60,670 bases of DNA from Flavobacteriales bacterium (lineage in GTDB: Bacteria > Bacteroidota > Bacteroidia > Flavobacteriales_D > Sanyastnellaceae). Position numbers and translations under genes: made by a program. A model generated the notes under the pieces. That model searched no databases, had not been told where the DNA came from, and worked only from the letters and a program-made list of their open reading frames with translations. Each line of letters starts with the position of its first letter. Position 1 is the stretch's first letter. Positions 1 to 60,670 of this stretch are shown here, in pieces. The stretch spans positions 1 to 60,670 of the forward strand of contig JAIXWP010000089.1 of NCBI GenBank assembly GCA_027491215.1, read 5' to 3'.

Positions 1-1
1 C

Positions 2-226
2 GACGCAGGTCAATTCAATTTGCAAGGTATTTCACAAATTTTGGATGACTTTGCATCTATTCGAAACGCCCATATGAATTTGATAGACAAATATCTGCCA
101 AAACAGGACGAAATGACTTGTCACCATCAAAGCAAAGGAATCGACTTAACATTGAGAGCACATCTTGAAATGATGTTAAAGCATGACCAAGACCATCTTG
201 AAATAATTCTTAAACGTCTCGCATAG
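2..226 (+). CDS. DinB-family protein, C-terminal fragment (5' truncated by window edge)
   Basis: The reading frame is open from the left edge and ends with TAG, so only the last 74 residues are visible. The segment HLEMMLKHDQDHLEIIL near the C-terminus has the histidine-containing last helix typical of DinB/YfiT-like four-helix-bundle proteins, which bind a metal through three histidines and are often thiol-dependent transferases or of unknown role. The TTG at 20 is probably an internal Leu codon, because coding sequence continues upstream of it. The next gene begins 4 bases after the stop, which suggests co-transcription. The family assignment rests on the helix pattern only; the substrate cannot be told. 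Confidence 0.55.
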   Translation, partial: DAGQFNLQGISQILDDFASIRNAHMNLIDKYLPKQDEMTCHHQSKGIDLTLRAHLEMMLKHDQDHLEIILKRLA

Positions 227-230
227 TACT

Positions 231-701
231 ATGGATACAGCTAGTCTTAGTGAGCTAAAGAAGGAGCTTCAAACAATCCCACAAAAAGTTCTAATAGAAC
301 ATTTGTTGCGCATTTCGAAATACAAGAAAGAAAACAAAGAGCTCCTATCCTATTTACTCTTTGAGTCACACGATGAGCAAGGTTTTATTTCTTCAGTTCA
401 GCAAATGATGGACACAGCATTCGATGAAGTCAATGATAGTAATTCTTATCTGGCTAAAAAAAGCATAAGGAAAATTCTGAGAACTGTTACCAAGTACATC
501 AAGTATTCTGGTAAAAAAGAAACAGAGATAGAACTACTCATTCACTTTTGCCGAAGATTGAAGGAATATGATCTCGTTCAATACCGGAATATTGTTTTAT
601 TGAATATTTACGATCGTCAATTAGCAAAAATCGGCAAGAGCATCTTGACGCTGCATGAAGATCTGCAATACGATTACCAGCAGATGCTAGCAGAATTGTA
701 A
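231..701 (+). CDS. Conserved hypothetical protein, helical, cytoplasmic
   Basis: 156 residues, ATG start 4 bases after the DinB-like gene. I do not recognise a named family. It has no signal peptide or membrane segment and is rich in Lys, Glu and Leu with long predicted helices (for example around residues 75-110). It looks like the all-helical small proteins often seen beside housekeeping genes in Bacteroidota. It ends 45 bases before lgt, and the lgt -7 box lies in that gap, so lgt has its own promoter. The coding call rests on an uninterrupted frame, amino-acid composition and tight packing with the gene before. Confidence 0.7.
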   Translation: MDTASLSELKKELQTIPQKVLIEHLLRISKYKKENKELLSYLLFESHDEQGFISSVQQMMDTAFDEVNDSNSYLAKKSIRKILRTVTKYIKYSGKKETEIELLIHFCRRLKEYDLVQYRNIVLLNIYDRQLAKIGKSILTLHEDLQYDYQQMLAEL

Positions 702-734
702 AAAATTGCGTGAATCTAATAATCAAGAGCCGAG

Positions 735-742
735 TATATTTG
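735..742 (+). promoter_or_regulatory. -7 box TATATTTG, 4 bases before lgt ATG
   Basis: Perfect match to the Bacteroidota -7 consensus TAnnTTTG. Only CCCT separates it from the lgt start codon, so transcription should start at or next to the A of ATG and the message would be leaderless. No clear -33 TTG lies at the usual 19-21 base spacing. Confidence 0.65.
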
Positions 743-746
743 CCCT

Positions 747-1964
747 ATGTATCCAACCATTTATCACGCTCTACTTGATCTATTTGGAATAGATTGGCCA
801 TGGACTAAATTGCTAAACAGTTTCGGTTTTTTTGTCGCACTAGCTTTCGTTGCAGCTAGTTATACTTTGTCGAGAGAACTAAGAAGAAAAGAAACTCAAG
901 GCCTTGTAAAAGGAGAAAAGAGAAAATTCATCACTGGTAAAGGTCCAGATTGGATGGATATTGTTACAAATGCTTTTCTTGGTTTTATTCTAGGTTGGAA
1001 ATTCATATATCTTTTCTTGAATAGCTCTAGACTCTTTGTTCCTGGGCAATCTCCACAAGAGCATATCTTTTCTACTGAGGGTAATTTTGGACTTGGGATA
1101 TTTCTAGCACTTGCATTCGGAGGATGGAGATGGTGGTATTATAAAAAGCGTCAATTGCCGACCCCAAAAGAAGAAGTCGTTGACTTCCATGTCTACGAGT
1201 ACACAGGCACTATTACTTTTATAGCAGCGGTTTGCGGAATTGCTGGAGCAAAACTCTTCCACCTTTTTGAAAACCCAGATGAATTCATCGCTTTCTTTTC
1301 TCGTCCTGACCTTCAAAGTTTTTTAAGTGGTCTCACTGTTTACGGAGGCTTAATTATGGGAGCTGCAGGGGTACTTTATTTTGCTTGGAGGAAGAACATA
1401 CCATTCTTGCATCTTACAGATGCCGCTACGCCAGGTATGATACTAGCATACGGTATCGGACGTATTGGTTGCCAAGTAAGTGGTGATGGTGACTGGGGAG
1501 TGGTCAATGCTGCACCAAAGCCGGGATGGCTTTCATGGCTACCTGATTGGGCTTGGTCGTATGACTATCCTAATAACGTCAACCAGGTGTTAGGTCCAAG
1601 TGCAGACACATTTGGGATGCGTATCACAGATCCAAACGTTCCTTGCTGGGATGGTTACTGTACCCACTTAGTGCCTTCTGTTTGGCCTACGCCATTGTAC
1701 GAAACCGTTATGGCTACTTTGATTTTCATTTTGCTTTGGTCTTTAAGAAAAAGAATTAAGGTTGCAGGAGTAATTACCGGATTATACCTCGTATTTAATG
1801 GCCTTGAGCGATTCTTAATTGAGTCAATTCGAGTAAATAATAAATTCGATTTACTAGGTATTCAGGCAACACAGGCACAGGTGATAGCTGTTTGTTTTAT
1901 GATCGCAGGAGGCGCAATGCTATTCTGGAGATGGAAAGTCTCTCAAAATCTAGCCGCTAAGTAA
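747..1964 (+). CDS. lgt: Prolipoprotein diacylglyceryl transferase
   Basis: 405 residues. Lgt is the inner-membrane enzyme that transfers diacylglycerol from phosphatidylglycerol to the lipobox cysteine of prolipoproteins, the first step of lipoprotein maturation. Several membrane segments are visible, plus the signature YGIGRIGCQVSGDGDWG at about residues 235-251, with Arg 239 matching the essential Arg of the family GRIGN motif. A Y-G-G segment (about 197-199) and the C-terminal LFNGLERFLIE segment also fit. It is longer than proteobacterial Lgt (about 290 residues), as is usual in Bacteroidota, with an extra loop (about 255-305). The window encodes several lipoproteins (LPP20, FKBP, ATP-grasp) that would be its substrates. 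Confidence 0.95.
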   Translation: MYPTIYHALLDLFGIDWPWTKLLNSFGFFVALAFVAASYTLSRELRRKETQGLVKGEKRKFITGKGPDWMDIVTNAFLGFILGWKFIYLFLNSSRLFVPGQSPQEHIFSTEGNFGLGIFLALAFGGWRWWYYKKRQLPTPKEEVVDFHVYEYTGTITFIAAVCGIAGAKLFHLFENPDEFIAFFSRPDLQSFLSGLTVYGGLIMGAAGVLYFAWRKNIPFLHLTDAATPGMILAYGIGRIGCQVSGDGDWGVVNAAPKPGWLSWLPDWAWSYDYPNNVNQVLGPSADTFGMRITDPNVPCWDGYCTHLVPSVWPTPLYETVMATLIFILLWSLRKRIKVAGVITGLYLVFNGLERFLIESIRVNNKFDLLGIQATQAQVIAVCFMIAGGAMLFWRWKVSQNLAAK

Positions 1965-2024
1965 TCAGCTATAGGATTGATACTAGGAAGATTAAAAGAT
2001 ATCTCAGATTTTTTTAAGAAAATA

Positions 2025-2055
2025 TTTGGAGAACGAGATAAATCATCTATTTTTG
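2025..2055 (+). promoter_or_regulatory. Promoter of tRNA-Asp (-33 TTTG, N19, -7 TATTTTTG)
   Basis: TTTG at 2025-2028, 19 bases, then TATTTTTG at 2048-2055. This matches the full Bacteroidota primary-sigma consensus TTTG-N19-21-TAnnTTTG. The tRNA begins about 35 bases further on. Confidence 0.75.
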
Positions 2056-2090
2056 CCACCGCTTTCGAAGGAAAGTAATTGTTAATTTTT

Positions 2091-2167
2091 GGTCCGGTAG
2101 TTCAGTTGGTTAGAATACATGCCTGTCACGCATGGGGTCGCGGGTTCGAGTCCCGTCCGGACCGCCA
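2091..2167 (+). tRNA. tRNA-Asp (anticodon GTC)
   Basis: 77 bases including an encoded CCA. The 7-bp acceptor GGTCCGG pairs perfectly with CCGGACC, the discriminator is G, and the T arm holds GGGTTCGAGTCCC. The anticodon arm ATGC-CTGTCAC-GCAT gives anticodon GTC. All arms fold as expected for bacterial tRNA-Asp. It is followed 9 bases later by a terminator hairpin, so it is a single-gene transcript. Confidence 0.97.
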
Positions 2168-2176
2168 ACTACAAAG

Positions 2177-2204
2177 AAGCCTTTCACATTGAAAGGCTTT
2201 TTTT
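2177..2204 (+). terminator. Rho-independent terminator after tRNA-Asp
   Basis: 10-bp stem AAGCCTTTCA / TGAAAGGCTT, loop CAT, followed by a T run. It closes the tRNA-Asp transcript. Confidence 0.9.
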
Positions 2205-2292
2205 ATTCCTATTTAAGATGCTTTGAGTGTTTCTTATTGTCTTAATTCATCAAGTTTTTCTTAGGTTTACAACTTCCGAGAAATGAAATGAT

Positions 2293-2964
2293 ATGAATGA
2301 TCCGAAGAAAAAACTTGTCATATTCGGAAGTGGATTTTTAGGCGAATTAGCACACTTCTATTTTACAAACGATTCCAATTATGAAGTCATAGCCTTTACG
2401 GCTGATGCCCTTTATATCAAGGAAAGCACATACCTAGGCTTACCATGTATTGCTTTTGAAGAATTAGAAAAGTACTACTCCCCTTCTGATGTTCATCTTT
2501 TTGTAGCTATTGGATACAGCAAACTGAATGCTATTCGAATCGCAAAATTCAACGCTGCAAAGGCAAAAGGATATACTCTGGCATCTTATGTTTCATCGAA
2601 GAGTAGCACATGGCCTGAAAGCATGCAAATTGGAGAGAATGTTTTCATCATGGAGAATAATGTGCTAATGCCATTCTGCAAAATTGAAGACAATGTATTA
2701 GTGTGGGTGGGAAATATTCTATCTCATCATAGTGTAATAAAAAAACACACTACCATTACTTCGCATGCTGCAATTGGTGGAAATGTAATCATAGGTGAAG
2801 CTTGTTTTATAGGCCTAAACGCTACAATCCGCGACAGCATAGAAATCGCAGATGGTACTGTTATCGCTGCGTCATCTAATGTGATCAAAAATACAGAGCC
2901 TCATTCGGTGTATATGGGGAGTCCCGCAGTATTTAAAATGAAAGCCGAGGACGCTAAGATTTAG
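2293..2964 (+). CDS. NeuD/PglD-type hexapeptide-repeat acyltransferase
   Basis: 223 residues. The N-terminal half has a Rossmann-like nucleotide-sugar-binding start (LVIFGSGFLG, residues 8-17), as in PglD/NeuD sugar O- or N-acyltransferases. From about residue 110 it is a left-handed beta-helix of hexapeptide repeats (IGGNVIIGEACFIG and following), ending with the family-typical MGSPA motif. Such enzymes transfer acetyl from acetyl-CoA to UDP-amino sugars or sialic acid in surface glycan synthesis. It stands alone here, between tRNA-Asp and a lipoprotein gene, with no sugar cluster around it, so the acceptor is unknown. WVGNILSHHSVI contains the paired histidines expected at the active site. 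Confidence 0.8.
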   Translation: MNDPKKKLVIFGSGFLGELAHFYFTNDSNYEVIAFTADALYIKESTYLGLPCIAFEELEKYYSPSDVHLFVAIGYSKLNAIRIAKFNAAKAKGYTLASYVSSKSSTWPESMQIGENVFIMENNVLMPFCKIEDNVLVWVGNILSHHSVIKKHTTITSHAAIGGNVIIGEACFIGLNATIRDSIEIADGTVIAASSNVIKNTEPHSVYMGSPAVFKMKAEDAKI

Positions 2965-3006
2965 AATGGCATAATATTTAGAACATCGTTTTTAAATTTT
3001 TTTGAT

Positions 3007-3573
3007 ATGAAAACATTACACATAAGAAGCTTAATTATTTTTTCTTTAGCAATCAGCTTTTTAGCTTCTTGCTCGAAGACTTCACCACTTGGCGAAAAAG
3101 TAAAAGAGCCATTCACAGGAAATAAGTTTGAAAGTAGCAATCGTTATTTCAGAGCAGTTGGGAAAGGCGATAGCCAAGATGAAAACATTGCAAAAAGTAA
3201 GGCAGATCTTCAAGCAAAGAAAGAGCTTGCTCAGCAAGTTGAAACAAGAATGAAAGTAGTTACAGATCAATATCTCGCTGAAACAGAAGTAAATAATTCA
3301 AGTGAAATCAATGATAAGTTTCAGTCACTCATACGCGAGGTTACAAATACACAAATTGCAGATCTCAGAAAGATTGGTGATGAAAAGTATGTAAGCGCTG
3401 AGGGCAAGTTCACTGTCTTTATTGCTTATGAAATTCATAAACGGGATATGTATCGCTTCATGAAACGTCAAGCAAAACTGGATGCCAAGCTAAACGAGGC
3501 TGAAAGAAAAGCAATCGAAGAAATTCTTGATGAAGAATTAAAGAAAGTAGAAGCACTCGGAGAAGGCGAATAA
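3007..3573 (+). CDS. LPP20-family lipoprotein
   Basis: 188 residues with a lipoprotein signal peptide ending in the lipobox FLASC, modified Cys 22. The body has the alternating helix/strand pattern of LPP20-type proteins: YFRAVGKG followed by a long helix rich in Ala, Lys and Gln (AKSKADLQAKKELAQQV, about 64-80), then FTVFIAYEIH. The C-terminal third is a charged helix. LPP20 proteins are envelope lipoproteins of unknown biochemical role. The gene is monocistronic: it starts 42 bases after the NeuD-like gene and ends at a bidirectional terminator. Confidence 0.75.
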   Translation: MKTLHIRSLIIFSLAISFLASCSKTSPLGEKVKEPFTGNKFESSNRYFRAVGKGDSQDENIAKSKADLQAKKELAQQVETRMKVVTDQYLAETEVNNSSEINDKFQSLIREVTNTQIADLRKIGDEKYVSAEGKFTVFIAYEIHKRDMYRFMKRQAKLDAKLNEAERKAIEEILDEELKKVEALGEGE

Positions 3574-3581
3574 TCAAAAAC

Positions 3582-3612
3582 AAAAAACCTCGGAAATTCC
3601 GAGGTTTTTTTT
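3582..3612. terminator. Bidirectional terminator between the LPP20 and FKBP genes
   Basis: Long near-perfect inverted repeat AAAAAACCTCGG-AAAT-TCCGAGG followed by a T run, with the mirror A run on the other side. It serves the convergent genes ending at 3573 (+) and 3635 (-). Confidence 0.9.
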
Positions 3613-3634
3613 ATGCTTTTAAATAATCCGAGGA

Positions 3635-4315
3635 TTATTGAACGGGCTCAACTTCGATCAACTCAACATCGAATACCAATGTAGAATATGCTTCAATAGG
3701 ACCTGTCGCGCGAGCGCCATAAGCCAAGTTTTGTGGAATGTAGAAAGTATACTTAGCACCTTTCTTCATCAATTGAAGACCCTCAGTCCAACCTGGGATA
3801 ACTTGATTCAATCCAAAACTTGCTGGTTGACCTCTTTCTACAGAGCTATCGAATACTTTTCCATCGATAGTAGTACCATGGTAATGAACAGTAACTTTAT
3901 CGTTAGCGTCTGGTTGTGCTCCTGATCCTTCAGAAACTACTTTGTATTGCAAACCGCTAGCGGTAGTTACAACGCCATCTTTTGATTTGTTAGCGGCAAG
4001 AAAATCTTCGCCAGCCTTTTTGTTTGTTTCGCTTTTTGCTTCAGCCATTTTTTTCATTGATTCACGAATAAAAGTTTCAGCAGTTTCTACATCCATTGCA
4101 GAAGTACTATCCATGTGTTCACGGATACCTTGCAAGAATTTATCGTAATCAACTTCGTTGAGACCACTCTCAGAAAGGTTAGTAGCGATAGAAACGCCAA
4201 GTGCGTATGAAAGAGAGTCCTTGCTGTTCTCTAATTTTGCAGCACTTTTTCCTCCGTTTTTGCATGAAGCAAAGGCACTTGCCACTGCAAGTGCAGCGAT
4301 GAAGATTTTTTTCAT
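3635..4315 (-). CDS. FKBP-type peptidyl-prolyl isomerase, lipoprotein (Mip/FkpA-like)
   Basis: 226 residues. Lipobox FASC with modified Cys 18 after a short signal peptide, so it is membrane-anchored in the periplasm. Residues about 30-115 form the helical FKBP N-terminal dimerisation domain (DSLSYALGVSIATNL). Residues about 120-222 are the FKBP catalytic domain, with VTVHYHGTTIDGKVFDSS, VIPGWTEGLQ and a YGARATGPI loop that carry the conserved proline-isomerase pocket residues. Role: folding of exported proteins. It is probably monocistronic: a possible -7 box TAAGTTCG lies about 40 bases upstream, and it shares a terminator with the LPP20 gene. Confidence 0.92.
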   Translation of the reverse strand: MKKIFIAALAVASAFASCKNGGKSAAKLENSKDSLSYALGVSIATNLSESGLNEVDYDKFLQGIREHMDSTSAMDVETAETFIRESMKKMAEAKSETNKKAGEDFLAANKSKDGVVTTASGLQYKVVSEGSGAQPDANDKVTVHYHGTTIDGKVFDSSVERGQPASFGLNQVIPGWTEGLQLMKKGAKYTFYIPQNLAYGARATGPIEAYSTLVFDVELIEVEPVQ

Positions 4316-4377
4316 GGGTTATTTATTTCAAATTTTAATTTCGGGTGCGAACTTAATCCTAAGTTGTCATATTTCAA

Positions 4378-5154
4378 TCAACCTCTTACAAATACATACT
4401 CATTTTCAGTGCTTAGCCCTGGTTCGAACAGGTATCTTTCTGAATCAAAGCCTTTCAAATCGACCGATTTGGTAATTTTATTATCAATGATATACCTCGC
4501 CATCATTCCACGAGCGAGCTTGGCATAGGTAGAAACTATCGAAACTTTGCCTCCTTTTCGCTCTTTAAACTCACATGTGACTACTCTCCTATCCAGCGCC
4601 TGAAGCGGCACAGCCTTGAAATATTCTTGAGAAGCTAGATTGACAACAACTCCTTTAGAATCAACTTCTTGTTTTAAGGATTCTGCTAACTGATTGCCCC
4701 AATACGAATAGAGATTCTTATGCTTTGATGATGGACTAAACGGAGTGCCCATCATTAAACGATATGGTTGGATAAGATCTAGCGGCTTTAAAATACCGTA
4801 GAGACCACTCAAAATCCTCAAATGATCTTGGGCCCATTCTAATTGCTTTTTTCCAAGCTCTTCTGCCTTCAAACCGCGATAAACGTCCCCCTTAAACATT
4901 AGGACCGATGGGATTGAGTTAGATTGATCAAAAGGCAAGTGCCATTCATTGAATCGATCTTTATTCAGTTGTCCCAGTGCGGGACTCAAATCCATTAATT
5001 CAGAGACCTCTTTCGATGAAAGTTTCTTCAGTCTTTGAATGAGCGCTTTGGCTTCATCTTGAAAAAGAGGTTGTGTAGCACTTAGTTCGGGGTATCTCGA
5101 ACTTTCATCGAGCAATTTAGCAGGCGATATTACCGCCATTAATTTTGAAGACAT
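4378..5154 (-). CDS. yaaA: YaaA family protein (peroxide stress resistance)
   Basis: 258 residues from the ATG at 5154. That ATG overlaps the TGA of the upstream SGNH gene by one base (TGATG), so the two are translationally coupled; an extra in-frame TTG at 5157 is less likely. N-terminal MAVISPAKLLD, the GLYGILKPLDLIQPYRLMMG block, the YSYWGNQL motif and ANLASQEYFKAV-like block (here VVNLASQEYFKAV) identify YaaA/DUF328. In E. coli YaaA lowers free iron during peroxide stress, and a DNA-binding cradle fold is known for the family. Confidence in the family is high; the physiological role here is inferred. Confidence 0.92.
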   Translation of the reverse strand: MSSKLMAVISPAKLLDESSRYPELSATQPLFQDEAKALIQRLKKLSSKEVSELMDLSPALGQLNKDRFNEWHLPFDQSNSIPSVLMFKGDVYRGLKAEELGKKQLEWAQDHLRILSGLYGILKPLDLIQPYRLMMGTPFSPSSKHKNLYSYWGNQLAESLKQEVDSKGVVVNLASQEYFKAVPLQALDRRVVTCEFKERKGGKVSIVSTYAKLARGMMARYIIDNKITKSVDLKGFDSERYLFEPGLSTENEYVFVRG

Positions 5155-6446
5155 CAATTTTCAATTTTTGGTTCGCTTAAATAATCACCAAAAGAATTAC
5201 GAAATGCTTCAAACATAAGATCTGCTTGAAGTTCATATCCTCTTTTTGTCAAGTGAATACGATCCTTTGCCGCAAGGTTATTATCTCTCCAATCATCAAT
5301 GGAACCTAAGCCCCCCATAATCGCAAACATATCATAAACAGCTCCATTGTGCTTTTCAGCTAAGTTTTGCATTACTTCTTGAACCTTAAGGGCATTTCTG
5401 TTTGGATACTTTCTATTGTAATAAGTATCATTATTCGTAACGAAAATGAAACTCACTTTGGGGTTAGATTGTTTAATGATGTTTACCAATGAGTCATAAC
5501 GGGCTTCAAAAAGTGATGCATTAAAATCACTTTCTGGGACGTTAGCATCATTGACACCTATTGCAAACAAAACGAGATCAGGCTTGATTGTTTTCATTTG
5601 TTCTCCAAACAACCCACATCTCAAGTAGCTATATGTTCCAGCGCCGTTGACACCAATTGGATTGTATATAAATCCGGGTTCATCATTTCCAAAATAGACA
5701 CCCTGAAATGAAAAATAGCCAGCTTCACTTACCGGTCTTTTAAAATGAAATTTCACTGAACTGTAAGCACGATCAAGCTGATATTCTATATACCCCTTAT
5801 CAGTGTGGTAATCAATTTTTACTGCAGTAATAGTCGAATCGAGCAAGACTCCATAATTACCGCTAGACTGATAATACAGCCGAATTTTATTTGAAGCATA
5901 AAGTGAGCTATCTGGATTTTGAACGTATAGTTCTACAGATGCAACAGAATCATTCGTGATTGCTGAAATACCTGAAACTCCCCAATCGCATTGATGAGAG
6001 CTTACGCTATTTCTACAGCCCGACCATGTACCTGTCCATTTACATTTGATTGAACTTGGGCTATTAGTACCAGCTAGTTTGTATGGAAAAACCAAGCCTC
6101 GCTCACCTCTTAAGCCATAGCTTAAACTCGAGAAATTTTGTCTCATGCGGTCAGTAACAAAACCGCCTTGGACGTGACTGCCACCAATATGCACAATTGA
6201 AATTTTTCCCTCTCCTTCAAAAATGAGTTTTTCCATTTTTGAAAAAAGGTGATTAAAATTTTCTTCCGGCTTATAGATGTCCAATTCATTCAGATCATAT
6301 TCAATGAATGAGAAATCTCTACTAGGAGTTTGAAAATAGGGCAGTTTTAGTGCCGTATGTTTTGCTAGCGCCCAGCCACTTAAAGCAATAGCCATAATGG
6401 CTATTGCAGTAGTGATTAGAAATTTATTTTTTCGCGAAGCTCTCAA
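5154..6446 (-). CDS. SGNH/GDSL-type esterase, exported or membrane-anchored
   Basis: 430 residues from a TTG start; the next Met (18) would remove the positive N-terminus of the signal/anchor helix (about 8-28). Block I reads IGGSHVQGG (Ser 90) where GDSH is usual. Block III is AIGVNDANV and block V is DRIHLTKRGY, giving the Asp/His pair near the C-terminus. A beta-sandwich-like insert lies between blocks I and III. Family members deacetylate or transfer acyl groups on cell-wall or surface glycans; the substrate here is unknown. It is coupled to yaaA (TGATG overlap) and lies 12 bases after the LOG gene, so the three form an operon. Confidence 0.7.
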   Translation of the reverse strand: MRASRKNKFLITTAIAIMAIALSGWALAKHTALKLPYFQTPSRDFSFIEYDLNELDIYKPEENFNHLFSKMEKLIFEGEGKISIVHIGGSHVQGGFVTDRMRQNFSSLSYGLRGERGLVFPYKLAGTNSPSSIKCKWTGTWSGCRNSVSSHQCDWGVSGISAITNDSVASVELYVQNPDSSLYASNKIRLYYQSSGNYGVLLDSTITAVKIDYHTDKGYIEYQLDRAYSSVKFHFKRPVSEAGYFSFQGVYFGNDEPGFIYNPIGVNGAGTYSYLRCGLFGEQMKTIKPDLVLFAIGVNDANVPESDFNASLFEARYDSLVNIIKQSNPKVSFIFVTNNDTYYNRKYPNRNALKVQEVMQNLAEKHNGAVYDMFAIMGGLGSIDDWRDNNLAAKDRIHLTKRGYELQADLMFEAFRNSFGDYLSEPKIEN

Positions 6447-6458
6447 AAAGAAAGATGA

Positions 6459-7166
6459 TTAGAAGTTTGGCTTCAATAAATAATTTGAATAGAACTTATC
6501 GATTTCCTCTACTGCTTCTTCGGCTGTATCAACCACGATAAACAAGTGCATATCCTCTGGACTTACATTTTTTTCTTGCTCCAGAAGCACTTTTTTAATC
6601 CATTCAACCAGGCCATCCCAGAAGCTATGACCTACAAGTATGATTGGAAATCTTCCAATTTTATCTGTTTGAATCAATGTTAATGCTTCGAATAACTCAT
6701 CCATTGTACCAAATCCACCAGGCATTACTACGAATCCTTGGCTGTATTTAATAAACATGACTTTTCTTACAAAGAAGTAATCGAAGTTAATGTCCTTGTC
6801 ATGATCAATGTGTGGATTGCTGTGCTGCTCGAAAGGAAGCTTGATATTCAAACCAACGCTAACTCCATTTCCCTCCTTAGCACCTTTGTTACCTGCCTCC
6901 ATGATACCCGGACCACCACCAGTGATTACGCCGTATCCGCGTTGCGTTAAAAGAAATGCAATATCACGCGCCATTTGGTAATATGGATTATCAGGCTTAG
7001 TTCGTGCAGATCCAAAAATGGATACACATGGACCTATCGATCCCATTCTATCATACCCTTCAACGAACTCACCCATAATTTTGAAGATCGACCAGGAGTC
7101 GTTGCTTTTCACTTCGTTCCAAGTTCGTTGCTTGAACTTGTTGATAATTCTGCTGTCTTTTTCCAT
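6459..7166 (-). CDS. LOG-family (TIGR00730) Rossmann-fold protein
   Basis: 235 residues. It carries the two signatures of LOG/lysine-decarboxylase-like proteins: ITGGGPGIMEAGNKGA (about residues 80-95) and PGGFGTMDEL (about 148-157), which bind nucleotide and ribose-5-phosphate. LOG enzymes release free bases from nucleoside 5'-monophosphates (cytokinin-activating phosphoribohydrolases in plants and some bacteria). Bacterial members are also described as nucleotide 5'-monophosphate nucleosidases. Here it is the first gene of a short minus-strand operon with the SGNH esterase and yaaA. The true substrate is not evident from sequence. Confidence 0.88.
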   Translation of the reverse strand: MEKDSRIINKFKQRTWNEVKSNDSWSIFKIMGEFVEGYDRMGSIGPCVSIFGSARTKPDNPYYQMARDIAFLLTQRGYGVITGGGPGIMEAGNKGAKEGNGVSVGLNIKLPFEQHSNPHIDHDKDINFDYFFVRKVMFIKYSQGFVVMPGGFGTMDELFEALTLIQTDKIGRFPIILVGHSFWDGLVEWIKKVLLEQEKNVSPEDMHLFIVVDTAEEAVEEIDKFYSNYLLKPNF

Positions 7167-7180
7167 AGTAATTTGTGTTT

Positions 7181-7199
7181 AAAGAACCAGCTGTTCTTT
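7181..7199. terminator. Small hairpin between DUF3817 and LOG genes
   Basis: Stem AAAGAAC / GTTCTTT, loop CAGCT. On the minus strand it lies between the stop of the DUF3817 gene and the LOG start codon. The T tract on that strand is weak, so it may be a leader structure of the LOG mRNA rather than a terminator. Confidence 0.4.
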
Positions 7200-7257
7200 T
7201 ATTTTGTATTAAGTGTTATAAATTCTGAAATCTAATACAGCGATGTAATCATCTGCA

Positions 7258-7557
7258 TTAATCGGCTTTTCTCCCCAGAATAATTTTTTCCAAGAAAAAT
7301 GTTGCAAAAGGAATAAGCGAGGCAAAAAATGCAAGAAATGATTTAGTGAAGGTTATTTTCTTACTCGTAAGAGCTTCAAAAATTTCATAGATAAACCAAA
7401 CAAATAAAACGCCATGTATTCCTCCGGCAATTGACACAGCCTTTGGCATATCAGCCATGTATTTCAACGGCATTGCTACAAATAGTAACAGGAGATAGGA
7501 TATACCTTCAATGTGTCCTGATAAAAATAATCTTTTCAGAGATGCTTCCTTCGTCAT
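7258..7557 (-). CDS. DUF3817-family membrane protein
   Basis: About 99 residues from the ATG at 7557; the open frame runs upstream to 7617, but the family begins close to this Met (MTKEASLKRLFLSGHIEG). Three hydrophobic helices are visible (about 15-30, 42-62, 75-92). HIEGISYLLLL followed by MPLKYM and GGIHGVLFVWF is the DUF3817 pattern (YdzA-like inner-membrane proteins of unknown role). It lies 75 bases after the helicase start on the opposite side of that gene's end, on the same strand, so read-through from the helicase is possible. Confidence 0.78.
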   Translation of the reverse strand: MTKEASLKRLFLSGHIEGISYLLLLFVAMPLKYMADMPKAVSIAGGIHGVLFVWFIYEIFEALTSKKITFTKSFLAFFASLIPFATFFLEKIILGRKAD

Positions 7558-7632
7558 GCAATCAATATTGGGCTTCGAATATAATACTTCGAAAAAACCA
7601 ATCTCAATAGCAGACACGAAGTTTCTAACAAA

Positions 7633-8928
7633 TTAGCGTTTTCTGCGCTTAGGCTTTCCTTTTTTATCTACTTTTTTCTTGACATCAAATCTCTGCTTCT
7701 TTTCATGGAAAGCTCCTTTATAATCAGGGTTTTCTAGTTTTTTCTGACGATCGATTTCACGCATTTGATCTTGAAATTCATCAAATGGTGTTTCATGAAT
7801 TTTGATAACTTCAGGCATTGGGATACGCTCAATAGTTTGCTTGATCAATTTCTGAATTTTTCCAATGTGGTATTCTTCGGAAAAATCCATGAAACTAATG
7901 GCGGTACCTGTCTTGAATGCTCGACCTGTTCTACCAATACGGTGAACATAATCTTCATAGTGAGTTGGGATATTGAAATTAATGACATGTGAAACTTCAA
8001 CAACATCAATTCCCCTTGAACTCACATCGGTACTGACAAGAACTCTTACATCTCCGCCCTTGAAATCGTCAATTGCATTTATTCTAGCGTTTTGCCCTTT
8101 ATTGCTGTGGAGCATCCGAATCTCACCGAGCCCCTGCCCTTCCAAGAATTTTGCAATTCCGGTAGCGTGCTCTTTCGATCTTACAAAAACCATTACTCTA
8201 TTGAATTGCTCATCATTTTTCAAAAAATGAAGCAATAAATCGAGCTTTGCTCGAAAGTTTGGAACCTCGTATAAATATTGACTAATACTCTCTGCTGGAG
8301 TTGATTGCGGAGACACCTCGATTCTTTGAGGAAAAAGTAGAAAATTGTCTGCAATTCTCTCTACTTTTTCAGGAAAAGTGGCTGAAAAAAGCAATTGCTG
8401 CTTCTTTTGGGGGATTTTCTCTTGAATTTCTCGCAATTGTGGCCAAAAACCCATATCCATCATTCGATCACATTCATCGATAACCACATGCTTGAATTTT
8501 TTCGGAGCAATTTCTCGCTTCGCATATATCTCCAAGAATCGTCCGGGTGTAGCAATAATGACATCTACGCCTGCAATTAAAGCCTCTATTTGGGTCTTAG
8601 GGCCAATACCACCATAGAGCGCAATACGCTTAATATCAGTGTACTTGGAGAGCTCCTCAAACGTTTTGTCAACTTGAAGTACTAATTCCTTTGTAGGCAC
8701 CAAAATCAAACATCGAGGTTCAGGACCTTGGTGAAACTTCAATATTTGTAATAGCGGAAGGATATAAGCTGCTGTCTTTCCTGTGCCGGTTTGAGCAATT
8801 CCTACCAAATCTTGACCGGCCAAAATGCGCGGTATGGCCTTCTCTTGAATCTCCGTAGGATGCTGATATCCTGCTTCTTCGATTGCATTAAGGAATTGTC
8901 TTGTGAGTTTGAGATCTTCGAAAGTCAT
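7633..8928 (-). CDS. DEAD-box-family RNA helicase with a DECD motif II
   Basis: 431 residues. All superfamily-2 motifs are present: Q motif (HPTEIQEKAIP, 23-33), Walker A AQTGTGKT (45-52), PTKELVLQ, TPGR (127-130), motif II DECD (151-154), SAT (182-184), and in the second RecA domain HRIGRTGR. The tail (about 390-431) is strongly basic (KKQRFDVKKKVDKKGKPKRRKR-like), as in RhlE-type helicases involved in ribosome assembly and RNA turnover. Motif II reads DECD rather than DEAD, known from eukaryotic UAP56/Sub2 but unusual in bacterial RhlE-like proteins. It has its own promoter box 4 bases before the ATG. Confidence 0.95.
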   Translation of the reverse strand: MTFEDLKLTRQFLNAIEEAGYQHPTEIQEKAIPRILAGQDLVGIAQTGTGKTAAYILPLLQILKFHQGPEPRCLILVPTKELVLQVDKTFEELSKYTDIKRIALYGGIGPKTQIEALIAGVDVIIATPGRFLEIYAKREIAPKKFKHVVIDECDRMMDMGFWPQLREIQEKIPQKKQQLLFSATFPEKVERIADNFLLFPQRIEVSPQSTPAESISQYLYEVPNFRAKLDLLLHFLKNDEQFNRVMVFVRSKEHATGIAKFLEGQGLGEIRMLHSNKGQNARINAIDDFKGGDVRVLVSTDVSSRGIDVVEVSHVINFNIPTHYEDYVHRIGRTGRAFKTGTAISFMDFSEEYHIGKIQKLIKQTIERIPMPEVIKIHETPFDEFQDQMREIDRQKKLENPDYKGAFHEKKQRFDVKKKVDKKGKPKRRKR

Positions 8929-8932
8929 GCTG

Positions 8933-8940
8933 CAAAGATA
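8933..8940 (-). promoter_or_regulatory. -7 box TATCTTTG, 4 bases before helicase ATG
   Basis: Perfect TAnnTTTG on the minus strand. The spacer CAGC leads straight into the ATG, so a leaderless transcript is predicted. Confidence 0.65.
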
Positions 8941-8986
8941 CGGTCATTAAATTTTACCTATTTTCGTAGCTTGCTTAACCGTAAAT

Positions 8987-10210
8987 ATGTCCTCCTCACC
9001 AATAGATGTAAATAATTTCGATGACATCCGTCCTTACAACGATGTCGAACTGAAAGAAGCCATCGAAAGGCTCCTTCAGGAACCCATGTTTTATAAGATG
9101 ATGAAATGGGTTTATCCTTCTCTAGGAAAAATGGTCATTCAAGAAATGATGAGAGAAATCGAAACAGTGAAGGATTTTCAAGAGCAAGTGAGTGCTCCTG
9201 CTTTCAAAGTGGTTACTCAACTGACCACCAATGGACTTAGCTACTCTAATTTTGATGAATTAGAACCCAAAAAACCATATCTTTTTTTATCCAACCACCG
9301 TGACATTATTCTAGATAGCGCGCTACTAAATGTCAGCTTGATGGAAAATGGTTTTGACACAACAGAGATTGCAATTGGTGATAATTTATTGCAAACATCT
9401 GCAGTGCGCGATATCGTTCGCGCCAACAAGAATTTTATTGTGAATCGAAATATAAATGCAAGAGAAATTTTCTTCTACTCATTGCGTCTCTCTAATTATA
9501 TACGAAACACTATCACAAATTCTCGCACTTCGATTTGGATCGCTCAGCGCGAAGGAAGAAGTAAGGATGGCGACGACCGAACAGCAAGCGGACTTCTCAA
9601 AATGTTTACAATGAGCAGCGAATCATCAATGGAAGATGCACTGCTTGAACTAAACATCAAGCCGATGTGTGTAAGCTATGAATACGACCCATGTGATATT
9701 TTGAAAGCGAATGAACTTGTTCAGAAAAAGCTTTTTGGAAAATATGAAAAGAAGCCTGGAGAAGATTTTAAAAGTATGATGCGAGGCCTCACTGGTCATA
9801 AAGGGAGAATCAATATTGCTGTTGGCCGAGATATGAACGACGCTATTGAAGAAATGAGAGCAATAGCACATAAAAACGACAAGGTTTTACATCTCGCAAA
9901 TGCTGTAGATGCAGAGATGCACCGTATCTACAAACTCTGGCCTACCAATTACATTGCATACGATCTTCTGCATGGCACTAAAGAATACAAGGACCACTAC
10001 AGTAATATTCAGCGAATTACATTTTCAAATTACATTAGAGGAAATGTGATTAGACTTGGCCTTGTGCGAAGACAACTTGGACTTCCAAAAGAAGGTTATG
10101 GAAAAGCCGTAAAAGAGATTCTTTTGGAAATGTATGCCAACCCAGTATCCAACAAAAAAACGCAGTTGGAAAATTCCAATAAGTTGAACCTTTCTAATTC
10201 TGCTGTCTAA
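8987..10210 (+). CDS. Glycerol-3-phosphate/1-acyl-glycerol-phosphate acyltransferase-like protein
   Basis: 407 residues, no clear membrane segment. Block I of the PlsC superfamily is seen as SNHRDIILDSALL (about residues 96-108), with one more residue between His and Asp than the classical HX4D. Block III is QREGRSKDGDDRTASG (about 185-200), the EGTR-type phosphate-binding motif. A long C-terminal helical region (about 280-407) is extra. Family members move acyl chains onto glycerol phosphates or related alcohols; this large NHRD subgroup has no firmly known substrate that I can name. It is divergent from the helicase and one base ahead of a T9SS protein gene. Confidence 0.8.
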   Translation: MSSSPIDVNNFDDIRPYNDVELKEAIERLLQEPMFYKMMKWVYPSLGKMVIQEMMREIETVKDFQEQVSAPAFKVVTQLTTNGLSYSNFDELEPKKPYLFLSNHRDIILDSALLNVSLMENGFDTTEIAIGDNLLQTSAVRDIVRANKNFIVNRNINAREIFFYSLRLSNYIRNTITNSRTSIWIAQREGRSKDGDDRTASGLLKMFTMSSESSMEDALLELNIKPMCVSYEYDPCDILKANELVQKKLFGKYEKKPGEDFKSMMRGLTGHKGRINIAVGRDMNDAIEEMRAIAHKNDKVLHLANAVDAEMHRIYKLWPTNYIAYDLLHGTKEYKDHYSNIQRITFSNYIRGNVIRLGLVRRQLGLPKEGYGKAVKEILLEMYANPVSNKKTQLENSNKLNLSNSAV

Positions 10211-10211
10211 T

Positions 10212-12158
10212 ATGCCCAGGTTTATAATAGTTACAATATTCATATTGATCTCTCAAATATTACAAGCACAGTGCACGGCTTGTTTTGAAGAGAACGACGT
10301 GATTGTTAACGGTAATTTTTCTGATGGCAATACAGGATTTTCTACAGATCTAAACCCTGGTAGTGGGTTCTTTTGTCCTCTTTGTCCTGAAGGTACTTAT
10401 GCTCTTGGCACTTATGCATTCTTTTTTCACAGCGACTTTATTGGACAAGATCACACTACTGGAAGTGGTGATTTCTTCATCGCTAATGCTGCTGCTCAAG
10501 AAGGAATAAATATCTGGTGTCAAACAGTAACTGTTGCACCTCAAACAGATTACACTTTTTCATTTTGGGTGAGAGATGTGACTAATAATTCTGACCAACA
10601 TCCCCTAGCAATTCTACAAGCGAATTTCAACGGAACTCTAGTTGGATCAAGTATCCAAGCTTATGGAGGATGGCAAGAAAATACATTTGTTTGGAATAGC
10701 GGAACAGAAACCACTGTAGACATTTGTATCCAAAATTTTCAGAGTAATCCTGGCGGAAATGATTTTGGACTCGACGATATCAGTATGACTGCATGTGAGC
10801 CAATCACCCTGCTCCATACAGCGAATGCAGGAGCTGACGTTGTTGTTTGTAGCGGAGAAAGCATCCAAATTGGAAGTACCAACCACCAAGGTTATAATTA
10901 TACTTGGAACAATGGCCAAAACCTTTCTAGCATATCTACCTCCTCACCTACCTTCTCCTATATCAATAGCAGTGCACAAGATGTAGTTTTTAACTACGAA
11001 GTAACCACTGACTCTGCAGGAGTCGGATGTATTACAACCGACATCATTCAAGTCACAGTCCGTCCGGCATTTTCTTTTTCTCTTGGAAATGATCTTCAGA
11101 TTTGTACCGGAGAAACCTACACGCTGAATGCAGGAGATACTTGGGACAGCGTAGTTTGGAGCGATAACTCAACGAGCTCCACTTACTCCTCTAACGTAGC
11201 ACAAACCGTGGAAGCCATTGTGACTTTATACGGGTGTGAACTAACTGATGAGCTTACCATTTCTCAAGTTTCGCTTCCATCAATTGATTTGGGGCCAGAC
11301 CAAGCGATTTGTGAATCAAACATCCCTCTAACTATTGATGCGGGTGTGATTGGAGACTGGTCTACTGGAGTCACAGCCTCATCTATAGAAGTTTCTCAAA
11401 GTGGCACCTTCATCATCACTTATCAATTTCAAAACTGCAACGTTTCAGATGAAATTAATATCACTGTGGATACTCAACCTGAGGTTCAAATTCCAGACAA
11501 TGTCATTTTGTGCGAAGGATCTACGATAACACTGACAAGTAATCTTTCAGGAACATGGTCGAATGGAACTGTTGGGACCTCAACGGTAGTTAGCGAGCCT
11601 GGTATTTACAGTATTCAAGTTGTGAATGGAGAGTGTACCGATATAGACGGGAGCACCGTAACATTAATGCTGCCTCCAACAGTTGATTTAGGTCCTGATG
11701 TCACAATATGTGATGATCAATTTGCATCTTTTGATGCTACTTTCTCTGAAAATACAACCTCGTACTCTTGGAGTAATCAAGCGACAGCTTCAATGATCTT
11801 GGTTAATGAGCCCGGCATTTATGAAGTAACGTTAGAAAATGCGTGTGGAACTGCATCCGATGAAGTCGCACTCGAAACGACAATTTGTGGCTGGAATATA
11901 TTCGTGCCAAGTGCATTTACACCAAATGGTGATGAAATAAACGACGCGTGGAGTGTTAAGGGCTACAATGTATCCAACTTAAAAGTAACTGTTTACAATA
12001 GATTTGGCGATATGATTTGGGAAACTGAGGCGTTTGAAGATGAATGGCGCCCAGATCCATTACAGATTGGCGATGACGCCTATAATTACAGAATTGAAGG
12101 AATTACATATTTGGGCGAAAACATTGTTCAACACGGATATGTGAGATTGCTCAAGTAG
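10212..12158 (+). CDS. Secreted multidomain protein with T9SS type-B sorting domain
   Basis: 648 residues. A signal peptide ends at about residue 20 (LQAQ). Residues about 25-195 form a carbohydrate-binding-like beta sandwich (NGNFSDGNTGFSTDL, then a GLDDIS end), the pattern of discoidin/CBM-like domains in gliding-associated proteins. From about 200 to 560 there are four or five Ig/PKD-like repeats, each with the pattern V-D-L-G-P-D-x-x-I-C. The C-terminal ~90 residues, starting FVPSAFTPNGDEINDAW, are a type-B sorting domain (gliding-motility-associated CTD), so the protein should be exported by T9SS to the cell surface. The start codon is one base after the acyltransferase stop. The ligand is unknown. 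Confidence 0.88.
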   Translation: MPRFIIVTIFILISQILQAQCTACFEENDVIVNGNFSDGNTGFSTDLNPGSGFFCPLCPEGTYALGTYAFFFHSDFIGQDHTTGSGDFFIANAAAQEGINIWCQTVTVAPQTDYTFSFWVRDVTNNSDQHPLAILQANFNGTLVGSSIQAYGGWQENTFVWNSGTETTVDICIQNFQSNPGGNDFGLDDISMTACEPITLLHTANAGADVVVCSGESIQIGSTNHQGYNYTWNNGQNLSSISTSSPTFSYINSSAQDVVFNYEVTTDSAGVGCITTDIIQVTVRPAFSFSLGNDLQICTGETYTLNAGDTWDSVVWSDNSTSSTYSSNVAQTVEAIVTLYGCELTDELTISQVSLPSIDLGPDQAICESNIPLTIDAGVIGDWSTGVTASSIEVSQSGTFIITYQFQNCNVSDEINITVDTQPEVQIPDNVILCEGSTITLTSNLSGTWSNGTVGTSTVVSEPGIYSIQVVNGECTDIDGSTVTLMLPPTVDLGPDVTICDDQFASFDATFSENTTSYSWSNQATASMILVNEPGIYEVTLENACGTASDEVALETTICGWNIFVPSAFTPNGDEINDAWSVKGYNVSNLKVTVYNRFGDMIWETEAFEDEWRPDPLQIGDDAYNYRIEGITYLGENIVQHGYVRLLK

Positions 12159-12163
12159 TTATT

Positions 12164-12171
12164 TACATTTG
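12164..12171 (+). promoter_or_regulatory. -7 box TACATTTG upstream of accD
   Basis: Perfect TAnnTTTG placed 24 bases before the accD ATG, in the short gap after the T9SS gene. It is a likely promoter of the accD-phosphatase pair. Confidence 0.55.
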
Positions 12172-12195
12172 CCCCACCAATTTAATATTTAGAAA

Positions 12196-13047
12196 ATGAG
12201 CTGGTTTAAAAGAATAAAGACAGGTATTACCACAAAAAGTATTGAGAAGAAGGAGATTCCAGAAGGATTGTGGTACCAATGTCCAGAATGTAAAAACGTA
12301 ATGACAGCGGAACAGCATGCTGAAAATAATTGGGTATGCGATAAGTGCGAACATCATGAAAAAATTGGATCTAGAGAGTACTTCTACATCCTCTTTGATG
12401 AGCAAGAATATGAAGAAGTCGCTGAGAATTTGATCAGCGGTGACCCTCTTGAATTTACTGATACCAAAAATTATAAGGATCGTATCAAATCAACTATTGC
12501 TAAGACTGGTTTGAAAGACGCCATTCGCGTCGCTATGGGAGAAATCAACGGTGAAAAAGCTGTTATTGCCTGTATGGATTTCGGATTTATCGGCGGATCA
12601 ATGGGATCAGTTGTAGGAGAGAAATTCGCTATTGGCGTAGATGCTGCTATCAAAAATGAATGCGCATTCATATGCATTAGTAAGAGCGGCGGTGCTCGTA
12701 TGATGGAAGCTGGATATTCATTGATGCAAATGGCAAAAACTTCAGCAAAGCTTACTTTGCTCGCCGACAAAGGTTTGCCGTATGTCTCTATCTTGACTAA
12801 CCCTACCACTGGTGGTGTTACCGCATCCTATGCAATGCTTGGAGACATCAATATCGCTGAACCTAAAGCTTTGATCGGTTTTGCCGGACCTCGTGTTGTA
12901 AAAGAGACCATTGGTAAAGATTTACCTGAAGGTTTCCAAAGTGCGGAGTTTGTTCTAGAACATGGATTCTTGGATTACATAGTTGGACGTAAGGAGCTAA
13001 AAGATAAACTAGCTCTTTCGCTCAAAATGTTTTCTCCAAAAGCATAA
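12196..13047 (+). CDS. accD: Acetyl-CoA carboxylase carboxyltransferase subunit beta
   Basis: 283 residues. The N-terminal four-cysteine zinc ribbon is clear (Cys 29, 32, 48, 51: CPEC and CDKC). The carboxyltransferase core follows, with [12 protein letters not shown] (about 156-167), the [17 protein letters not shown] block and the IGFAGPRVV block that form the crotonase-fold active site with AccA. It catalyses the transfer of carboxyl from biotin to acetyl-CoA, giving malonyl-CoA for fatty-acid synthesis in the cytoplasm. accA and accBC are not in the window. The gene is followed 2 bases later by a phosphatase gene in the same operon. Confidence 0.97.
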
Positions 13048-13049
13048 AT

Positions 13050-13502
13050 ATGAAAGTTCTGATGGTGTGTCTTGGGAATATTTGTCGCTCTCCAATTGCG
13101 GAAGGCGTTCTCAGACACATCTCAGAGGAAAGAGGAATTAAATTAGAAATTGATTCCGCGGGAACTAGCGGCTATCATGCAGGGGAGCAACCCGACGCTC
13201 GTGCAATGAAGTGTTTAAAGCATCACGAAATTGACATAAGCAATCAGCTTTGTAGACAAATTAAATCTTCGGATTTTGAATACTTCGATAAAATCTTTGC
13301 GATGGATCGAAGTAACTTGAAAGATTTGTTGAGTATGTGTCCAGAGGAAAAATGGAAGTCTAAAATTTCATTGTTTCTTCATTTCGAAGATGATGTTCAC
13401 CGACAAATTGTTCCAGACCCTTATTACGGTGGAGAACACGACTTTGAACGTGTTTACGAATTGGCTATTAAAGGTTCAGAGCATTTTTTGAATTTGCAGT
13501 AG
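13050..13502 (+). CDS. Low-molecular-weight protein-tyrosine phosphatase
   Basis: 150 residues, the usual length. The catalytic P-loop CLGNICRS sits at residues 7-14 (Cys 7 nucleophile, Arg 13), followed by PIAEGVLRH. The general-acid Asp is in PDPYYGG (about residue 117). Such enzymes dephosphorylate tyrosine kinases of polysaccharide export (Wzb) or arginine-phosphorylated proteins; no partner kinase is nearby. It starts 2 bases after accD and is very likely in the same transcript, which says little about its target. Confidence 0.93.
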   Translation: MKVLMVCLGNICRSPIAEGVLRHISEERGIKLEIDSAGTSGYHAGEQPDARAMKCLKHHEIDISNQLCRQIKSSDFEYFDKIFAMDRSNLKDLLSMCPEEKWKSKISLFLHFEDDVHRQIVPDPYYGGEHDFERVYELAIKGSEHFLNLQ

Positions 13503-13549
13503 TTTTAAACCTATTGGAAATTAACGAGTCTTCTCCTAAAATAAACACC

Positions 13550-14356
13550 ATGACTAAAATGAAATTACTAAGCTTTGCAGCTATTTTGCTTGCATTCATA
13601 TTTGTTGGATGCAAAAAAGACAAGGAAGAAATCACACTATTTGATGACACGCTATATGGTCAAGAAAGTACGTCTGCATATGCAGAGAAAAGTATTTCTG
13701 ACGATGAAGATGCGCTTACGCTTCGATCTGGAAGTGGAGATTGCAATGGACTATATGTCAACTCTTGTGCGGTTATTACCGAAGACAATTCGACCTTCCC
13801 AAAAACCATCACCATTGATTACGGCACCGGTTGTACCGATTGGCAAGGAAGAACAAAGACCGGTAAAATCTTCATTCATTTGACTGATTCGTTAATTCAT
13901 GAAAATGCTGTAAGAACGGTCACTTTCGAGAACTTCACAGTGAACGGAATTTCTATCTCTGGATCTAGAACTACCACCAATATTGGATTAAACGCAAACA
14001 ATCAAATGGTGTTCAATCGAATAATCGACACCGATATCTCAAATGGCAATGGTACATTCCAACGAAACTTTAACGAGCAAATCACGTGGGTTAGTGGATT
14101 CAATAATGACTTCTGTGGAGATAACGTACTTTCAATTACTGGAGAAGGTTCTGTAACTAGACCGAGCGGTGTGCTTATTCCGAGAGAAATAGTGACACCC
14201 TTAGTATATGATCAAAGCTGTGGCTATATCATTTCAGGAGTTATAGAAATTTACTCGCTACAAGGCGTGTGGAGTGTCAATTACGGAGATGGTAATTGTG
14301 ACAACAACATCACCATAACGCGACCGAATGGAACCATCGTTCAAGCAACATTATAA
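13550..14356 (+). CDS. Hypothetical lipoprotein
   Basis: 268 residues from the ATG at 13550; an upstream in-frame TTG at 13514 would put extra residues before the signal peptide and is rejected. Lipobox FVGC after a hydrophobic stretch, modified Cys at about residue 21, then a charged KKDKEE linker. The mature part is Thr/Asn/Gly rich and beta-type, with DYGTGCTDWQGRTKTGKI and four to six cysteines that may form disulfides outside the cytoplasm. I do not recognise the family by name, although lipoproteins with this IDYGTGC-type motif recur in Flavobacteriales. It ends at a strong terminator. Confidence 0.75.
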   Translation: MTKMKLLSFAAILLAFIFVGCKKDKEEITLFDDTLYGQESTSAYAEKSISDDEDALTLRSGSGDCNGLYVNSCAVITEDNSTFPKTITIDYGTGCTDWQGRTKTGKIFIHLTDSLIHENAVRTVTFENFTVNGISISGSRTTTNIGLNANNQMVFNRIIDTDISNGNGTFQRNFNEQITWVSGFNNDFCGDNVLSITGEGSVTRPSGVLIPREIVTPLVYDQSCGYIISGVIEIYSLQGVWSVNYGDGNCDNNITITRPNGTIVQATL

Positions 14357-14358
14357 TT

Positions 14359-14380
14359 AAAAGGGCTTCGGCCCTTTTTT
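14359..14380 (+). terminator. Rho-independent terminator after the lipoprotein gene
   Basis: Stem AAAGGGC with UUCG tetraloop and GCCCTTT, followed by TTT. It ends the transcript of the 13550-14356 gene. Confidence 0.9.
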
Positions 14381-14427
14381 CTTGCAACTCTTTTCCCTTA
14401 AATTGCATCTCAATCTAAAGCCCCACC

Positions 14428-16374
14428 ATGAGAATACTTTGCGCTGCAGTTACGTTGACACTGCTTTCTTTTTCGAGCGTTGTCAAGGCACAATCAAATT
14501 ATTTTTTGAATGGAAATGCACAAGCAATTGGGGGAGATTGCTATCAGCTCACCTCAGCATTTCCTACTCAAAATGGAACTGTTTGGTATGCGGACCAGTT
14601 GGATCTTAACGATCCATTTTCGCTTCAGTTCACAATGAATTTTGGTGATCTCGATGTCAATGGTGCTGATGGGATTTGCTTTGTTCTTCAAACAGTGGGT
14701 ACAGCTGCTATTGGCACTAGTGGCGGTGGAATGGGATATCAAAACTTTGGGACATCATTGGGAATTGAGTTCGATACTTGGCAAAATGGTGATTTTGGTG
14801 ATCCTTTTGAGGATCACGTTGCCATTGAGATCAATGGAGATATCAACCACAATTCTTCTGGAAACATTGCCGGTCCGGTTCAAATTGATCCATTCGATGC
14901 GAACGTTGAAGATGGTGAAAATCACATCGTTCAAATAACTTGGGATCCTACCACCCAGTTGATCCAAGTGTACTTTGATTGTGTTTTTAGACTTCAGGGA
15001 AACATAGACATCATCAACTCAATATTCAATGGTAATAGCCTTGTTTATTGGGGCTTCACTGCGGCAACTGGAGGATCTGTAAACAATCAAACAGTTTGCC
15101 TAGAAGAGAACATATTAAATATTGGTAATCAAGTAGAAGTCTGCACCGGTGGGTCAATTGAGCTTAGCGTTGGCAATAGCTTGGATGGCTCTTATAGTTG
15201 GACTCCAGTAGACTACTTAGATGATCCTGCTTCCGCAACACCTATCGCTGCTCCTCCATCTGATATCACATACAGCGTTACTTATACAGACTTATGCGGT
15301 GTTGACCAAACATCAGAAATCCAAGTACTAGTTGAAGATCTCAACTTATCCATTTCAACTCCTGATCAACTGACTTGTGATAATGAACAAGAAACGGTTA
15401 CGGGTTCTATCAATTTTGACTTCGATGTGAATTATACATGGACCTTCAATAACGCTTCATCAGGAGGATTAAATGTTTCCAACTTCAATATCACATCGCC
15501 TGGCGTCTATACAGTGGAAGTCAACTATCAGAATCAATGTTTTGATGAAATAGAATTTGAAGTTACTGGTGACTTCACCACTTATCCTGCAATTGCTGGC
15601 TCAAATCAAAACATTACTTGTACGGAAGAAGAAATTATCCTTACAGCATCACAAATCAATTCTAATGCAGTTTATGGTTGGGCTATTGGAGCTAACCTAG
15701 TATCTAATACAAGTTCTTACACAGCAACCAATCCTGGTATATACACCTTGGCGGTGCTCAATCCAGATAACGGTTGCGTAGCAACCGATCAAGTAACTAT
15801 TGGAATTGACATTACACCTCCTTCGATCTTCATTCCACAGCAAGACACTTTAGATTGTCAATTGCGAAGCTTTCCAATAGCAGACATCGCAATTACCGAT
15901 GCGGATAACTATTCAATAGACTGGGATAATTTCACAGGATATCCAATGACCGACACCACGCTCATCTACCCTATTATTTCAGGTCCTGGTTATTATGAAA
16001 TCACCGTGACATCAGAAGATAATGGTTGTGAAGCAACAGCAGGAATAAACATTATAGCGGATGAATACTTCTTCATCAATTTAGAGTTCATGCGCTTTCC
16101 AAATATTGTTACTGCAAATGGTGATGGCCTGAATAAAGATTGGAAACCATTTCTTTCTTACAATACAAATTTGAATATTCTCGACTTATTCAGCACGTAT
16201 GAAATGACTGTTTTCAATCGTTGGGGTCAAGAATTGTACACCACGTCTAAACCTACTGCCTATCGACCTTCTGAAGAAGTGCCTGGGGTTTATTACTACA
16301 TTTTCAATTATGATATCACTTGTGGTATCCGTAAGTCTGGCACTATTGAAGGCACCATTCAGATTGTAGAGTAA
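14428..16374 (+). CDS. Secreted L-type-lectin-like protein with T9SS type-B sorting domain
   Basis: 648 residues. Signal peptide to about residue 22 (VVKAQ). Residues about 25-230 are a legume/L-type lectin domain: YQLTSAFPTQNGTVWY, DGICFVLQ, SLGIEFDTWQNGD, DHVAIEINGD and VYWGFTAATGG are its usual blocks, with the acidic calcium and sugar site residues in FDTW and D-H. Four Ig/PKD-like repeats with paired cysteines follow (about 235-545). The C-terminal 90 residues are a divergent type-B sorting domain: FPNIVTANGDGLNKDW replaces the usual TPNGDGxND, then YEMTVFNRWGQELY. It is predicted to be T9SS-exported and surface-displayed, possibly binding glycans. It has the same length as the 10212 protein but a different N-terminus. 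Confidence 0.88.
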   Translation: MRILCAAVTLTLLSFSSVVKAQSNYFLNGNAQAIGGDCYQLTSAFPTQNGTVWYADQLDLNDPFSLQFTMNFGDLDVNGADGICFVLQTVGTAAIGTSGGGMGYQNFGTSLGIEFDTWQNGDFGDPFEDHVAIEINGDINHNSSGNIAGPVQIDPFDANVEDGENHIVQITWDPTTQLIQVYFDCVFRLQGNIDIINSIFNGNSLVYWGFTAATGGSVNNQTVCLEENILNIGNQVEVCTGGSIELSVGNSLDGSYSWTPVDYLDDPASATPIAAPPSDITYSVTYTDLCGVDQTSEIQVLVEDLNLSISTPDQLTCDNEQETVTGSINFDFDVNYTWTFNNASSGGLNVSNFNITSPGVYTVEVNYQNQCFDEIEFEVTGDFTTYPAIAGSNQNITCTEEEIILTASQINSNAVYGWAIGANLVSNTSSYTATNPGIYTLAVLNPDNGCVATDQVTIGIDITPPSIFIPQQDTLDCQLRSFPIADIAITDADNYSIDWDNFTGYPMTDTTLIYPIISGPGYYEITVTSEDNGCEATAGINIIADEYFFINLEFMRFPNIVTANGDGLNKDWKPFLSYNTNLNILDLFSTYEMTVFNRWGQELYTTSKPTAYRPSEEVPGVYYYIFNYDITCGIRKSGTIEGTIQIVE

Positions 16375-17037
16375 CTACCATTGAATTTCGGCAAGACCTT
16401 TTTCTCTTAATATTCTATTTGTTTCGGAAAAATGGCCACATCCTTCAAATCCGCGGTAGACAGACAAAGGAGATGGATGTGAAGTTTCTAGAACTACATG
16501 CTTATCGAGATTGATTAGCTTCTTTTTAATGATGGCTTTGTTACCCCAAAGCAGAAAGATTACGTTATCTTTCTTTTGGCTTATTGCTGTAATCACAGCA
16601 TCTGTAAACAGTTCCCACCCCATATTTTTATGGCTATCAGCTTTCCCTTCTTCTACAGACAAAACCGTATTTAGAAGCAGTACACCCTGATTTGCCCAAC
16701 GCTCTAAGCTTCCTGAATTTGGGATCGGAATACCGAGATCCCTTTTTATTTCTTTGAAAATATTTTGCAGTGATGGTGGATACTGAACACGATCATTCAC
16801 GCTAAATGCCAAGCCATGTGCTTGCCCTTTTCCATGATAAGGGTCTTGCCCTAAAATGACAACCTTCAACTCACTCAATGGACATTTTTCGAAAGCCGTA
16901 TAAATTTCATTGATTGATGGAAAACATGTGACTTCTTGATAGCGCTTTTCAATGAATGAATTCAGTTTAATAAAATACTCTTGATCACATTGATGCTTCA
17001 ATAGCTCAAACCAATCTTTGTCTTGAATGAAATTCAT
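16375..17037 (-). CDS. ung: Uracil-DNA glycosylase (family 1)
   Basis: 220 residues from the ATG at 17037. The open frame extends to 17079, but that extension runs through the terminator hairpin of the upstream gene and is not expected to be coding. Catalytic motif A is GQDPYHG (63-69, Asp 65) and motif B is HPSPLS (His 187), with the usual LLLNTVLSVEEG block. It removes uracil from DNA in base-excision repair. The stop codon is one base from the stop of the convergent lectin gene, with no terminator between them, so the two 3' ends meet directly. Confidence 0.97.
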   Translation of the reverse strand: MNFIQDKDWFELLKHQCDQEYFIKLNSFIEKRYQEVTCFPSINEIYTAFEKCPLSELKVVILGQDPYHGKGQAHGLAFSVNDRVQYPPSLQNIFKEIKRDLGIPIPNSGSLERWANQGVLLLNTVLSVEEGKADSHKNMGWELFTDAVITAISQKKDNVIFLLWGNKAIIKKKLINLDKHVVLETSHPSPLSVYRGFEGCGHFSETNRILREKGLAEIQW

Positions 17038-17049
17038 TTTGCAAAAATA

Positions 17050-17076
17050 AAAAGGCCTCCTATTAGGAGGCCTTTT
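17050..17076 (-). terminator. Terminator after the Lys-C-like protease gene
   Basis: 11-bp stem AAAAGGCCTCC / GGAGGCCTTTT with loop TATTA. It ends the minus-strand protease transcript just before the ung start codon. Confidence 0.88.
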
Positions 17077-17094
17077 CATATCGTTAGTTACAAA

Positions 17095-18777
17095 TTATTT
17101 TGCAACAGTAAATTTCTGAGTCAAGTGCTGGCCTTCATTTCCGATAAATACGATAAAGTACATACCTGATTCAAGTCCGCTCACATTGTATTGAAGGGCT
17201 GAATTATTCAAAGTGAATTGATCTGCAAGTTTACCAGTAGCATCAAAAATTCTTACTTCTTTGATTTCATCATACTTCACAGATTCAATCTGCAAGAATG
17301 ATGTTGCAATAGCTGGATAGATCTTCACATCTTCAAATGCCAACTCATTTACTTCAACTGAAGTGCTCGGTTGACAAGGAGTGGTGCTTGCAGTATTTCT
17401 GAAAGAGCCGGCTAATGAAGTAATTCCAGTGCCTGCAGCATCCAACCAATCTACTAGATCTTCATTTGCTGGATTAGGATTCCCGGTCCAGTGGCGATCC
17501 ATCTTACCATAATAATCAGGAGAAGTAGGTGCGTTGCAGAATGATCCACCACCAGTTAGAGTACCTACAATCTTTTTATCCTTGTTAAATATAGGAGAAC
17601 CAGAGGATCCTCCTTCTGTTACTCCATGATCAGTTTGAGTTGCAACCCAAGTAACTCTCCAGTGGTGATTTGAAGCACCCCAAGAAGCGCTAACTACGTT
17701 GCCACCTGTAGAGAATTTCTTAGCATCACCCGCCGGGTGATGAATACACCATACTCTATGTCCATTAACATCAGCAGCAGGAGCTGTTGTTGTCGTTTCC
17801 CAACCGGCATAATATGGATTGTAGTTATTTGGAATTGGATCTTCCATTTCAACAAGAGCGAAGTCTGAACCAGAGGCACCGCCATTATCATTACTGTCGG
17901 CTCTTAGAATCAAGCCAACCTTTTGCTGCGACATAGGAGCGCTACCTGATCCACAGTTAGCACGTTGGAAATTGAAACGAACCGTAGATGAAGCCAGATC
18001 TGCTGCATCGCTGTCTATGGTGCAGTGCATCGCCGTTAGAATATAATTTTTACAGTCGTATGAAGTATTGTTCACAAGACTACCAGTGCAGAATCCTACA
18101 CCATTCCCAGCCACCAAAGAGAGACGAACTACCGCTTGTCTCTGATCAGCCCAAGCTGTTCCTTCTGGACAATTCACATCAATTTCGCAAGCCTCACTTG
18201 TTCCCACTCCACCACGATCTTCTCTTGGATCTTCCATGAATCGATAGAAGTGAACGAATTTCTTTACTTCCAAACGTGGAGTGCCAACCACATTTCCTGG
18301 TTGAACATATTCGAAAATAGCTTCATCTCCGATCATATCTGGAGAGCGATAAGCTCCTGTTGGATGATTTTCTGTAAAATCAAATGGGCCTTCGAACCAG
18401 CTGCGATCGGCAGCATACATATAGAATTGAGCACCTTGTGGTAAGTAGAAATTATTGAAAATAATTCCTACACCCTTTGCACCATCGGTTTTAAATCTGA
18501 ATTGGCAAATTTGATTGCCATTCAAATCTGTGGTCCAACGACCTTCTTGAGCAATATCAAGAGATGTATTAACGAATTCACCATACATTGACATTTTACC
18601 GAGCTTGTCATCCTCCTCGGCGCGAGCAACAAGTTCTGCGTTATCGAAGGTTTGAAGTTCATAGGTGGTCAGACTGTTGATGTCGTTTTCGTGCATGTTA
18701 TACCCGGGAGGAGTTGACTGCGCGAAAGAAGAAATGCTAGTAATAATGAGAAATGCTGCGAGTAGCGTTCTTTTCAT
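17095..18777 (-). CDS. Secreted trypsin-like serine endopeptidase (lysyl-endopeptidase type), T9SS type A
   Basis: 560 residues. Signal peptide to about residue 20 (SSFAQ), a prodomain to about 200, then a chymotrypsin-fold protease of the lysyl endopeptidase kind. The triad is visible as His in LTAMHC, Asp in SGSDFALVEM and Ser in GGSSGSP. Paired Cys in CEIDVNCPEG and FCTGSL match the disulfides of Achromobacter/Lysobacter Lys-C enzymes. The C-terminal ~75 residues (VKIYPAIATSFLQI ... KFTVAK) form a type-A T9SS sorting domain, in which YPA replaces the usual YPNP. It is predicted to be released or anchored at the surface and to digest external protein. Confidence 0.93.
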   Translation of the reverse strand: MKRTLLAAFLIITSISSFAQSTPPGYNMHENDINSLTTYELQTFDNAELVARAEEDDKLGKMSMYGEFVNTSLDIAQEGRWTTDLNGNQICQFRFKTDGAKGVGIIFNNFYLPQGAQFYMYAADRSWFEGPFDFTENHPTGAYRSPDMIGDEAIFEYVQPGNVVGTPRLEVKKFVHFYRFMEDPREDRGGVGTSEACEIDVNCPEGTAWADQRQAVVRLSLVAGNGVGFCTGSLVNNTSYDCKNYILTAMHCTIDSDAADLASSTVRFNFQRANCGSGSAPMSQQKVGLILRADSNDNGGASGSDFALVEMEDPIPNNYNPYYAGWETTTTAPAADVNGHRVWCIHHPAGDAKKFSTGGNVVSASWGASNHHWRVTWVATQTDHGVTEGGSSGSPIFNKDKKIVGTLTGGGSFCNAPTSPDYYGKMDRHWTGNPNPANEDLVDWLDAAGTGITSLAGSFRNTASTTPCQPSTSVEVNELAFEDVKIYPAIATSFLQIESVKYDEIKEVRIFDATGKLADQFTLNNSALQYNVSGLESGMYFIVFIGNEGQHLTQKFTVAK

Positions 18778-18945
18778 TTGATGTGATTATTTGTGTACAG
18801 GTTTACGGCCGCGAAATATAGCGGTTACCATTTATTTGATATAATTTATTTTTCCCTTGACATGGATTGCTTCCAAAGGTTATTCAATTTCGAGCCATTT
18901 TACCCTATTAATGTTGAAAAAATGGGAAGTCTGCATGACTCAAGC

Positions 18946-18953
18946 TAAATTTG
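18946..18953 (+). promoter_or_regulatory. -7 box TAAATTTG, 4 bases before the Sua5 GTG
   Basis: Perfect TAnnTTTG. The spacer CAAT precedes the GTG start codon, with the same exact spacing as several other genes here. A leaderless message is predicted. Confidence 0.65.
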
Positions 18954-18957
18954 CAAT

Positions 18958-19905
18958 GTGAATAAGATATCGACAGACATTCAGCAGGCCGTAGCTTTCC
19001 TAACAGAGGGAAGGCTTGTTGGTATCCCAACAGAAACAGTTTACGGTCTTGCAGCAAATGCCTTGGATCCATTGGCAGTAGCGAGAATATTTGAGGCAAA
19101 GCGTCGACCAACATTCGACCCTTTGATTGTCCATGTGCCTGATTTTAAGGCGGTTTCACTCTACGTTAAAAATATTCCCGCACCGCTCGAAGCAATAGCA
19201 AAAGCTTTTTGGCCTGGTCCTGTCACTTTGCTTTTTGAAAAAAAAGACATTATTCCCGACCTCGTCACTTCAGGGTTGGAAACTGTTGCGATTCGAGTTC
19301 CAAATCATCCTCTAACCTTGGAGTTGCTTGCTGCGCTTGACTTTCCCCTAGCCGCACCTAGCGCCAATCCGTTTGGATATATCTCCCCGACAACTGCTCA
19401 ACATGTTGTTGATCAGCTAGAAAATGAAGTTTCCATGGTGCTGGATGGTGGTCCATGTTCAATCGGTGTTGAATCTACTATTCTACAATGGTCGGGTGGA
19501 AAAATAAAAGTACTACGTTGGGGTGGTCTTTCAGTTGATGATCTCGCAGCATTCAATGCTCAAATAGAAGTAAACACACATAGCACGAGCAATCCAACTG
19601 CGCCAGGAATGCTCACTTCGCATTATTCTCCGAGAAAAAAAATGAAGCTCGTATCATCGATTTCTCAAATAAATGAGGTTGAGAATCAAAGAATAGGATT
19701 TCTAACTTGGACTTCTAAAAGTGAAAACCCCATGCATTTGACCTTGTCAGAAACAGGCAACGTCGCTGAGGCAAGTCAAAATCTCTTTTCATTTCTCAGA
19801 AAATTAGATGCAATGGACATTGATCTCATCATTGCTGAAAAGGTACCGGACATTGGATTAGGCAAGGCGATCAATGATCGACTGACTCGTGCCGCAGCAG
19901 AATAG
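18958..19905 (+). CDS. Threonylcarbamoyl-AMP synthase (Sua5/YrdC/YwlC)
   Basis: 315 residues from a GTG start; no ATG is available upstream. The N-terminal YrdC domain (about 8-200) has the GIPTETVYGLAANA block, KRRPTFDPLIVHV and the PSANPFGYISPT block that bind threonine, bicarbonate and ATP. The C-terminal Sua5 domain (about 215-315) begins with the HYSPRKKM linker. It makes L-threonylcarbamoyl-AMP for the t6A37 modification of ANN-decoding tRNAs in the cytoplasm. Length and two-domain build indicate the Sua5 form rather than the short TsaC form. Confidence 0.95.
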   Translation: MNKISTDIQQAVAFLTEGRLVGIPTETVYGLAANALDPLAVARIFEAKRRPTFDPLIVHVPDFKAVSLYVKNIPAPLEAIAKAFWPGPVTLLFEKKDIIPDLVTSGLETVAIRVPNHPLTLELLAALDFPLAAPSANPFGYISPTTAQHVVDQLENEVSMVLDGGPCSIGVESTILQWSGGKIKVLRWGGLSVDDLAAFNAQIEVNTHSTSNPTAPGMLTSHYSPRKKMKLVSSISQINEVENQRIGFLTWTSKSENPMHLTLSETGNVAEASQNLFSFLRKLDAMDIDLIIAEKVPDIGLGKAINDRLTRAAAE

Positions 19906-19906
19906 T

Positions 19907-21178
19907 TTATCCTCCTCTTTTAAAAGGTCGAATGATCAATCTCAAATCTCGTGCATGTCGGAAGTAATTCTGAGCCCAACTGATCAATACTATTATCTTA
20001 TTCCTAAAGCCAACAAGTTGGTAGACGTGAACGAAAAGCCACGCCATCCATGCAAACCAACCAAACATTTTGAATCGCGGTAATTCAGTAACAGCTTTGT
20101 TTCTTCCAATGGTAGCCATGGACCCTAGATCTTTGTAAACAAAGGCAATAGGTGCTTGGTTTGATAATTTTCTTTTGAGATTTTTAGCTACATTCACTCC
20201 TTGTTGCATCGCAGGCTGTGCAACCATTGGGTGACCGGTTGGAGCAATTTCTGTAATCATCAGGGCAACATCTCCAATGGCATAAACATCCTGTAAACCT
20301 TGGATTTCGTTAAATTCATTTACTAGAATTCTTCCACCCTTGATGTGTGACGCTTCTATTCCTCCTGGCACAACACCTTTCACTCCTGCAGCCCAAATCA
20401 ACATCGATCCAAAAAGAGTCTTGCCATTATGGCAAGTAACCGTTGTACCATCATAATCACTAACGCGTGTGTCTAACCAGATATCTACGCCCATCTCATT
20501 GAGTGCATCATATGCTCTATGTCCACTTTGCGCAGACATTCCCGTCAACAAGCGATTATTAGCTTCCACCAAGTGAACATCCATACCACGGATGTCAAGA
20601 TCAGGATAATCCTTTGGTAGAATGTCCTTCCGCAATTCTGCGATTGCTCCTGCGAGTTCTACACCTGTTGGCCCTCCTCCTACAATCACCACACTCATCA
20701 AGGCTTCCCTCTCCTTGATATCCTTGCTGAGAATAGCCTTCTCAAAATTTTGAATTAATAAACTTCTAATATCCAATGCCTCAGAAACCGACTTCATAGG
20801 CATAGATTTTTCTTCAACATTTTTCAATCCGAAGAAATTGGAAGTAGCCCCAGTAGCTAGGACTAAATAATCATAGTTGACTTCTCCAATCGAAGAACAG
20901 ACGGTCTTTTTTGTCGCATCGATAGAAATGACCTCTGCCATTCTGAAGTAAAAATTCTGATAGTTGGCAAATATTTTTCGAAATGGATAAGCAATGCTTC
21001 CAGGTTCAAGACCAGCAGTGGCTACTTGATAAAATAAGGGCTGAAATGCGTGATAATTGTTTTTGTCAATCAATACCACTTGAAAATCACTGTTGCGAAG
21101 TGACTTTGCGAGGCTCAACCCTCCGAAGCCTCCACCAATGATAACGATTCGTTTCTTGCTGGTTGGAGGAATGTTCAT
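19907..21178 (-). CDS. ndh: Type II NADH:quinone dehydrogenase
   Basis: 423 residues. An FAD-binding GXGXXG is at IIGGGFGGLSLAK (about 13-25) and the NAD-binding motif at VVIVGGGPTGVELAGA (about 165-180). AIGDVA (about 297) contacts the flavin, and AQPAMQQGVNVAKN is the quinone-site region. The C-terminal ~60 residues have the amphipathic/hydrophobic helices (FGWFAWMAWLFVHVYQLVGF) that hold NDH-2 on the inner face of the cytoplasmic membrane. It oxidises NADH without proton pumping. Convergent with Sua5, with one base between the stops. No terminator is seen. Confidence 0.95.
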   Translation of the reverse strand: MNIPPTSKKRIVIIGGGFGGLSLAKSLRNSDFQVVLIDKNNYHAFQPLFYQVATAGLEPGSIAYPFRKIFANYQNFYFRMAEVISIDATKKTVCSSIGEVNYDYLVLATGATSNFFGLKNVEEKSMPMKSVSEALDIRSLLIQNFEKAILSKDIKEREALMSVVIVGGGPTGVELAGAIAELRKDILPKDYPDLDIRGMDVHLVEANNRLLTGMSAQSGHRAYDALNEMGVDIWLDTRVSDYDGTTVTCHNGKTLFGSMLIWAAGVKGVVPGGIEASHIKGGRILVNEFNEIQGLQDVYAIGDVALMITEIAPTGHPMVAQPAMQQGVNVAKNLKRKLSNQAPIAFVYKDLGSMATIGRNKAVTELPRFKMFGWFAWMAWLFVHVYQLVGFRNKIIVLISWAQNYFRHARDLRLIIRPFKRGG

Positions 21179-21570
21179 GATATTCTATTTTTTATTGATA
21201 TACGTTTTAAAATAACCAAAAACGCTATGTGCTTTATGACAATACTTCGATTGCGAACAACTCGACAAGGGTTGAGAATGCTCGTAAAGATTACAATTGA
21301 GCTTTTCTAAGAAGATAAAAAAAGTTGTTTTTCATAATCCGAAATATGATTCGAATCTAACTCAAATAGAATGATGTACTCCACTTTTTTACCTTAAAAT
21401 TCTCTAATTTCTTCAATGGTAATTTCTAGCTCAGATTGATCTAATTTTTCAATTATGATAAGATCAATTTTTCGCAGTTAATTCCAAAACAAAAAGCTGT
21501 AATACATCACCTTAAAATCAAAGACAGATTGACCGTGTTGTTTCCCTAAGATTCAAGAAAATAAAGAGCA
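21179..21570. other. Gene-free stretch upstream of ndh
   Basis: About 390 bases with no credible ORF. It holds the 5' region of ndh and the 3' flank of tRNA-Met. One inverted repeat is visible: ATTGATCT (21435-21442) and AGATCAAT (21461-21468), 18 bases apart, followed by five T. I see no clear TAnnTTTG box for ndh here. Confidence 0.5.
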
Positions 21571-21600
21571 AAAAAAAAGGCCGTTGGAATAACGACCTTT
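21571..21600 (-). terminator. Terminator after tRNA-Met
   Basis: On the minus strand AAGGTCGTT / AACGGCCTT (with one G-U) around loop ATTCC, followed by eight T. It lies directly behind the tRNA 3' end. Confidence 0.88.
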
Positions 21601-21601
21601 G

Positions 21602-21675
21602 TAGCGGGAGGGGGGCACGATCCCCCGACCTCATGATTATGAATCATGCGCTCTAACCAGCTGAGCTACCCCGCC
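21602..21675 (-). tRNA. tRNA-Met (anticodon CAT, elongator type)
   Basis: 74 bases, CCA not encoded (ACAA follows). The anticodon CAT is at 21639-21641 in loop TTCATAA with stem CATGA/TCATG. The first pair of the acceptor (G1-U72) is G-U and the seventh pair is also G-U. The lack of an initiator-type three-G-C-pair anticodon stem and the general sequence favour elongator tRNA-Met over initiator; tRNA-Ile(CAT) cannot be fully excluded. The T loop reads ATCGTGC rather than TTCGANN, so positions 54 and 58 are swapped (see findings). Confidence 0.93.
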
Positions 21676-21693
21676 ATTTCGCCAAAGCGGGCG

Positions 21694-21701
21694 CAAATAT
21701 A
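21694..21701 (-). promoter_or_regulatory. -7 box TATATTTG of tRNA-Met
   Basis: Perfect TAnnTTTG on the minus strand, 18 bases before the tRNA 5' end. A TTTTTG run lies 16 bases further upstream, a shorter spacing than the usual 19-21. Confidence 0.6.
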
Positions 21702-21889
21702 GTCTTTTTTCTGAATTCAAAAAGCGCAAGGACAAAAACCTCAGAATTTATAAACAGACTTTAATTAAACGATTGAAAAACAAGAGCTTTTGAATTTATC
21801 CACCTTTCAGTTTTTTACCTTTAAGATATGATTAATGCATTAAAAACATTATCCTTGCAAAACATACCTAGCTACAAAACCCTTGTTTT

Positions 21890-22270
21890 ATGGAAAAAAC
21901 CAAATTAGAACTCGAATATATCATCCGTACTACTGACAATATTCTATTCAATTGTATTTCTACTCCATCAGGCCTAGAAGAATGGTTCGCAGATGAAGTA
22001 AATATTCGTGGTGATGTCTTCACATTTTTTTGGGAAGGTGAAGAGCGTAAAGCAGAACTTGTGACGGTTAAGAAAAATCAATCTGTGAAATTTCATTGGA
22101 TGGAAGACGGAAAGGAAAAAACCTTTTTCGAAATGCGCATCAAAATTGATGACATGACCAACGAAGTAGCGTTGCTTGTTACCGACTTCTGTGAAGCTGG
22201 TGAAGAAGAAGATGCTAAAATGCTTTGGGATAGCTCTGTGGATAATCTAAAACGAAATATTGGGGGCTAA
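21890..22270 (+). CDS. START-like domain protein (AHSA1/SRPBCC superfamily)
   Basis: 126 residues. MEKTKLELEYIIRTTDNILFNCISTPSGLEEWFADEV-type beginnings mark the Bacteroidota START-like family, a helix-grip fold with a hydrophobic cavity. The block GLEEWFADEV (about 29-38) and the C-terminal helix (DAKMLWDSSVDNLKRNI) are the visible landmarks. No catalytic residues can be named; ligand and role are unknown. It is a single cytoplasmic protein gene, convergent with trmN6 and 3 bases from its end. Confidence 0.8.
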   Translation: MEKTKLELEYIIRTTDNILFNCISTPSGLEEWFADEVNIRGDVFTFFWEGEERKAELVTVKKNQSVKFHWMEDGKEKTFFEMRIKIDDMTNEVALLVTDFCEAGEEEDAKMLWDSSVDNLKRNIGG

Positions 22271-22273
22271 GCT

Positions 22274-22999
22274 TTACCATTTCGTGTAAAGGTCCTTCGT
22301 AATCGTCTTGTAAGCCTCTGTGAATTGACCAGGGCTGAACTCAATTAATATGGACTCCATTAATGGTTCAGATGGAGAGCTTGATTTCACATATTCTACA
22401 AGCACTCTGCTCGCGTCTTTATGCGGTAATGTAAAAACATGGCAGATCCTTGAAGGAAAAATCCCCGATTCCTCTGCAGCAAAAGTCCATCTCGAAAGTT
22501 GATTTTTAGGAAAAATAAGAGCGATTTTACCTTCAGGAGCAAGTAGTCCTTTTGCCTTCGCCATGAATTGTTCTGCAGGCAAGCTATCATCATGACGAGC
22601 GGCATTTCTGCTCGGATCGGCTGCTCTGAGCGATTGACTGAAATATGGAGGATTACTAATGATCAAGTCAAATTTTTCCTTCGATGCAATCTTGAGAAAA
22701 TCACCTTGATGTAGTTTTAATCGACCCTGCCAAGGCGCTAGTGAGAAATTATAACGTGCATCCTCAGCACTGCCCTCATCTATTTCAATGGCTTCCACCA
22801 GTGCATCTTGGCTGCGCTGCGCGCAAATCAAAGCGATGACACCTGTACCGCTTCCTACATCCAAAATATGTTTTGCACCATCAACATTAGCCCAAGCACC
22901 AAGCAAAACGCCATCCGTACCCACGCGCATCGCACTTCTCGATTGAAATACTTCGAACTGCTTAAAACGAAATGGTTTTTCAGGCATGCTAGGGATCAT
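22274..22999 (-). CDS. trmN6: tRNA1(Val) (adenine37-N6)-methyltransferase
   Basis: 241 residues. FRFKQFEVFQSRSAMRVGTDGVLLGAW (about 10-36) is the TrmN6/YfiC N-terminal signature, here split by motif. LDVGSGTGVIAL (about 46-57) binds S-adenosylmethionine, and NPPY (about 115-118) is the catalytic motif of N6-adenine methylases. The enzyme methylates A37 of tRNA1(Val) in the cytoplasm. It is last in a tight minus-strand group with the gamma-carbonic-anhydrase-like and thiolase genes (no gap to the former), although function does not link them. Confidence 0.93.
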   Translation of the reverse strand: MIPSMPEKPFRFKQFEVFQSRSAMRVGTDGVLLGAWANVDGAKHILDVGSGTGVIALICAQRSQDALVEAIEIDEGSAEDARYNFSLAPWQGRLKLHQGDFLKIASKEKFDLIISNPPYFSQSLRAADPSRNAARHDDSLPAEQFMAKAKGLLAPEGKIALIFPKNQLSRWTFAAEESGIFPSRICHVFTLPHKDASRVLVEYVKSSSPSEPLMESILIEFSPGQFTEAYKTITKDLYTKW

Positions 23000-23605
23000 C
23001 TATTCATCTCCTTTTCTTTGATTCCAAGTTTGATAACTACTGTCTTGTACTTTTCGGTCAGTGGGCACCTCTCTAAGTGGCTCGCATGGATGCAATGTAG
23101 CAAAACAATCCTTTGGCAAACCTTGATAAATACGCGTGCCTTCTTTTTTCCAAGCTAGCATTTCATCGCTCACTTGTTTTACAATTTTTGCTGGACTACC
23201 CACTACTACGCTTCGTGGCGGAATTTCCATATCAGCAGGTACAAAACAAAGCGACCCAATAATACTGCCCTCGCCTACCACTACTCTATCCATCACCACA
23301 GCATTCATTCCCACCATACAGTCCTTTCCGATTTCAGCGCCGTGAATAATTGCGCCGTGGCCGATGTGTGCGTTTTCGTGCAATGTAACAGTAACGCCGG
23401 GGAACATATGAATTGTACAGTTTTCTTGCACATTACTACCATCCTTGATGATGATCTGTCCCCAATCACCGCGGATTGCCGCACCCGGGCCTATATAGAC
23501 ATCTTTTCCAATGATTACATTTCCTGTCACTGTCGCATTTGGATGAACGAAAGCCGACTCATGTACTACTGGAATAAATCCATTGAATGAAAATATATTC
23601 GCCAT
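23000..23605 (-). CDS. Gamma-carbonic-anhydrase-like / PaaY-type hexapeptide protein
   Basis: 201 residues from the ATG at 23605. The frame is open to 23665, but that part would overlap the thiolase gene and is not family-like. A left-handed beta-helix runs from about residue 12 to 165, with the zinc-histidine pattern of gamma-CAs (HIGHGAIIHG, about 92-101) and RGDWGQIIIKDGSNVQENC, which carries the conserved Arg, Asp, Gln and Asn. PaaY, a thioesterase-like member of phenylacetate clusters, has this form. The upstream neighbour is a PaaJ/PcaF-type thiolase, which supports a PaaY-like role. A YrdA-like carbonic anhydrase is the alternative. Confidence 0.85.
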   Translation of the reverse strand: MANIFSFNGFIPVVHESAFVHPNATVTGNVIIGKDVYIGPGAAIRGDWGQIIIKDGSNVQENCTIHMFPGVTVTLHENAHIGHGAIIHGAEIGKDCMVGMNAVVMDRVVVGEGSIIGSLCFVPADMEIPPRSVVVGSPAKIVKQVSDEMLAWKKEGTRIYQGLPKDCFATLHPCEPLREVPTDRKVQDSSYQTWNQRKGDE

Positions 23606-23607
23606 TC

Positions 23608-24810
23608 TTAAACGCGTTCTATAACCATTGCAAATCCTTGACCCACGCCGATGCACATAGTGCAAAGAGCATATTTTTTATTTGATCTTTCTAACTCAAT
23701 TGCTGCAGTTTGCATTAATCGAGTACCGCTCATACCTAGTGGGTGACCAAGTGCAATAGCTCCACCATTGATATTGATGCGCGGATCATTATCGGCAAGT
23801 CCTAGTTGTCTTGTACAAGCAAGAACTTGTGCCGCGAAGGCCTCATTCACCTCAATAATATCCATTTGATCCAATGTCAATCCTGCTCTTTTAAGCGCGA
23901 GCTTTGATGCTTCCACTGGACCTATTCCCATAATTCTTGGCTCACAGCCACTCACTCCGCTGCTCAAGATTCTCGCCTGAGGAGTTAAGCCGGAAAGCTT
24001 TAATCCATTTTCGCTAGCAACAAGGATTGCTGCGGCTCCGTCATTCAATCCAGAAGCGTTTCCTGCTGTCACTGTTCCATCTTTTCTAAATGCTGCCTTG
24101 AGTTTTCCAAGGCCTTCAATTGTAGAATTAGGTTTTGAAAATTCATCCGACATAAATTGAATCGCCTCTCCTTTCTTCTGTGGGATTTCCACTGGGATAA
24201 TTTCTAAAGCGTGCCTTCCACTTTGTACAGCAGCGGCAGCTTTATTCTGCGACCACAGTGCGAATGCATCTTGATCCTCTCTTGAGATCTGAAACATCTC
24301 TGCAAGATTCTCAGCCGTTTCGCCCATTGCATCCGTACCGTACATCTCTTTCATTTTTGGATGAATGAATCTCCAACCAAAACTTGAATCAAACATTTGA
24401 GCATCTCGTCCGAATGGAGTCGATGTTTTGCTTATGACCCAAGGGCCTCTAGTCATATTCTCTACTCCTCCTGCAATGAATAAATCGCCTTCATTGGAAT
24501 GAGCCGCGCGAGCTGCTTGTGCAACTGCTGACATCCCTGAGGCACAAAGTCTATTCGTGGTTTCACCTGGCACTGTAACGGGAAATCCTGCAAGCAAAAG
24601 GGCCATACGAGCAACGTTGCGATTGTCCTCACCTGCTTGATTCGCACAACCCATTATTACATCGCTAATTAACTGTGGATCAAGTTGAGGATATTTTTTG
24701 AGCAAGCCAGCTAAAACAACTGCTGCTAAATCATCTGTTCTGACAGGCGCTAACGTTCCTCCGAAGTTTCCAATCGCAGTGCGCACACCGCCTACAATAA
24801 AAGCATTCAT
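23608..24810 (-). CDS. 3-oxoadipyl-CoA thiolase (PaaJ/PcaF-like)
   Basis: 400 residues from the ATG at 24810; the in-frame TTG at 24831 is rejected. Cys 89 (NRLCASGMS) is the acyl-accepting nucleophile, with GGAIALGHPLG and CTMCIGVGQG supplying the His and second Cys. The blocks GCANQAGEDNRNVARM, TRGPWVISK and MGETAENLAEMF match PaaJ/PcaF, which split 3-oxoadipyl-CoA into succinyl-CoA and acetyl-CoA at the end of phenylacetate or beta-ketoadipate degradation. No other paa or pca gene is in the window apart from the PaaY-like neighbour 2 bases downstream. General fatty-acid thiolase (FadA/FadI) is the alternative. Confidence 0.88.
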   Translation of the reverse strand: MNAFIVGGVRTAIGNFGGTLAPVRTDDLAAVVLAGLLKKYPQLDPQLISDVIMGCANQAGEDNRNVARMALLLAGFPVTVPGETTNRLCASGMSAVAQAARAAHSNEGDLFIAGGVENMTRGPWVISKTSTPFGRDAQMFDSSFGWRFIHPKMKEMYGTDAMGETAENLAEMFQISREDQDAFALWSQNKAAAAVQSGRHALEIIPVEIPQKKGEAIQFMSDEFSKPNSTIEGLGKLKAAFRKDGTVTAGNASGLNDGAAAILVASENGLKLSGLTPQARILSSGVSGCEPRIMGIGPVEASKLALKRAGLTLDQMDIIEVNEAFAAQVLACTRQLGLADNDPRININGGAIALGHPLGMSGTRLMQTAAIELERSNKKYALCTMCIGVGQGFAMVIERV

Positions 24811-24886
24811 AAATAAGTTTCTTTGCGACAAAGATGTAAAAACTTAGCATCGATTATAGATAAATTTACACAATAATGAACTTCTT

Positions 24887-25177
24887 ATGCTCTTAACGAT
24901 TGCACATGGCGCTACGGATGACAGTTTTTACGGATTAGTCCTTCTTGCAATCATTGTCTATATAGCTTTTGTAGCCATTTCTCTATTCAATACAAATGGA
25001 AAAAATCTTTCTCTCTGGATTTTCAATACCATATTTGCTGTATTGCTATCACCTATCATGATCTTTATTTTGATGTTTCCTTCTGCAGTAATCATCATCC
25101 CTATTATCTACATAGCCTGCCTAGTCGTTCATATTAGAGCAATAATTAAGAGAAAAAGAAATGCAAAAACTGTTTAG
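24887..25177 (+). CDS. Small membrane protein of unknown function
   Basis: 96 residues. Three hydrophobic segments (about 15-35, 43-62, 65-85) and a basic tail (IIKRKRNAKTV) indicate an inner-membrane protein with its C-terminus in the cytoplasm. I recognise no family. Its 3' end overlaps the next gene by 17 bases in another frame, so the two are translationally linked and may work together. Start chosen at the ATG at 24887; the earlier ATG at 24876 runs into a stop after five codons. Confidence 0.65.
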   Translation: MLLTIAHGATDDSFYGLVLLAIIVYIAFVAISLFNTNGKNLSLWIFNTIFAVLLSPIMIFILMFPSAVIIIPIIYIACLVVHIRAIIKRKRNAKTV

Positions 25178-27086
25178 TGGATTAGCACTTCTTCTGATTT
25201 TCCTTGCATGGTCATGTGGCTCAAACAAGCCCATGGATGCTACCAAGACTCCAAACTATTTTAGACTCTTAACTAGCGGATCTGATTTTGATAGCTTGTC
25301 AGGAGAACCTTTATCTGCGAAGCACTCCAGAGTAGGCACTGTTAAGGTCGTTTGGAAAATTGATGAGAAAGGAATCTATTTCATTCAATCAAAGTACTAC
25401 AATTATCATAGCGATTTTTGTAATGCCCAATTCAATAGTTGGGAAACATTAGAAACATTTAATGCCGCTAATTATCACACCAATATTCTACAGAAGTATT
25501 GTCTTGGAAACCTGAACTTCTATTCTGACCTAAACATCTACACGTTAGAACTAACGGCCTCTACAGAGTATAATGTAGATCAGATAGAAGAGTTTTTTAA
25601 GCAGGTTCAGACCAGCATGACCTTCGAGCATGACTTACGGTTATGCATTTCTACAGACTTTTTAATTGAAAAAGAATCAGAATTTGATGTGCCGAAAATT
25701 TCTACTTCAGAACTCTATGGTCAGTTGAAATTTCAAATTATTCGAAGCGGTAAAGTTTATGGGCGGTTAGTAGTTCTTGATAGTCTGACAAAAAATAGCG
25801 ACGTTTCCCCAACTGATATTATTATAGTGCATGGCTCACCACTAGAAATTCCATTATGCAGAGCAATAGTCTCCGATGCATTCCAAACTCCATTGTCGCA
25901 TATTCAAATTCTGAGTAGGTCTCGAGGTACTCCTAGCTGTGCTGTTTTGAATAAAAGTGAACTTGATGAATTAATGGCATTAAAAGATCAATACATCGAA
26001 TTGAATATTTCAAATGATGATTTTTCGTTGAGAAAACTAGAAGAATCTGAATGGAGAAAATACGCTGTATTGGAGAAGCCAGCACCAAGATTGTTGATTT
26101 ACTCTTTCGACAAGGAGTTTTTATCAGGAAAAGATCTAGATCTTAAGTCAAAGAAATTGGTTGGAAATAAAGCAGCTGCATTTGGAGAATTAGCTCAATT
26201 AGGCAGAAAAAACAAGAGTTCTTTTACTACTCCGGAAGATGCATTCGCAATACCATTCTATTATTTCAACGATCATCTCACGAGATTCGGAATCATCAAT
26301 GATGTGATCAAGTTAAACAATATTCAGGATCCTTATTCTGAGCGAGAAAAGGTTGATAGTCTGCTCAAATCGATTCGAAAAGCCATCAAGCAAAACGATG
26401 TAAGAGCAGAACTTCATCGCTATGTGGATGAACGATTGAATAAGTCACCTTTTAGATCATTCCGCTTTAGAAGCAGCAGCAATGCTGAAGACATTGATGG
26501 ATTCTCGGGTGCAGGGCTTTACACCAGCAAAACTTATGTGAAAGGCGATAGTGTAAAAACAATTGACCGCGCAATTAAAGCAGTTTGGGCAAGCGTATTC
26601 AACGATCAAGCCTACTACGAAAGGTGGAGCAAAGGAATCGATCTCACAACTGTGCAAATGGGCATATTGGTGCATAGAAGTTTCCCTGACGAGGAGGTCA
26701 ATGGTGTAGTGATTAGCAGTAATATTTATCGTCCAAGTTTTATCGGTATCACAGTAAACCTTCAAAAAGGAGATGAAGATGTAGTTTCGCCTACGAATGG
26801 TAATACCACAGAGCAAGTAATTTTAATGGATGGTGGGCAGTTTTTAAATGGAAAAGAAAAAGTGGGATGTGATTATATCAGCATGAGTAACTTGAATAAT
26901 TATCAGCCTTTATTGAACAAGGAGCAATACATGAATCTCTACTACGCCATAACTGAGATTAAAGAGCACCTCTACTTCTCCAACTTCGGTGATCATAACA
27001 AAGGTTACAATAATTATGCATTAGATATCGAGTTCAAGTTTGATAAGAATGGAAAACTATATATCAAACAAGTTAGGCCTGCCTAG
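25161..27086 (+). CDS. Exported lipoprotein with phosphohistidine-like and PEP-synthase-type ATP-grasp domains
   Basis: 641 residues. Signal peptide with lipobox LAWSC (Cys 19). Residues 20-180 match nothing I know. TPLSHIQILSRSRGTPSCAV (243-262, His 247) resembles the swivelling phosphohistidine domain of PEP-utilising enzymes. The PPDK/PEP-synthase ATP-grasp domain follows: VGNKAAAFGEL (334-344), FRSSSNAEDIDGFSG (436-450), WASVFNDQAYYERW, EEVNGVVISSN, and the closing DIEFKFDKNGKLYIKQVRP (622-640). In PEP synthase the ATP-grasp domain comes first; the order here is that of alpha-glucan water dikinases. ATP is not expected in the periplasm, so the activity is puzzling. It overlaps the membrane-protein gene before it and lies 18 bases ahead of surE. 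Confidence 0.85.
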   Translation: MQKLFSGLALLLIFLAWSCGSNKPMDATKTPNYFRLLTSGSDFDSLSGEPLSAKHSRVGTVKVVWKIDEKGIYFIQSKYYNYHSDFCNAQFNSWETLETFNAANYHTNILQKYCLGNLNFYSDLNIYTLELTASTEYNVDQIEEFFKQVQTSMTFEHDLRLCISTDFLIEKESEFDVPKISTSELYGQLKFQIIRSGKVYGRLVVLDSLTKNSDVSPTDIIIVHGSPLEIPLCRAIVSDAFQTPLSHIQILSRSRGTPSCAVLNKSELDELMALKDQYIELNISNDDFSLRKLEESEWRKYAVLEKPAPRLLIYSFDKEFLSGKDLDLKSKKLVGNKAAAFGELAQLGRKNKSSFTTPEDAFAIPFYYFNDHLTRFGIINDVIKLNNIQDPYSEREKVDSLLKSIRKAIKQNDVRAELHRYVDERLNKSPFRSFRFRSSSNAEDIDGFSGAGLYTSKTYVKGDSVKTIDRAIKAVWASVFNDQAYYERWSKGIDLTTVQMGILVHRSFPDEEVNGVVISSNIYRPSFIGITVNLQKGDEDVVSPTNGNTTEQVILMDGGQFLNGKEKVGCDYISMSNLNNYQPLLNKEQYMNLYYAITEIKEHLYFSNFGDHNKGYNNYALDIEFKFDKNGKLYIKQVRPA

Positions 27087-27092
27087 TTCAAT

Positions 27093-27100
27093 TATATTTG
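27093..27100 (+). promoter_or_regulatory. -7 box TATATTTG, 4 bases before surE ATG
   Basis: Perfect TAnnTTTG with spacer CTGC before the start codon. It implies an independent, leaderless surE transcript inside the longer gene run. Confidence 0.65.
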
Positions 27101-27104
27101 CTGC

Positions 27105-27878
27105 ATGAGTGAAAATCGACCTTTGATTTTGGTCACCAATGATGATAGCATATATTCCAAAGGAATTAAAAGTCTAGTTGAAGCCGTTTCTTCTTTAGGG
27201 GAAGTAATTGTAGTAGCGCCAGATAGTCCGCAAAGCGGAATGGGGCATGCTGTTACTATTCACGGTATTCTTCGTATCAATGAGGAAAAAATATTTGGAG
27301 ATATAAAAGCTTACACCACCAGCGGAACGCCGGTTGATTGCGTAAAGCTTGCTATAGCAAAGGTCCTTCCTCGAAAACCAGATTTATTGGTGAGTGGAAT
27401 TAACCACGGATCAAACTCTTCGATCAACGTAATCTATTCAGGAACTATGTCAGCGGCAGTAGAAGGAGCCGTTGAAGGAATTCCATCCGTTGGATTCTCT
27501 CTTCTTGACTTCAGTGCTGATGCAGACTTCAGAGCTGCAATGAAAATTGCACATGACGTATCAAAACAAATTTTAGAAGATAAGGGATTACCTGAAGGAA
27601 CTTGTTTGAATGTGAACATTCCAAAAGGAAGTCCTGAAGAAATTAAAGGTGTGAAAATATGCAGACAAGCGAAAGCGAATTGGGAGGATAATTTCGATCA
27701 TCGTATTGATCCAATGGGCAAGCCTTACTACTGGATGCTTGGGGAGTTCAAGAACTATGATAAGGGAGAGGACACAGACGAATTTGCATTGTCTCACCAA
27801 TTTATTTCAATTGTTCCCGTTCATTACGACCTTACTGCCTATCACGCTATTTCACACTTACAACAATGGACATTATGA
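27105..27878 (+). CDS. surE: 5'/3'-nucleotidase SurE
   Basis: 257 residues, the usual length. The metal-binding VTNDDS (about 10-15), the APDSPQSGMGHAVT block (about 38-51), TSGTPVDCVKLA and VSGINHGSNSSINVIYSGTMSAAVEG carry all the conserved Asp, Asn and Ser residues. SurE hydrolyses nucleoside monophosphates and short polyphosphate and matters for stationary-phase survival. The 3' end overlaps the next ORF by 4 bases (ATGA) if that starts at 27875. Confidence 0.96.
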   Translation: MSENRPLILVTNDDSIYSKGIKSLVEAVSSLGEVIVVAPDSPQSGMGHAVTIHGILRINEEKIFGDIKAYTTSGTPVDCVKLAIAKVLPRKPDLLVSGINHGSNSSINVIYSGTMSAAVEGAVEGIPSVGFSLLDFSADADFRAAMKIAHDVSKQILEDKGLPEGTCLNVNIPKGSPEEIKGVKICRQAKANWEDNFDHRIDPMGKPYYWMLGEFKNYDKGEDTDEFALSHQFISIVPVHYDLTAYHAISHLQQWTL

Positions 27879-28174
27879 TGAAAGACAAATTAGACAAGTT
27901 CTGGGTGGGTGCTATTCTTGGTGTAATCGGAGCCATCCTTGGATTCATGATTTATGGTTTGATTTGGGCCCAAGCCAACGATGTAACCTTCATGTATTTT
28001 TATAAAGATGTATTTATCGGAACCAGTTTTTTTACCGATAAAATTGTAACAATTAGTGTACTACTTGATGTGGTCCTTTTCTTTGTATTTATGAGATTCA
28101 ACTGGTACAACCTCTGCAAAGGACTACTGGCAGTAGTGATTCTAGCTGTGCCTGTTGCCATTTACTACTACTGA
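27875..28174 (+). CDS. Small membrane protein between surE and lpxB
   Basis: 99 residues from the ATG at 27875, which overlaps the surE stop in an ATGA junction; an ATG at 27866 and another at 27878 are also in frame. Three hydrophobic stretches are visible (about 10-32, 52-72, 78-98). It ends in YYY next to the lpxB start. I recognise no family. Its position, coupled to surE and 4 bases before lpxB, is common for small integral membrane proteins in Bacteroidota and suggests joint expression only. Confidence 0.65.
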   Translation: MMKDKLDKFWVGAILGVIGAILGFMIYGLIWAQANDVTFMYFYKDVFIGTSFFTDKIVTISVLLDVVLFFVFMRFNWYNLCKGLLAVVILAVPVAIYYY

Positions 28175-28178
28175 TTTT

Positions 28179-29258
28179 ATGAAATTATATATCATCGCCG
28201 GAGAAGCGAGCGGAGATTTACATGGATCTAACTTGATTAAAGAAATCAAGCAGTTGGATCCGACTACCGATATTCGCTGCTGGGGCGGTGAACTCATGCA
28301 AGCAGAAGGAGGCAAACTTGTAAAGCATTATAGAGACCTCGCATTTATGGGATTCGTTGAAGTCTTACTTAACCTCCGCACTATTCTTCGCAATATTGAT
28401 TTTTGTAAAAGCGATATTCTCGAATACAAACCCGACACATTAGTATTAATAGACTATCCAGGATTTAATTTAAGAATCGCCGAATGGGCTAAAGAACAAG
28501 GCATTCGAGTAGTCTACTATATTTCTCCTCAAATCTGGGCTTGGAAACAGGGCCGCGTTCACAAGATTAAAAAAGTAGTGGATGAAATGTGTGTTGTACT
28601 TCCGTTCGAACAAGATTTTTACAAAAAATTTGATTATCCAGTTCACTTCGTAGGCCATCCTCTTTTAGATGAAATTGAAAAAAAACAATTTCATCAAGAA
28701 AGAGAGAAATTAATTGTGCTCCTCCCTGGAAGCCGCAAGCAAGAAATAAAAAGAATGCTTCCCATCATGTTAGAAGCTTCAAAGCATTTTCCAGAATATA
28801 AATATGTCATCGCTGGTGCACCTGGCCAAGAAGCTGCTTTCTATCAACAATTCATGACAAATTCAAATATTGAATTGGTATTTGGTAAAACGTATGAGCT
28901 ATTGAATAAAGCTAGTATCGGTCTAATTACAAGCGGTACAGCAACATTGGAAGCTGGATTATTCAAACTACCACAAATTGTTTGCTACAAAGGCAGTGCA
29001 ATATCAATTGCAATTGCCCGAATGATCATAAAAATAAAATACATCTCTTTGGTCAACCTTATCCTAGACCGCTCTGCTGTTCTCGAATTAATACAATCCG
29101 ATCTCAATCAAGATCGTCTTCAAAAAGAAATGTCTGAACTTCTTTTTTCACCAGAAAGAAAAGAAAAAATGAAGTCTGACTACGATGAATTACATCAAGC
29201 ATTAGGTGGTAAAGGCGCTTCTAAAAGAACTGCCATGATTGTGTTGAAAAGTTCGTAG
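28179..29258 (+). CDS. lpxB: Lipid-A-disaccharide synthase
   Basis: 359 residues from the ATG at 28179 (MKLYIIAGEASGDLHGSNL); the frame is open from 28155, but the family starts at this Met. Landmarks: the GEASGD donor-site loop (8-13), ELKQ.. DTLVLIDYPGFNLRIAEWAK, YYISPQIWAWKQGR, CVVLPFEQDFYKKF, VGHPLLDE and LLPGSRKQEIKR. LpxB joins UDP-2,3-diacylglucosamine and lipid X at the inner membrane to form the tetra-acyl disaccharide of lipid A, which confirms a Gram-negative outer membrane. It starts 4 bases after the small membrane protein gene. Confidence 0.96.
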   Translation: MKLYIIAGEASGDLHGSNLIKEIKQLDPTTDIRCWGGELMQAEGGKLVKHYRDLAFMGFVEVLLNLRTILRNIDFCKSDILEYKPDTLVLIDYPGFNLRIAEWAKEQGIRVVYYISPQIWAWKQGRVHKIKKVVDEMCVVLPFEQDFYKKFDYPVHFVGHPLLDEIEKKQFHQEREKLIVLLPGSRKQEIKRMLPIMLEASKHFPEYKYVIAGAPGQEAAFYQQFMTNSNIELVFGKTYELLNKASIGLITSGTATLEAGLFKLPQIVCYKGSAISIAIARMIIKIKYISLVNLILDRSAVLELIQSDLNQDRLQKEMSELLFSPERKEKMKSDYDELHQALGGKGASKRTAMIVLKSS

Positions 29259-29304
29259 CCTCCCGTTCTCCCAAGCGCGTAAGCGATTTAATTTCGTCCA
29301 AGTG

Positions 29305-30465
29305 ATGAAGAAGATTTTGTCTACTTTTTCTTTGGTAATAATTGCCTTGTGTACCATTGCGGCACAGCCGCTTAAGGTGGGGCTTTTCTATGGACAAGAA
29401 TTCCAACGAGCAACGATCACGCTTGTAAAAGGTTCGATAGATGTTTATATCGATCAAAAACTTTCAGTACAAATATCTGCAGGAGAAAGTTTTGAATTGA
29501 GCTACGCTGGAAGCCAGCTGCGCCTGATAAAAGGTGCGAATGCTTCTAACGGAGATAACATTATCAGTCTCGTTTCATCCGATCAAGCTCAATTCAAAAT
29601 CCAACCAGCGGGTCTCAAAGCTAATGGCAGACTTTACCAAGGAAACATTTCTGCTGTAAAAGCTCCTGGACGATTGCAACTTATCAATGTATTACACCTC
29701 GAATCTTACATTCCTGGAGTGATCGAAGCAGAAGGCGGGGCGAATCATGAGCTCGAGTATTATAAAGTACAGGCCATAATATCCCGAACGTATGCTGTGA
29801 GCAATCTTCGACGTCATGAAGCTGATGGCTACAATGTTTGCGATGCAACTCATTGTCAAGTATATCACGGTATGTCGAGACATGAGCCACTTACAAATAA
29901 AGCAACGCGAGAAACAGAGGATGTAGTAATTGTTGATCAGAATATCGATTTGATTACTGCAGCCTTTCACTCGAATTGTGGGGGGCATACTAATAATGCA
30001 GAGGATGTTTGGAGCAAGCCACTCTCCTATTGCGTTGGTCGCCCTGATACATTTTGCCTAGTGATGCCACATAGCAATTGGGAGAAATCGATTCCAACAT
30101 CTCAATGGTTGGCTTATCTCGAAAAAAAGAGATATCCAGAAACAGACACTGCTTTATCGAGCGCACTTGCATTCTTCCCGTCACAAAAACAGGTCTATTT
30201 CGTTGATAGTACATTCAAAATACCGACAAAAGTGATTCGAAGTGATTTCAAATTGAAGTCTTCTTACTTCACTGTTCATCAAATGGGCGAGAACATTACC
30301 TTCATTGGTCAAGGCTTTGGTCACGGTGTTGGACTTTGTCAAGAAGGTGCCATTAGAATGGCACAATTGGGCTACTCACATCAAGATATCATCCACTATT
30401 ATTATAAGGATGTTCATCTTATTCCATTGAGATTCAGATGGTTTTTCAAAGAAGATGTGTATTAA
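29305..30465 (+). CDS. SpoIID/LytB domain protein, exported
   Basis: 386 residues from the ATG at 29305 (a GTG lies one codon earlier). Signal peptide to about residue 21 (TIAAQ). The N-terminal part has a beta-rich segment. The SpoIID domain follows from about 115: VLHLESYIPGVIEAE, AQIISRTYAV-like (here AIISRTYAVSNLRRH), THCQVYHG, TAAFHSNCGGHT and the closing GFGHGVGLCQEGA. SpoIID enzymes are lytic transglycosylases acting on peptide-free glycan during endospore engulfment; Gram-negative homologues also occur and are thought to act on peptidoglycan. A possible -7 box TAATTTCG lies 8 bases before the ATG. Confidence 0.9.
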   Translation: MKKILSTFSLVIIALCTIAAQPLKVGLFYGQEFQRATITLVKGSIDVYIDQKLSVQISAGESFELSYAGSQLRLIKGANASNGDNIISLVSSDQAQFKIQPAGLKANGRLYQGNISAVKAPGRLQLINVLHLESYIPGVIEAEGGANHELEYYKVQAIISRTYAVSNLRRHEADGYNVCDATHCQVYHGMSRHEPLTNKATRETEDVVIVDQNIDLITAAFHSNCGGHTNNAEDVWSKPLSYCVGRPDTFCLVMPHSNWEKSIPTSQWLAYLEKKRYPETDTALSSALAFFPSQKQVYFVDSTFKIPTKVIRSDFKLKSSYFTVHQMGENITFIGQGFGHGVGLCQEGAIRMAQLGYSHQDIIHYYYKDVHLIPLRFRWFFKEDVY

Positions 30466-30509
30466 CACTCTTTTGGAGACGTTAACAACTGAAATTCTGA
30501 GGTTGTCGC

Positions 30510-30517
30510 TAAATTTG
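30510..30517 (+). promoter_or_regulatory. -7 box TAAATTTG upstream of the PDZ/T9SS gene
   Basis: Perfect TAnnTTTG about 38 bases before the ATG at 30555. It gives a short leader, unlike the leaderless group. Confidence 0.5.
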
Positions 30518-30554
30518 TTTTTCAATTAACTGTACTTTCATAACACACCAACAA

Positions 30555-32195
30555 ATGACACCTGTGAAGCAGCTATCCTTAATGATAGGATTCCTCTTTT
30601 TGAGCGCATGTTCTTATGCTCAGTCAACGGCTAAAATTGTTATTAAGAAAAATGTAAATGGACAAATTACCGAAGAGGTAAAAGAGGTTGAAATTGGCGA
30701 TGGTGTGGATATTTCAGAAGTCCTTATTCAAATGGGACTACTTGATGAATTTGGTCAAATGCAACCTGGTCAAGAGTTTGAAATCAATATTCAAAAGAAA
30801 TCATATATCGAAAATAGAAATGGTCAAGACTGGACCATGTATCCACCACTTTCACCTCAATATCGCTCATCCGGCGAAATGAAAAAAACCGCATACCTTG
30901 GAGTGATTCTAAATGATTATAGCGAAAATATTGGAAAGAAAAGAATTGAAGGTGCTCTTATCACAGAAGTAATTGAAAACAGTCCAGCTGCGCAAGCAGA
31001 GCTGCAAGTCGGAGATGTAGTAGTTTCTGTTGATGATGTTGATTGTAAAACAACGCAAGACTTAATCGAAGCTATTCAAGGAAAGAATCCTGGAGATAAA
31101 GTAAAAATAGCATACATACGCGATGGTAAAAAGAAATCTAATACCATCATTTTAGGAGAAAGAGAAATTGAGTCATTTGAGAATTTTAGTGATGATGAAT
31201 TTGAAGAAATGATTATGCCATTCGACGGAATGGACTTCGATTATTTTTTCAGACCAGACTCTATCACGATTAGATGCCCAGACTCAAAAAGCAGTCCTTG
31301 TGATTCCATGAAGATTTGTCAACCGTTCACTTGGAATTCCGAAGGTTTCGAAATCGAAGAGGCTCCATTCCTCGGAGTTACTCCCGGACAAGGATACGAG
31401 GGCAAAGGCGTTATGATCGGCGAAATTGTTAATGGATCATGTGCAGAGACCATGGGACTTACCGAAGGGGATATCATTCTTGAAATTAATGGTATTTCAG
31501 TTTCTAATTTCGATGAATTGAGAGAGGATATAGCAGCAATGAAAGCAGGTGCTTCAATCACTGTCAAAGTTTCAAGAGAAGGAAAAAACAAAGAGTTTAG
31601 CGGTATCCTTGGTTCTAAGCCATCGAGCCGTAAAGATGACTTCCGAATCTTCCACGACTTTAAAGGCTTGGATGAAAATGGAAATTACACCTACGATTTT
31701 GAATTTGACATGGACCTCGAGGATGCTCAAATGCACATGGAAAATTTGATGCAGATTTTAGAGGAACAGCAATTTAAGTTGGAAGAAAAGCAACATCAAT
31801 TGCAAGAGAAACTAAACGAGTTGAGAACGGATCGTGAGAGCATTACAATTTCTATTGAATTGATGGATATCTCTTCAACAGAAAAAGAAACGCTTAACAA
31901 AACCCTCCAAACACCAATTAGCGGTGCCAATGATTTGTTATTTGAAAGAATTTCATTCTTCCCGAACCCAAACAACGGAGTCTTGAATTTGAATTTCCAA
32001 CCGAAAGAGCAAGGCGATGTCACTATCATTATTTACGATACAAGTGGAGCTCAAGTTTATTATGAGTTCCTCTCTGGCACATTCGGTAACTATAATAACG
32101 TCATCGATCTTCAAGACCAGCCGAATGGATCTTACTATTTGCAGATTATCCAAAATGGAAAATCATTCAGCAAAAAGATCGTAAAAGGAAAATAA
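30555..32195 (+). CDS. Secreted PDZ-domain protein with T9SS type-A sorting domain
   Basis: 546 residues. The signal region ends at about 22 (CSYAQ; the Cys could be a lipobox, but a T9SS tail argues for cleavage after AQ). Two PDZ domains: about 110-200 (TAYLGVILNDY ... GDVVVSVDDVDC) and about 265-345 (APFLGVTPGQGYEGKGV ... GDIILEINGISV). No protease domain is present, unlike DegP. A Gln/Glu-rich coiled coil follows at about 395-430. The C-terminus FFPNPNNGVLNLNF to the end is a type-A sorting domain. Likely a surface scaffold or binding protein; its partner is unknown. Confidence 0.88.
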   Translation: MTPVKQLSLMIGFLFLSACSYAQSTAKIVIKKNVNGQITEEVKEVEIGDGVDISEVLIQMGLLDEFGQMQPGQEFEINIQKKSYIENRNGQDWTMYPPLSPQYRSSGEMKKTAYLGVILNDYSENIGKKRIEGALITEVIENSPAAQAELQVGDVVVSVDDVDCKTTQDLIEAIQGKNPGDKVKIAYIRDGKKKSNTIILGEREIESFENFSDDEFEEMIMPFDGMDFDYFFRPDSITIRCPDSKSSPCDSMKICQPFTWNSEGFEIEEAPFLGVTPGQGYEGKGVMIGEIVNGSCAETMGLTEGDIILEINGISVSNFDELREDIAAMKAGASITVKVSREGKNKEFSGILGSKPSSRKDDFRIFHDFKGLDENGNYTYDFEFDMDLEDAQMHMENLMQILEEQQFKLEEKQHQLQEKLNELRTDRESITISIELMDISSTEKETLNKTLQTPISGANDLLFERISFFPNPNNGVLNLNFQPKEQGDVTIIIYDTSGAQVYYEFLSGTFGNYNNVIDLQDQPNGSYYLQIIQNGKSFSKKIVKGK

Positions 32196-32369
32196 TTTTC
32201 CTCGAGTACAATATTTCAAAAAAGACAAGGTTATATACCACAGAAACCGATGCAAGGAAAATGTGGTTACTGACCAAGTGATTTAGTCACTTGTGATGCT
32301 TTCAAAGGGAGAGGCAGGCAGTATCATAATCCGATTAAACCAACTAGTTAGTAGCCGCACCGCATCGGA
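32196..32369. other. Intergenic region with two inverted repeats
   Basis: No ORF. A hairpin CAAGTGA-TTTAG-TCACTTG lies at 32275-32293. A perfect 10-base inverted repeat ATAATCCGAT (32326-32335) / ATCGGATTAT (32364-32373) reaches into the stop codon of the minus-strand gene. Neither is followed by a T run. Confidence 0.6.
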
Positions 32370-32981
32370 TTATCTTCTACCATGGTGAATATATTTCACC
32401 TCCCATTCTTCCAATTTTTCTAAGAGTATTTTTGTTGAATTCATTGGTAAAAGGAATTCCACTTCTGCTTTTTCACCGAACGGTGCAGCAATTTTTTCAA
32501 AATTCATTTCTTTTAAAAGCTTCATCACCTGCGGCATGATTGCATAGTCGAAGGAAATCGTGTAGTGATCCATGATGGGAACATCTTTAATCCCCGCGTT
32601 TTCTATCGCTAGCTTTGATGACGTTTTGTAAGCGTCAATAAGACCGCTCGTTCCAAGTTTGGTCCCGCCATAATATCGAATCACTGCTATTAAAACATTG
32701 GTTAAGTCGAAAGACTGTATTTGCCCGTAAATGGGCTTCCCAGCAGTTCCACTAGGCTCACCGTCATCATTGATGCGATAGTGCTTTTTTTCCCAACCCA
32801 AACGCCAACTATAGCAAATGTGGGTAGCTTGGTGATGTTCGGTCCAGAGTTTATCCAGTATTCCCTTTATCTCTTGCTCAGAATAAACTTCATAAGCCAA
32901 ACCAATGTGCTTACTTCCAGACACACGATACATGGACTCACCAGTCGATGATACAGTTTTATAATTAGAAAAATTTTCCAA
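32370..32981 (-). CDS. YigZ/IMPACT family protein
   Basis: 203 residues from a TTG start (family homology begins at NYKTVSS, just behind it, and no ATG is placed correctly). The hallmark DDGEPSGTAGKPI (about 76-88) and AVIRYYGGTKLGTSGLIDAY (about 99-118) of UPF0029 are clear. The C-terminal ~70 residues form the DUF1949-type ferredoxin-like domain. Bacterial YigZ is of uncertain function; the eukaryotic relative IMPACT/Yih1 regulates Gcn2, and a nucleic-acid- or ribosome-linked role has been suggested. It starts 6 bases after the hypothetical gene upstream and is probably in its operon. Confidence 0.93.
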   Translation of the reverse strand: MENFSNYKTVSSTGESMYRVSGSKHIGLAYEVYSEQEIKGILDKLWTEHHQATHICYSWRLGWEKKHYRINDDGEPSGTAGKPIYGQIQSFDLTNVLIAVIRYYGGTKLGTSGLIDAYKTSSKLAIENAGIKDVPIMDHYTISFDYAIMPQVMKLLKEMNFEKIAAPFGEKAEVEFLLPMNSTKILLEKLEEWEVKYIHHGRR

Positions 32982-32987
32982 GAAAAA

Positions 32988-33389
32988 TTATGAAATCGGA
33001 TTGAGCATCACGCTAAAAACCGTGATCGAATTTGGATCTCGCTCGAAGTAAAGTTTATCAAGCGCGCCAAGAATATTCTTTGCTCTAAAGTAAGAAGTGT
33101 GGAGACTATTTTCCCCCTTGATCGACCATTGAATGGTATAACTACTTTCAGCCTCTTTGTAATTTTTTACATACTCCAACATCACTTTGAGAGCTTCTAT
33201 TTGAGAAGCCCCTTCACAGCTATGGAATAAGAAACTTTGATTGTGACGTGGATTTGCTGTGATAAGACGTAGCAAGAAATTGCGACCTTGATCTTCAAAA
33301 TTAAAAATCAAACTATTCTGTCCTAGTCCGATGTATGTTCCAATCTCCGCTTGAAGATTGGCAATTTCTATGTTTTTATCTAACGTCAT
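32988..33389 (-). CDS. Conserved hypothetical protein
   Basis: 133 residues, soluble, no signal peptide. Alternating strand/helix composition (IGTYIGLGQNSLIFNFEDQG, then a helix QIEALKVMLEYVKNY, then YTIQWSIKG, AKNILGALDKLYFERD) looks like a small alpha/beta domain. I do not recognise a family. It lies 22 bases after the dehydratase gene and 6 before yigZ, so it is the middle gene of a minus-strand operon. Confidence 0.7.
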   Translation of the reverse strand: MTLDKNIEIANLQAEIGTYIGLGQNSLIFNFEDQGRNFLLRLITANPRHNQSFLFHSCEGASQIEALKVMLEYVKNYKEAESSYTIQWSIKGENSLHTSYFRAKNILGALDKLYFERDPNSITVFSVMLNPIS

Positions 33390-33411
33390 AAAAGTAATCT
33401 AAATGGTAAAA

Positions 33412-35283
33412 TTAGTGATCTAATCTTTGAAACTCAGAATTGTTGCTCACATATTCTGGGATCATTAACTTCAATTGTGCTACAATTTTTTCATTGTTTT
33501 GTTCGTCAAATAAAGAGATAAGTTGAGAGATCTGTTGCGAGATATCATCATAAGAATACTCTCTCACTTTTGCAATCAATATTTTTTCGTGTGGCGTTGG
33601 CAGTGAATTTTCTTTGTCACTAAGCACTTCTTCATATAATTTCTCCCCGGGTCGAAGGCCTGTAAATTTAATTTCAATATCCCGCCCTTCCTCAAGACCA
33701 CTCAGTTTGAGCATGTTTTTCGCAAGATCAATAATCTTGACACTCTCACCCATATCAAACGCGAATATCTCTCCTCCTTTCCCCATTGCGCTGGCCTGCA
33801 ATACTAGTTGAGAAGCTTCAGGAATAGTCATGAAAAATCTTGTTACATCCTCATGAGTCACCGTAAGTGGACCACCAACTTCTATTTGTTTTTTGAAAAT
33901 AGGAATCACTGAACCATTGCTGCCAAGAACATTTCCAAATCGCGTGGTTATATAGTTAGTTGTAGATTGACTATTCTTTGATTGAACATACATCTCTGCC
34001 GCGCGCTTGCTGCTCCCCATAACACTTGTAGGGTTAACTGCTTTATCCGTAGAAATGAAGATGAAGTCTTTCACTGCAAAATCAGCTGCGAGATCAGAGA
34101 GATTTTTTGTGCCAAGAACATTTACTAAGATGGCCTCACTTGGATTACTTTCCATAAGAGGCACATGTTTGTATGCAGCAGCATGAAAAATAATATCAGG
34201 TCTGAAATGATCCATCATTCTTTTCATGCGGTCGTATTGTCTCACATCCCCAATTACTGGCTCCCAAATTACTTCATCGAAAGATTTTCTTAATTCATTA
34301 TCCAATTCAAAAAGCGGCGTTTCTGCTTGATCGAGCAGCACCAGTTTTTTTGGATTATAATTAAGTACTTGTCTTGCAAGTTCACTCCCAATGCTTCCCG
34401 CAGCACCAGTTATGAGTACTATTTTGCCTTTCAACTTTTGATTGATCTGAGTATTATCGAGTTGAATGGGTTCCCTGCCTAAAAGATCCTCAATACGAAT
34501 ATCCCTTATCTGACGAACACTCAACTCTCCTCCGATCCACTGCGTTGCTGGCGGAAGCTGACTGACTTTTACATTGTGCTCCAACGCTAATTTGATGATC
34601 TCTGCCTTCCTTGACTGAGGCAGATTTGGGACCGCTAAAATGATTTCGTCTACTTTTTCCGAAGAGAGAAGATCATTTAATTTTTTTGATTGATAGATGT
34701 CAGCACCTTCTAGTTTTTTACCAGCTTTATTTTTGTCGTCATCTAAAAAAGCGATGACTTCCATTCCAGAACGTGAGTCTCTATCTATCGTTCTTTTAGT
34801 AATCAAGCCACCTTCACCCGCACCAAACACTAGTACACGCTTACGTGTCTTTGCTGGGGTTTTAAGTTCGATATAAAGCACTTTCACCGCAATTCTGCTT
34901 ACAATCATTGCGAATAATGAAAGCAAGTATTCGATGATTAGAATTGAGAATGGTAAATAATAGGTTCCATCTAAAAAATGAAACTTGAAAAAATTCAGCG
35001 CTGCGAATGCAGCGGTACCTGAAGAAAGTACCACAAAAATCCTCAAGGTATCTTGAGTACTAGTGTATCTAATTATACCAGCATAAGTTCTTCCAAGCAC
35101 AAAGGACACAGCTCTAATCGCCAAGAAAATTGGAAGAAAGGCTTTAGCAAGATCTATCTCAATCCTCGGTGGTTGAAACTCGAACCTTATCAAATATGCT
35201 AGCAGCAACGCTACAAAGCATACCCCAAGATCAACCAAAAATATGATCCATCTCGGGGTATTTTTTGTAGGTAAAAAATTCAT
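33412..35283 (-). CDS. Membrane-bound NDP-sugar 4,6-dehydratase (WbpM/PglF/CapD family)
   Basis: 623 residues. Four membrane helices (about 11-32, 45-65, 82-100, 108-135) precede a first Rossmann segment (VLVFGAGEGG, 150-159) and the catalytic short-chain-dehydrogenase domain with GAAGSIGSE (293-301). The active-site strip reads STDKAVNPTSVMGSSK (411-426), with Met 422 in place of the catalytic Tyr and Lys 426 retained. This substitution is known for the long WbpM/PglF subfamily. These enzymes convert UDP-GlcNAc to the 4-keto-6-deoxy sugar that begins bacillosamine or QuiNAc synthesis for surface glycans or protein glycosylation. No other glycan genes are nearby. Confidence 0.93.
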   Translation of the reverse strand: MNFLPTKNTPRWIIFLVDLGVCFVALLLAYLIRFEFQPPRIEIDLAKAFLPIFLAIRAVSFVLGRTYAGIIRYTSTQDTLRIFVVLSSGTAAFAALNFFKFHFLDGTYYLPFSILIIEYLLSLFAMIVSRIAVKVLYIELKTPAKTRKRVLVFGAGEGGLITKRTIDRDSRSGMEVIAFLDDDKNKAGKKLEGADIYQSKKLNDLLSSEKVDEIILAVPNLPQSRKAEIIKLALEHNVKVSQLPPATQWIGGELSVRQIRDIRIEDLLGREPIQLDNTQINQKLKGKIVLITGAAGSIGSELARQVLNYNPKKLVLLDQAETPLFELDNELRKSFDEVIWEPVIGDVRQYDRMKRMMDHFRPDIIFHAAAYKHVPLMESNPSEAILVNVLGTKNLSDLAADFAVKDFIFISTDKAVNPTSVMGSSKRAAEMYVQSKNSQSTTNYITTRFGNVLGSNGSVIPIFKKQIEVGGPLTVTHEDVTRFFMTIPEASQLVLQASAMGKGGEIFAFDMGESVKIIDLAKNMLKLSGLEEGRDIEIKFTGLRPGEKLYEEVLSDKENSLPTPHEKILIAKVREYSYDDISQQISQLISLFDEQNNEKIVAQLKLMIPEYVSNNSEFQRLDH

Positions 35284-35296
35284 TTAATCGATTGGA

Positions 35297-36475
35297 TTAA
35301 CAAGCTTCAATAACCATTGCACTTGCTCCACCACCGCCATTGCAGATACCTGCGCCGCCTAGTTTCGCATTGTTTTGCTTGAGAATGTGAATCAATGATA
35401 CGATGATACGAGCACCGCTACAACCTAGCGGGTGACCTAGTGACACTGCGCCACCATTAACGTTCACCTTAGCTGCATCCAATCCCATTTTTTGCATATT
35501 AACGATTCCTACGACTGAAAATGCCTCATTCAATTCTACGAATTCAAGATCTGACATTTGCTTACCAGCTTTAGCAACAGCTTTTGGCAATGCTAAAGAA
35601 GGAGTTGTAGTAAACCATTCTGGAGCCTGTTCTGCATCGGCATAAGAAACAATCTTAGCTATAGGCTTAAGCCCAAGAGACTCCATTTTTTCTTTGCTCA
35701 TCAACACAACTGCTGCAGCGCCATCATTCATTGTAGATGCATTTGCGGCAGTAACTGTCCCTTCTTTGCTGAATACTGGCTTCAACTGAGGAATCTTATC
35801 AAAATTTACACTCTTATATTCTTCGTCTTCTTTAAAAACCACTACATCGCCTTTGCGACCAACGATTTCTACTGGAACTATTTCATCATTGAATTTACCA
35901 GCAGCCCATGCAGCGGCAGAACGCTTGTATGATTCAATTGCAAAATTATCTTGATCTTCACGAGAGATATTGCATTCTTTAGCGCACATGTCAGCCGCAT
36001 TGCCCATTGCGTAATTATGGTAAACATCCGTAAGACCATCTTTTGCTAGACCATCAATGAGTGTTGCGTTACCATACTTATTACCCCAACGAAGGCTATC
36101 AGAATAGAATGGCACATTCGACATGCTTTCCATTCCACCTGCAACAACCACGTCAGCATCGCCAAGCATAATGCTTTGAGCTCCTTGCATGATAGCTTTC
36201 ATGCCTGATGCACACACCTTATTCACTGTGGTGCATTGAACCGAATCCGGTAAACCTGCAAATTTCGCCGCTTGACGAGCAGGAGCTTGACCGAGATTAG
36301 CTTGAAGCACAGAGCCCATTAGTACATCTTGAACTTCTGTTGGGGCAAGGTTAATTCTTTCCAAAGCGCCCTTAATTGCCACTGCACCAAGCTTTGTGGC
36401 TGAAAGTGAGGCCAGCGAACCTCCGAAGCTTCCCATAGGAGTTCGTACTGCTGATACAATATATACTTCTTTCAT
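35297..36475 (-). CDS. Acetyl-CoA acetyltransferase (biosynthetic/degradative thiolase)
   Basis: 392 residues from the ATG at 36475; upstream in-frame codons to 36505 are not family-like. Cys 88 (NKVCASGMKA), GGAVSLGHPLGCSGARI and the C-terminal CNGGGGASAMVIEAC give the Cys-His-Cys catalytic set. Length and the GGMESMSNVPF block fit acetyl-CoA C-acetyltransferase (AtoB/ThlA), which forms or splits acetoacetyl-CoA, rather than the PaaJ type found at 23608. It is probably monocistronic; the next gene begins 13 bases after its stop on the same strand and may be read through. Confidence 0.93.
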   Translation of the reverse strand: MKEVYIVSAVRTPMGSFGGSLASLSATKLGAVAIKGALERINLAPTEVQDVLMGSVLQANLGQAPARQAAKFAGLPDSVQCTTVNKVCASGMKAIMQGAQSIMLGDADVVVAGGMESMSNVPFYSDSLRWGNKYGNATLIDGLAKDGLTDVYHNYAMGNAADMCAKECNISREDQDNFAIESYKRSAAAWAAGKFNDEIVPVEIVGRKGDVVVFKEDEEYKSVNFDKIPQLKPVFSKEGTVTAANASTMNDGAAAVVLMSKEKMESLGLKPIAKIVSYADAEQAPEWFTTTPSLALPKAVAKAGKQMSDLEFVELNEAFSVVGIVNMQKMGLDAAKVNVNGGAVSLGHPLGCSGARIIVSLIHILKQNNAKLGGAGICNGGGGASAMVIEAC

Positions 36476-36622
36476 TATCATTAAATGTGACGCAAAAGTG
36501 CGCAATTCCTAGCAAAAAACAATCAATTTAAGAATATTAACCAAATGTAACCTTCTAACAATTGCATAGGTATAAAGACACGCTTGTCTCCCCTTACCCT
36601 ATAACAAACAAGCAAAACAAAA

Positions 36623-39600
36623 ATGAAAACATTGGAACGCTGCAAAATAGCTCTAGGACTGGTGGTCCTACTGTTAGCAAATTTCAATTCACACAGTCAA
36701 AACACGCCTGCGACTTCGTGCAGCAGTGATCACAAGAATGATAGCCTCATTCAACATGATCCCCGATTTGCTAGAAGTCTATTCATGCTTGAACAAGCTT
36801 TTCATCAAAACATGCAATTGCCATCAGCCGATCGCACTGATGATTTATATTCCATTCCAGTTGTGGTTCATGTTATTCACGAAGGTGAAGCATATGGCCA
36901 GGGAAGTAATATTACCGACGAGCAGATTTATTCTGCAATCGCTGCATTGAATGATGACTTCCGTAAAGTGACAGGCACCAACGGTTTTGGGGCAGGCGTA
37001 GATGTAAAAATCCAGTTTTGTTTGGCAAGCAGAAATCCTAATGGTCAACCAACTACTGGTATCAATCGTGTAAACGGCAGCAGCGTTGCCCTTTACGCAG
37101 ACCAAGGAATTGAGTCTACCGGAAATGCTGGTGCAAACGAAGAAGCAGTTAAAGCTTTGAGTACTTGGCCTAGAGCTAGCTACATAAATATATGGGTAGT
37201 TAATGAAATTGAAAATAATGACGGAGGAAGCGGTGTACAAGGGTATGCATACTTCCCCTTCAACAATCCTATAGATGGAATCGTAGTACTTCATAACGCA
37301 TTCGGAACAGTTGGTAATTTGAAGTCTTACACCAACATGAATAGAACTCTGACGCATGAAATGGGGCACTTCTTTGGTCTATATCATACCTTCCATGAAA
37401 CAACATCTTGCGCTAGCGAAACGAATTGCTCTACTGCTGGCGACCGTGTTTGTGATACGCCACCTACCATCTTAAATGCATCATGCAGCGCTCCTGCGTG
37501 CAGCGGAACACAACAAGTCGCAAACTATCTTGACTATACTTCACAAACTTGTCAAGACATGTTTACTGAAGGTCAGAAAACTAGAATGCGTACAACACTT
37601 GAAACACAGAGAACTTCTTTGCTCACAAGCTTAGGATGTATGCCAGTATATGTTCGCGATGCAGGTATTACACAAGTGTTTGCTCCTGCTGGAACAAGCT
37701 GTAATACATCATACACTCCTTCGGTAACACTTACCAATTTCGGAAGTGCAGCACTTACAAGCGTTGCGATTCAGTATAATATTGATGGTGTAGGTTCCAG
37801 CACTTATAGCTGGACAGGTAACTTGGCATCAGGTTCAAGCGCTAATGTGACATTACCTACAATTATTGCTTCACTTGGCAGCCATACATTCTATGCATGG
37901 ACCAACAATCCTAATGGACTTGTTGATGAAAACCTGAGCAACAATCAAAGTACAAGTCTATTCACAGTGACAACAGGTGCCACTCTAGAACTAGTTGTTC
38001 AAATCGACTATTTCGGAACGGAAACCACTTGGGAAGTTGTGGATAGTAATGATAATCAGATCGCCTATGGTGGTCCGTATGTGAACAATCAACAAGGAAC
38101 AACTTATAACGAATCGCTCTGCCTACCTAACGGATGCTATACGTTGATTTTTCACGACGCATATGGAGATGGCATGGCCTTCACTAATGGACAGTTTACA
38201 TTGTATGGTCCAGAGGATGAAGTCCTTGCTCATGCCAGCGGCAACTGGGGAGCAACTAATTCCACAGATTTTTGTGTGACTGCGGCTCCAGCAGGAAGTG
38301 CACCTACAGCGACTTTCACCACTAATGACAACATCATTTGTGCTGGCGGAAATATAAACTTCACATACACTGGACAAAACAATCCAACTTCATATACTTG
38401 GATTTTCGAAGGGGCATCAACTGCGTTAAGTTCTATGGCTAATCCATCGAACATTGTTTATCAAACACCAGGTACATATGATGTGACACTCACGGTATCA
38501 AATGAATTTGGTTCTGCCAATTTCGTTTGTTCTAATTGCATCACAGTTTCTGCTGCACCGACCGTGACTTTGACACCAACAGCTACAACTTGTTCCGGTA
38601 CGGCAAATGGATCTATTGCAACACTAGCTTCCGGTACTAATTCACCATTCAGCTATGCATGGAACAATGGTGCAAGCACTGCGAACATTTCAAATCTTGC
38701 TGCCGGTGCGTATAATGTCACGGTAACAGATGCTCAAGGATGTGTTCGTCAACAAAGCACTGCTGTTACATCACCAGCTCCTATTGTAATCACTGGATCT
38801 GCAATAGCAACAACTTGCAGCGGAAGTAATAATGGAAGTATCACCGTTTCTGCCACCGGTGGAACTGGTACTAAAACATATATCTGGAATAATGGAATGA
38901 ACGGAACGACCATCAGTGAGCTCGCAGCTGGTACATACACTGTTTCAGTAACAGATGCTAATGGTTGTAATAACTTCGCATCATTCACAGTTGGAGCTCC
39001 AGCTTCTCTTCAAGTTTCAGTATTCCATTCGGATGCAACTTGTAATGGAGCACAAGATGGAACGGCTGTAGCATCCTTTACCGGGGGAACAGGTACTGTA
39101 ACATATGCTTGGAGCACAGGCAACGAAGGACAGTTTGACACCAACCTTGGTGCTGGCACTTACATTGTGACTGCAACTGATGCAAATGGTTGTACTGATA
39201 GCGAATCATTCATTATTGAAGAACCTCAAATGTTGGTTGCTAACATCATCGTACTTTCTCCAGAAACATGTGCTGGAAATGATGGTAGTGCTTCGATTGA
39301 AGTAGAAGGTGGTAATGGAAACTACATCATCGTATGGGGTGATGGTTCGAACACCGCAATTGCTGAAGGACTTTCTGCTGGAAATTACTTCGTCAGTATT
39401 GCTGATAACAACGGTTGTGCACTAAATGCAAATGTGAGCATACCATACGAGTGCGACACTCCTGCACCAACTACAAAACTAGTTGATGCTGATTGTGGAG
39501 CGACTGGTTTAGCTCTTACTGCAGTGATTAGCTGCAATGCAGTAGAATCAGCGAGTATGTATCAGTGGAAGTTTACAACAGCAACTGGACAAGTACTAAC

Positions 39601-40321
39601 TGAAGACTTCACAATCGATACTGAGTATTATCTCGGTCAATCGAATGCGATTCAAAACAATATGTTGATTCTCGTTTCTGTGAAAGCAATGATTGCTGAT
39701 ACATGGGGACCATTTGGTGAAGTTTGTACTGTTCAAACCGAACAAACACTCGGTACTACAGCACTTACGTCAGATGATTGTGGATCTACAATTTCGCAAT
39801 GGAATCAAACAATTTCCGCAAATGAAGTATCTAATGCAGTAACGTATGAATGGACGTTCACTGGTTTGAATGAAATCATCGTTCTAGAATCAGATAACAA
39901 TTCACTTGTACTAACTGAAGAATCTGGACTGAACAATGGTGAAAGCTATTTAGTGAAAGTACGTTGCTTGATGGCATCGAACTCATACACACTATTTGGA
40001 ATCGAATGTCCAATCCAGGTTAACCTTACTGTTGGTCTAGATGAAGTATTTGGGAACAGTGCAATGATCTTATATCCGAACCCAAATAATGGTGAAAAAA
40101 TTACTTTAGAATTTGGTAACTATACGACAGCTGCTGCCGTTAAAGACATCAAAATCTTTGGAAGCACCGGAAGTTTAATCGAAAGCAAGCAAGCTCTCGT
40201 GCAGGCGACTGGTTCCAACAAACTTGAATACACATTTAGCCACCCGCTAGCAAGTGGAATTTACGTGGTGCAATACACGCTCAATGGACACTTGCATGAA
40301 GAGAAATTAATCGTGAGATAG
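36623..40321 (+). CDS. Secreted M43 (cytophagalysin/pappalysin) metalloprotease with SprB repeats, T9SS type A
   Basis: 1232 residues. Signal peptide to about 25 (HSQ). M43 peptidase domain about 70-345, with zinc motif HEMGHFFGLYH (His 245, Glu 246, His 249, His 255) and a downstream Met-turn region near NYLDYTSQTCQDMF. Then: CARDB-like domain (about 350-455), a beta domain with a GDGM loop (about 460-555), PKD (about 560-645), four SprB-type repeats each ending TVTDANGC or a variant (about 648-945), two related ~95-residue modules (about 950-1150), and a type-A sorting domain from ILYPNPNNGE. Predicted surface protease acting on external protein or peptides. Two tandem hairpins follow. Confidence 0.95.
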   Translation: MKTLERCKIALGLVVLLLANFNSHSQNTPATSCSSDHKNDSLIQHDPRFARSLFMLEQAFHQNMQLPSADRTDDLYSIPVVVHVIHEGEAYGQGSNITDEQIYSAIAALNDDFRKVTGTNGFGAGVDVKIQFCLASRNPNGQPTTGINRVNGSSVALYADQGIESTGNAGANEEAVKALSTWPRASYINIWVVNEIENNDGGSGVQGYAYFPFNNPIDGIVVLHNAFGTVGNLKSYTNMNRTLTHEMGHFFGLYHTFHETTSCASETNCSTAGDRVCDTPPTILNASCSAPACSGTQQVANYLDYTSQTCQDMFTEGQKTRMRTTLETQRTSLLTSLGCMPVYVRDAGITQVFAPAGTSCNTSYTPSVTLTNFGSAALTSVAIQYNIDGVGSSTYSWTGNLASGSSANVTLPTIIASLGSHTFYAWTNNPNGLVDENLSNNQSTSLFTVTTGATLELVVQIDYFGTETTWEVVDSNDNQIAYGGPYVNNQQGTTYNESLCLPNGCYTLIFHDAYGDGMAFTNGQFTLYGPEDEVLAHASGNWGATNSTDFCVTAAPAGSAPTATFTTNDNIICAGGNINFTYTGQNNPTSYTWIFEGASTALSSMANPSNIVYQTPGTYDVTLTVSNEFGSANFVCSNCITVSAAPTVTLTPTATTCSGTANGSIATLASGTNSPFSYAWNNGASTANISNLAAGAYNVTVTDAQGCVRQQSTAVTSPAPIVITGSAIATTCSGSNNGSITVSATGGTGTKTYIWNNGMNGTTISELAAGTYTVSVTDANGCNNFASFTVGAPASLQVSVFHSDATCNGAQDGTAVASFTGGTGTVTYAWSTGNEGQFDTNLGAGTYIVTATDANGCTDSESFIIEEPQMLVANIIVLSPETCAGNDGSASIEVEGGNGNYIIVWGDGSNTAIAEGLSAGNYFVSIADNNGCALNANVSIPYECDTPAPTTKLVDADCGATGLALTAVISCNAVESASMYQWKFTTATGQVLTEDFTIDTEYYLGQSNAIQNNMLILVSVKAMIADTWGPFGEVCTVQTEQTLGTTALTSDDCGSTISQWNQTISANEVSNAVTYEWTFTGLNEIIVLESDNNSLVLTEESGLNNGESYLVKVRCLMASNSYTLFGIECPIQVNLTVGLDEVFGNSAMILYPNPNNGEKITLEFGNYTTAAAVKDIKIFGSTGSLIESKQALVQATGSNKLEYTFSHPLASGIYVVQYTLNGHLHEEKLIVR

Positions 40322-40335
40322 AAAAGATAGGGTGG

Positions 40336-40392
40336 AGACCAAATCACTTTGGTCTAAGTAGAAAGCCCGCGTACCTTTGGTATGCGGGCTTT
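40336..40392 (+). terminator. Two tandem hairpins after the M43 gene
   Basis: AGACCAAA-TCAC-TTTGGTCT (40336-40355), then AAAGCCCGC with inner TACC/GGTA and GCGGGCTTT (40362-40392). Both are perfect or near-perfect, but T runs are short, so termination or 3'-end protection is inferred. They lie between the convergent M43 and pgmB genes. Confidence 0.7.
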
Positions 40393-40416
40393 CGAAATTA
40401 TAGAGGGCTATTTTTT

Positions 40417-41064
40417 TTAGAACTGATGAAGCGTCTCAACTTTAACATCTTCCAAGCTCTTTACCACTAGATCAGCTAGATTTAAGATATTGCTATCTCC
40501 TATTCCAATGCAATGAAATCCTCCAGCCTTAGCAGCTTGAACTCCTGATATGGCGTCTTCGAACACTACTGTTTCACTTGGTTCTACACCAAGATCTTTA
40601 GCCCCTTTCAAGAAAACTTCAGGATGCGGCTTAGACATGTGAATGATATTTCCATCTACGATGGTATCAAAAAAATCAATAATGCCAAGTTTTTTCAAAA
40701 TCAGAATGGAGTTCTTGCTAGAAGACCCCAAACCTATTTTTATTCCAGCATTCTTAAGTTCATTTAAGAATTGAAAAGTGCCTGGAAGCATATCAGAAGG
40801 GTTAACTTCCTCCACATACTCTAGATACCATTTGTTTTTCAATTCCATGAGTTCAAGTTTCTTTTGATTATTCAACTCAAGGTTACCCCATTGAAGAATT
40901 TTTTCTAAAGAGTCCACTCTACTTACACCTTTGAGTTGTTCGTTTTGCTCTTCGGTAAAGGGAATACTAAGGCTATCAGCTAATCTTTGCCAAGCTTTAA
41001 AATGAAACTTAGCGGTATCGACGATGACACCGTCCATATCGAATAAGCAAGCTTTTATTGACAT
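40417..41064 (-). CDS. Beta-phosphoglucomutase-like HAD hydrolase
   Basis: 215 residues. HAD motif I FDMDGVIVDT (about 8-17) has both Asp nucleophiles. The cap domain contains KGVSRVDSLEKIL, matching the beta-PGM substrate-binding block KGVSR-x-x-SL. Motif II is GLGSSSKN, motif III SKPHPE and motif IV FEDAISGVQAA. Beta-PGM converts beta-glucose 1-phosphate from disaccharide phosphorylases to glucose 6-phosphate. It is the last gene of the pfkA-gap-kinase operon, 3 bases after the kinase gene, which fits feeding sugar phosphate into glycolysis. Confidence 0.88.
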   Translation of the reverse strand: MSIKACLFDMDGVIVDTAKFHFKAWQRLADSLSIPFTEEQNEQLKGVSRVDSLEKILQWGNLELNNQKKLELMELKNKWYLEYVEEVNPSDMLPGTFQFLNELKNAGIKIGLGSSSKNSILILKKLGIIDFFDTIVDGNIIHMSKPHPEVFLKGAKDLGVEPSETVVFEDAISGVQAAKAGGFHCIGIGDSNILNLADLVVKSLEDVKVETLHQF

Positions 41065-41067
41065 AAA

Positions 41068-41928
41068 TTAAGCGATGTGAAGTTTAAATCTCACGTGATA
41101 TTGTACCAGTCCATCAATTGGTTTGCGAACGATTCGTCCTAGTCTAATGCCAGTCTCTGCTGCAGCTTCTTGAAGGCATGATTCGAAGTAATGACCAATA
41201 CTTCCAACAAAGTGCACAGGTACTTCTTTCCAGTTAGCAAAACACTTAACGTGAATATTGATGAAGTGAATCATCCCTTTTGTTACCCAATTTTGAATAT
41301 GCGGGTGATCACGATGTTCGCCTATGAACTTCATGAAGCCAGCGAGATAAACGTTGGCATTTGGTTCACGATAGATGCGAGAAATAATCTCCTCTTTCGT
41401 TGGAGCATACTTCGCTTCGAATGCAGCGAGCAAATCAGCAGGAAGTTTTTTATAGAAATATTCTTGAAGAAGAATCTTTCCGAAATAGCTTCCGCTTGCT
41501 TCATCTCCTAGAATGTAAGCAAGGGAAGGGATTTCTTCATGAACTTCTTTACCATCAAAGAAACATGAATTACTGCCAGTACCCAAGATGCAAGCAATAC
41601 AAGGTTCACCATCGTAGGTGCTCATTGCAGAGCCAACAAGGTCATGATCAACAAGGATATCGGCATTCTTAAATACGCGTGTCAACCCATTCTTCATAAT
41701 GGTGCACATTTCAATTGTAGAACTACCTGCACCATAGAAAAAGATCTGATTTACTTCATTTGCATGTGCAGCAAAATCAGCATTTGCAAGAATCGCATTT
41801 TCAATAGTATCCTCGTCATGGAAATACGGGTTTAGTCCCATTGTTTGGAAGTCACCAAGTCTATTTCCTTTTTCGTCAATCAGGGCCCAATCGCATTTAG
41901 TGGAACCGCTGTCAGCAATTAATATCAT
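41068..41928 (-). CDS. BadF/BadG-type sugar kinase (N-acetylglucosamine kinase-like)
   Basis: 286 residues of the ASKHA fold. Phosphate-1 motif MILIADSGSTKCDWALID (1-18), adenosine/phosphate-2 region ACILGTGSNSCFFDG (about 108-122), LGDEASGSYFGK with the catalytic acidic residue, and the late VHFVGSIGHYF block. Bacteroidota proteins of this size annotated BadF/BadG/BcrA/BcrD are most like GlcNAc kinases, not the benzoyl-CoA-reductase ATPases (no Cys cluster). Substrate in this operon may be GlcNAc or another hexose (inference). It lies 18 bases behind gap and 3 before the phosphoglucomutase. Confidence 0.85.
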   Translation of the reverse strand: MILIADSGSTKCDWALIDEKGNRLGDFQTMGLNPYFHDEDTIENAILANADFAAHANEVNQIFFYGAGSSTIEMCTIMKNGLTRVFKNADILVDHDLVGSAMSTYDGEPCIACILGTGSNSCFFDGKEVHEEIPSLAYILGDEASGSYFGKILLQEYFYKKLPADLLAAFEAKYAPTKEEIISRIYREPNANVYLAGFMKFIGEHRDHPHIQNWVTKGMIHFINIHVKCFANWKEVPVHFVGSIGHYFESCLQEAAAETGIRLGRIVRKPIDGLVQYHVRFKLHIA

Positions 41929-41946
41929 ATGATGATAATTTATTTT

Positions 41947-42951
<1,005 letters not shown>

Positions 42952-43935
42952 TTAAATGGAGAGAATGCGGGCGATGCGGAGTTCATCACGATTTGGAATA
43001 TTCGCTCTCGTGATTGATTCTTCTAGTGAGGTATAGGATTCACGATCATTAATGATCCCTACCATCACATCCTTTCTGCCCTGAAGCAACCCCTCAACCG
43101 CAGCCACGCCCATTCTACTCGCTAAAACACGGTCGTAGCAACTAGGCGCTCCGCCTCGTTGTAAGTGACCTAGAACAGAAACACGTGTTTCGTATTCTAC
43201 ATAGTTTTCTGAAACTTTCTTAGCGATTTCATAAGCGCCACCACTCTTGGAGCCTTCTGCAACGATAACAATACTTGAAGTTTTACCGCTCTCTTCGGTG
43301 CTCTTCAATGTCTCGACAAGTTCATCAACACTCATTTCATCTTCAGGAAGAATGATAGCGATTGCGCCAGTTGCAATACCTGCCTTTAGGGCGATAAAAC
43401 CACTGTGACGCCCCATTACTTCAACGAAGAAAAGACGATTGTGAGAAGTTGCTGTGTCGCGTATTTTATCGACAGCATCTACAACTGTATTGGTAGCTGT
43501 ATCAAATCCAATACAGTGATCAGTTCCATAGAGATCATTATCTATGGAACCAGGAATTCCGATAACTGGAATTCCGAATTCTTTTTGAAAAATATGTGCT
43601 CCGGTAAATGTACCATTACCACCAATTGTGATAAGAGCATCTACTCCATTCTTCTTTAAATTTTCGAAAGCTTTTTTACGACCTTCCTCGGTCATGAACT
43701 CTTTACTTCTTGAGCTCTTTAAAATGGTACCACCTCGTCCGAGAATTTTAGCAACCGAACGTTCGTTCAGTCTTTTGAAATCACCATCAATCATTCCTTG
43801 ATATCCTTGGAAAATTCCTTCACACTCAACATTGTGGTAAACGCATGCGCGAACCACTGCGCGTAGAGCAGCGTTCATTCCTGGAGCGTCTCCTCCGCTC
43901 GTGAGGACTCCAATTCTTTTAATCGCTTGTGGCAT
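42952..43935 (-). CDS. pfkA: ATP-dependent 6-phosphofructokinase
   Basis: 327 residues. ATP-binding GVLTSGGDAPGMNAA (about 9-23), the GGNGTF loop (about 105-110), the fructose-6-phosphate site PGSIDNDLYGTD (about 127-138, Asp catalytic) and VEVMGRHSG and LGHLQRGG blocks. GGNGT rather than the GGDxT of PPi-dependent enzymes supports ATP use. First gene of the operon pfkA-gap-kinase-pgmB. Its leader is about 60 bases, with a possible -7 box TAAGTTCG that abuts a palindrome at 43997-44013, and a Nudix-type regulator is encoded divergently. Confidence 0.97.
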   Translation of the reverse strand: MPQAIKRIGVLTSGGDAPGMNAALRAVVRACVYHNVECEGIFQGYQGMIDGDFKRLNERSVAKILGRGGTILKSSRSKEFMTEEGRKKAFENLKKNGVDALITIGGNGTFTGAHIFQKEFGIPVIGIPGSIDNDLYGTDHCIGFDTATNTVVDAVDKIRDTATSHNRLFFVEVMGRHSGFIALKAGIATGAIAIILPEDEMSVDELVETLKSTEESGKTSSIVIVAEGSKSGGAYEIAKKVSENYVEYETRVSVLGHLQRGGAPSCYDRVLASRMGVAAVEGLLQGRKDVMVGIINDRESYTSLEESITRANIPNRDELRIARILSI

Positions 43936-43996
43936 CTGTTTAATATTTTAAGAAGTTCTCTGTATTAATCAATGATAAGTCAGAGGGGACGAACTT

Positions 43997-44013
43997 AGTG
44001 TATTTTTTACACT
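43997..44013. promoter_or_regulatory. Palindrome AGTGTA-N5-TACACT between pfkA and the Nudix regulator (candidate operator)
   Basis: Perfect 6-base arms around TTTTT. On the minus strand its last base is the first base of TAAGTTCG, a near-consensus -7 box for pfkA. The 10-mer TTTACACTTA at this site (44006-44015) recurs at 44100-44109, close to the regulator start codon. Confidence 0.6.
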
Positions 44014-44083
44014 TAGCAAAATTTCCTCTCTCATAATTTAATTTTCTCCGTTAGAGACTGCAATTTATCGTGATAGTGTTCAT

Positions 44084-44091
44084 TATCTTTG
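44084..44091 (+). promoter_or_regulatory. -7 box TATCTTTG of the Nudix regulator gene
   Basis: Perfect TAnnTTTG, 25 bases before the ATG. The second TTTACACTTA copy (44100-44109) lies just downstream of it, where a bound repressor would block transcription (inference). Confidence 0.55.
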
Positions 44092-44116
44092 GTGTCCCAT
44101 TTACACTTACTAACAA

Positions 44117-44839
44117 ATGAGTACTACAAAAGCGGCTGAATCAACTCCCATGGATGTGTCTGTGGACTGTGTTGTATTTGGGTTCGACGATCAGAAACTT
44201 AAGATTTTGTTGATTGAACAAAAGCAGCCGTCAGATGGAGCGACCATTAAGCTTCAGAAAGCCTTGCCTGGTGATTTATTAAAGGACGATGAAAGTCTTG
44301 ATGACGCTGCGCGCCGTGTTTTGCATGAACTTACGACACTTGAGGGTATTTATTTGAAGCAATTCCAAGCCTTTGGAGACCCTAATCGTGTTCGAGGACT
44401 CAAGGACCAAGAATGGCTTCGAAGTTTCAGAAATCACCCCGAAAGACGCGTGTTAACTGTGGGTTATTATTCTTTAGTAAAAATGGATGAGTTCAACCCA
44501 AAAGCGGCTTCCTTCGCTGGAAAAGCACAATGGATTGATGTCTACAAAGTGCCTCTTCTTGCATTTGACCACAATGATATCATTGATCAAGCTTTAAAAA
44601 TGTTAAGACATGAGCTCATCGCAGATCATATTGGATTTGAGCTTTTACCAGATAAGTTTACACTTTCTCAATTGCAACGACTGCATGAGATTATTTTGGA
44701 TAAAAAATTAGATAAAAGAAACTTCAGAAAGAACATTCTGAAGAACGATCGCGTGAAAGCATTAAATGAAAAACAACAGGGCGTGCTTCATAAGCCCGCC
44801 CAGTTATTCAAATTCAATCGTGAAGAAGAGAGTAATTAA
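44117..44839 (+). CDS. Nudix-domain transcriptional regulator (NrtR-like) with C-terminal winged helix
   Basis: 240 residues. Residues about 12-150 form a Nudix fold (VSVDCVVFGFDDQKLKILLIEQK start, split here by motif). The Nudix box is degenerate: GDLLKDDESLDDAARRVLHEL has lost most of the REUxEExG acidic residues, so catalysis is unlikely. Residues about 160-235 (ELLPDKFTLSQLQRLHEIIL, KRNFRKNIL) are the winged-helix DNA-binding domain of NrtR-like regulators, which control NAD or sugar metabolism. In Bacteroidetes such proteins regulate pentose use. It is divergent from the pfkA operon with a palindrome between. Its stop codon overlaps that of convergent ilvE by three bases. Confidence 0.88.
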   Translation: MSTTKAAESTPMDVSVDCVVFGFDDQKLKILLIEQKQPSDGATIKLQKALPGDLLKDDESLDDAARRVLHELTTLEGIYLKQFQAFGDPNRVRGLKDQEWLRSFRNHPERRVLTVGYYSLVKMDEFNPKAASFAGKAQWIDVYKVPLLAFDHNDIIDQALKMLRHELIADHIGFELLPDKFTLSQLQRLHEIILDKKLDKRNFRKNILKNDRVKALNEKQQGVLHKPAQLFKFNREEESN

Positions 44840-45906
44840 ACTACTCTTTTATTCCACTGATGCGTATCTTCTTGTAATCCTCTTTTCAGTTGATCGAGGT
44901 AATCAGAAATTTTCGGAGCAAATTCCCATTCAGTATATGGGCGCAATGTGAAGTCATTGCCTTCATAATTAATAACACGAATCGGTGCAATCGTTGCAGC
45001 AGTGCCTGCGCCAAATGCCTCATCTAGCTCATTATTCTTGATAGCTTCAATTACTTCGACCACACTCACTTTTCTTTCTTCAACAATATATCCCCAATCC
45101 TTTGCAATTTGCAACACACTTTCGCGCGTCACACCATCAAGAATAGAGTCAGAAACCGCCGGAGTGAAAAGTGTATTTCCTTTTCTGAAAATAACATTCA
45201 TTGTACCGCTTTCTTCAATAAACTCATGAGTAGACGAATCAGTCCAGAGTAACTGGTTGTAGCCATCTTGTTGTGCTTGCGCTGAAGCCATAAGTGCAGC
45301 ACCATAGTTGCCAGCAGCCTTCGCATTTCCTGCACCTCCGCGTGCCGCTCGAGTATATTCACGCTCCACTTTTACCTTCACTTCACCAGTGTAGTATTTA
45401 CCTACTGGACAAGTAAACATCACAAACATATATGATTGGCTAGGACGAACACCTACATACTCATCGATTGCAAACATGTGCGGTCGAATGTATAAAGCCT
45501 GCCCTGCACCGTTTGGTACCCATTCTTGATCTAACTCTACGAGTTGCTGAATCGCATCTACGAAAGACTCTACCGGATACTCCGGCATGCTCAATCGTTT
45601 AGCACTTTTATTTAAACGAGCCGCGTTTCTTTCAGGACGAAAGACGCGAATTTCACCTTTATCATTTCTGAATGCTTTGAGTCCTTCGAAAATAGCCTGA
45701 CCGTAGTGCAGGGCGCTAATCGCAGGGCTGAATGCAATCGTGCCATAAGGTTTGATCTCAGGTTTTTGCCAAGCTCCATCACGGTATTCCACCACAAACA
45801 TGTGATCACTGAATACGGTTCCAAAGCCTAAATTATCCCAATCTACTTGGGGAATGCGGCTTTCCTTTACCTTATGGACTTCAATCTGGTTTGTTGTTGC
45901 TATCAT
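44836..45906 (-). CDS. ilvE: Branched-chain amino acid aminotransferase
   Basis: 356 residues, class IV PLP aminotransferase. HYGQAIFEGLKAFR (about 66-79) and FRPERNAARLN-type blocks are seen; the PLP lysine is in GGAGNAKAAGNYG (about 196-208). The EESGTMNVIF block and the VTRESVLQIAKDWG segment bind PLP phosphate. It transfers the amino group between glutamate and Val, Leu or Ile. The large-type (about 355-residue) BCAT is usual in Bacteroidota. A -7 box TACATTTG lies about 68 bases upstream. Confidence 0.96.
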   Translation of the reverse strand: MIATTNQIEVHKVKESRIPQVDWDNLGFGTVFSDHMFVVEYRDGAWQKPEIKPYGTIAFSPAISALHYGQAIFEGLKAFRNDKGEIRVFRPERNAARLNKSAKRLSMPEYPVESFVDAIQQLVELDQEWVPNGAGQALYIRPHMFAIDEYVGVRPSQSYMFVMFTCPVGKYYTGEVKVKVEREYTRAARGGAGNAKAAGNYGAALMASAQAQQDGYNQLLWTDSSTHEFIEESGTMNVIFRKGNTLFTPAVSDSILDGVTRESVLQIAKDWGYIVEERKVSVVEVIEAIKNNELDEAFGAGTAATIAPIRVINYEGNDFTLRPYTEWEFAPKISDYLDQLKRGLQEDTHQWNKRVV

Positions 45907-45973
45907 TAAGCAATGGTTTATGATTGACTGTCCCTTATAGCAGTTTATCTCAATATAGTTTCACTGCACAGGA

Positions 45974-45981
45974 CAAATGTA
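45974..45981 (-). promoter_or_regulatory. -7 box TACATTTG upstream of ilvE
   Basis: Perfect TAnnTTTG on the minus strand. It predicts a leader of about 60 bases, in which I see no clear leader peptide or attenuator. Confidence 0.5.
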
Positions 45982-46038
45982 GAATTTACAAATGGTTTGG
46001 AAGAATTTAGAGTGTGAAAAAAACCAATTAATTTCTAA

Positions 46039-46719
46039 CTAACCATTTACTGGACTGAATAGAAACTTATTAGGGCTCACTAGTTGCGACTTTACAGCAT
46101 ACATGACAATTGCTGCTGTGTTATTCACCCCAAGCTTTTGCATGATATTCTTGCGATGTGTATTTACAGTGTGTGGACTCAAGAAAAGCTTTTCTGCTAT
46201 TTCTACATTGGTGTATCCTTCAGCAATAAGCTTGATCACCTCTAACTCCCTGTCGCTTATCACAACTGGTTCACAACTCAATTCAACAATATCTAGATCA
46301 TTTACATCAATAGCTTCTCTTCGAATGGCTTCAAGAATCTGACCACAGAAAAAGCGACCACCTTTCGCTGTTTCACGAATACTGTCTACAATCTCGTGAA
46401 CATCACAGTCTTTTTTGATGTATGAAGTCACACCTGCTCTAAGTGCATTAACGATGGTAATTCCCGTTTGCTCGCCTGTAATAGCCACAAACTTCACTCG
46501 AGCACTAAGTCTTTGTGCTTTAGTAAATGCATCAATGCTAAAATCTCGAGCGGCAAAGTCAATAAGAACAACCTCTGGATCAAAGTTCTTGATCATCTCA
46601 AGCATTTGCTCTTCATTACTTGCTTCTCCTAAAATTTGGAAATCATCATAATTACGAAGCACAGCGTTCAATCCTGAACGAATGAGCATATTACTATCGG
46701 CGATGATGACTTTGAACAT
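46039..46719 (-). CDS. NarL/LuxR-type response regulator, orphan
   Basis: 226 residues. Receiver domain about 1-120: phosphate-accepting Asp 54 (VLIDFAARD), Thr 81 (AITG) and Lys 103 (YIKKD) are present. The acidic pair is reduced to Asp 8-Ser 9 (IIADSN instead of ADDH), and the IxMPxxDG loop after Asp 54 is changed. LuxR-type helix-turn-helix about 155-215: SDRELEVIKLIAEGYTN, EIAEKLFLSPHTVNTHRKNI. No histidine kinase is next to it. A near -7 box GATATTTG sits 4 bases before the ATG, and a nested inverted repeat lies just upstream. Confidence 0.92.
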   Translation of the reverse strand: MFKVIIADSNMLIRSGLNAVLRNYDDFQILGEASNEEQMLEMIKNFDPEVVLIDFAARDFSIDAFTKAQRLSARVKFVAITGEQTGITIVNALRAGVTSYIKKDCDVHEIVDSIRETAKGGRFFCGQILEAIRREAIDVNDLDIVELSCEPVVISDRELEVIKLIAEGYTNVEIAEKLFLSPHTVNTHRKNIMQKLGVNNTAAIVMYAVKSQLVSPNKFLFSPVNG

Positions 46720-46723
46720 GGTA

Positions 46724-46731
46724 CAAATATC
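46724..46731 (-). promoter_or_regulatory. Near-consensus -7 box GATATTTG, 4 bases before response-regulator ATG
   Basis: Seven of the eight positions fit TAnnTTTG. Spacer TACC leads into the ATG, the same spacing as the leaderless group. Confidence 0.5.
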
Positions 46732-46749
46732 TTATGTAAATTCTTTCTA

Positions 46750-46797
46750 AATAACACTTGAGTGATATTATTTTGTTCACTCAGAAACAGTGTTATT
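46750..46797. repeat. Nested inverted repeat between argS and the response regulator gene
   Basis: Outer arms AATAACACT (46750-46758) and AGTGTTATT (46789-46797), inner arms TGAGTGA (46759-46765) and TCACTCA (46777-46783), 11-base loop, and GAAAC as a bulge on one side. All arms are perfect. No T run follows on the minus strand, so an operator or RNA structure is as likely as a terminator for argS. Confidence 0.7.
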
Positions 46798-46823
46798 AAC
46801 ATATAAACTTAAGATACTGAAAA

Positions 46824-48617
46824 TCACATTCTTTCTACCATCGAAATGCCTAATAGTCCCATTCCCTGTTCTACCACACGGCCTACTTTTGACGAAAGCG
46901 TGACACGAAAAGATCTCAAACCTTCATTTTCTTCTCTCAAAATCGGGTAATCATGATAGAATGAGTTGAATTCTTTCACAAGTTCGTAGGTGTAATTTGC
47001 GATCAAACTAGGATTGTATTCTCTGGCAGCGTCATTCAACACATTCGGGAAATCATAAATCTTTTGAATGAGTGATAGCTCTAGTTTACAAAGAATTGAT
47101 GCATCAATATCAGCGAGCTTAAGTTCACCAAAATTTTCTTGAAATTTTCTTGAAATAGCCTTAGTTCTGACGTAAGTATACTGAATGAAGGGGCCAGTAT
47201 TTCCAGCGAAGTCAATGCTTTCCTTTGGATTAAAGAGCATGTTTTTTGTTGGATCAACCTTCAAGAGGAAATACTTGAGCGCCGACATTCCGATATGGTG
47301 ATAAACATCACCCTTCTCGTCTGCAGAAAGCCCTTCTAGTTTACCTTGTTCCTCGGCAACCTCTTGTGCAACATTCTTCATTTCTGCCATGATATCGTCC
47401 GCGTCAACTACCGTCCCTTCGCGGCTTTTCATTTTTCCTTCTGGAAGTTCTACCATTCCATAGCTCAAATGATAGCAGTTCTCACCTTGCTCAAATCCGA
47501 GTTTTTTGAGCACCTTGAATAACACCTTGAAGTGATATTCTTGTTCATTACCGACAGTATAGATTTGATAAGCTGTATCAGGAAAGTCTCTAAAACGCAA
47601 GATTGCAGTTCCGATGTCCTGTGTGATATACATGGCCGTTCCATCCTTACGCAGAAGTGCTTTTTGATCAAGACCTTGGTCTGTTAGATCTACCCAAATA
47701 CTTCCGTCTTCTTTTTGAAAAAAGTGTCCATTTGCAAGACCATTTCTTACTTCATCTCGACCTAATAAGTAAGTGTCACTCTCGTAATACAACTTATCAA
47801 AGTCCACTCCCATTGTTTGGTAAGTAGCGTCAAAACCTTTATAAACCCAAGCATTCATAGTTTCCCAAAGCTTGTATACTTCAGGGTTTTTAGCTTCCCA
47901 TTGACGAAGCATTTCTTGTGCTTCCATCATGATTGGTGCTTTTTGTGCGGCTTCTTCTTCAGTTGCGCCGTTTGCGATTAATTCTTTCTGTTCTTCCTTA
48001 TATTTTTTATCGAAAATGACATAGTATTTTCCTACGAGCTTATCCCCTTTCAGTCCTGAAGATTCTGGTGTTTCGCCATTTCCAAATTTTTGCCATGCTA
48101 CCATGCTTTTGCAAATGTGAATCCCCCGGTCATTTATGATTTGAACTTTTGTAACCGAATGACCGTTCGCTTTTAGAATTTCACTTACCGAATATCCTAA
48201 AAAGATGTTTCTAAGGTGACCAAGATGTAATGGTTTGTTGGTGTTAGGCGATGCATACTCTACCATCACACGAGGCTTTGAATCTGCAGGTTGGAAACCA
48301 AAATTGACATTGCTATTAGCCTCTTTGAAGAAATTTAGCCAATAGTCATTAGATATGGATAAGTTCAAAAAGCCTTTTACCACATTGAAAGCTTCCACTT
48401 GATCTACATGTTCTTTAAGATAGTTTCCAATGGCCTCACCAGTTTGCTCAGGCCCCATCTTAGAAATCTTCACGAACGGGAATACTACCAATGTCACATC
48501 ACCTTCAAACTCCTTTCGTGTTTTTTGAAATTGAATCATTGAAGGACTGATGTCTTGTTGGAACAATGCCGATATGGCGTTGTTTAAGGCATTGGTAAGG
48601 ATTTGATGAATTGACAT
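46824..48617 (-). CDS. argS: Arginyl-tRNA synthetase
   Basis: 597 residues, class I. HIGH motif as LHLGHLRN in PNTNKPLHLGHLRN (about 125-138) and KMSK-like motif as EGKMKSREGTVVDADD (about 390-405). The N-terminal Add-1 domain (about 1-110) and C-terminal DALR anticodon-binding domain (about 480-597, ending RVVEQGMGLLGISMVERM) are present. It charges tRNA-Arg in the cytoplasm. It is divergent from ribB with 56 bases between start codons. Confidence 0.97.
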   Translation of the reverse strand: MSIHQILTNALNNAISALFQQDISPSMIQFQKTRKEFEGDVTLVVFPFVKISKMGPEQTGEAIGNYLKEHVDQVEAFNVVKGFLNLSISNDYWLNFFKEANSNVNFGFQPADSKPRVMVEYASPNTNKPLHLGHLRNIFLGYSVSEILKANGHSVTKVQIINDRGIHICKSMVAWQKFGNGETPESSGLKGDKLVGKYYVIFDKKYKEEQKELIANGATEEEAAQKAPIMMEAQEMLRQWEAKNPEVYKLWETMNAWVYKGFDATYQTMGVDFDKLYYESDTYLLGRDEVRNGLANGHFFQKEDGSIWVDLTDQGLDQKALLRKDGTAMYITQDIGTAILRFRDFPDTAYQIYTVGNEQEYHFKVLFKVLKKLGFEQGENCYHLSYGMVELPEGKMKSREGTVVDADDIMAEMKNVAQEVAEEQGKLEGLSADEKGDVYHHIGMSALKYFLLKVDPTKNMLFNPKESIDFAGNTGPFIQYTYVRTKAISRKFQENFGELKLADIDASILCKLELSLIQKIYDFPNVLNDAAREYNPSLIANYTYELVKEFNSFYHDYPILREENEGLRSFRVTLSSKVGRVVEQGMGLLGISMVERM

Positions 48618-48661
48618 TTCGTTAAATAATAGCTATATTTTGGAGTGCAAACTTAACCCAA

Positions 48662-48669
48662 TACCTTTG
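48662..48669 (+). promoter_or_regulatory. -7 box TACCTTTG, 4 bases before ribB ATG
   Basis: Perfect TAnnTTTG with spacer CATA before the ATG. A leaderless message is predicted. No room is left for an FMN riboswitch, which controls ribB in many bacteria. Confidence 0.65.
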
Positions 48670-48673
48670 CATA

Positions 48674-49813
48674 ATGATACAAGAAATTGTGAAAGAGAAA
48701 TTAGACACCATTCGAGAAGCTATTGAGGACATCAAAAATGGCAAAGTGGTGATAGTTGTTGACGATGAAGATCGTGAAAATGAAGGTGACTTTATTACTG
48801 CGGCGCGCAATGTAACACCTGAGGTCATCAACTTTATGAGCAAGCATGGTCGTGGTTTGATCTGTGCATCACTCACCGAAGAGCGTTGTAAGGAATTGGA
48901 TTTAGACCTTATGGTGACACGCAATACCGACCCGAATAAGACCGCTTTTACTATTTCCGTGGATCTATTAGGTCATGGATGTACTACAGGCATAAGCGCG
49001 CAGGATAGAGCCAAGACGGTTCAGGCCTTAATCAATCCAAACACTCAACCAAGCGATCTGGGACGTCCAGGGCATATTTTTCCTTTGATTGCAAAGAAAG
49101 GTGGTGTATTGCGCCGAACAGGCCATACCGAGGCTACCATTGACTTAGCGCGCCTTGCAGGATTTGAGCCAGCGGGAGTACTTGTTGAAATCATGAATGA
49201 TGACGGTACGATGGCGCGTCTTCCGCAATTGATGGAGATCGCTGCCAAATTCGACCTGAAGATTGTTTCAATCAAAGATCTGATTGCTTACCGTTTAGAA
49301 ACTGAAACGTTGGTTGAAAAGCTAGATCAGATTCCATTTAAAACAAGATATGGCAATTTTGAATTGGTGGCCTTTCGCGAGTTGATTGAAGAAAAAGAGC
49401 ACGTTGCTTTTGTAAAAGGAACATGGTCTGAAAATGATATTATCCCAGTTCGCGTTCACAGCTGCAATTTTCTCAGTGATATATTCGGTTCACTCGAATA
49501 CGGCAAAGACGACCAGTTGCACAAAGCCATGCAATTGATAGAAAAAGATGGAAAGGGAGTGATTGTTTACATGAATCATCTTCAAAAAGATCACAGTTTA
49601 CTTGATGAATTTGCGGAGATTCGAAAGTTGCAATCAACCGAACAAGGCACTACAACGGCTTCAATGGATGCACGTGATTATGGAATTGGTGCCCAGATAT
49701 TAAGAGATCTTGGAGTAAGAAGAATGCGCTTGCTGACTAATAATCCAACGAAGAGAACTGGATTGATCGGTTACAACCTAGAGATTGTGGAAAATCAGAC
49801 CTTGAATGATTGA
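48674..49813 (+). CDS. ribB: 3,4-dihydroxy-2-butanone-4-phosphate synthase with degenerate GTP cyclohydrolase II domain (RibBX-like)
   Basis: 379 residues. The N-terminal DHBP synthase domain (about 5-205) is complete: DDEDRENEGD (30-39), HGCTTGIS, RPGHIFPL (131-138) and GHTEA (150-154). It makes the four-carbon precursor of riboflavin from ribulose 5-phosphate. The C-terminal domain (about 220-375) keeps the GTP cyclohydrolase II fold (VRVHS, LLTNNPTK) but lacks its chemistry. Active enzymes have HSEC...LRCDCG for zinc; here the strip reads HSCNFLSDIFGSLEYGKDD (262-280), and the RQEGR active-site block becomes NHLQKDH. This matches the RibBX idea described for Proteobacteria. A separate ribA must exist elsewhere. 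Confidence 0.92.
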   Translation: MIQEIVKEKLDTIREAIEDIKNGKVVIVVDDEDRENEGDFITAARNVTPEVINFMSKHGRGLICASLTEERCKELDLDLMVTRNTDPNKTAFTISVDLLGHGCTTGISAQDRAKTVQALINPNTQPSDLGRPGHIFPLIAKKGGVLRRTGHTEATIDLARLAGFEPAGVLVEIMNDDGTMARLPQLMEIAAKFDLKIVSIKDLIAYRLETETLVEKLDQIPFKTRYGNFELVAFRELIEEKEHVAFVKGTWSENDIIPVRVHSCNFLSDIFGSLEYGKDDQLHKAMQLIEKDGKGVIVYMNHLQKDHSLLDEFAEIRKLQSTEQGTTTASMDARDYGIGAQILRDLGVRRMRLLTNNPTKRTGLIGYNLEIVENQTLND

Positions 49814-49828
49814 TCAGATATGACAAAT

Positions 49829-49856
49829 TAAAAAAGCCGCTATAAGCGGCTTTTTT
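49829..49856. terminator. Bidirectional terminator between ribB and rpmE2
   Basis: AAAAAGCCGCT-ATA-AGCGGCTTTTTT with T and A runs on both sides. It ends the convergent ribB (+) and rpmE2 (-) transcripts. Confidence 0.92.
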
Positions 49857-49875
49857 TATATCGTAATGTCGAAGA

Positions 49876-50133
49876 TTACTTCTTATCGAACTTAGCGTAA
49901 CGCGTTTTGAACTTATCGATACGACCTGCAGTATCCACAAGGGTTACCTTACCAGTAAAGAATGGGTGTGAAGTGTGTGAGATCTCCATCTTGATCAATG
50001 GATATTCGTTACCATCTTCCCAAACGATAGTTTCTTTGCTGTTTGTAGTTGATTTGCTAAGGAATGAATATTCATTTGACATGTCCTTAAAAACAACTAA
50101 TCTATAGTTTTCTGGGTGAATTCCTTGTTTCAT
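49876..50133 (-). CDS. rpmE2: 50S ribosomal protein L31, type B
   Basis: 85 residues from the ATG at 50133; the frame is open to 50211, but L31 starts at [17 protein letters not shown]. The motif [21 protein letters not shown] (split by position: about 58-78) is the L31 signature. It has no CXXC zinc motif, so it is the type-B, zinc-independent paralogue that replaces type-A L31 under zinc limitation in some bacteria; many Bacteroidota carry only this form. It has a full promoter upstream and shares a terminator with ribB. Confidence 0.96.
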
Positions 50134-50160
50134 CGTATCGTATATTTTTCTAACGGGCGG

Positions 50161-50192
50161 CAAATATATGACGAGAAATTCATTTTTACAAG
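50161..50192 (-). promoter_or_regulatory. Promoter of rpmE2 (-33 CTTG, N20, -7 TATATTTG)
   Basis: On the minus strand CTTG (50192-50189), 20 bases, then TATATTTG (50168-50161). This is a complete Bacteroidota promoter. The leader to the ATG is about 22 bases. No zinc-box (Zur-like dyad) is evident. Confidence 0.7.
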
Positions 50193-50258
50193 AAAATTCG
50201 AAAATATTCAATATAGCTCTGAATATTAAGAATCAATCGATTAGGTCAGAAATAAAAG

Positions 50259-50288
50259 AAAAATCCCGGATCGTTACCCAGGATTTTT
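50259..50288 (-). terminator. Terminator after the SPOR-protein gene
   Basis: AAAAATCC / GGATTTTT stem with further partial pairing inside, followed on the minus strand by CTTTT. It lies about 95 bases behind the stop codon of the gene that starts at 51841. Confidence 0.7.
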
Positions 50289-50383
50289 CAGACTAAATTA
50301 CCTAAACAAATTCTATATTAATTAACCAAAATTACTACTATGAATACCGTTGTATTCCTAGGTAGTACGTGCGATATTTCATT

Positions 50384-51841
50384 TTATTGATACCACTGCT
50401 GCTTTGTAATAAGCAAAGCCTCTTGCACTGTGATACGCTCTCCATTATTGTATGCCGTTACGAACGGACCTGGTAGTGATGAATAATTCTGCTTCAATCT
50501 CTCTCTTTCATCCCTAGCTTGTTTGTACTCGTTGTACTTACCAGTGGTGTATTTCACCCATCCCTCATGGTTTTCAATATTAAAATCTCCAGCGTAGCCA
50601 TGCACCTGCTTGAAGTAAGTTTTATTAACAACACGATGTGCAGCCAAAATTTGCACTTTGTAGTTCACTCCTGTATCCGCTGTAGGTACTGATGTTACTG
50701 CTTTTTCGTTGTTTCTTACTGTCTTACTCTCAGTCTTTGGAGTTGTGTTATTTACAACAGTATCCTTTGATTTTGGCTCCACTTCATCATGATACACTTC
50801 CTTTTCGTACAATTCTTCTTTAACAATAGGTTTCACTTCCGATTTAGTGTTATTGCTTGCGCTGGCAGGAGTCTCTGATGTTGTTTTTGGCTCTGTGAGT
50901 TGAGCAACTGCAGGCTGAGAATCAATCGCACCAGCAGCTGGAACGATTGTAACTTCCTTTGGATTGTTATTCTCAACAAATGAAAGCTTACCGGAAGTAA
51001 CAGGCAAAGATGACATTGGAGAAAGGCTTGTCAATTTATAGCTTACCTGAATGACAGGCGAAACAGGCATTTCAAACCATACAAACTTGATCGCGTTTTT
51101 GTCTGCCGTAACAGTTGCTCCTGCATCTTGAATCTTTTCTGTCTTAAATGTCTCTGGAGCTACATCAACGATCTTGGCAAAACCAGCGATGTTACTATTT
51201 AAAATTTTCAAGTCCACTCTGAATTCAGTGTCAGAAATACGAGTGATAGATCTTTCACAAACGAAATCAGTAGATAGGTTGGTTGATGTGGATTCTGCAA
51301 CAGTTGAAGGGGTTTCGCTAGTAGTGTTTCCAGCTTCTTGATTGCTGTCGGCAACAGGTTCAGCTGTTGTTTCAGTTGCTGGCACTTCCGAAGACGGAGT
51401 AGATGCAGTCGCATCCTGAGAAACAAAAATTTGTTGAGTTGGAATAGTATAGTCGACTCTTTGATTATCGTTTATATAAGAGAAAATTCCTTTCGCCTCA
51501 TACTTACCTGAGAAGTTTGCATCACACTCTAAATAATATGTCACTTTGAAAGTTTCTTCTGTCGGAATGGTCATCCAAACAAATCTCACTTTTTTATCAC
51601 TAAAAGTAAAAGAAGCACCTTTTGTTTCGTTTGGGGTTGCGATGAAACCTTCTGGAAGAACAATTTCCATCTTTGCAAAACCTTGTATTTGATTTTTATT
51701 GATGGTCACCTCTACCAATGTTTTTTGCCCAGGTGGCATTGAATTAGGTGCAATGTTCTCAATGCTGATATCGTTTGCCGACAAGACATGCAGAAAGAAA
51801 AGACCGATAAAATTGATGAGCGTGATTGTAAATTTTATCAT
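50384..51841 (-). CDS. Exported protein with two related Ig-like domains and a C-terminal SPOR-like domain
   Basis: 485 residues from the ATG at 51841; the frame is open to 51961, but that part covers the xerD promoter and lacks a signal peptide. Signal peptide to about 21 (HVLSA). Two similar beta domains (about 24-140 and 195-302) share GFAK, LPE/APE-x-F, GAS/GAT and the FVW strip near positions 88 and 254, so one arose by internal duplication. A Ser/Thr/Glu-rich linker joins them, and a charged linker (310-395) leads to a SPOR-like domain (about 400-485; YKVQILAAHRVV, GWVKYTTGKYNEYKQA). SPOR domains bind denuded peptidoglycan. Likely a periplasmic envelope or division-site protein. Confidence 0.8.
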   Translation of the reverse strand: MIKFTITLINFIGLFFLHVLSANDISIENIAPNSMPPGQKTLVEVTINKNQIQGFAKMEIVLPEGFIATPNETKGASFTFSDKKVRFVWMTIPTEETFKVTYYLECDANFSGKYEAKGIFSYINDNQRVDYTIPTQQIFVSQDATASTPSSEVPATETTAEPVADSNQEAGNTTSETPSTVAESTSTNLSTDFVCERSITRISDTEFRVDLKILNSNIAGFAKIVDVAPETFKTEKIQDAGATVTADKNAIKFVWFEMPVSPVIQVSYKLTSLSPMSSLPVTSGKLSFVENNNPKEVTIVPAAGAIDSQPAVAQLTEPKTTSETPASASNNTKSEVKPIVKEELYEKEVYHDEVEPKSKDTVVNNTTPKTESKTVRNNEKAVTSVPTADTGVNYKVQILAAHRVVNKTYFKQVHGYAGDFNIENHEGWVKYTTGKYNEYKQARDERERLKQNYSSLPGPFVTAYNNGERITVQEALLITKQQWYQ

Positions 51842-51968
51842 GGTTAATGTAAGGTTATTCCAAACTTCAAAAGCATGACTCAAAATTGGGATAACCGAAG
51901 GAGCGTTCGGTGGATAAAATTTGTAATTGCGAACACTGAAATGTGAATTGTTCGAAATCAAACTTTCG

Positions 51969-51976
51969 CACCTTTG
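51969..51976 (+). promoter_or_regulatory. Near-consensus -7 box CACCTTTG, 4 bases before xerD ATG
   Basis: Matches TAnnTTTG except for the first base. Spacer TTAA leads into the ATG, the same spacing as the leaderless group. Confidence 0.5.
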
Positions 51977-51980
51977 TTAA

Positions 51981-52883
51981 ATGAATTGGAATATTCAAAT
52001 CAAGAGTTTTCTGACATACCTGCGATTGGAAAAGTCGTTGGCCAAGAATTCTATTGAAGCATATGAAAGAGATGTACGTAAGCTTGCTTCCTTCTGTGAA
52101 GGATTGAATCCAATTCAACTTCCGAAACAAGTTGATGCACAAACTATCCGTCTTTTTATCAAGACAATAACAGAGATTGGCTTAAGTGCTACTTCACAGG
52201 CACGAATACTTTCTGGACTAAAGGCATTTTTCAATTTTCTTTTTCTAGAAAAAGAAATTATAGTTGACCCTACCGAGTTTATCGACTCTCCTCGTCTTGG
52301 TCGCAAGCTGCCAGATGTGTTGAGTATTGAAGAGATGAGTCAAATATTGGAAAGCATTGATTTGAGCAGAAAAGAAGGTCATCGCAATAGAGCTATGCTT
52401 GAAGTAATGTACAGTTGTGGTCTTCGCGTCAGTGAATTAACTGACTTCCGAATATCATGTATCTATTATGATGAAGGATTCATAAGAGTGATCGGAAAAG
52501 GAAACAAAGAGAGATTGGTACCTATTGGAGATGAAGCAATAAAGTGGTTATCCATATATCTAAAGCAAGATCGGGTTCATTTTCCAATTCAAAATGGCCA
52601 AGAGGATTTCGCTTTTCTGAATCTGCGAGGAAAAAAGATATCTCGGATGAGTGTATTCAACATAATTAAAGACTCAGTGGATAGATTAGGTATTAAAAAA
52701 CAAATTAGCCCACACACATTTCGGCACTCCTTTGCTACACATTTAGTAGAGGCTGGCGCCGATTTGCGCGCTGTTCAGGAAATGTTGGGCCATGCAAGCA
52801 TAACCACTACAGAAATTTATACTCACCTAGATCGATTGCGTTTGAAGGAAGAGATACTATCTTTCCACCCCCGATATAAGTAA
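51981..52883 (+). CDS. xerD: Tyrosine recombinase XerD (XerC/XerD family)
   Basis: 300 residues. SAM-like N-terminal domain (about 1-95), catalytic domain with Arg 149 (CGLRVSEL), Lys 173, HTFRH (His 245, Arg 248), His 271 (LGHAS) and Tyr 280 nucleophile (TEIYTHL). Length and lack of att-like flanks or cargo mean it is the chromosomal dimer-resolution recombinase, not a mobile-element integrase. It begins an apparent operon: the next gene starts 12 bases after its stop. Confidence 0.95.
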   Translation: MNWNIQIKSFLTYLRLEKSLAKNSIEAYERDVRKLASFCEGLNPIQLPKQVDAQTIRLFIKTITEIGLSATSQARILSGLKAFFNFLFLEKEIIVDPTEFIDSPRLGRKLPDVLSIEEMSQILESIDLSRKEGHRNRAMLEVMYSCGLRVSELTDFRISCIYYDEGFIRVIGKGNKERLVPIGDEAIKWLSIYLKQDRVHFPIQNGQEDFAFLNLRGKKISRMSVFNIIKDSVDRLGIKKQISPHTFRHSFATHLVEAGADLRAVQEMLGHASITTTEIYTHLDRLRLKEEILSFHPRYK

Positions 52884-52894
52884 CAAGCTAATCT

Positions 52895-54196
52895 ATGCTC
52901 TTATTAAACAATAGAAAAATCGCACTCCGTGGTGTGACAGTTCTCACTTTGTTTTTTGTGTTATTTTCTGCTAATGCGCAAATCAAAGTGATGAGCTACA
53001 ACTTGCTGAACTTTCCTACTGGTAATTTTGCAGATCGCGTAGACACATTGCGTCCTATCATCGATTTCTACAAGCCACAATTATTTTTAATTCAAGAATT
53101 AAAAACTGAAGATGGCCTGATTGAAATAGCTGACATGATGAATGATCTCGGCTACGGAACATTTGAAAATGCACCATTCATAGCACAACAAAGCGATCCA
53201 AACAATCCCTATTTTTTACAACAAGCACTCGTTTATGATACCGACATTTTCACTTTAGCTTTTCAAGATGAGATAATTACTAGTGTTAGAGATGTTAACT
53301 ACTACAAGCTTTATTTGAATGATGAAACGCAACAAGATGGAAGCGACACTACTTTTATTCATGTCTTCGTTACTCACCTGAAGAGTTCGACCGGTACAGA
53401 TAATGAGCAATCACGTTTACAAATGGTTAATGCTTTTGAATCCTATATTGAATCGAATCTGAATAGCGATGATTTAGTAATGATTGCCGGCGACTTTAAC
53501 CTATACTCTACTAATGAACCAGCTTATCAAGAGCTCGTAAATCCATCTAATGAAATTCCGATGATAGATCCATTTGCAAATTATGGAAATTGGGCTGTTT
53601 CGAATTTCAACCATCGTGAGATCTTAACTCAAAGCACTCGCTCTTCGCAAATTGGAAATGACGGTGCGGGCGGTGGAGTCGATGATCGCTTCGACTTCAT
53701 TATGTTTAGTAATGCTTTTTATTCGAGCTCTTCTCCTATCAAATTTTTGGAGGGAAGTTTTAAATCTCTAGGTAATAATGGCACCTGTTATAATAGCAGT
53801 ATCACTAATTGTGCATCTGGAAATGATGTGCCATCAAATATTTTGAGAAACATATACTATATGAGCGATCACATCCCTCAGGTATGCGAACTGGAAATTG
53901 ATCTCAACCTGAGTGTTACTGAAAACGTTCAAGCAAATGTTGATTTTACTTGGGAAAAAGGAAATGTTCTTCAGAGCAATGGAGGTATTCTGATTAACTC
54001 GGATAGTCCACAAAATTTAGATGTATTCATCTACTCCCTAAATGGTCAAGTCATTTTAGAAAAAAACATTGCTGTTACCTACTCCACGCACTACTTTCCA
54101 TTTGATACTGAACAAATGAGTGATGGAATGTATTTAATAACCATTCGCACAGCTTCGAATCAAATCATTTCGAAGAAATTTATTGTGAAAAAATAA
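52895..54196 (+). CDS. Secreted endonuclease/exonuclease/phosphatase-family protein, T9SS type A
   Basis: 433 residues. Signal peptide to about 29 (SANAQ). The EEP domain (about 30-335) opens with IKVMSYNLLNFP and LIQELKTEDG (metal-binding Glu), then HVFVTHLKSS, IAGDFNLYS (Asp and Asn), and MSDHIPQVC (Asp-His). These give a DNase I-like metal centre; substrates could be extracellular DNA or phosphoesters. The last ~85 residues have the type-A sorting pattern (NSDSPQNLDVFIYSLNGQVI ... GMYLITIRT, KKFIVKK). It is unusual in that the YPNP element is absent. The stop TAA overlaps the ATG of the next gene (TAATG). Confidence 0.9.
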   Translation: MLLLNNRKIALRGVTVLTLFFVLFSANAQIKVMSYNLLNFPTGNFADRVDTLRPIIDFYKPQLFLIQELKTEDGLIEIADMMNDLGYGTFENAPFIAQQSDPNNPYFLQQALVYDTDIFTLAFQDEIITSVRDVNYYKLYLNDETQQDGSDTTFIHVFVTHLKSSTGTDNEQSRLQMVNAFESYIESNLNSDDLVMIAGDFNLYSTNEPAYQELVNPSNEIPMIDPFANYGNWAVSNFNHREILTQSTRSSQIGNDGAGGGVDDRFDFIMFSNAFYSSSSPIKFLEGSFKSLGNNGTCYNSSITNCASGNDVPSNILRNIYYMSDHIPQVCELEIDLNLSVTENVQANVDFTWEKGNVLQSNGGILINSDSPQNLDVFIYSLNGQVILEKNIAVTYSTHYFPFDTEQMSDGMYLITIRTASNQIISKKFIVKK

Positions 54197-54789
54197 TGAA
54201 GACACTTACAGGAAAAGTTCGCGCAGTTCAAAGGGTCTATCTAAAACTAGATAGAGAAATTGCAAAAATGCAATCTGAAAGTGGAATGCATTGTTTATCG
54301 GGATGTGGTGAGTGCTGCAAGAAGCCTGACATTGAAGCTTCACCATTGGAATTCTTACCGCTCGCTTTGCAATTGTATGATGAAGGCAAAGCTGAATCAT
54401 TTTTAGAAGAATTGAAGGCGAATACTTCAAGCACATGTCATGTCTTCAGACCATATGTGACCAATTTTGGAGGGCTGTGTAATGAATATCCAAACCGAGG
54501 CCTAATCTGTAGGCTTTTTGGTTTTACAGCAAGAAGAGATAAAGAAGGAAAGCCTGAGCTCGTGACGTGTAAACTCATTAAGACCGAACAGACGGAAAAC
54601 TACGAGCGGGCTATTTCAAATATGAAAAGTGGAAAGAAGATTCCGGTCATGAGCGAATTCTACACACGTCTATCTTCCATTGATCCAAGTCTTTCAGGAT
54701 TTTATCCTATTAATGAAGCCATGGAAAAAGCGATAGAGACTGTGTTGCATTATTATGCCTATCGTAGAAGACGTCGAGTCAACAAATAG
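54196..54789 (+). CDS. YkgJ-family cysteine-cluster protein
   Basis: 197 residues, cytoplasmic. The cluster CLSGCGECCKKP (about 32-43), with later CHVF, GLC, GLICRLFG and TCKL cysteines, matches YkgJ/UPF0153 (CxxxCxxCC...), proteins thought to bind zinc or an Fe-S cluster; function unknown. The tail is basic (YAYRRRRRVNK). It is coupled by TAATG to the EEP gene upstream and 22 bases ahead of the SRPBCC gene. Confidence 0.85.
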   Translation: MKTLTGKVRAVQRVYLKLDREIAKMQSESGMHCLSGCGECCKKPDIEASPLEFLPLALQLYDEGKAESFLEELKANTSSTCHVFRPYVTNFGGLCNEYPNRGLICRLFGFTARRDKEGKPELVTCKLIKTEQTENYERAISNMKSGKKIPVMSEFYTRLSSIDPSLSGFYPINEAMEKAIETVLHYYAYRRRRRVNK

Positions 54790-54811
54790 AAGATTCAGTG
54801 GTTATTAGTGC

Positions 54812-55276
54812 ATGAAAGTATATGCATTAGAAAAAAAAATCGTCATTAAATCAACAATGGCGGAGGTCTGGGATTTCTTTTCCTCACCATATAATCTGAA
54901 TGAGATCACTCCTCCTGATATGAGTTTCGAAATCTTAACTGATATCAAAGGAAAAAAGATGTTTCCAGGAATGATTATTAATTATAAAGTGCGTCCCCTT
55001 TTCAATATTCCTTTGCGTTGGACCACTGAAATTACTCATTGCGCTGATAATTCATATTTCGTAGACGAACAGCGTTTTGGCCCATACACTTTTTGGCACC
55101 ACTTGCACAAGTTTGAGCAAAAAGAAAATGGAGTTGAGATGACAGACCTAGTTCACTACGCCTTACCGATGGGGCCACTAGGTAATATTGCAAATGCAAT
55201 TTATGTCCAAAAGAGACTTCAAGATATTTTCGAGTATCGGAATGAAATCATAGATAAAAAGTTCAATAAGAAGTAA
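54812..55276 (+). CDS. SRPBCC-family (polyketide cyclase-like) protein
   Basis: 154 residues, helix-grip fold. N-terminal strand and helix MAEVWDFFSSPYNLNEITPP (about 15-34), middle strands (PLRWTTEITHC, FVDEQRFGPYTFWHHLHKF) and the C-terminal helix (IANAIYVQKRLQDIFEYR) are typical of the cell-division-inhibitor-like SRPBCC group that accompanies TIGR01777 epimerases. No epimerase is next to it here. Ligand unknown. It is the last gene of the xerD transcript, ending 22 bases before a strong terminator hairpin. Confidence 0.82.
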   Translation: MKVYALEKKIVIKSTMAEVWDFFSSPYNLNEITPPDMSFEILTDIKGKKMFPGMIINYKVRPLFNIPLRWTTEITHCADNSYFVDEQRFGPYTFWHHLHKFEQKENGVEMTDLVHYALPMGPLGNIANAIYVQKRLQDIFEYRNEIIDKKFNKK

Positions 55277-55297
55277 ACCATTTCATGGTCAATGAGT

Positions 55298-55334
55298 AAA
55301 AGCCTCAAAACGGAATACGTTATGAGGCTTTTTT
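55298..55334 (+). terminator. Strong terminator hairpin overlapping the start of the next gene
   Basis: AAAAGCCTCA (55298-55307) pairs with TGAGGCTTTT (55323-55332), and inside it AACG pairs with CGTT around GAATA. A run of T follows. The likely ATG of the downstream gene (55322) lies in the loop-proximal part of the 3' arm. Confidence 0.8.
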
Positions 55335-55963
55335 CATTGGTAATTTTTTCAGTATTATTAAGCACTTCTGCTAATGCTCAGACGATTAAATTAAATGACT
55401 TTAGAAGTGATTTCAGTAAAAATCACATTAAGAGTCGAACCTGCTATCAGGTGACTTACCAAAATTTCCAGCCTGTAGACTCGATCATAATGAACGAGTC
55501 GCTATTTGATGAGTCGGGCAGAATAATTCAATACACTCATTTTTTTGCACGCGGTAAAAAACTGTATACCATCAATTATAATTATGATGAAAAAGGCCAA
55601 CTTGCTCGATGTATATTAAATCATGCCTTCTCAGATGTCAATCCTGTTGACTTGATTATTGAGAAAGATGAGAAAGGCAAGGTGCTTTCTCTAGTTTGTC
55701 CATCTGAAATCAGAAATTTTTGGACAAAGGAAGAATTCGCATACAATGAGAAAGGCAGGATGGTCGCTTCTGCGCAGTTTTCAAAGCAAAAAGGTGAATG
55801 GGTACCTCGCGAAAAGCAAGAGTACTCACCAACCATTCATTCTGGAGAAAACACTCCAACATTCATTCATGACTCGCGAGGTCTTTTGATTTTACATCAG
55901 CTCGCGAAGTCAGATTCAGTAGCTCCTAATAAAGCTTTCTGCTTTCACTACACTACTTATTAG
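55322..55963 (+). CDS. Hypothetical exported protein
   Basis: 213 residues from the ATG at 55322; an in-frame ATG at 55292 adds ten polar residues. MRLFSLVIFSVLLSTSANAQ (1-20) is a clean signal peptide ending in ANAQ. The mature part has repeated YDEKGQL / YNEKGRM-type strands (about residues 85-105 and 140-160), like short RHS/YD-type or MORN-like repeats, but I would not assign a family. Its start lies inside a terminator-like hairpin (see findings). Convergent with ettA; stop codons overlap by 4 bases. Confidence 0.65.
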   Translation: MRLFSLVIFSVLLSTSANAQTIKLNDFRSDFSKNHIKSRTCYQVTYQNFQPVDSIIMNESLFDESGRIIQYTHFFARGKKLYTINYNYDEKGQLARCILNHAFSDVNPVDLIIEKDEKGKVLSLVCPSEIRNFWTKEEFAYNEKGRMVASAQFSKQKGEWVPREKQEYSPTIHSGENTPTFIHDSRGLLILHQLAKSDSVAPNKAFCFHYTTY

Positions 55964-57645
55964 CGAACCAATTTCTTGTATTTGATACGGTGAGGGTTCA
56001 CATCACCGAGTCTCTTGATTTTATTTTCTTCGTATTCTGAGAATGTTCCTTCGAAGTAGTATACCTGAGAATCGCCTTCAAAAGCTAAGATGTGCGTGCA
56101 GATTCTGTCAAGGAACCATCTATCGTGACTAATCACGACTGCACATCCAGCAAAGCTTTCGATACCTTCTTCAAGCGCTCGAAGCGTGTTTACGTCGATA
56201 TCGTTAGTAGGCTCATCCAGAAGAAGAACGTTTGCCTCAGTTTTAAGAGTCATTGCCAAGTGAAGGCGATTTCGCTCACCACCTGAAAGTACTGACACCT
56301 TCTTTTGTTGATCCGCGCCAACAAAATTGAACTTGCTGCAATAGGCTCTCGAGTTGATGGTTTGTCCACCAACTTCAATCACTTCATTACCACCAGAGAT
56401 TACTTCATAAACAGTTTTGTTTGCATCTACATCCTTGTGACGTTGATCCACATAACCAATTTTTACAGTATCTCCAATCTTGATCGAGCCAGCATCCTGA
56501 GTCTCCTCGTTCATGATCATTCTGAACAAAGTTGTTTTACCTGCACCGTTCGGACCGATAATACCTACGATACCTGCTGGTGGTAATTTGAACGAAAGAT
56601 TTTCGATCAGAAGACGATCTTCAAATCCTTTGGTAACTCCAGTAAATTCAATGACATCATTTCCAAGACGTGGACCGTTCGGAATCGGAATTTCCAATTT
56701 CGCTTCTTTCTCACGTTCTCCCTCTGCCATCATTCTATCATAGTTCTGAAGACGTGCTTTATTTTTAGCATGACGACCCTTTGGATTCATGCGCACCCAT
56801 TCCAACTCTCGCTCGAGTATTTTTCTTCTCTTGCTTTCAGATTTTTCTTCTTGAGCAAGACGCTTTGCTTTTTGCTCCAACCATGAAGAATAGTTTCCTT
56901 GATAAGGAATACCCTCACCTCTATCCAATTCAAGAATCCAACCGGCAACGTTATCTAGGAAGTAACGATCGTGTGTTACAGCTAACACAGTTCCTTGATA
57001 TTGTTGAAGGTGTTGTTCTAACCAAAGAACGCTTTCCGCATCCAAGTGGTTGGTAGGTTCATCAAGAAGCAATACATCTGGTTGTTGGAGCAGAAGTCTG
57101 CACAATGCAACACGGCGGCGCTCACCACCCGATAGCATTTTTATTTTGCTATCTTCCGGTGGACATCTCAGTGCATCCATTGCAATGTTCAATTTTGTAT
57201 CGAGATCCCAACCTCCAAGTACTTCAATTTTATCTTGCACTTCAGCCTGGCGATCCATGAGTTTTTGCATTTTCTCAGGATCATTGAGGATTTCTTCGTC
57301 CATGAATTTCATGTTGATTTCCTCATACTCCTTTAAAGCATCAGTGATTGGTTTCACTCCTTCTTCAACAATCTCACGCACTGTTTTCTCATCATCCAAT
57401 ATTGGTTCCTGTGGTAGATAGCCCACGCTATACCCTGGGCTCCACACCACTTCACCTTGATAAGTTTGATCAAGACCTGCAATGATTTTCATTACAGTAG
57501 ATTTACCAGCACCGTTCATACCGAGGATACCAATCTTGGCACCATAGTAGAAACTGAGGTAGATGTCTTTAATAATGTGTTTTCCTTGTGGGGTATATTT
57601 ATTGACCCCGACCATAGAAAATATAATTTTCTTGTCGTCTGACAT
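55960..57645 (-). CDS. ettA: Energy-dependent translational throttle protein EttA (ABC-F)
   Basis: 561 residues. Two ABC domains: Walker A GMNGAGKS (about 42-49) and GPNGAGKT (about 355-362), signatures LSGGERRRVALCR and LSGGERNRLHLAM, and Walker B LLLDEPTNHLD and LLLDEPTNDID. The interdomain PtIM linker (about 240-320) is rich in basic residues and contains the NPKGRHAKNKARL block typical of EttA. No membrane segments, as expected of ABC-F. EttA binds the ribosomal E site and gates the first steps of translation according to the ATP/ADP ratio. Confidence 0.96.
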   Translation of the reverse strand: MSDDKKIIFSMVGVNKYTPQGKHIIKDIYLSFYYGAKIGILGMNGAGKSTVMKIIAGLDQTYQGEVVWSPGYSVGYLPQEPILDDEKTVREIVEEGVKPITDALKEYEEINMKFMDEEILNDPEKMQKLMDRQAEVQDKIEVLGGWDLDTKLNIAMDALRCPPEDSKIKMLSGGERRRVALCRLLLQQPDVLLLDEPTNHLDAESVLWLEQHLQQYQGTVLAVTHDRYFLDNVAGWILELDRGEGIPYQGNYSSWLEQKAKRLAQEEKSESKRRKILERELEWVRMNPKGRHAKNKARLQNYDRMMAEGEREKEAKLEIPIPNGPRLGNDVIEFTGVTKGFEDRLLIENLSFKLPPAGIVGIIGPNGAGKTTLFRMIMNEETQDAGSIKIGDTVKIGYVDQRHKDVDANKTVYEVISGGNEVIEVGGQTINSRAYCSKFNFVGADQQKKVSVLSGGERNRLHLAMTLKTEANVLLLDEPTNDIDVNTLRALEEGIESFAGCAVVISHDRWFLDRICTHILAFEGDSQVYYFEGTFSEYEENKIKRLGDVNPHRIKYKKLVR

Positions 57646-57672
57646 AATCGAATCGTTAAAGAAATAAGGGCA

Positions 57673-57680
57673 CGAAGATA
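57673..57680 (-). promoter_or_regulatory. Possible -7 box TATCTTCG of ettA
   Basis: Seven of eight positions match TAnnTTTG, on the minus strand 27 bases before the ATG. Several other genes here have the same TTCG variant. Confidence 0.4.
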
Positions 57681-57695
57681 AAAGAACTTAAGACA

Positions 57696-58973
57696 TTATG
57701 CAGTCTTTAAGTCAAGGCAAGTGATTTCTGGTGGCATACCAACTCTACCAGGGAAACCTAAGAATCCAAAACCTCTATTCACGTAAAGGAATTGCTCACC
57801 TTCATTGTAAAGCCCCCCCCAACGCTTGTATCTCAGTCGTGATGGTGAAAGTTTGACACCAAGTTTTGGAAGCTCTATTCCGAATTGCATACCATGAGTA
57901 TGGCCTGATAAAGTAAGATGAACATTCTTTTTTCCAACGACTTGTTGCTCCCAATGAGTGGGATCATGAGATAGAAGAATTTTGAATTCTTCCTCACCTG
58001 TATTTTCTAGGGTCTTAGTAAAATCTCCATATTGTTGGAATCCGACACCCCAATTCTCCATTCCAAGAAGTCTAATACGAGCTCCATTTCTTTCAAGAAC
58101 GGTATTTTCATTGCGGAGCAATTTGAAACCCATCTCCTGATGAATTTGATAGAGTCTCTCCAAGTTTTGAGCTCGTTCCTTTTGGTGACTTGGATCATCC
58201 CTTTGGTAGACATAGTCACCATAATCATGATTTCCAAGAATGGAGAATTTCCCAGATTTAGCTTTCAGTCTGGCGAAATGAGTAATCCATGGTTCAGCCT
58301 CGTATGAATAATTATTAACGAGGTCACCAGTGAAGAAGATATAATCAGGCTCGAGCGCATTAATCATATCAATGGCCTCACCTACTTCATCAAAGCTATT
58401 GTCAAGAAAGCTTCCCAAATGAGCATCACTGATATGAACAACTCTCGCACCATCAAATTCTTGGGGCAGATCTTTAAACTTAACTTCTTCGGATAAAATT
58501 CTAAAGGCATACTTTCCCCTTGTAACGCCATAAGCAATGGACCCGAGCATTGCGGTTCCTAACACTAAGCCTACCTGATTGAAGAATTGAAAACGATTCA
58601 TTCTTTCATGTGGTTCAGATTCTAGTTTACTTGAAAACTGTCCCACTATCCACTTACCAGCAAGCGTTATATCATTTAGAAGGTGAAAAACAATAAAAAT
58701 CAATTTTGGTATAAAAAAGAGAAATGCGAAAGCTGTTACAATGGTGAAGAAAGTATATGATTTCGTCTGTTGAAGCTCTTCGAATCTAAAAATCATTATT
58801 ACAAAAAGAATTACAGTAATAATAGTTGGTACAAACCATCCCCATCGCGCTAACTTTCTCCAGGGCATTGCAAAATTTTCAGTGAGTTGTTTGATACCAA
58901 AGTATCCATATAGATCAATGAGTGCTAGAATAAGCACAAATGTGGATATAAATATGATGAAGCGAGCGGTCAT
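57696..58973 (-). CDS. Membrane-anchored metallophosphoesterase (YkuE/YaeI-like)
   Basis: 425 residues. Four membrane segments in the first ~150 residues, then a calcineurin-like phosphoesterase domain (about 185-405). Metal-binding motifs are HISDAHLG (about 195-202), FTGDLVNN, LGNHDYG, LLSHDP and SGHTHG (356-361). Bacillus YkuE and E. coli YaeI of this group are membrane-associated; lipid phosphate (UDP-diacylglucosamine-like) substrates are possible but not shown. A run of eight G occurs in the coding strand at codons 385-387. A -7 box TACTTTTG (58991-58998, minus strand) lies upstream. Confidence 0.92.
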   Translation of the reverse strand: MTARFIIFISTFVLILALIDLYGYFGIKQLTENFAMPWRKLARWGWFVPTIITVILFVIMIFRFEELQQTKSYTFFTIVTAFAFLFFIPKLIFIVFHLLNDITLAGKWIVGQFSSKLESEPHERMNRFQFFNQVGLVLGTAMLGSIAYGVTRGKYAFRILSEEVKFKDLPQEFDGARVVHISDAHLGSFLDNSFDEVGEAIDMINALEPDYIFFTGDLVNNYSYEAEPWITHFARLKAKSGKFSILGNHDYGDYVYQRDDPSHQKERAQNLERLYQIHQEMGFKLLRNENTVLERNGARIRLLGMENWGVGFQQYGDFTKTLENTGEEEFKILLSHDPTHWEQQVVGKKNVHLTLSGHTHGMQFGIELPKLGVKLSPSRLRYKRWGGLYNEGEQFLYVNRGFGFLGFPGRVGMPPEITCLDLKTA

Positions 58974-58990
58974 AGTTAGAAATTACGAGG

Positions 58991-58998
58991 CAAAAGTA
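58991..58998 (-). promoter_or_regulatory. -7 box TACTTTTG of the metallophosphoesterase gene
   Basis: Perfect TAnnTTTG on the minus strand, 17 bases before the ATG. Confidence 0.5.
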
Positions 58999-59090
58999 TG
59001 ATTAGCAAACACAAGAATTATAGAAAATAACTGTAATTATCACAAATGTTGTTGATATAACAGAAAAAGAGGTTGAAGTGTTTACAAACA

Positions 59091-59120
59091 AAAAACCCCT
59101 CGCTTTCGCGAGGGGTTTTT
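59091..59120. terminator. Terminator behind the T9SS protein at the right edge
   Basis: 13-bp perfect stem AAAAACCCCTCGC / GCGAGGGGTTTTT with a TTTC loop. On the minus strand a T run follows. It ends the transcript of the gene at 59138. Confidence 0.92.
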
Positions 59121-59137
59121 CAATATTTGAGAATTGA

Positions 59138-60670
59138 TTATTTGCTAATAATCAAACGACCCATTTCAACAGATGAACCGTTGGTTAGGCGATACGTGTA
59201 AACACCCGTTGCAAGAGTACCTGCATCGAATGTTGTCTTGTATTCGTTACCAGCTTCAACACTTGCAGTGTAGATGCTTGCAACACGCGCACCAGCTAGA
59301 TCATAGATGTCGATTGTAGCCTTACCTGTTTCAACTGCGCTGAACACGAAGTTAGCTTGGTCAGTTGCTGGGTTAGGATAAACAGACACATGAGATTCTT
59401 TAGAAACTTCCGCTTCTGTAGACTCTGGAGTTGTTGGGTTAACTACTTCGATGATATCAGAACCTTCGAAGCTAATAGTTTGGCAATGCTCAACCATGTT
59501 ACCTGAACAATCCATTGCAGTCCAGCAACGAACGATTTGGTAATCTGGGCAGCAATCCAATTCGAATGCGAAGTCACCAGCACCAGATACAGTTTGGATA
59601 GCGCTAGAATTAGCATTTACAAACGAACCAGAGTATGTGAACCAACCACCGAAGCCATTGTCAGCTGCGTTGTAGTTGTTAGCACCATCACCCAATTGGA
59701 AACCGAAGTACTTGTTAGATGGAGCATGAGCAAGATTCAATGCAGAACCTGCGTACTCACCCCAACCAGTCAATTCAGCACCTTCACCATTTACTAGAAC
59801 GAAGTACAACCAGTCTTGGTAGTTAGCGTCAATTCCACCGCAATCAGCCTTGAAGCTAGTTGGGAAGTTTTGGTTGCTCCATGAAGACCAATCCATTTGG
59901 CTATTAAACCATACGCTAACATTGAAACCAGCGTTAGAGTTGTATGCATTCACAAGTGTTGCAGACACGTGAGCCGTTCCATTTGGATAACGTACTAGTT
60001 CACCAGACTGTACTACATAGTAACGACTTGAAGTTGGCATGTTGAATAGTGCCATTGCCCAAGCTGTAGGATAGTTACATGGGTTACCTGCTGGAAGAGC
60101 TGGTGTGATCAAGTTGCAATCAGCGATTGAACCTTCAGCTGGTTGCTCACCAACGATAGTTTCGATGAATTCAACTTCGATTTCAGAACCACAGTTGTCA
60201 GAAGCAGTTACTACTTCAGCAGCTGGGATTTGAGCGTCACAAGCCAATACTAGGTTTTCTGGAGTAGTGCTCAACGTTGGAGCAACTTCATCCTGGATAG
60301 TTACTGAGTAAGAAGCTTCAGTGAAGTTTCCACATTCATCAGCTACGTAGTAATTAACTACAAACACACCATTTCCACAATCGTCAGACCAAATTGTCTC
60401 AACTGATGAAGTTACAGAGATGTTTGCTGTCTCAGAACAGTTATCAGATACTGTGATAGCAGCTGGAACGATTTCAGTAGCGCAATCATAAGATAGATCT
60501 TCTAATTGAGTTTCAATTGTTGGATTAGTGTTATCATAGATGTAGTAAGATACAGATACTGGCTCGCTTACGTTTCCACAAGCGTCAGTTGCTGTATAAG
60601 TACGAACGATAACGTAAGAGTTTGCACACTCACCTTCGATGATTTCTTCAACCATATCAACTTCTACAGA
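59138..60670 (-). CDS. Large secreted protein with HYR/Ig-like repeats and T9SS type-A sorting domain (5' truncated by window edge)
   Basis: The frame is open to the right edge, so the N-terminus is missing; an ATG at 60655 is internal. Visible: about 510 residues. HYR-like repeats (YDNTNPTIETQLEDLSYDC; TVSDNCSE; VTASDNCGSE) of about 80 residues with paired cysteines run to about residue 180. Then comes a ~200-residue beta-rich domain with NLITPALPAGNPCNYPTAWAM and many Trp and Asn, possibly glycan-binding. The C-terminus is a type-A sorting domain from VSVYPNPATDQANFVF to RLIISK. Predicted surface or secreted adhesin. Confidence 0.88.
   Translation of the reverse strand, partial: SVEVDMVEEIIEGECANSYVIVRTYTATDACGNVSEPVSVSYYIYDNTNPTIETQLEDLSYDCATEIVPAAITVSDNCSETANISVTSSVETIWSDDCGNGVFVVNYYVADECGNFTEASYSVTIQDEVAPTLSTTPENLVLACDAQIPAAEVVTASDNCGSEIEVEFIETIVGEQPAEGSIADCNLITPALPAGNPCNYPTAWAMALFNMPTSSRYYVVQSGELVRYPNGTAHVSATLVNAYNSNAGFNVSVWFNSQMDWSSWSNQNFPTSFKADCGGIDANYQDWLYFVLVNGEGAELTGWGEYAGSALNLAHAPSNKYFGFQLGDGANNYNAADNGFGGWFTYSGSFVNANSSAIQTVSGAGDFAFELDCCPDYQIVRCWTAMDCSGNMVEHCQTISFEGSDIIEVVNPTTPESTEAEVSKESHVSVYPNPATDQANFVFSAVETGKATIDIYDLAGARVASIYTASVEAGNEYKTTFDAGTLATGVYTYRLTNGSSVEMGRLIISK

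Follow-up and report, generated by a model that had tools for sequence, protein, structure and literature searches.

Can an enzyme that charges a histidine from ATP serve a bacterium outside its cytoplasm? The question is raised by a gene in a 60,670-nucleotide stretch of contig JAIXWP010000089.1 from a Flavobacteriales bacterium (the window), where a preliminary description, drawn from the sequence alone, reported an exported lipoprotein with a complete-looking PEP-synthase/PPDK ATP-binding domain. To our knowledge, ATP-using enzymes are not expected outside the bacterial cytoplasm, and we know of no ATP in the periplasm. The reading frame and the motifs reported for it were confirmed: the protein, here called P0001, is 641 amino acids long and contains LAWSC, TPLSHIQILSRSRGTP with His247, VGNKAAAFGEL, FRSSSNAEDIDG and KQVRP (Table 1). 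P0001 most likely works like a dikinase and represents a new variant of that superfamily. Its domain order, predicted fold, residue invariance and conserved export features are established by calculation.

Table 1. Features of the dikinase-like gene and its flanking genes in the window
Feature	Position	Strand	Basis or remark
Exported dikinase-like protein P0001, 641 aa	25161..27086	+	ATG start; ORF call
Signal peptide, residues 1-19, ending at Cys19 (LAWSC)	25161..25217	+	Sequence, hydrophobicity scan, model helix 2-20
N-terminal domain, about residues 28-187, candidate acceptor-binding	25242..25721	+	Short-type alignments, predicted model
Phosphohistidine swivel domain, residues 188-297	25722..26051	+	Pfam, structure alignment, family profile
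His247 codon, presumed phosphate carrier	25899..25901	+	Alignment; opposite SH of PEP synthase
ATP-grasp domain (PPDK_N), residues 316-641; Lys337, Arg437, Ser456, Glu624, Gln637, Arg639	26106..27083	+	
96-aa membrane protein P0002, possible partner	24887..25177	+	Overlaps dikinase start by 17 nt
Next gene, 18 nt downstream of the dikinase	27105..27878	+	SurE-like by motif

A histidine domain ahead of the ATP-grasp domain

From its N terminus, P0001 consists of a signal peptide, an N-terminal domain, a histidine domain and a C-terminal ATP-grasp domain. The ATP-grasp domain matches Pfam PPDK_N at residues 332-640 (E 4.4e-21, 75.9 bits against a cut-off of 27), and the same profile matches all 47 members of a short-type alignment at E <= 0.01. 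AlphaFold2, supplied with this 47-row alignment, returned a whole-protein model with a mean pLDDT of 89.5 and a pTM of 0.87. Residues 316-641 superpose by VIA-align on the ATP-grasp domain of rifampin phosphotransferase (RPH; 5hv1, Z 29.9, 2.2 A, 288 residues), and the domain also aligns with PEP synthase 2ols (Z 28.8) and with 1dik (Z 21.5). The reported ATP-binding domain is borne out by a profile match above cut-off and by structure alignment. The match of Pfam GWD1_pHisD to residues 191-297 is weak (E 8.6e-4, 19.3 bits, below the cut-off of 27), and this profile reaches E <= 0.01 in 15 of the 47 short-type members, with a best value of 3.7e-7. Residues 188-293 superpose on the histidine domain of RPH (5fbu 753-867; Z 11.8, 2.5 A, 100 residues by VIA-align), and a family profile alignment sets the PLSH of the family opposite the catalytic SH of PEP synthase. 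Fold and profile thus place the 243-262 segment inside the mobile-histidine domain; a position outside it, which the preliminary description had named as a point against its own reading, was not found.

Pfam and the predicted structure both support the proposal that the histidine domain stands ahead of a C-terminal ATP-grasp domain, in the order of the alpha-glucan water dikinases (GWD) and PWD. GWD has an LSH-type histidine motif, as does P0001, and the plant enzyme is larger than the 641 residues found here. P0001 differs from GWD/PWD in being exported, bacterial and 641 residues long, and in its N-terminal domain; no starch-binding Pfam match occurs in the 47 members, a comparison in which Pfam may not model every GWD/PWD module. 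P0001 has the GWD order but misses the cut-off of the GWD profile, to which its resemblance is weak; membership in GWD itself is not supported. PEP synthase and PPDK share with P0001 the ATP-grasp domain (2ols, 1dik) and the SH catalytic motif; P0001 differs in its reversed order, its export and the lack of a PEP/pyruvate barrel, for which there is no Pfam match in P0001 or the 47 members, the protein ending with its ATP-grasp domain. The possibility that P0001 is an ordinary PEP synthase which happens to have a signal peptide was rejected on the domain order, the missing pyruvate barrel and the separate, ordinary PEPS/PPDK-like ORFs that several relatives also carry. RPH provides the closest solved fold for both the ATP-grasp domain (5hv1) and the histidine domain (5fbu) and has the same phosphate-site residues, with Ser in P0001 for its Thr136. 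Unlike P0001, however, RPH has its ATP-grasp domain at the N terminus and its histidine domain at the C terminus, as reported in PMC4844700, and P0001 is without a rifampin-binding domain. The NCBIfam model RIF_Ptrans_rph scored 51.7 bits against a required 999, matching only residues 324-508; with the order reversed as well, this identity was rejected. By its defining domains, P0001 is not a PEP synthase, PPDK or RPH, and it is no proven GWD. A defence system was discarded as a candidate, there being no PADLOC match, and among the papers that literature searches listed, none describes a secreted dikinase in its title or abstract opening.

The putative catalytic residues were followed through an alignment of 111 rows covering the four exported architectures (below), in which the gapped rows are truncated sequences. 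His247 is His in 109 rows and a gap in 2; Lys337, Arg437, Glu443 and Asp444 are kept in 110 rows (gap in 1), and Glu624, Gln637 and Arg639 in 109 (gap in 2). Loss of the ATP-site Arg/Glu/Gln set, also named beforehand as telling against the preliminary description, did not occur; the set is kept across the alignment. At position 456, every row of the 47-row short-type alignment has Ser, and the 970-aa rows shown have Thr. When aligned to RPH, Arg437 lies opposite Arg117 and Ser456 opposite Thr136, and Lys337, in a G-x-K motif, would stand at the place of Lys22. PMC4844700 has Lys22, Arg117 and Thr136 handling the nucleotide phosphates and His825 carrying phosphate; Lys22Ala abolishes activity, and Arg117 and Thr136 mutants are blocked in the second half-reaction, ATP still being split. 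The same paper gives Glu297 as dispensable, so that the invariant Glu624 need not imply RPH-like chemistry. Given the invariance of the catalytic and phosphate-site residues, the histidine-charging set has apparently been kept under selection outside the cytoplasm.

Modelled alone, residues 28-190 gave a confident fold (pLDDT 91.5), and Pro50, Lys62, His83, Tyr105 and Asn119 within this domain are invariant in the 47-row alignment. A Foldseek search found no clear fold relative (best E 0.4); the best VIA-align row, PPK1 (polyphosphate kinase), lies below the stated noise at Z 4.7 and was given no weight. The acceptor should bind at this domain, between residues 28 and 187.

Spread and likely export of the family

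P0001 is the sole PPDK_N match in its own genome. A homologue search of 100 genomes (its own and 99 relatives) gave matches at E <= 0.001 in 25, among which five others are full length with 36-38% identity. A congener (G001) has a fragment at a contig end, and the other matches are longer relatives or ordinary PEPS/PPDK; none was found at this threshold in G002, a more complete congener. Across the phylum, 46 of 395 genomes match, its own included, and seven others carry the full short type at 34-36% identity. A scan of GTDB representatives yielded at least 559 relatives, of which the best 80 are labelled Bacteroidota with the exception of L109 (Fibrobacter) and of L082 and L115 (labelled 'bacterium' only). 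The family is thus large and mainly found in Bacteroidota. Four exported architectures were distinguished: the P0001 type of 625-658 aa, and types of about 835, 1312 and 970 aa. In a tree of the dikinases, a supported set of seven rows unites the window with L076 and L078, though the window's own branch is long; its exact place is unsure because it joins L095 and both branches are long.

Export was assessed with a signal-peptide rule that looks for a hydrophobic 12-mer near a start, a crude and loose rule from which genes open at a locus edge were excluded. Signal-peptide-like starts were found in 110 of 112 exported-type genes (short type 87/89, long types 14/14, 970-aa type 9/9), the two misses being L118, a long ORF with an unclear start, and L146, an interrupted ORF; the rule is also satisfied by 161 of 345 other long ORFs from these loci and by 2 of 16 ordinary PEPS/PPDK. 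Homologue N-termini are therefore signal-peptide-like, and the homologues lacking a signal peptide that would have spoken against the preliminary description did not turn up. Pfam detected a T9SS sorting domain (Por_Secre_tail) together with PPDK_N in the two longer relatives scanned, one of 836 aa and one of 1315 aa. Export is likely, given the consistency of the rule across the family and these T9SS tails, and the fallback suggestion that the protein is not secreted as predicted is disfavoured on the same grounds.

Lipidation is less well supported than export. Trp at position -2 of a lipobox, as in LAWSC, is atypical, and the N-termini of the homologues are mixed: many resemble ordinary signal-peptidase-I substrates (...SAQ) and some are lipoprotein-like. 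With the odd lipobox of P0001 and the mixed N-termini of its homologues, lipidation is not secure, and from the reported 'exported lipoprotein' it is the export that stands.

Gene neighbourhoods and the DUF4956/VTC linkage

We examined the neighbourhoods of 86 short-type loci (the best 80 of the at least 559 relatives, five further relatives and the window). Within five ORFs, no neighbour is common to the whole family, and the commonest is a DUF4956-like membrane protein, present at 37 of the 86; Pfam confirmed DUF4956 in four representatives and identified the middle gene of L076 as VTC, a polyphosphate polymerase with which DUF4956 is usually paired. Three arrangements occur. In L076 and L078, dikinase, VTC and DUF4956 follow one another in one direction; in L080, L091, L128 and L143, DUF4956 lies directly upstream of the dikinase with a gap of no more than 7 nt; and in 31 loci of Flavobacterium, Chryseobacterium, Epilithonimonas and Edaphocola the two genes are convergent, with a gap of 15 nt or less in 21 of them. 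Each arrangement falls on one side of a branch in the dikinase tree and adjacency requires four changes, so the link between dikinase and DUF4956 probably arose more than once. At the window locus no DUF4956 gene neighbours the dikinase; a single VTC-DUF4956 pair is present elsewhere in its genome, on a different contig, as are five CotH matches.

VTC was surveyed in 70 genomes drawn from the best 80 of the at least 559 relatives, and was present in 35 (8 of 20 in a first set, 27 of 50 in a second). Of these 35 genomes, 33 have a DUF4956 match no more than 500 nt from a VTC match. In L165 the two are 3.5 kb apart, in a gene group with CotH, and one VTC-bearing genome, whose VTC is near a contig start, has no DUF4956 match. 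DUF4956 is single-copy in all 20 genomes of the first set; among the 50 of the second, three have two copies, one has three and five have none. The dikinase adjoins DUF4956 in 25 of the 35 genomes without VTC versus 2 of the 35 with it, these two being the three-gene groups; the VTC-less genomes without adjacency are L077, L083, L085, L089, L090, L099, L101, L108, L116 and L132, the last with its locus cut by a contig end. The association of adjacency with VTC absence has a Fisher p of 1.2e-8 with the 70 genomes counted singly, and a sign test p of 1 over the 4 independent pairs that the phylogeny allows. It is a pattern, not proof: it follows clades and is confounded by phylogeny. Co-occurrence of dikinase and DUF4956 at the genome level was set aside as uninformative, since 96 of 100 relatives have DUF4956.

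A contiguous accessory group made up of CotH, a polyphosphate polymerase and DUF4956 is described in PMC7112168, which offers a precedent for a kinase beside a VTC-DUF4956 pair. The dikinases of L076 and L078 occupy a like place beside VTC-DUF4956, and a CotH/VTC/DUF4956 group also occurs in L165. P0001 itself is of a family unrelated to CotH, with no Pfam match to the CotH domain up to E 1.

Other neighbours follow the architectures. At 9 of 11 loci of the 1312-aa type, the gene immediately upstream of the dikinase encodes an exported histidine phosphatase; the exceptions are L017 and L018, and a twelfth locus, L020, is cut by a contig end and was left out. No histidine phosphatase lies alongside the 835-aa type in the three loci read. 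Among the short-type loci of Tenacibaculum, an exported His_Phos_1 protein is encoded immediately after the dikinase in L091, L128 and L143; L090 also has one close by. Three of the exported histidine phosphatases were checked as His_Phos_1 by Pfam. A beta-lactamase-like exported protein follows the 970-aa type in 11 of 13 genes (two checked by Pfam), the misses being L062 and L045, the latter cut by a contig end. The gene that follows the dikinase in the window we take, from a motif, to be SurE-like; as a conserved partner it was rejected, because no homologue lies up to five ORFs away at the other 85 loci, some of them truncated by a contig end.

The membrane protein P0002, suggested as a partner, has only sub-threshold Pfam hits. 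In a search of 60 related genomes at E <= 0.001 the window itself was the sole match, and the lack of matches in the 59 others rules it out as a family-wide partner. A congener has a 99-aa counterpart (L046:367-666:-) that overlaps the dikinase start after the same thiolase-like gene, and none of 500 shuffles reached its Smith-Waterman score against P0002. Three of the six other subclade rows (L076, L078, L088) also have short membrane-like ORFs upstream of the dikinase. Their similarity to P0002 is weak: the score of L088 was reached by 2 of 500 shuffles and that of L078 by 18 of 500, and none of the L076 upstream ORFs exceeds z = 2. No such ORF was recognised in L077 or L095, and L082 is cut by a contig end. 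The congener's counterpart and these upstream ORFs lend the partner idea some support, and within the subclade the small membrane protein may plausibly be a fast-changing partner.

A probable role outside the cytoplasm

We think P0001 is probably an extracytoplasmic dikinase that phosphorylates an acceptor through a phosphohistidine. The signal peptide would export the protein, which would stay in the periplasm, perhaps as a lipoprotein. Its C-terminal ATP-grasp domain would bind a Mg-triphosphate donor, and we infer turnover with ATP or a similar triphosphate in this role. If P0001 resembles PEP synthase and rifampin phosphotransferase in this step, the beta-phosphate would pass to His247 of the swivelling domain and from there to an acceptor bound by the N-terminal domain (residues 28-187). 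Such an acceptor would be an extracytoplasmic molecule, for example a glycan, an envelope component or a small molecule. The exported His_Phos_1 proteins next to the dikinase in two architectures speak for this reading; against it stand the lack of any known ATP in the periplasm, the dispensable Glu297 of RPH, the N-terminal domain with its missing fold relative, the want of a neighbour common to the whole family, the 835-aa loci without a histidine phosphatase and the looseness of the signal-peptide rule.

A protein that only senses would need neither turnover nor acceptor: its ATP-grasp/histidine pair would bind extracellular nucleotides or polyphosphate and change shape, with no phosphorylation. 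No system that regenerates ATP is known from the periplasm, the lipoprotein-like N-termini of some members would suit a binding protein, and no known fold clearly resembles the N-terminal domain. We nevertheless regard such a ligand-binding protein as unlikely, for the phosphate-carrier histidine, needless for pure binding, never varies among the homologues whose sequence extends to it, and exported histidine phosphatases adjoin some members. The earlier suggestion that a nucleotide-binding fold has been reused without catalysis is disfavoured by the invariant catalytic and phosphate-binding residues.

More improbable still is an ectonucleotidase-like activity, in which the dikinase half-reaction would split scavenged extracellular ATP to AMP and phosphate as a means of acquiring phosphate, without a specific acceptor. 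The RPH Arg117 and Thr136 mutants do keep ATP pyrophosphatase activity without acceptor transfer (PMC4844700), the T9SS relatives would act outside the cell, and a presumed SurE-like gene follows the dikinase in the window; yet no homologue of that gene lies up to five ORFs from the dikinase at the other 85 loci, and a conserved third domain with invariant polar residues suggests an acceptor. A cytoplasmic or inner-face protein, with the N-terminal hydrophobic stretch as an uncleaved anchor, would have ATP available to it, and the atypical lipobox and the start-site rule, which fails for L118 and is satisfied by 2 of the 16 ordinary PEPS/PPDK, lean the same way. We consider this very improbable in view of signal-peptide-like starts in four architectures and T9SS tails in two. 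Both 'mispredicted export' and a 'dead fold' fit poorly, since export and catalytic integrity are conserved together.

For the exported dikinase, the linkage to DUF4956 and VTC is a candidate route by which substrate could reach it, and from gene order we propose that the DUF4956/VTC system may supply its donor. The fuller version, an extracytoplasmic phosphorylation system of Bacteroidota in which DUF4956 passes VTC polyphosphate or another high-energy phosphate through the inner membrane to the dikinase, we hold to be doubtful. There the dikinase would take the place of CotH, using polyphosphate or ATP outside the cytoplasm; its targets would be envelope or secreted polymers, and the neighbouring exported histidine phosphatases would reverse or quench the phosphorylation.

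That so widespread an exported family keeps its ATP-grasp site intact, with T9SS tails on some members, turns the existence of a periplasmic phosphate donor in Bacteroidota into a testable question, for example in Flavobacterium johnsoniae. From the DUF4956/VTC linkage come a candidate route for the donor and a possible role for DUF4956. If P0001 does act as an exported dikinase, a second fold would be added to the exported bacterial kinases, and a DUF4956-fed system, if true, would be a bacterial parallel, on an unrelated fold, to the kinases of the secretory pathway.

Genes beside the dikinase-like proteins

The gene 18 nt downstream of the window's exported dikinase-like gene, and co-directional with it, presumably encodes a SurE-like nucleotidase, as we judge from a sequence motif; no homologue was found within five ORFs at the other 85 loci of this short type (625-658 aa). 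Among the longer exported relatives, the 1312-aa type with a type IX secretion (T9SS) sorting tail has an exported histidine phosphatase (His_Phos_1) encoded immediately 5' in nine of 11 loci (L009-L016 and L028), and directly after 11 of 13 genes of the 970-aa type comes one for an exported beta-lactamase-like protein (PF13354; two tabulated, plus nine more loci). Pfam was used to check two of the phosphatases and verified two of the beta-lactamase-like neighbours. In Flavobacterium sp. HSC-32F16 (L146), the dikinase reading frame appears to be broken.

Coordinates of neighbouring genes and gene groups
Feature	Locus	Position	Strand
SurE-like nucleotidase (presumed)	window	27105-27878	+
Histidine phosphatase (entered with 1312-aa-type loci)	L042	8310-8840	-
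Beta-lactamase-like	L061	2995-4236	+
Beta-lactamase-like	L043	8249-9508	+
CotH, DUF4956, VTC	L165	1344-7804	
DUF4956, 1013-aa protein, VTC	L166	5793-10209	
VTC-DUF4956 pair	L159	1403-8579	

DUF4956, VTC and CotH genes

In one genome (L165), the gene for CotH, an exported kinase family, adjoins that of the membrane protein DUF4956, with the VTC polyphosphate polymerase downstream; in another (L166), DUF4956 and VTC flank a 1013-aa protein that has no CotH match. The window's own genome has a VTC-DUF4956 pair on a different contig (L159), just preceded by genes that we take, from sequence motifs, to be porU-like, porV-like (both T9SS) and ispF-like. The same genome holds five CotH-domain matches (L174-L178), and therefore exported CotH-type kinases, besides the dikinase-like protein, may be common there.
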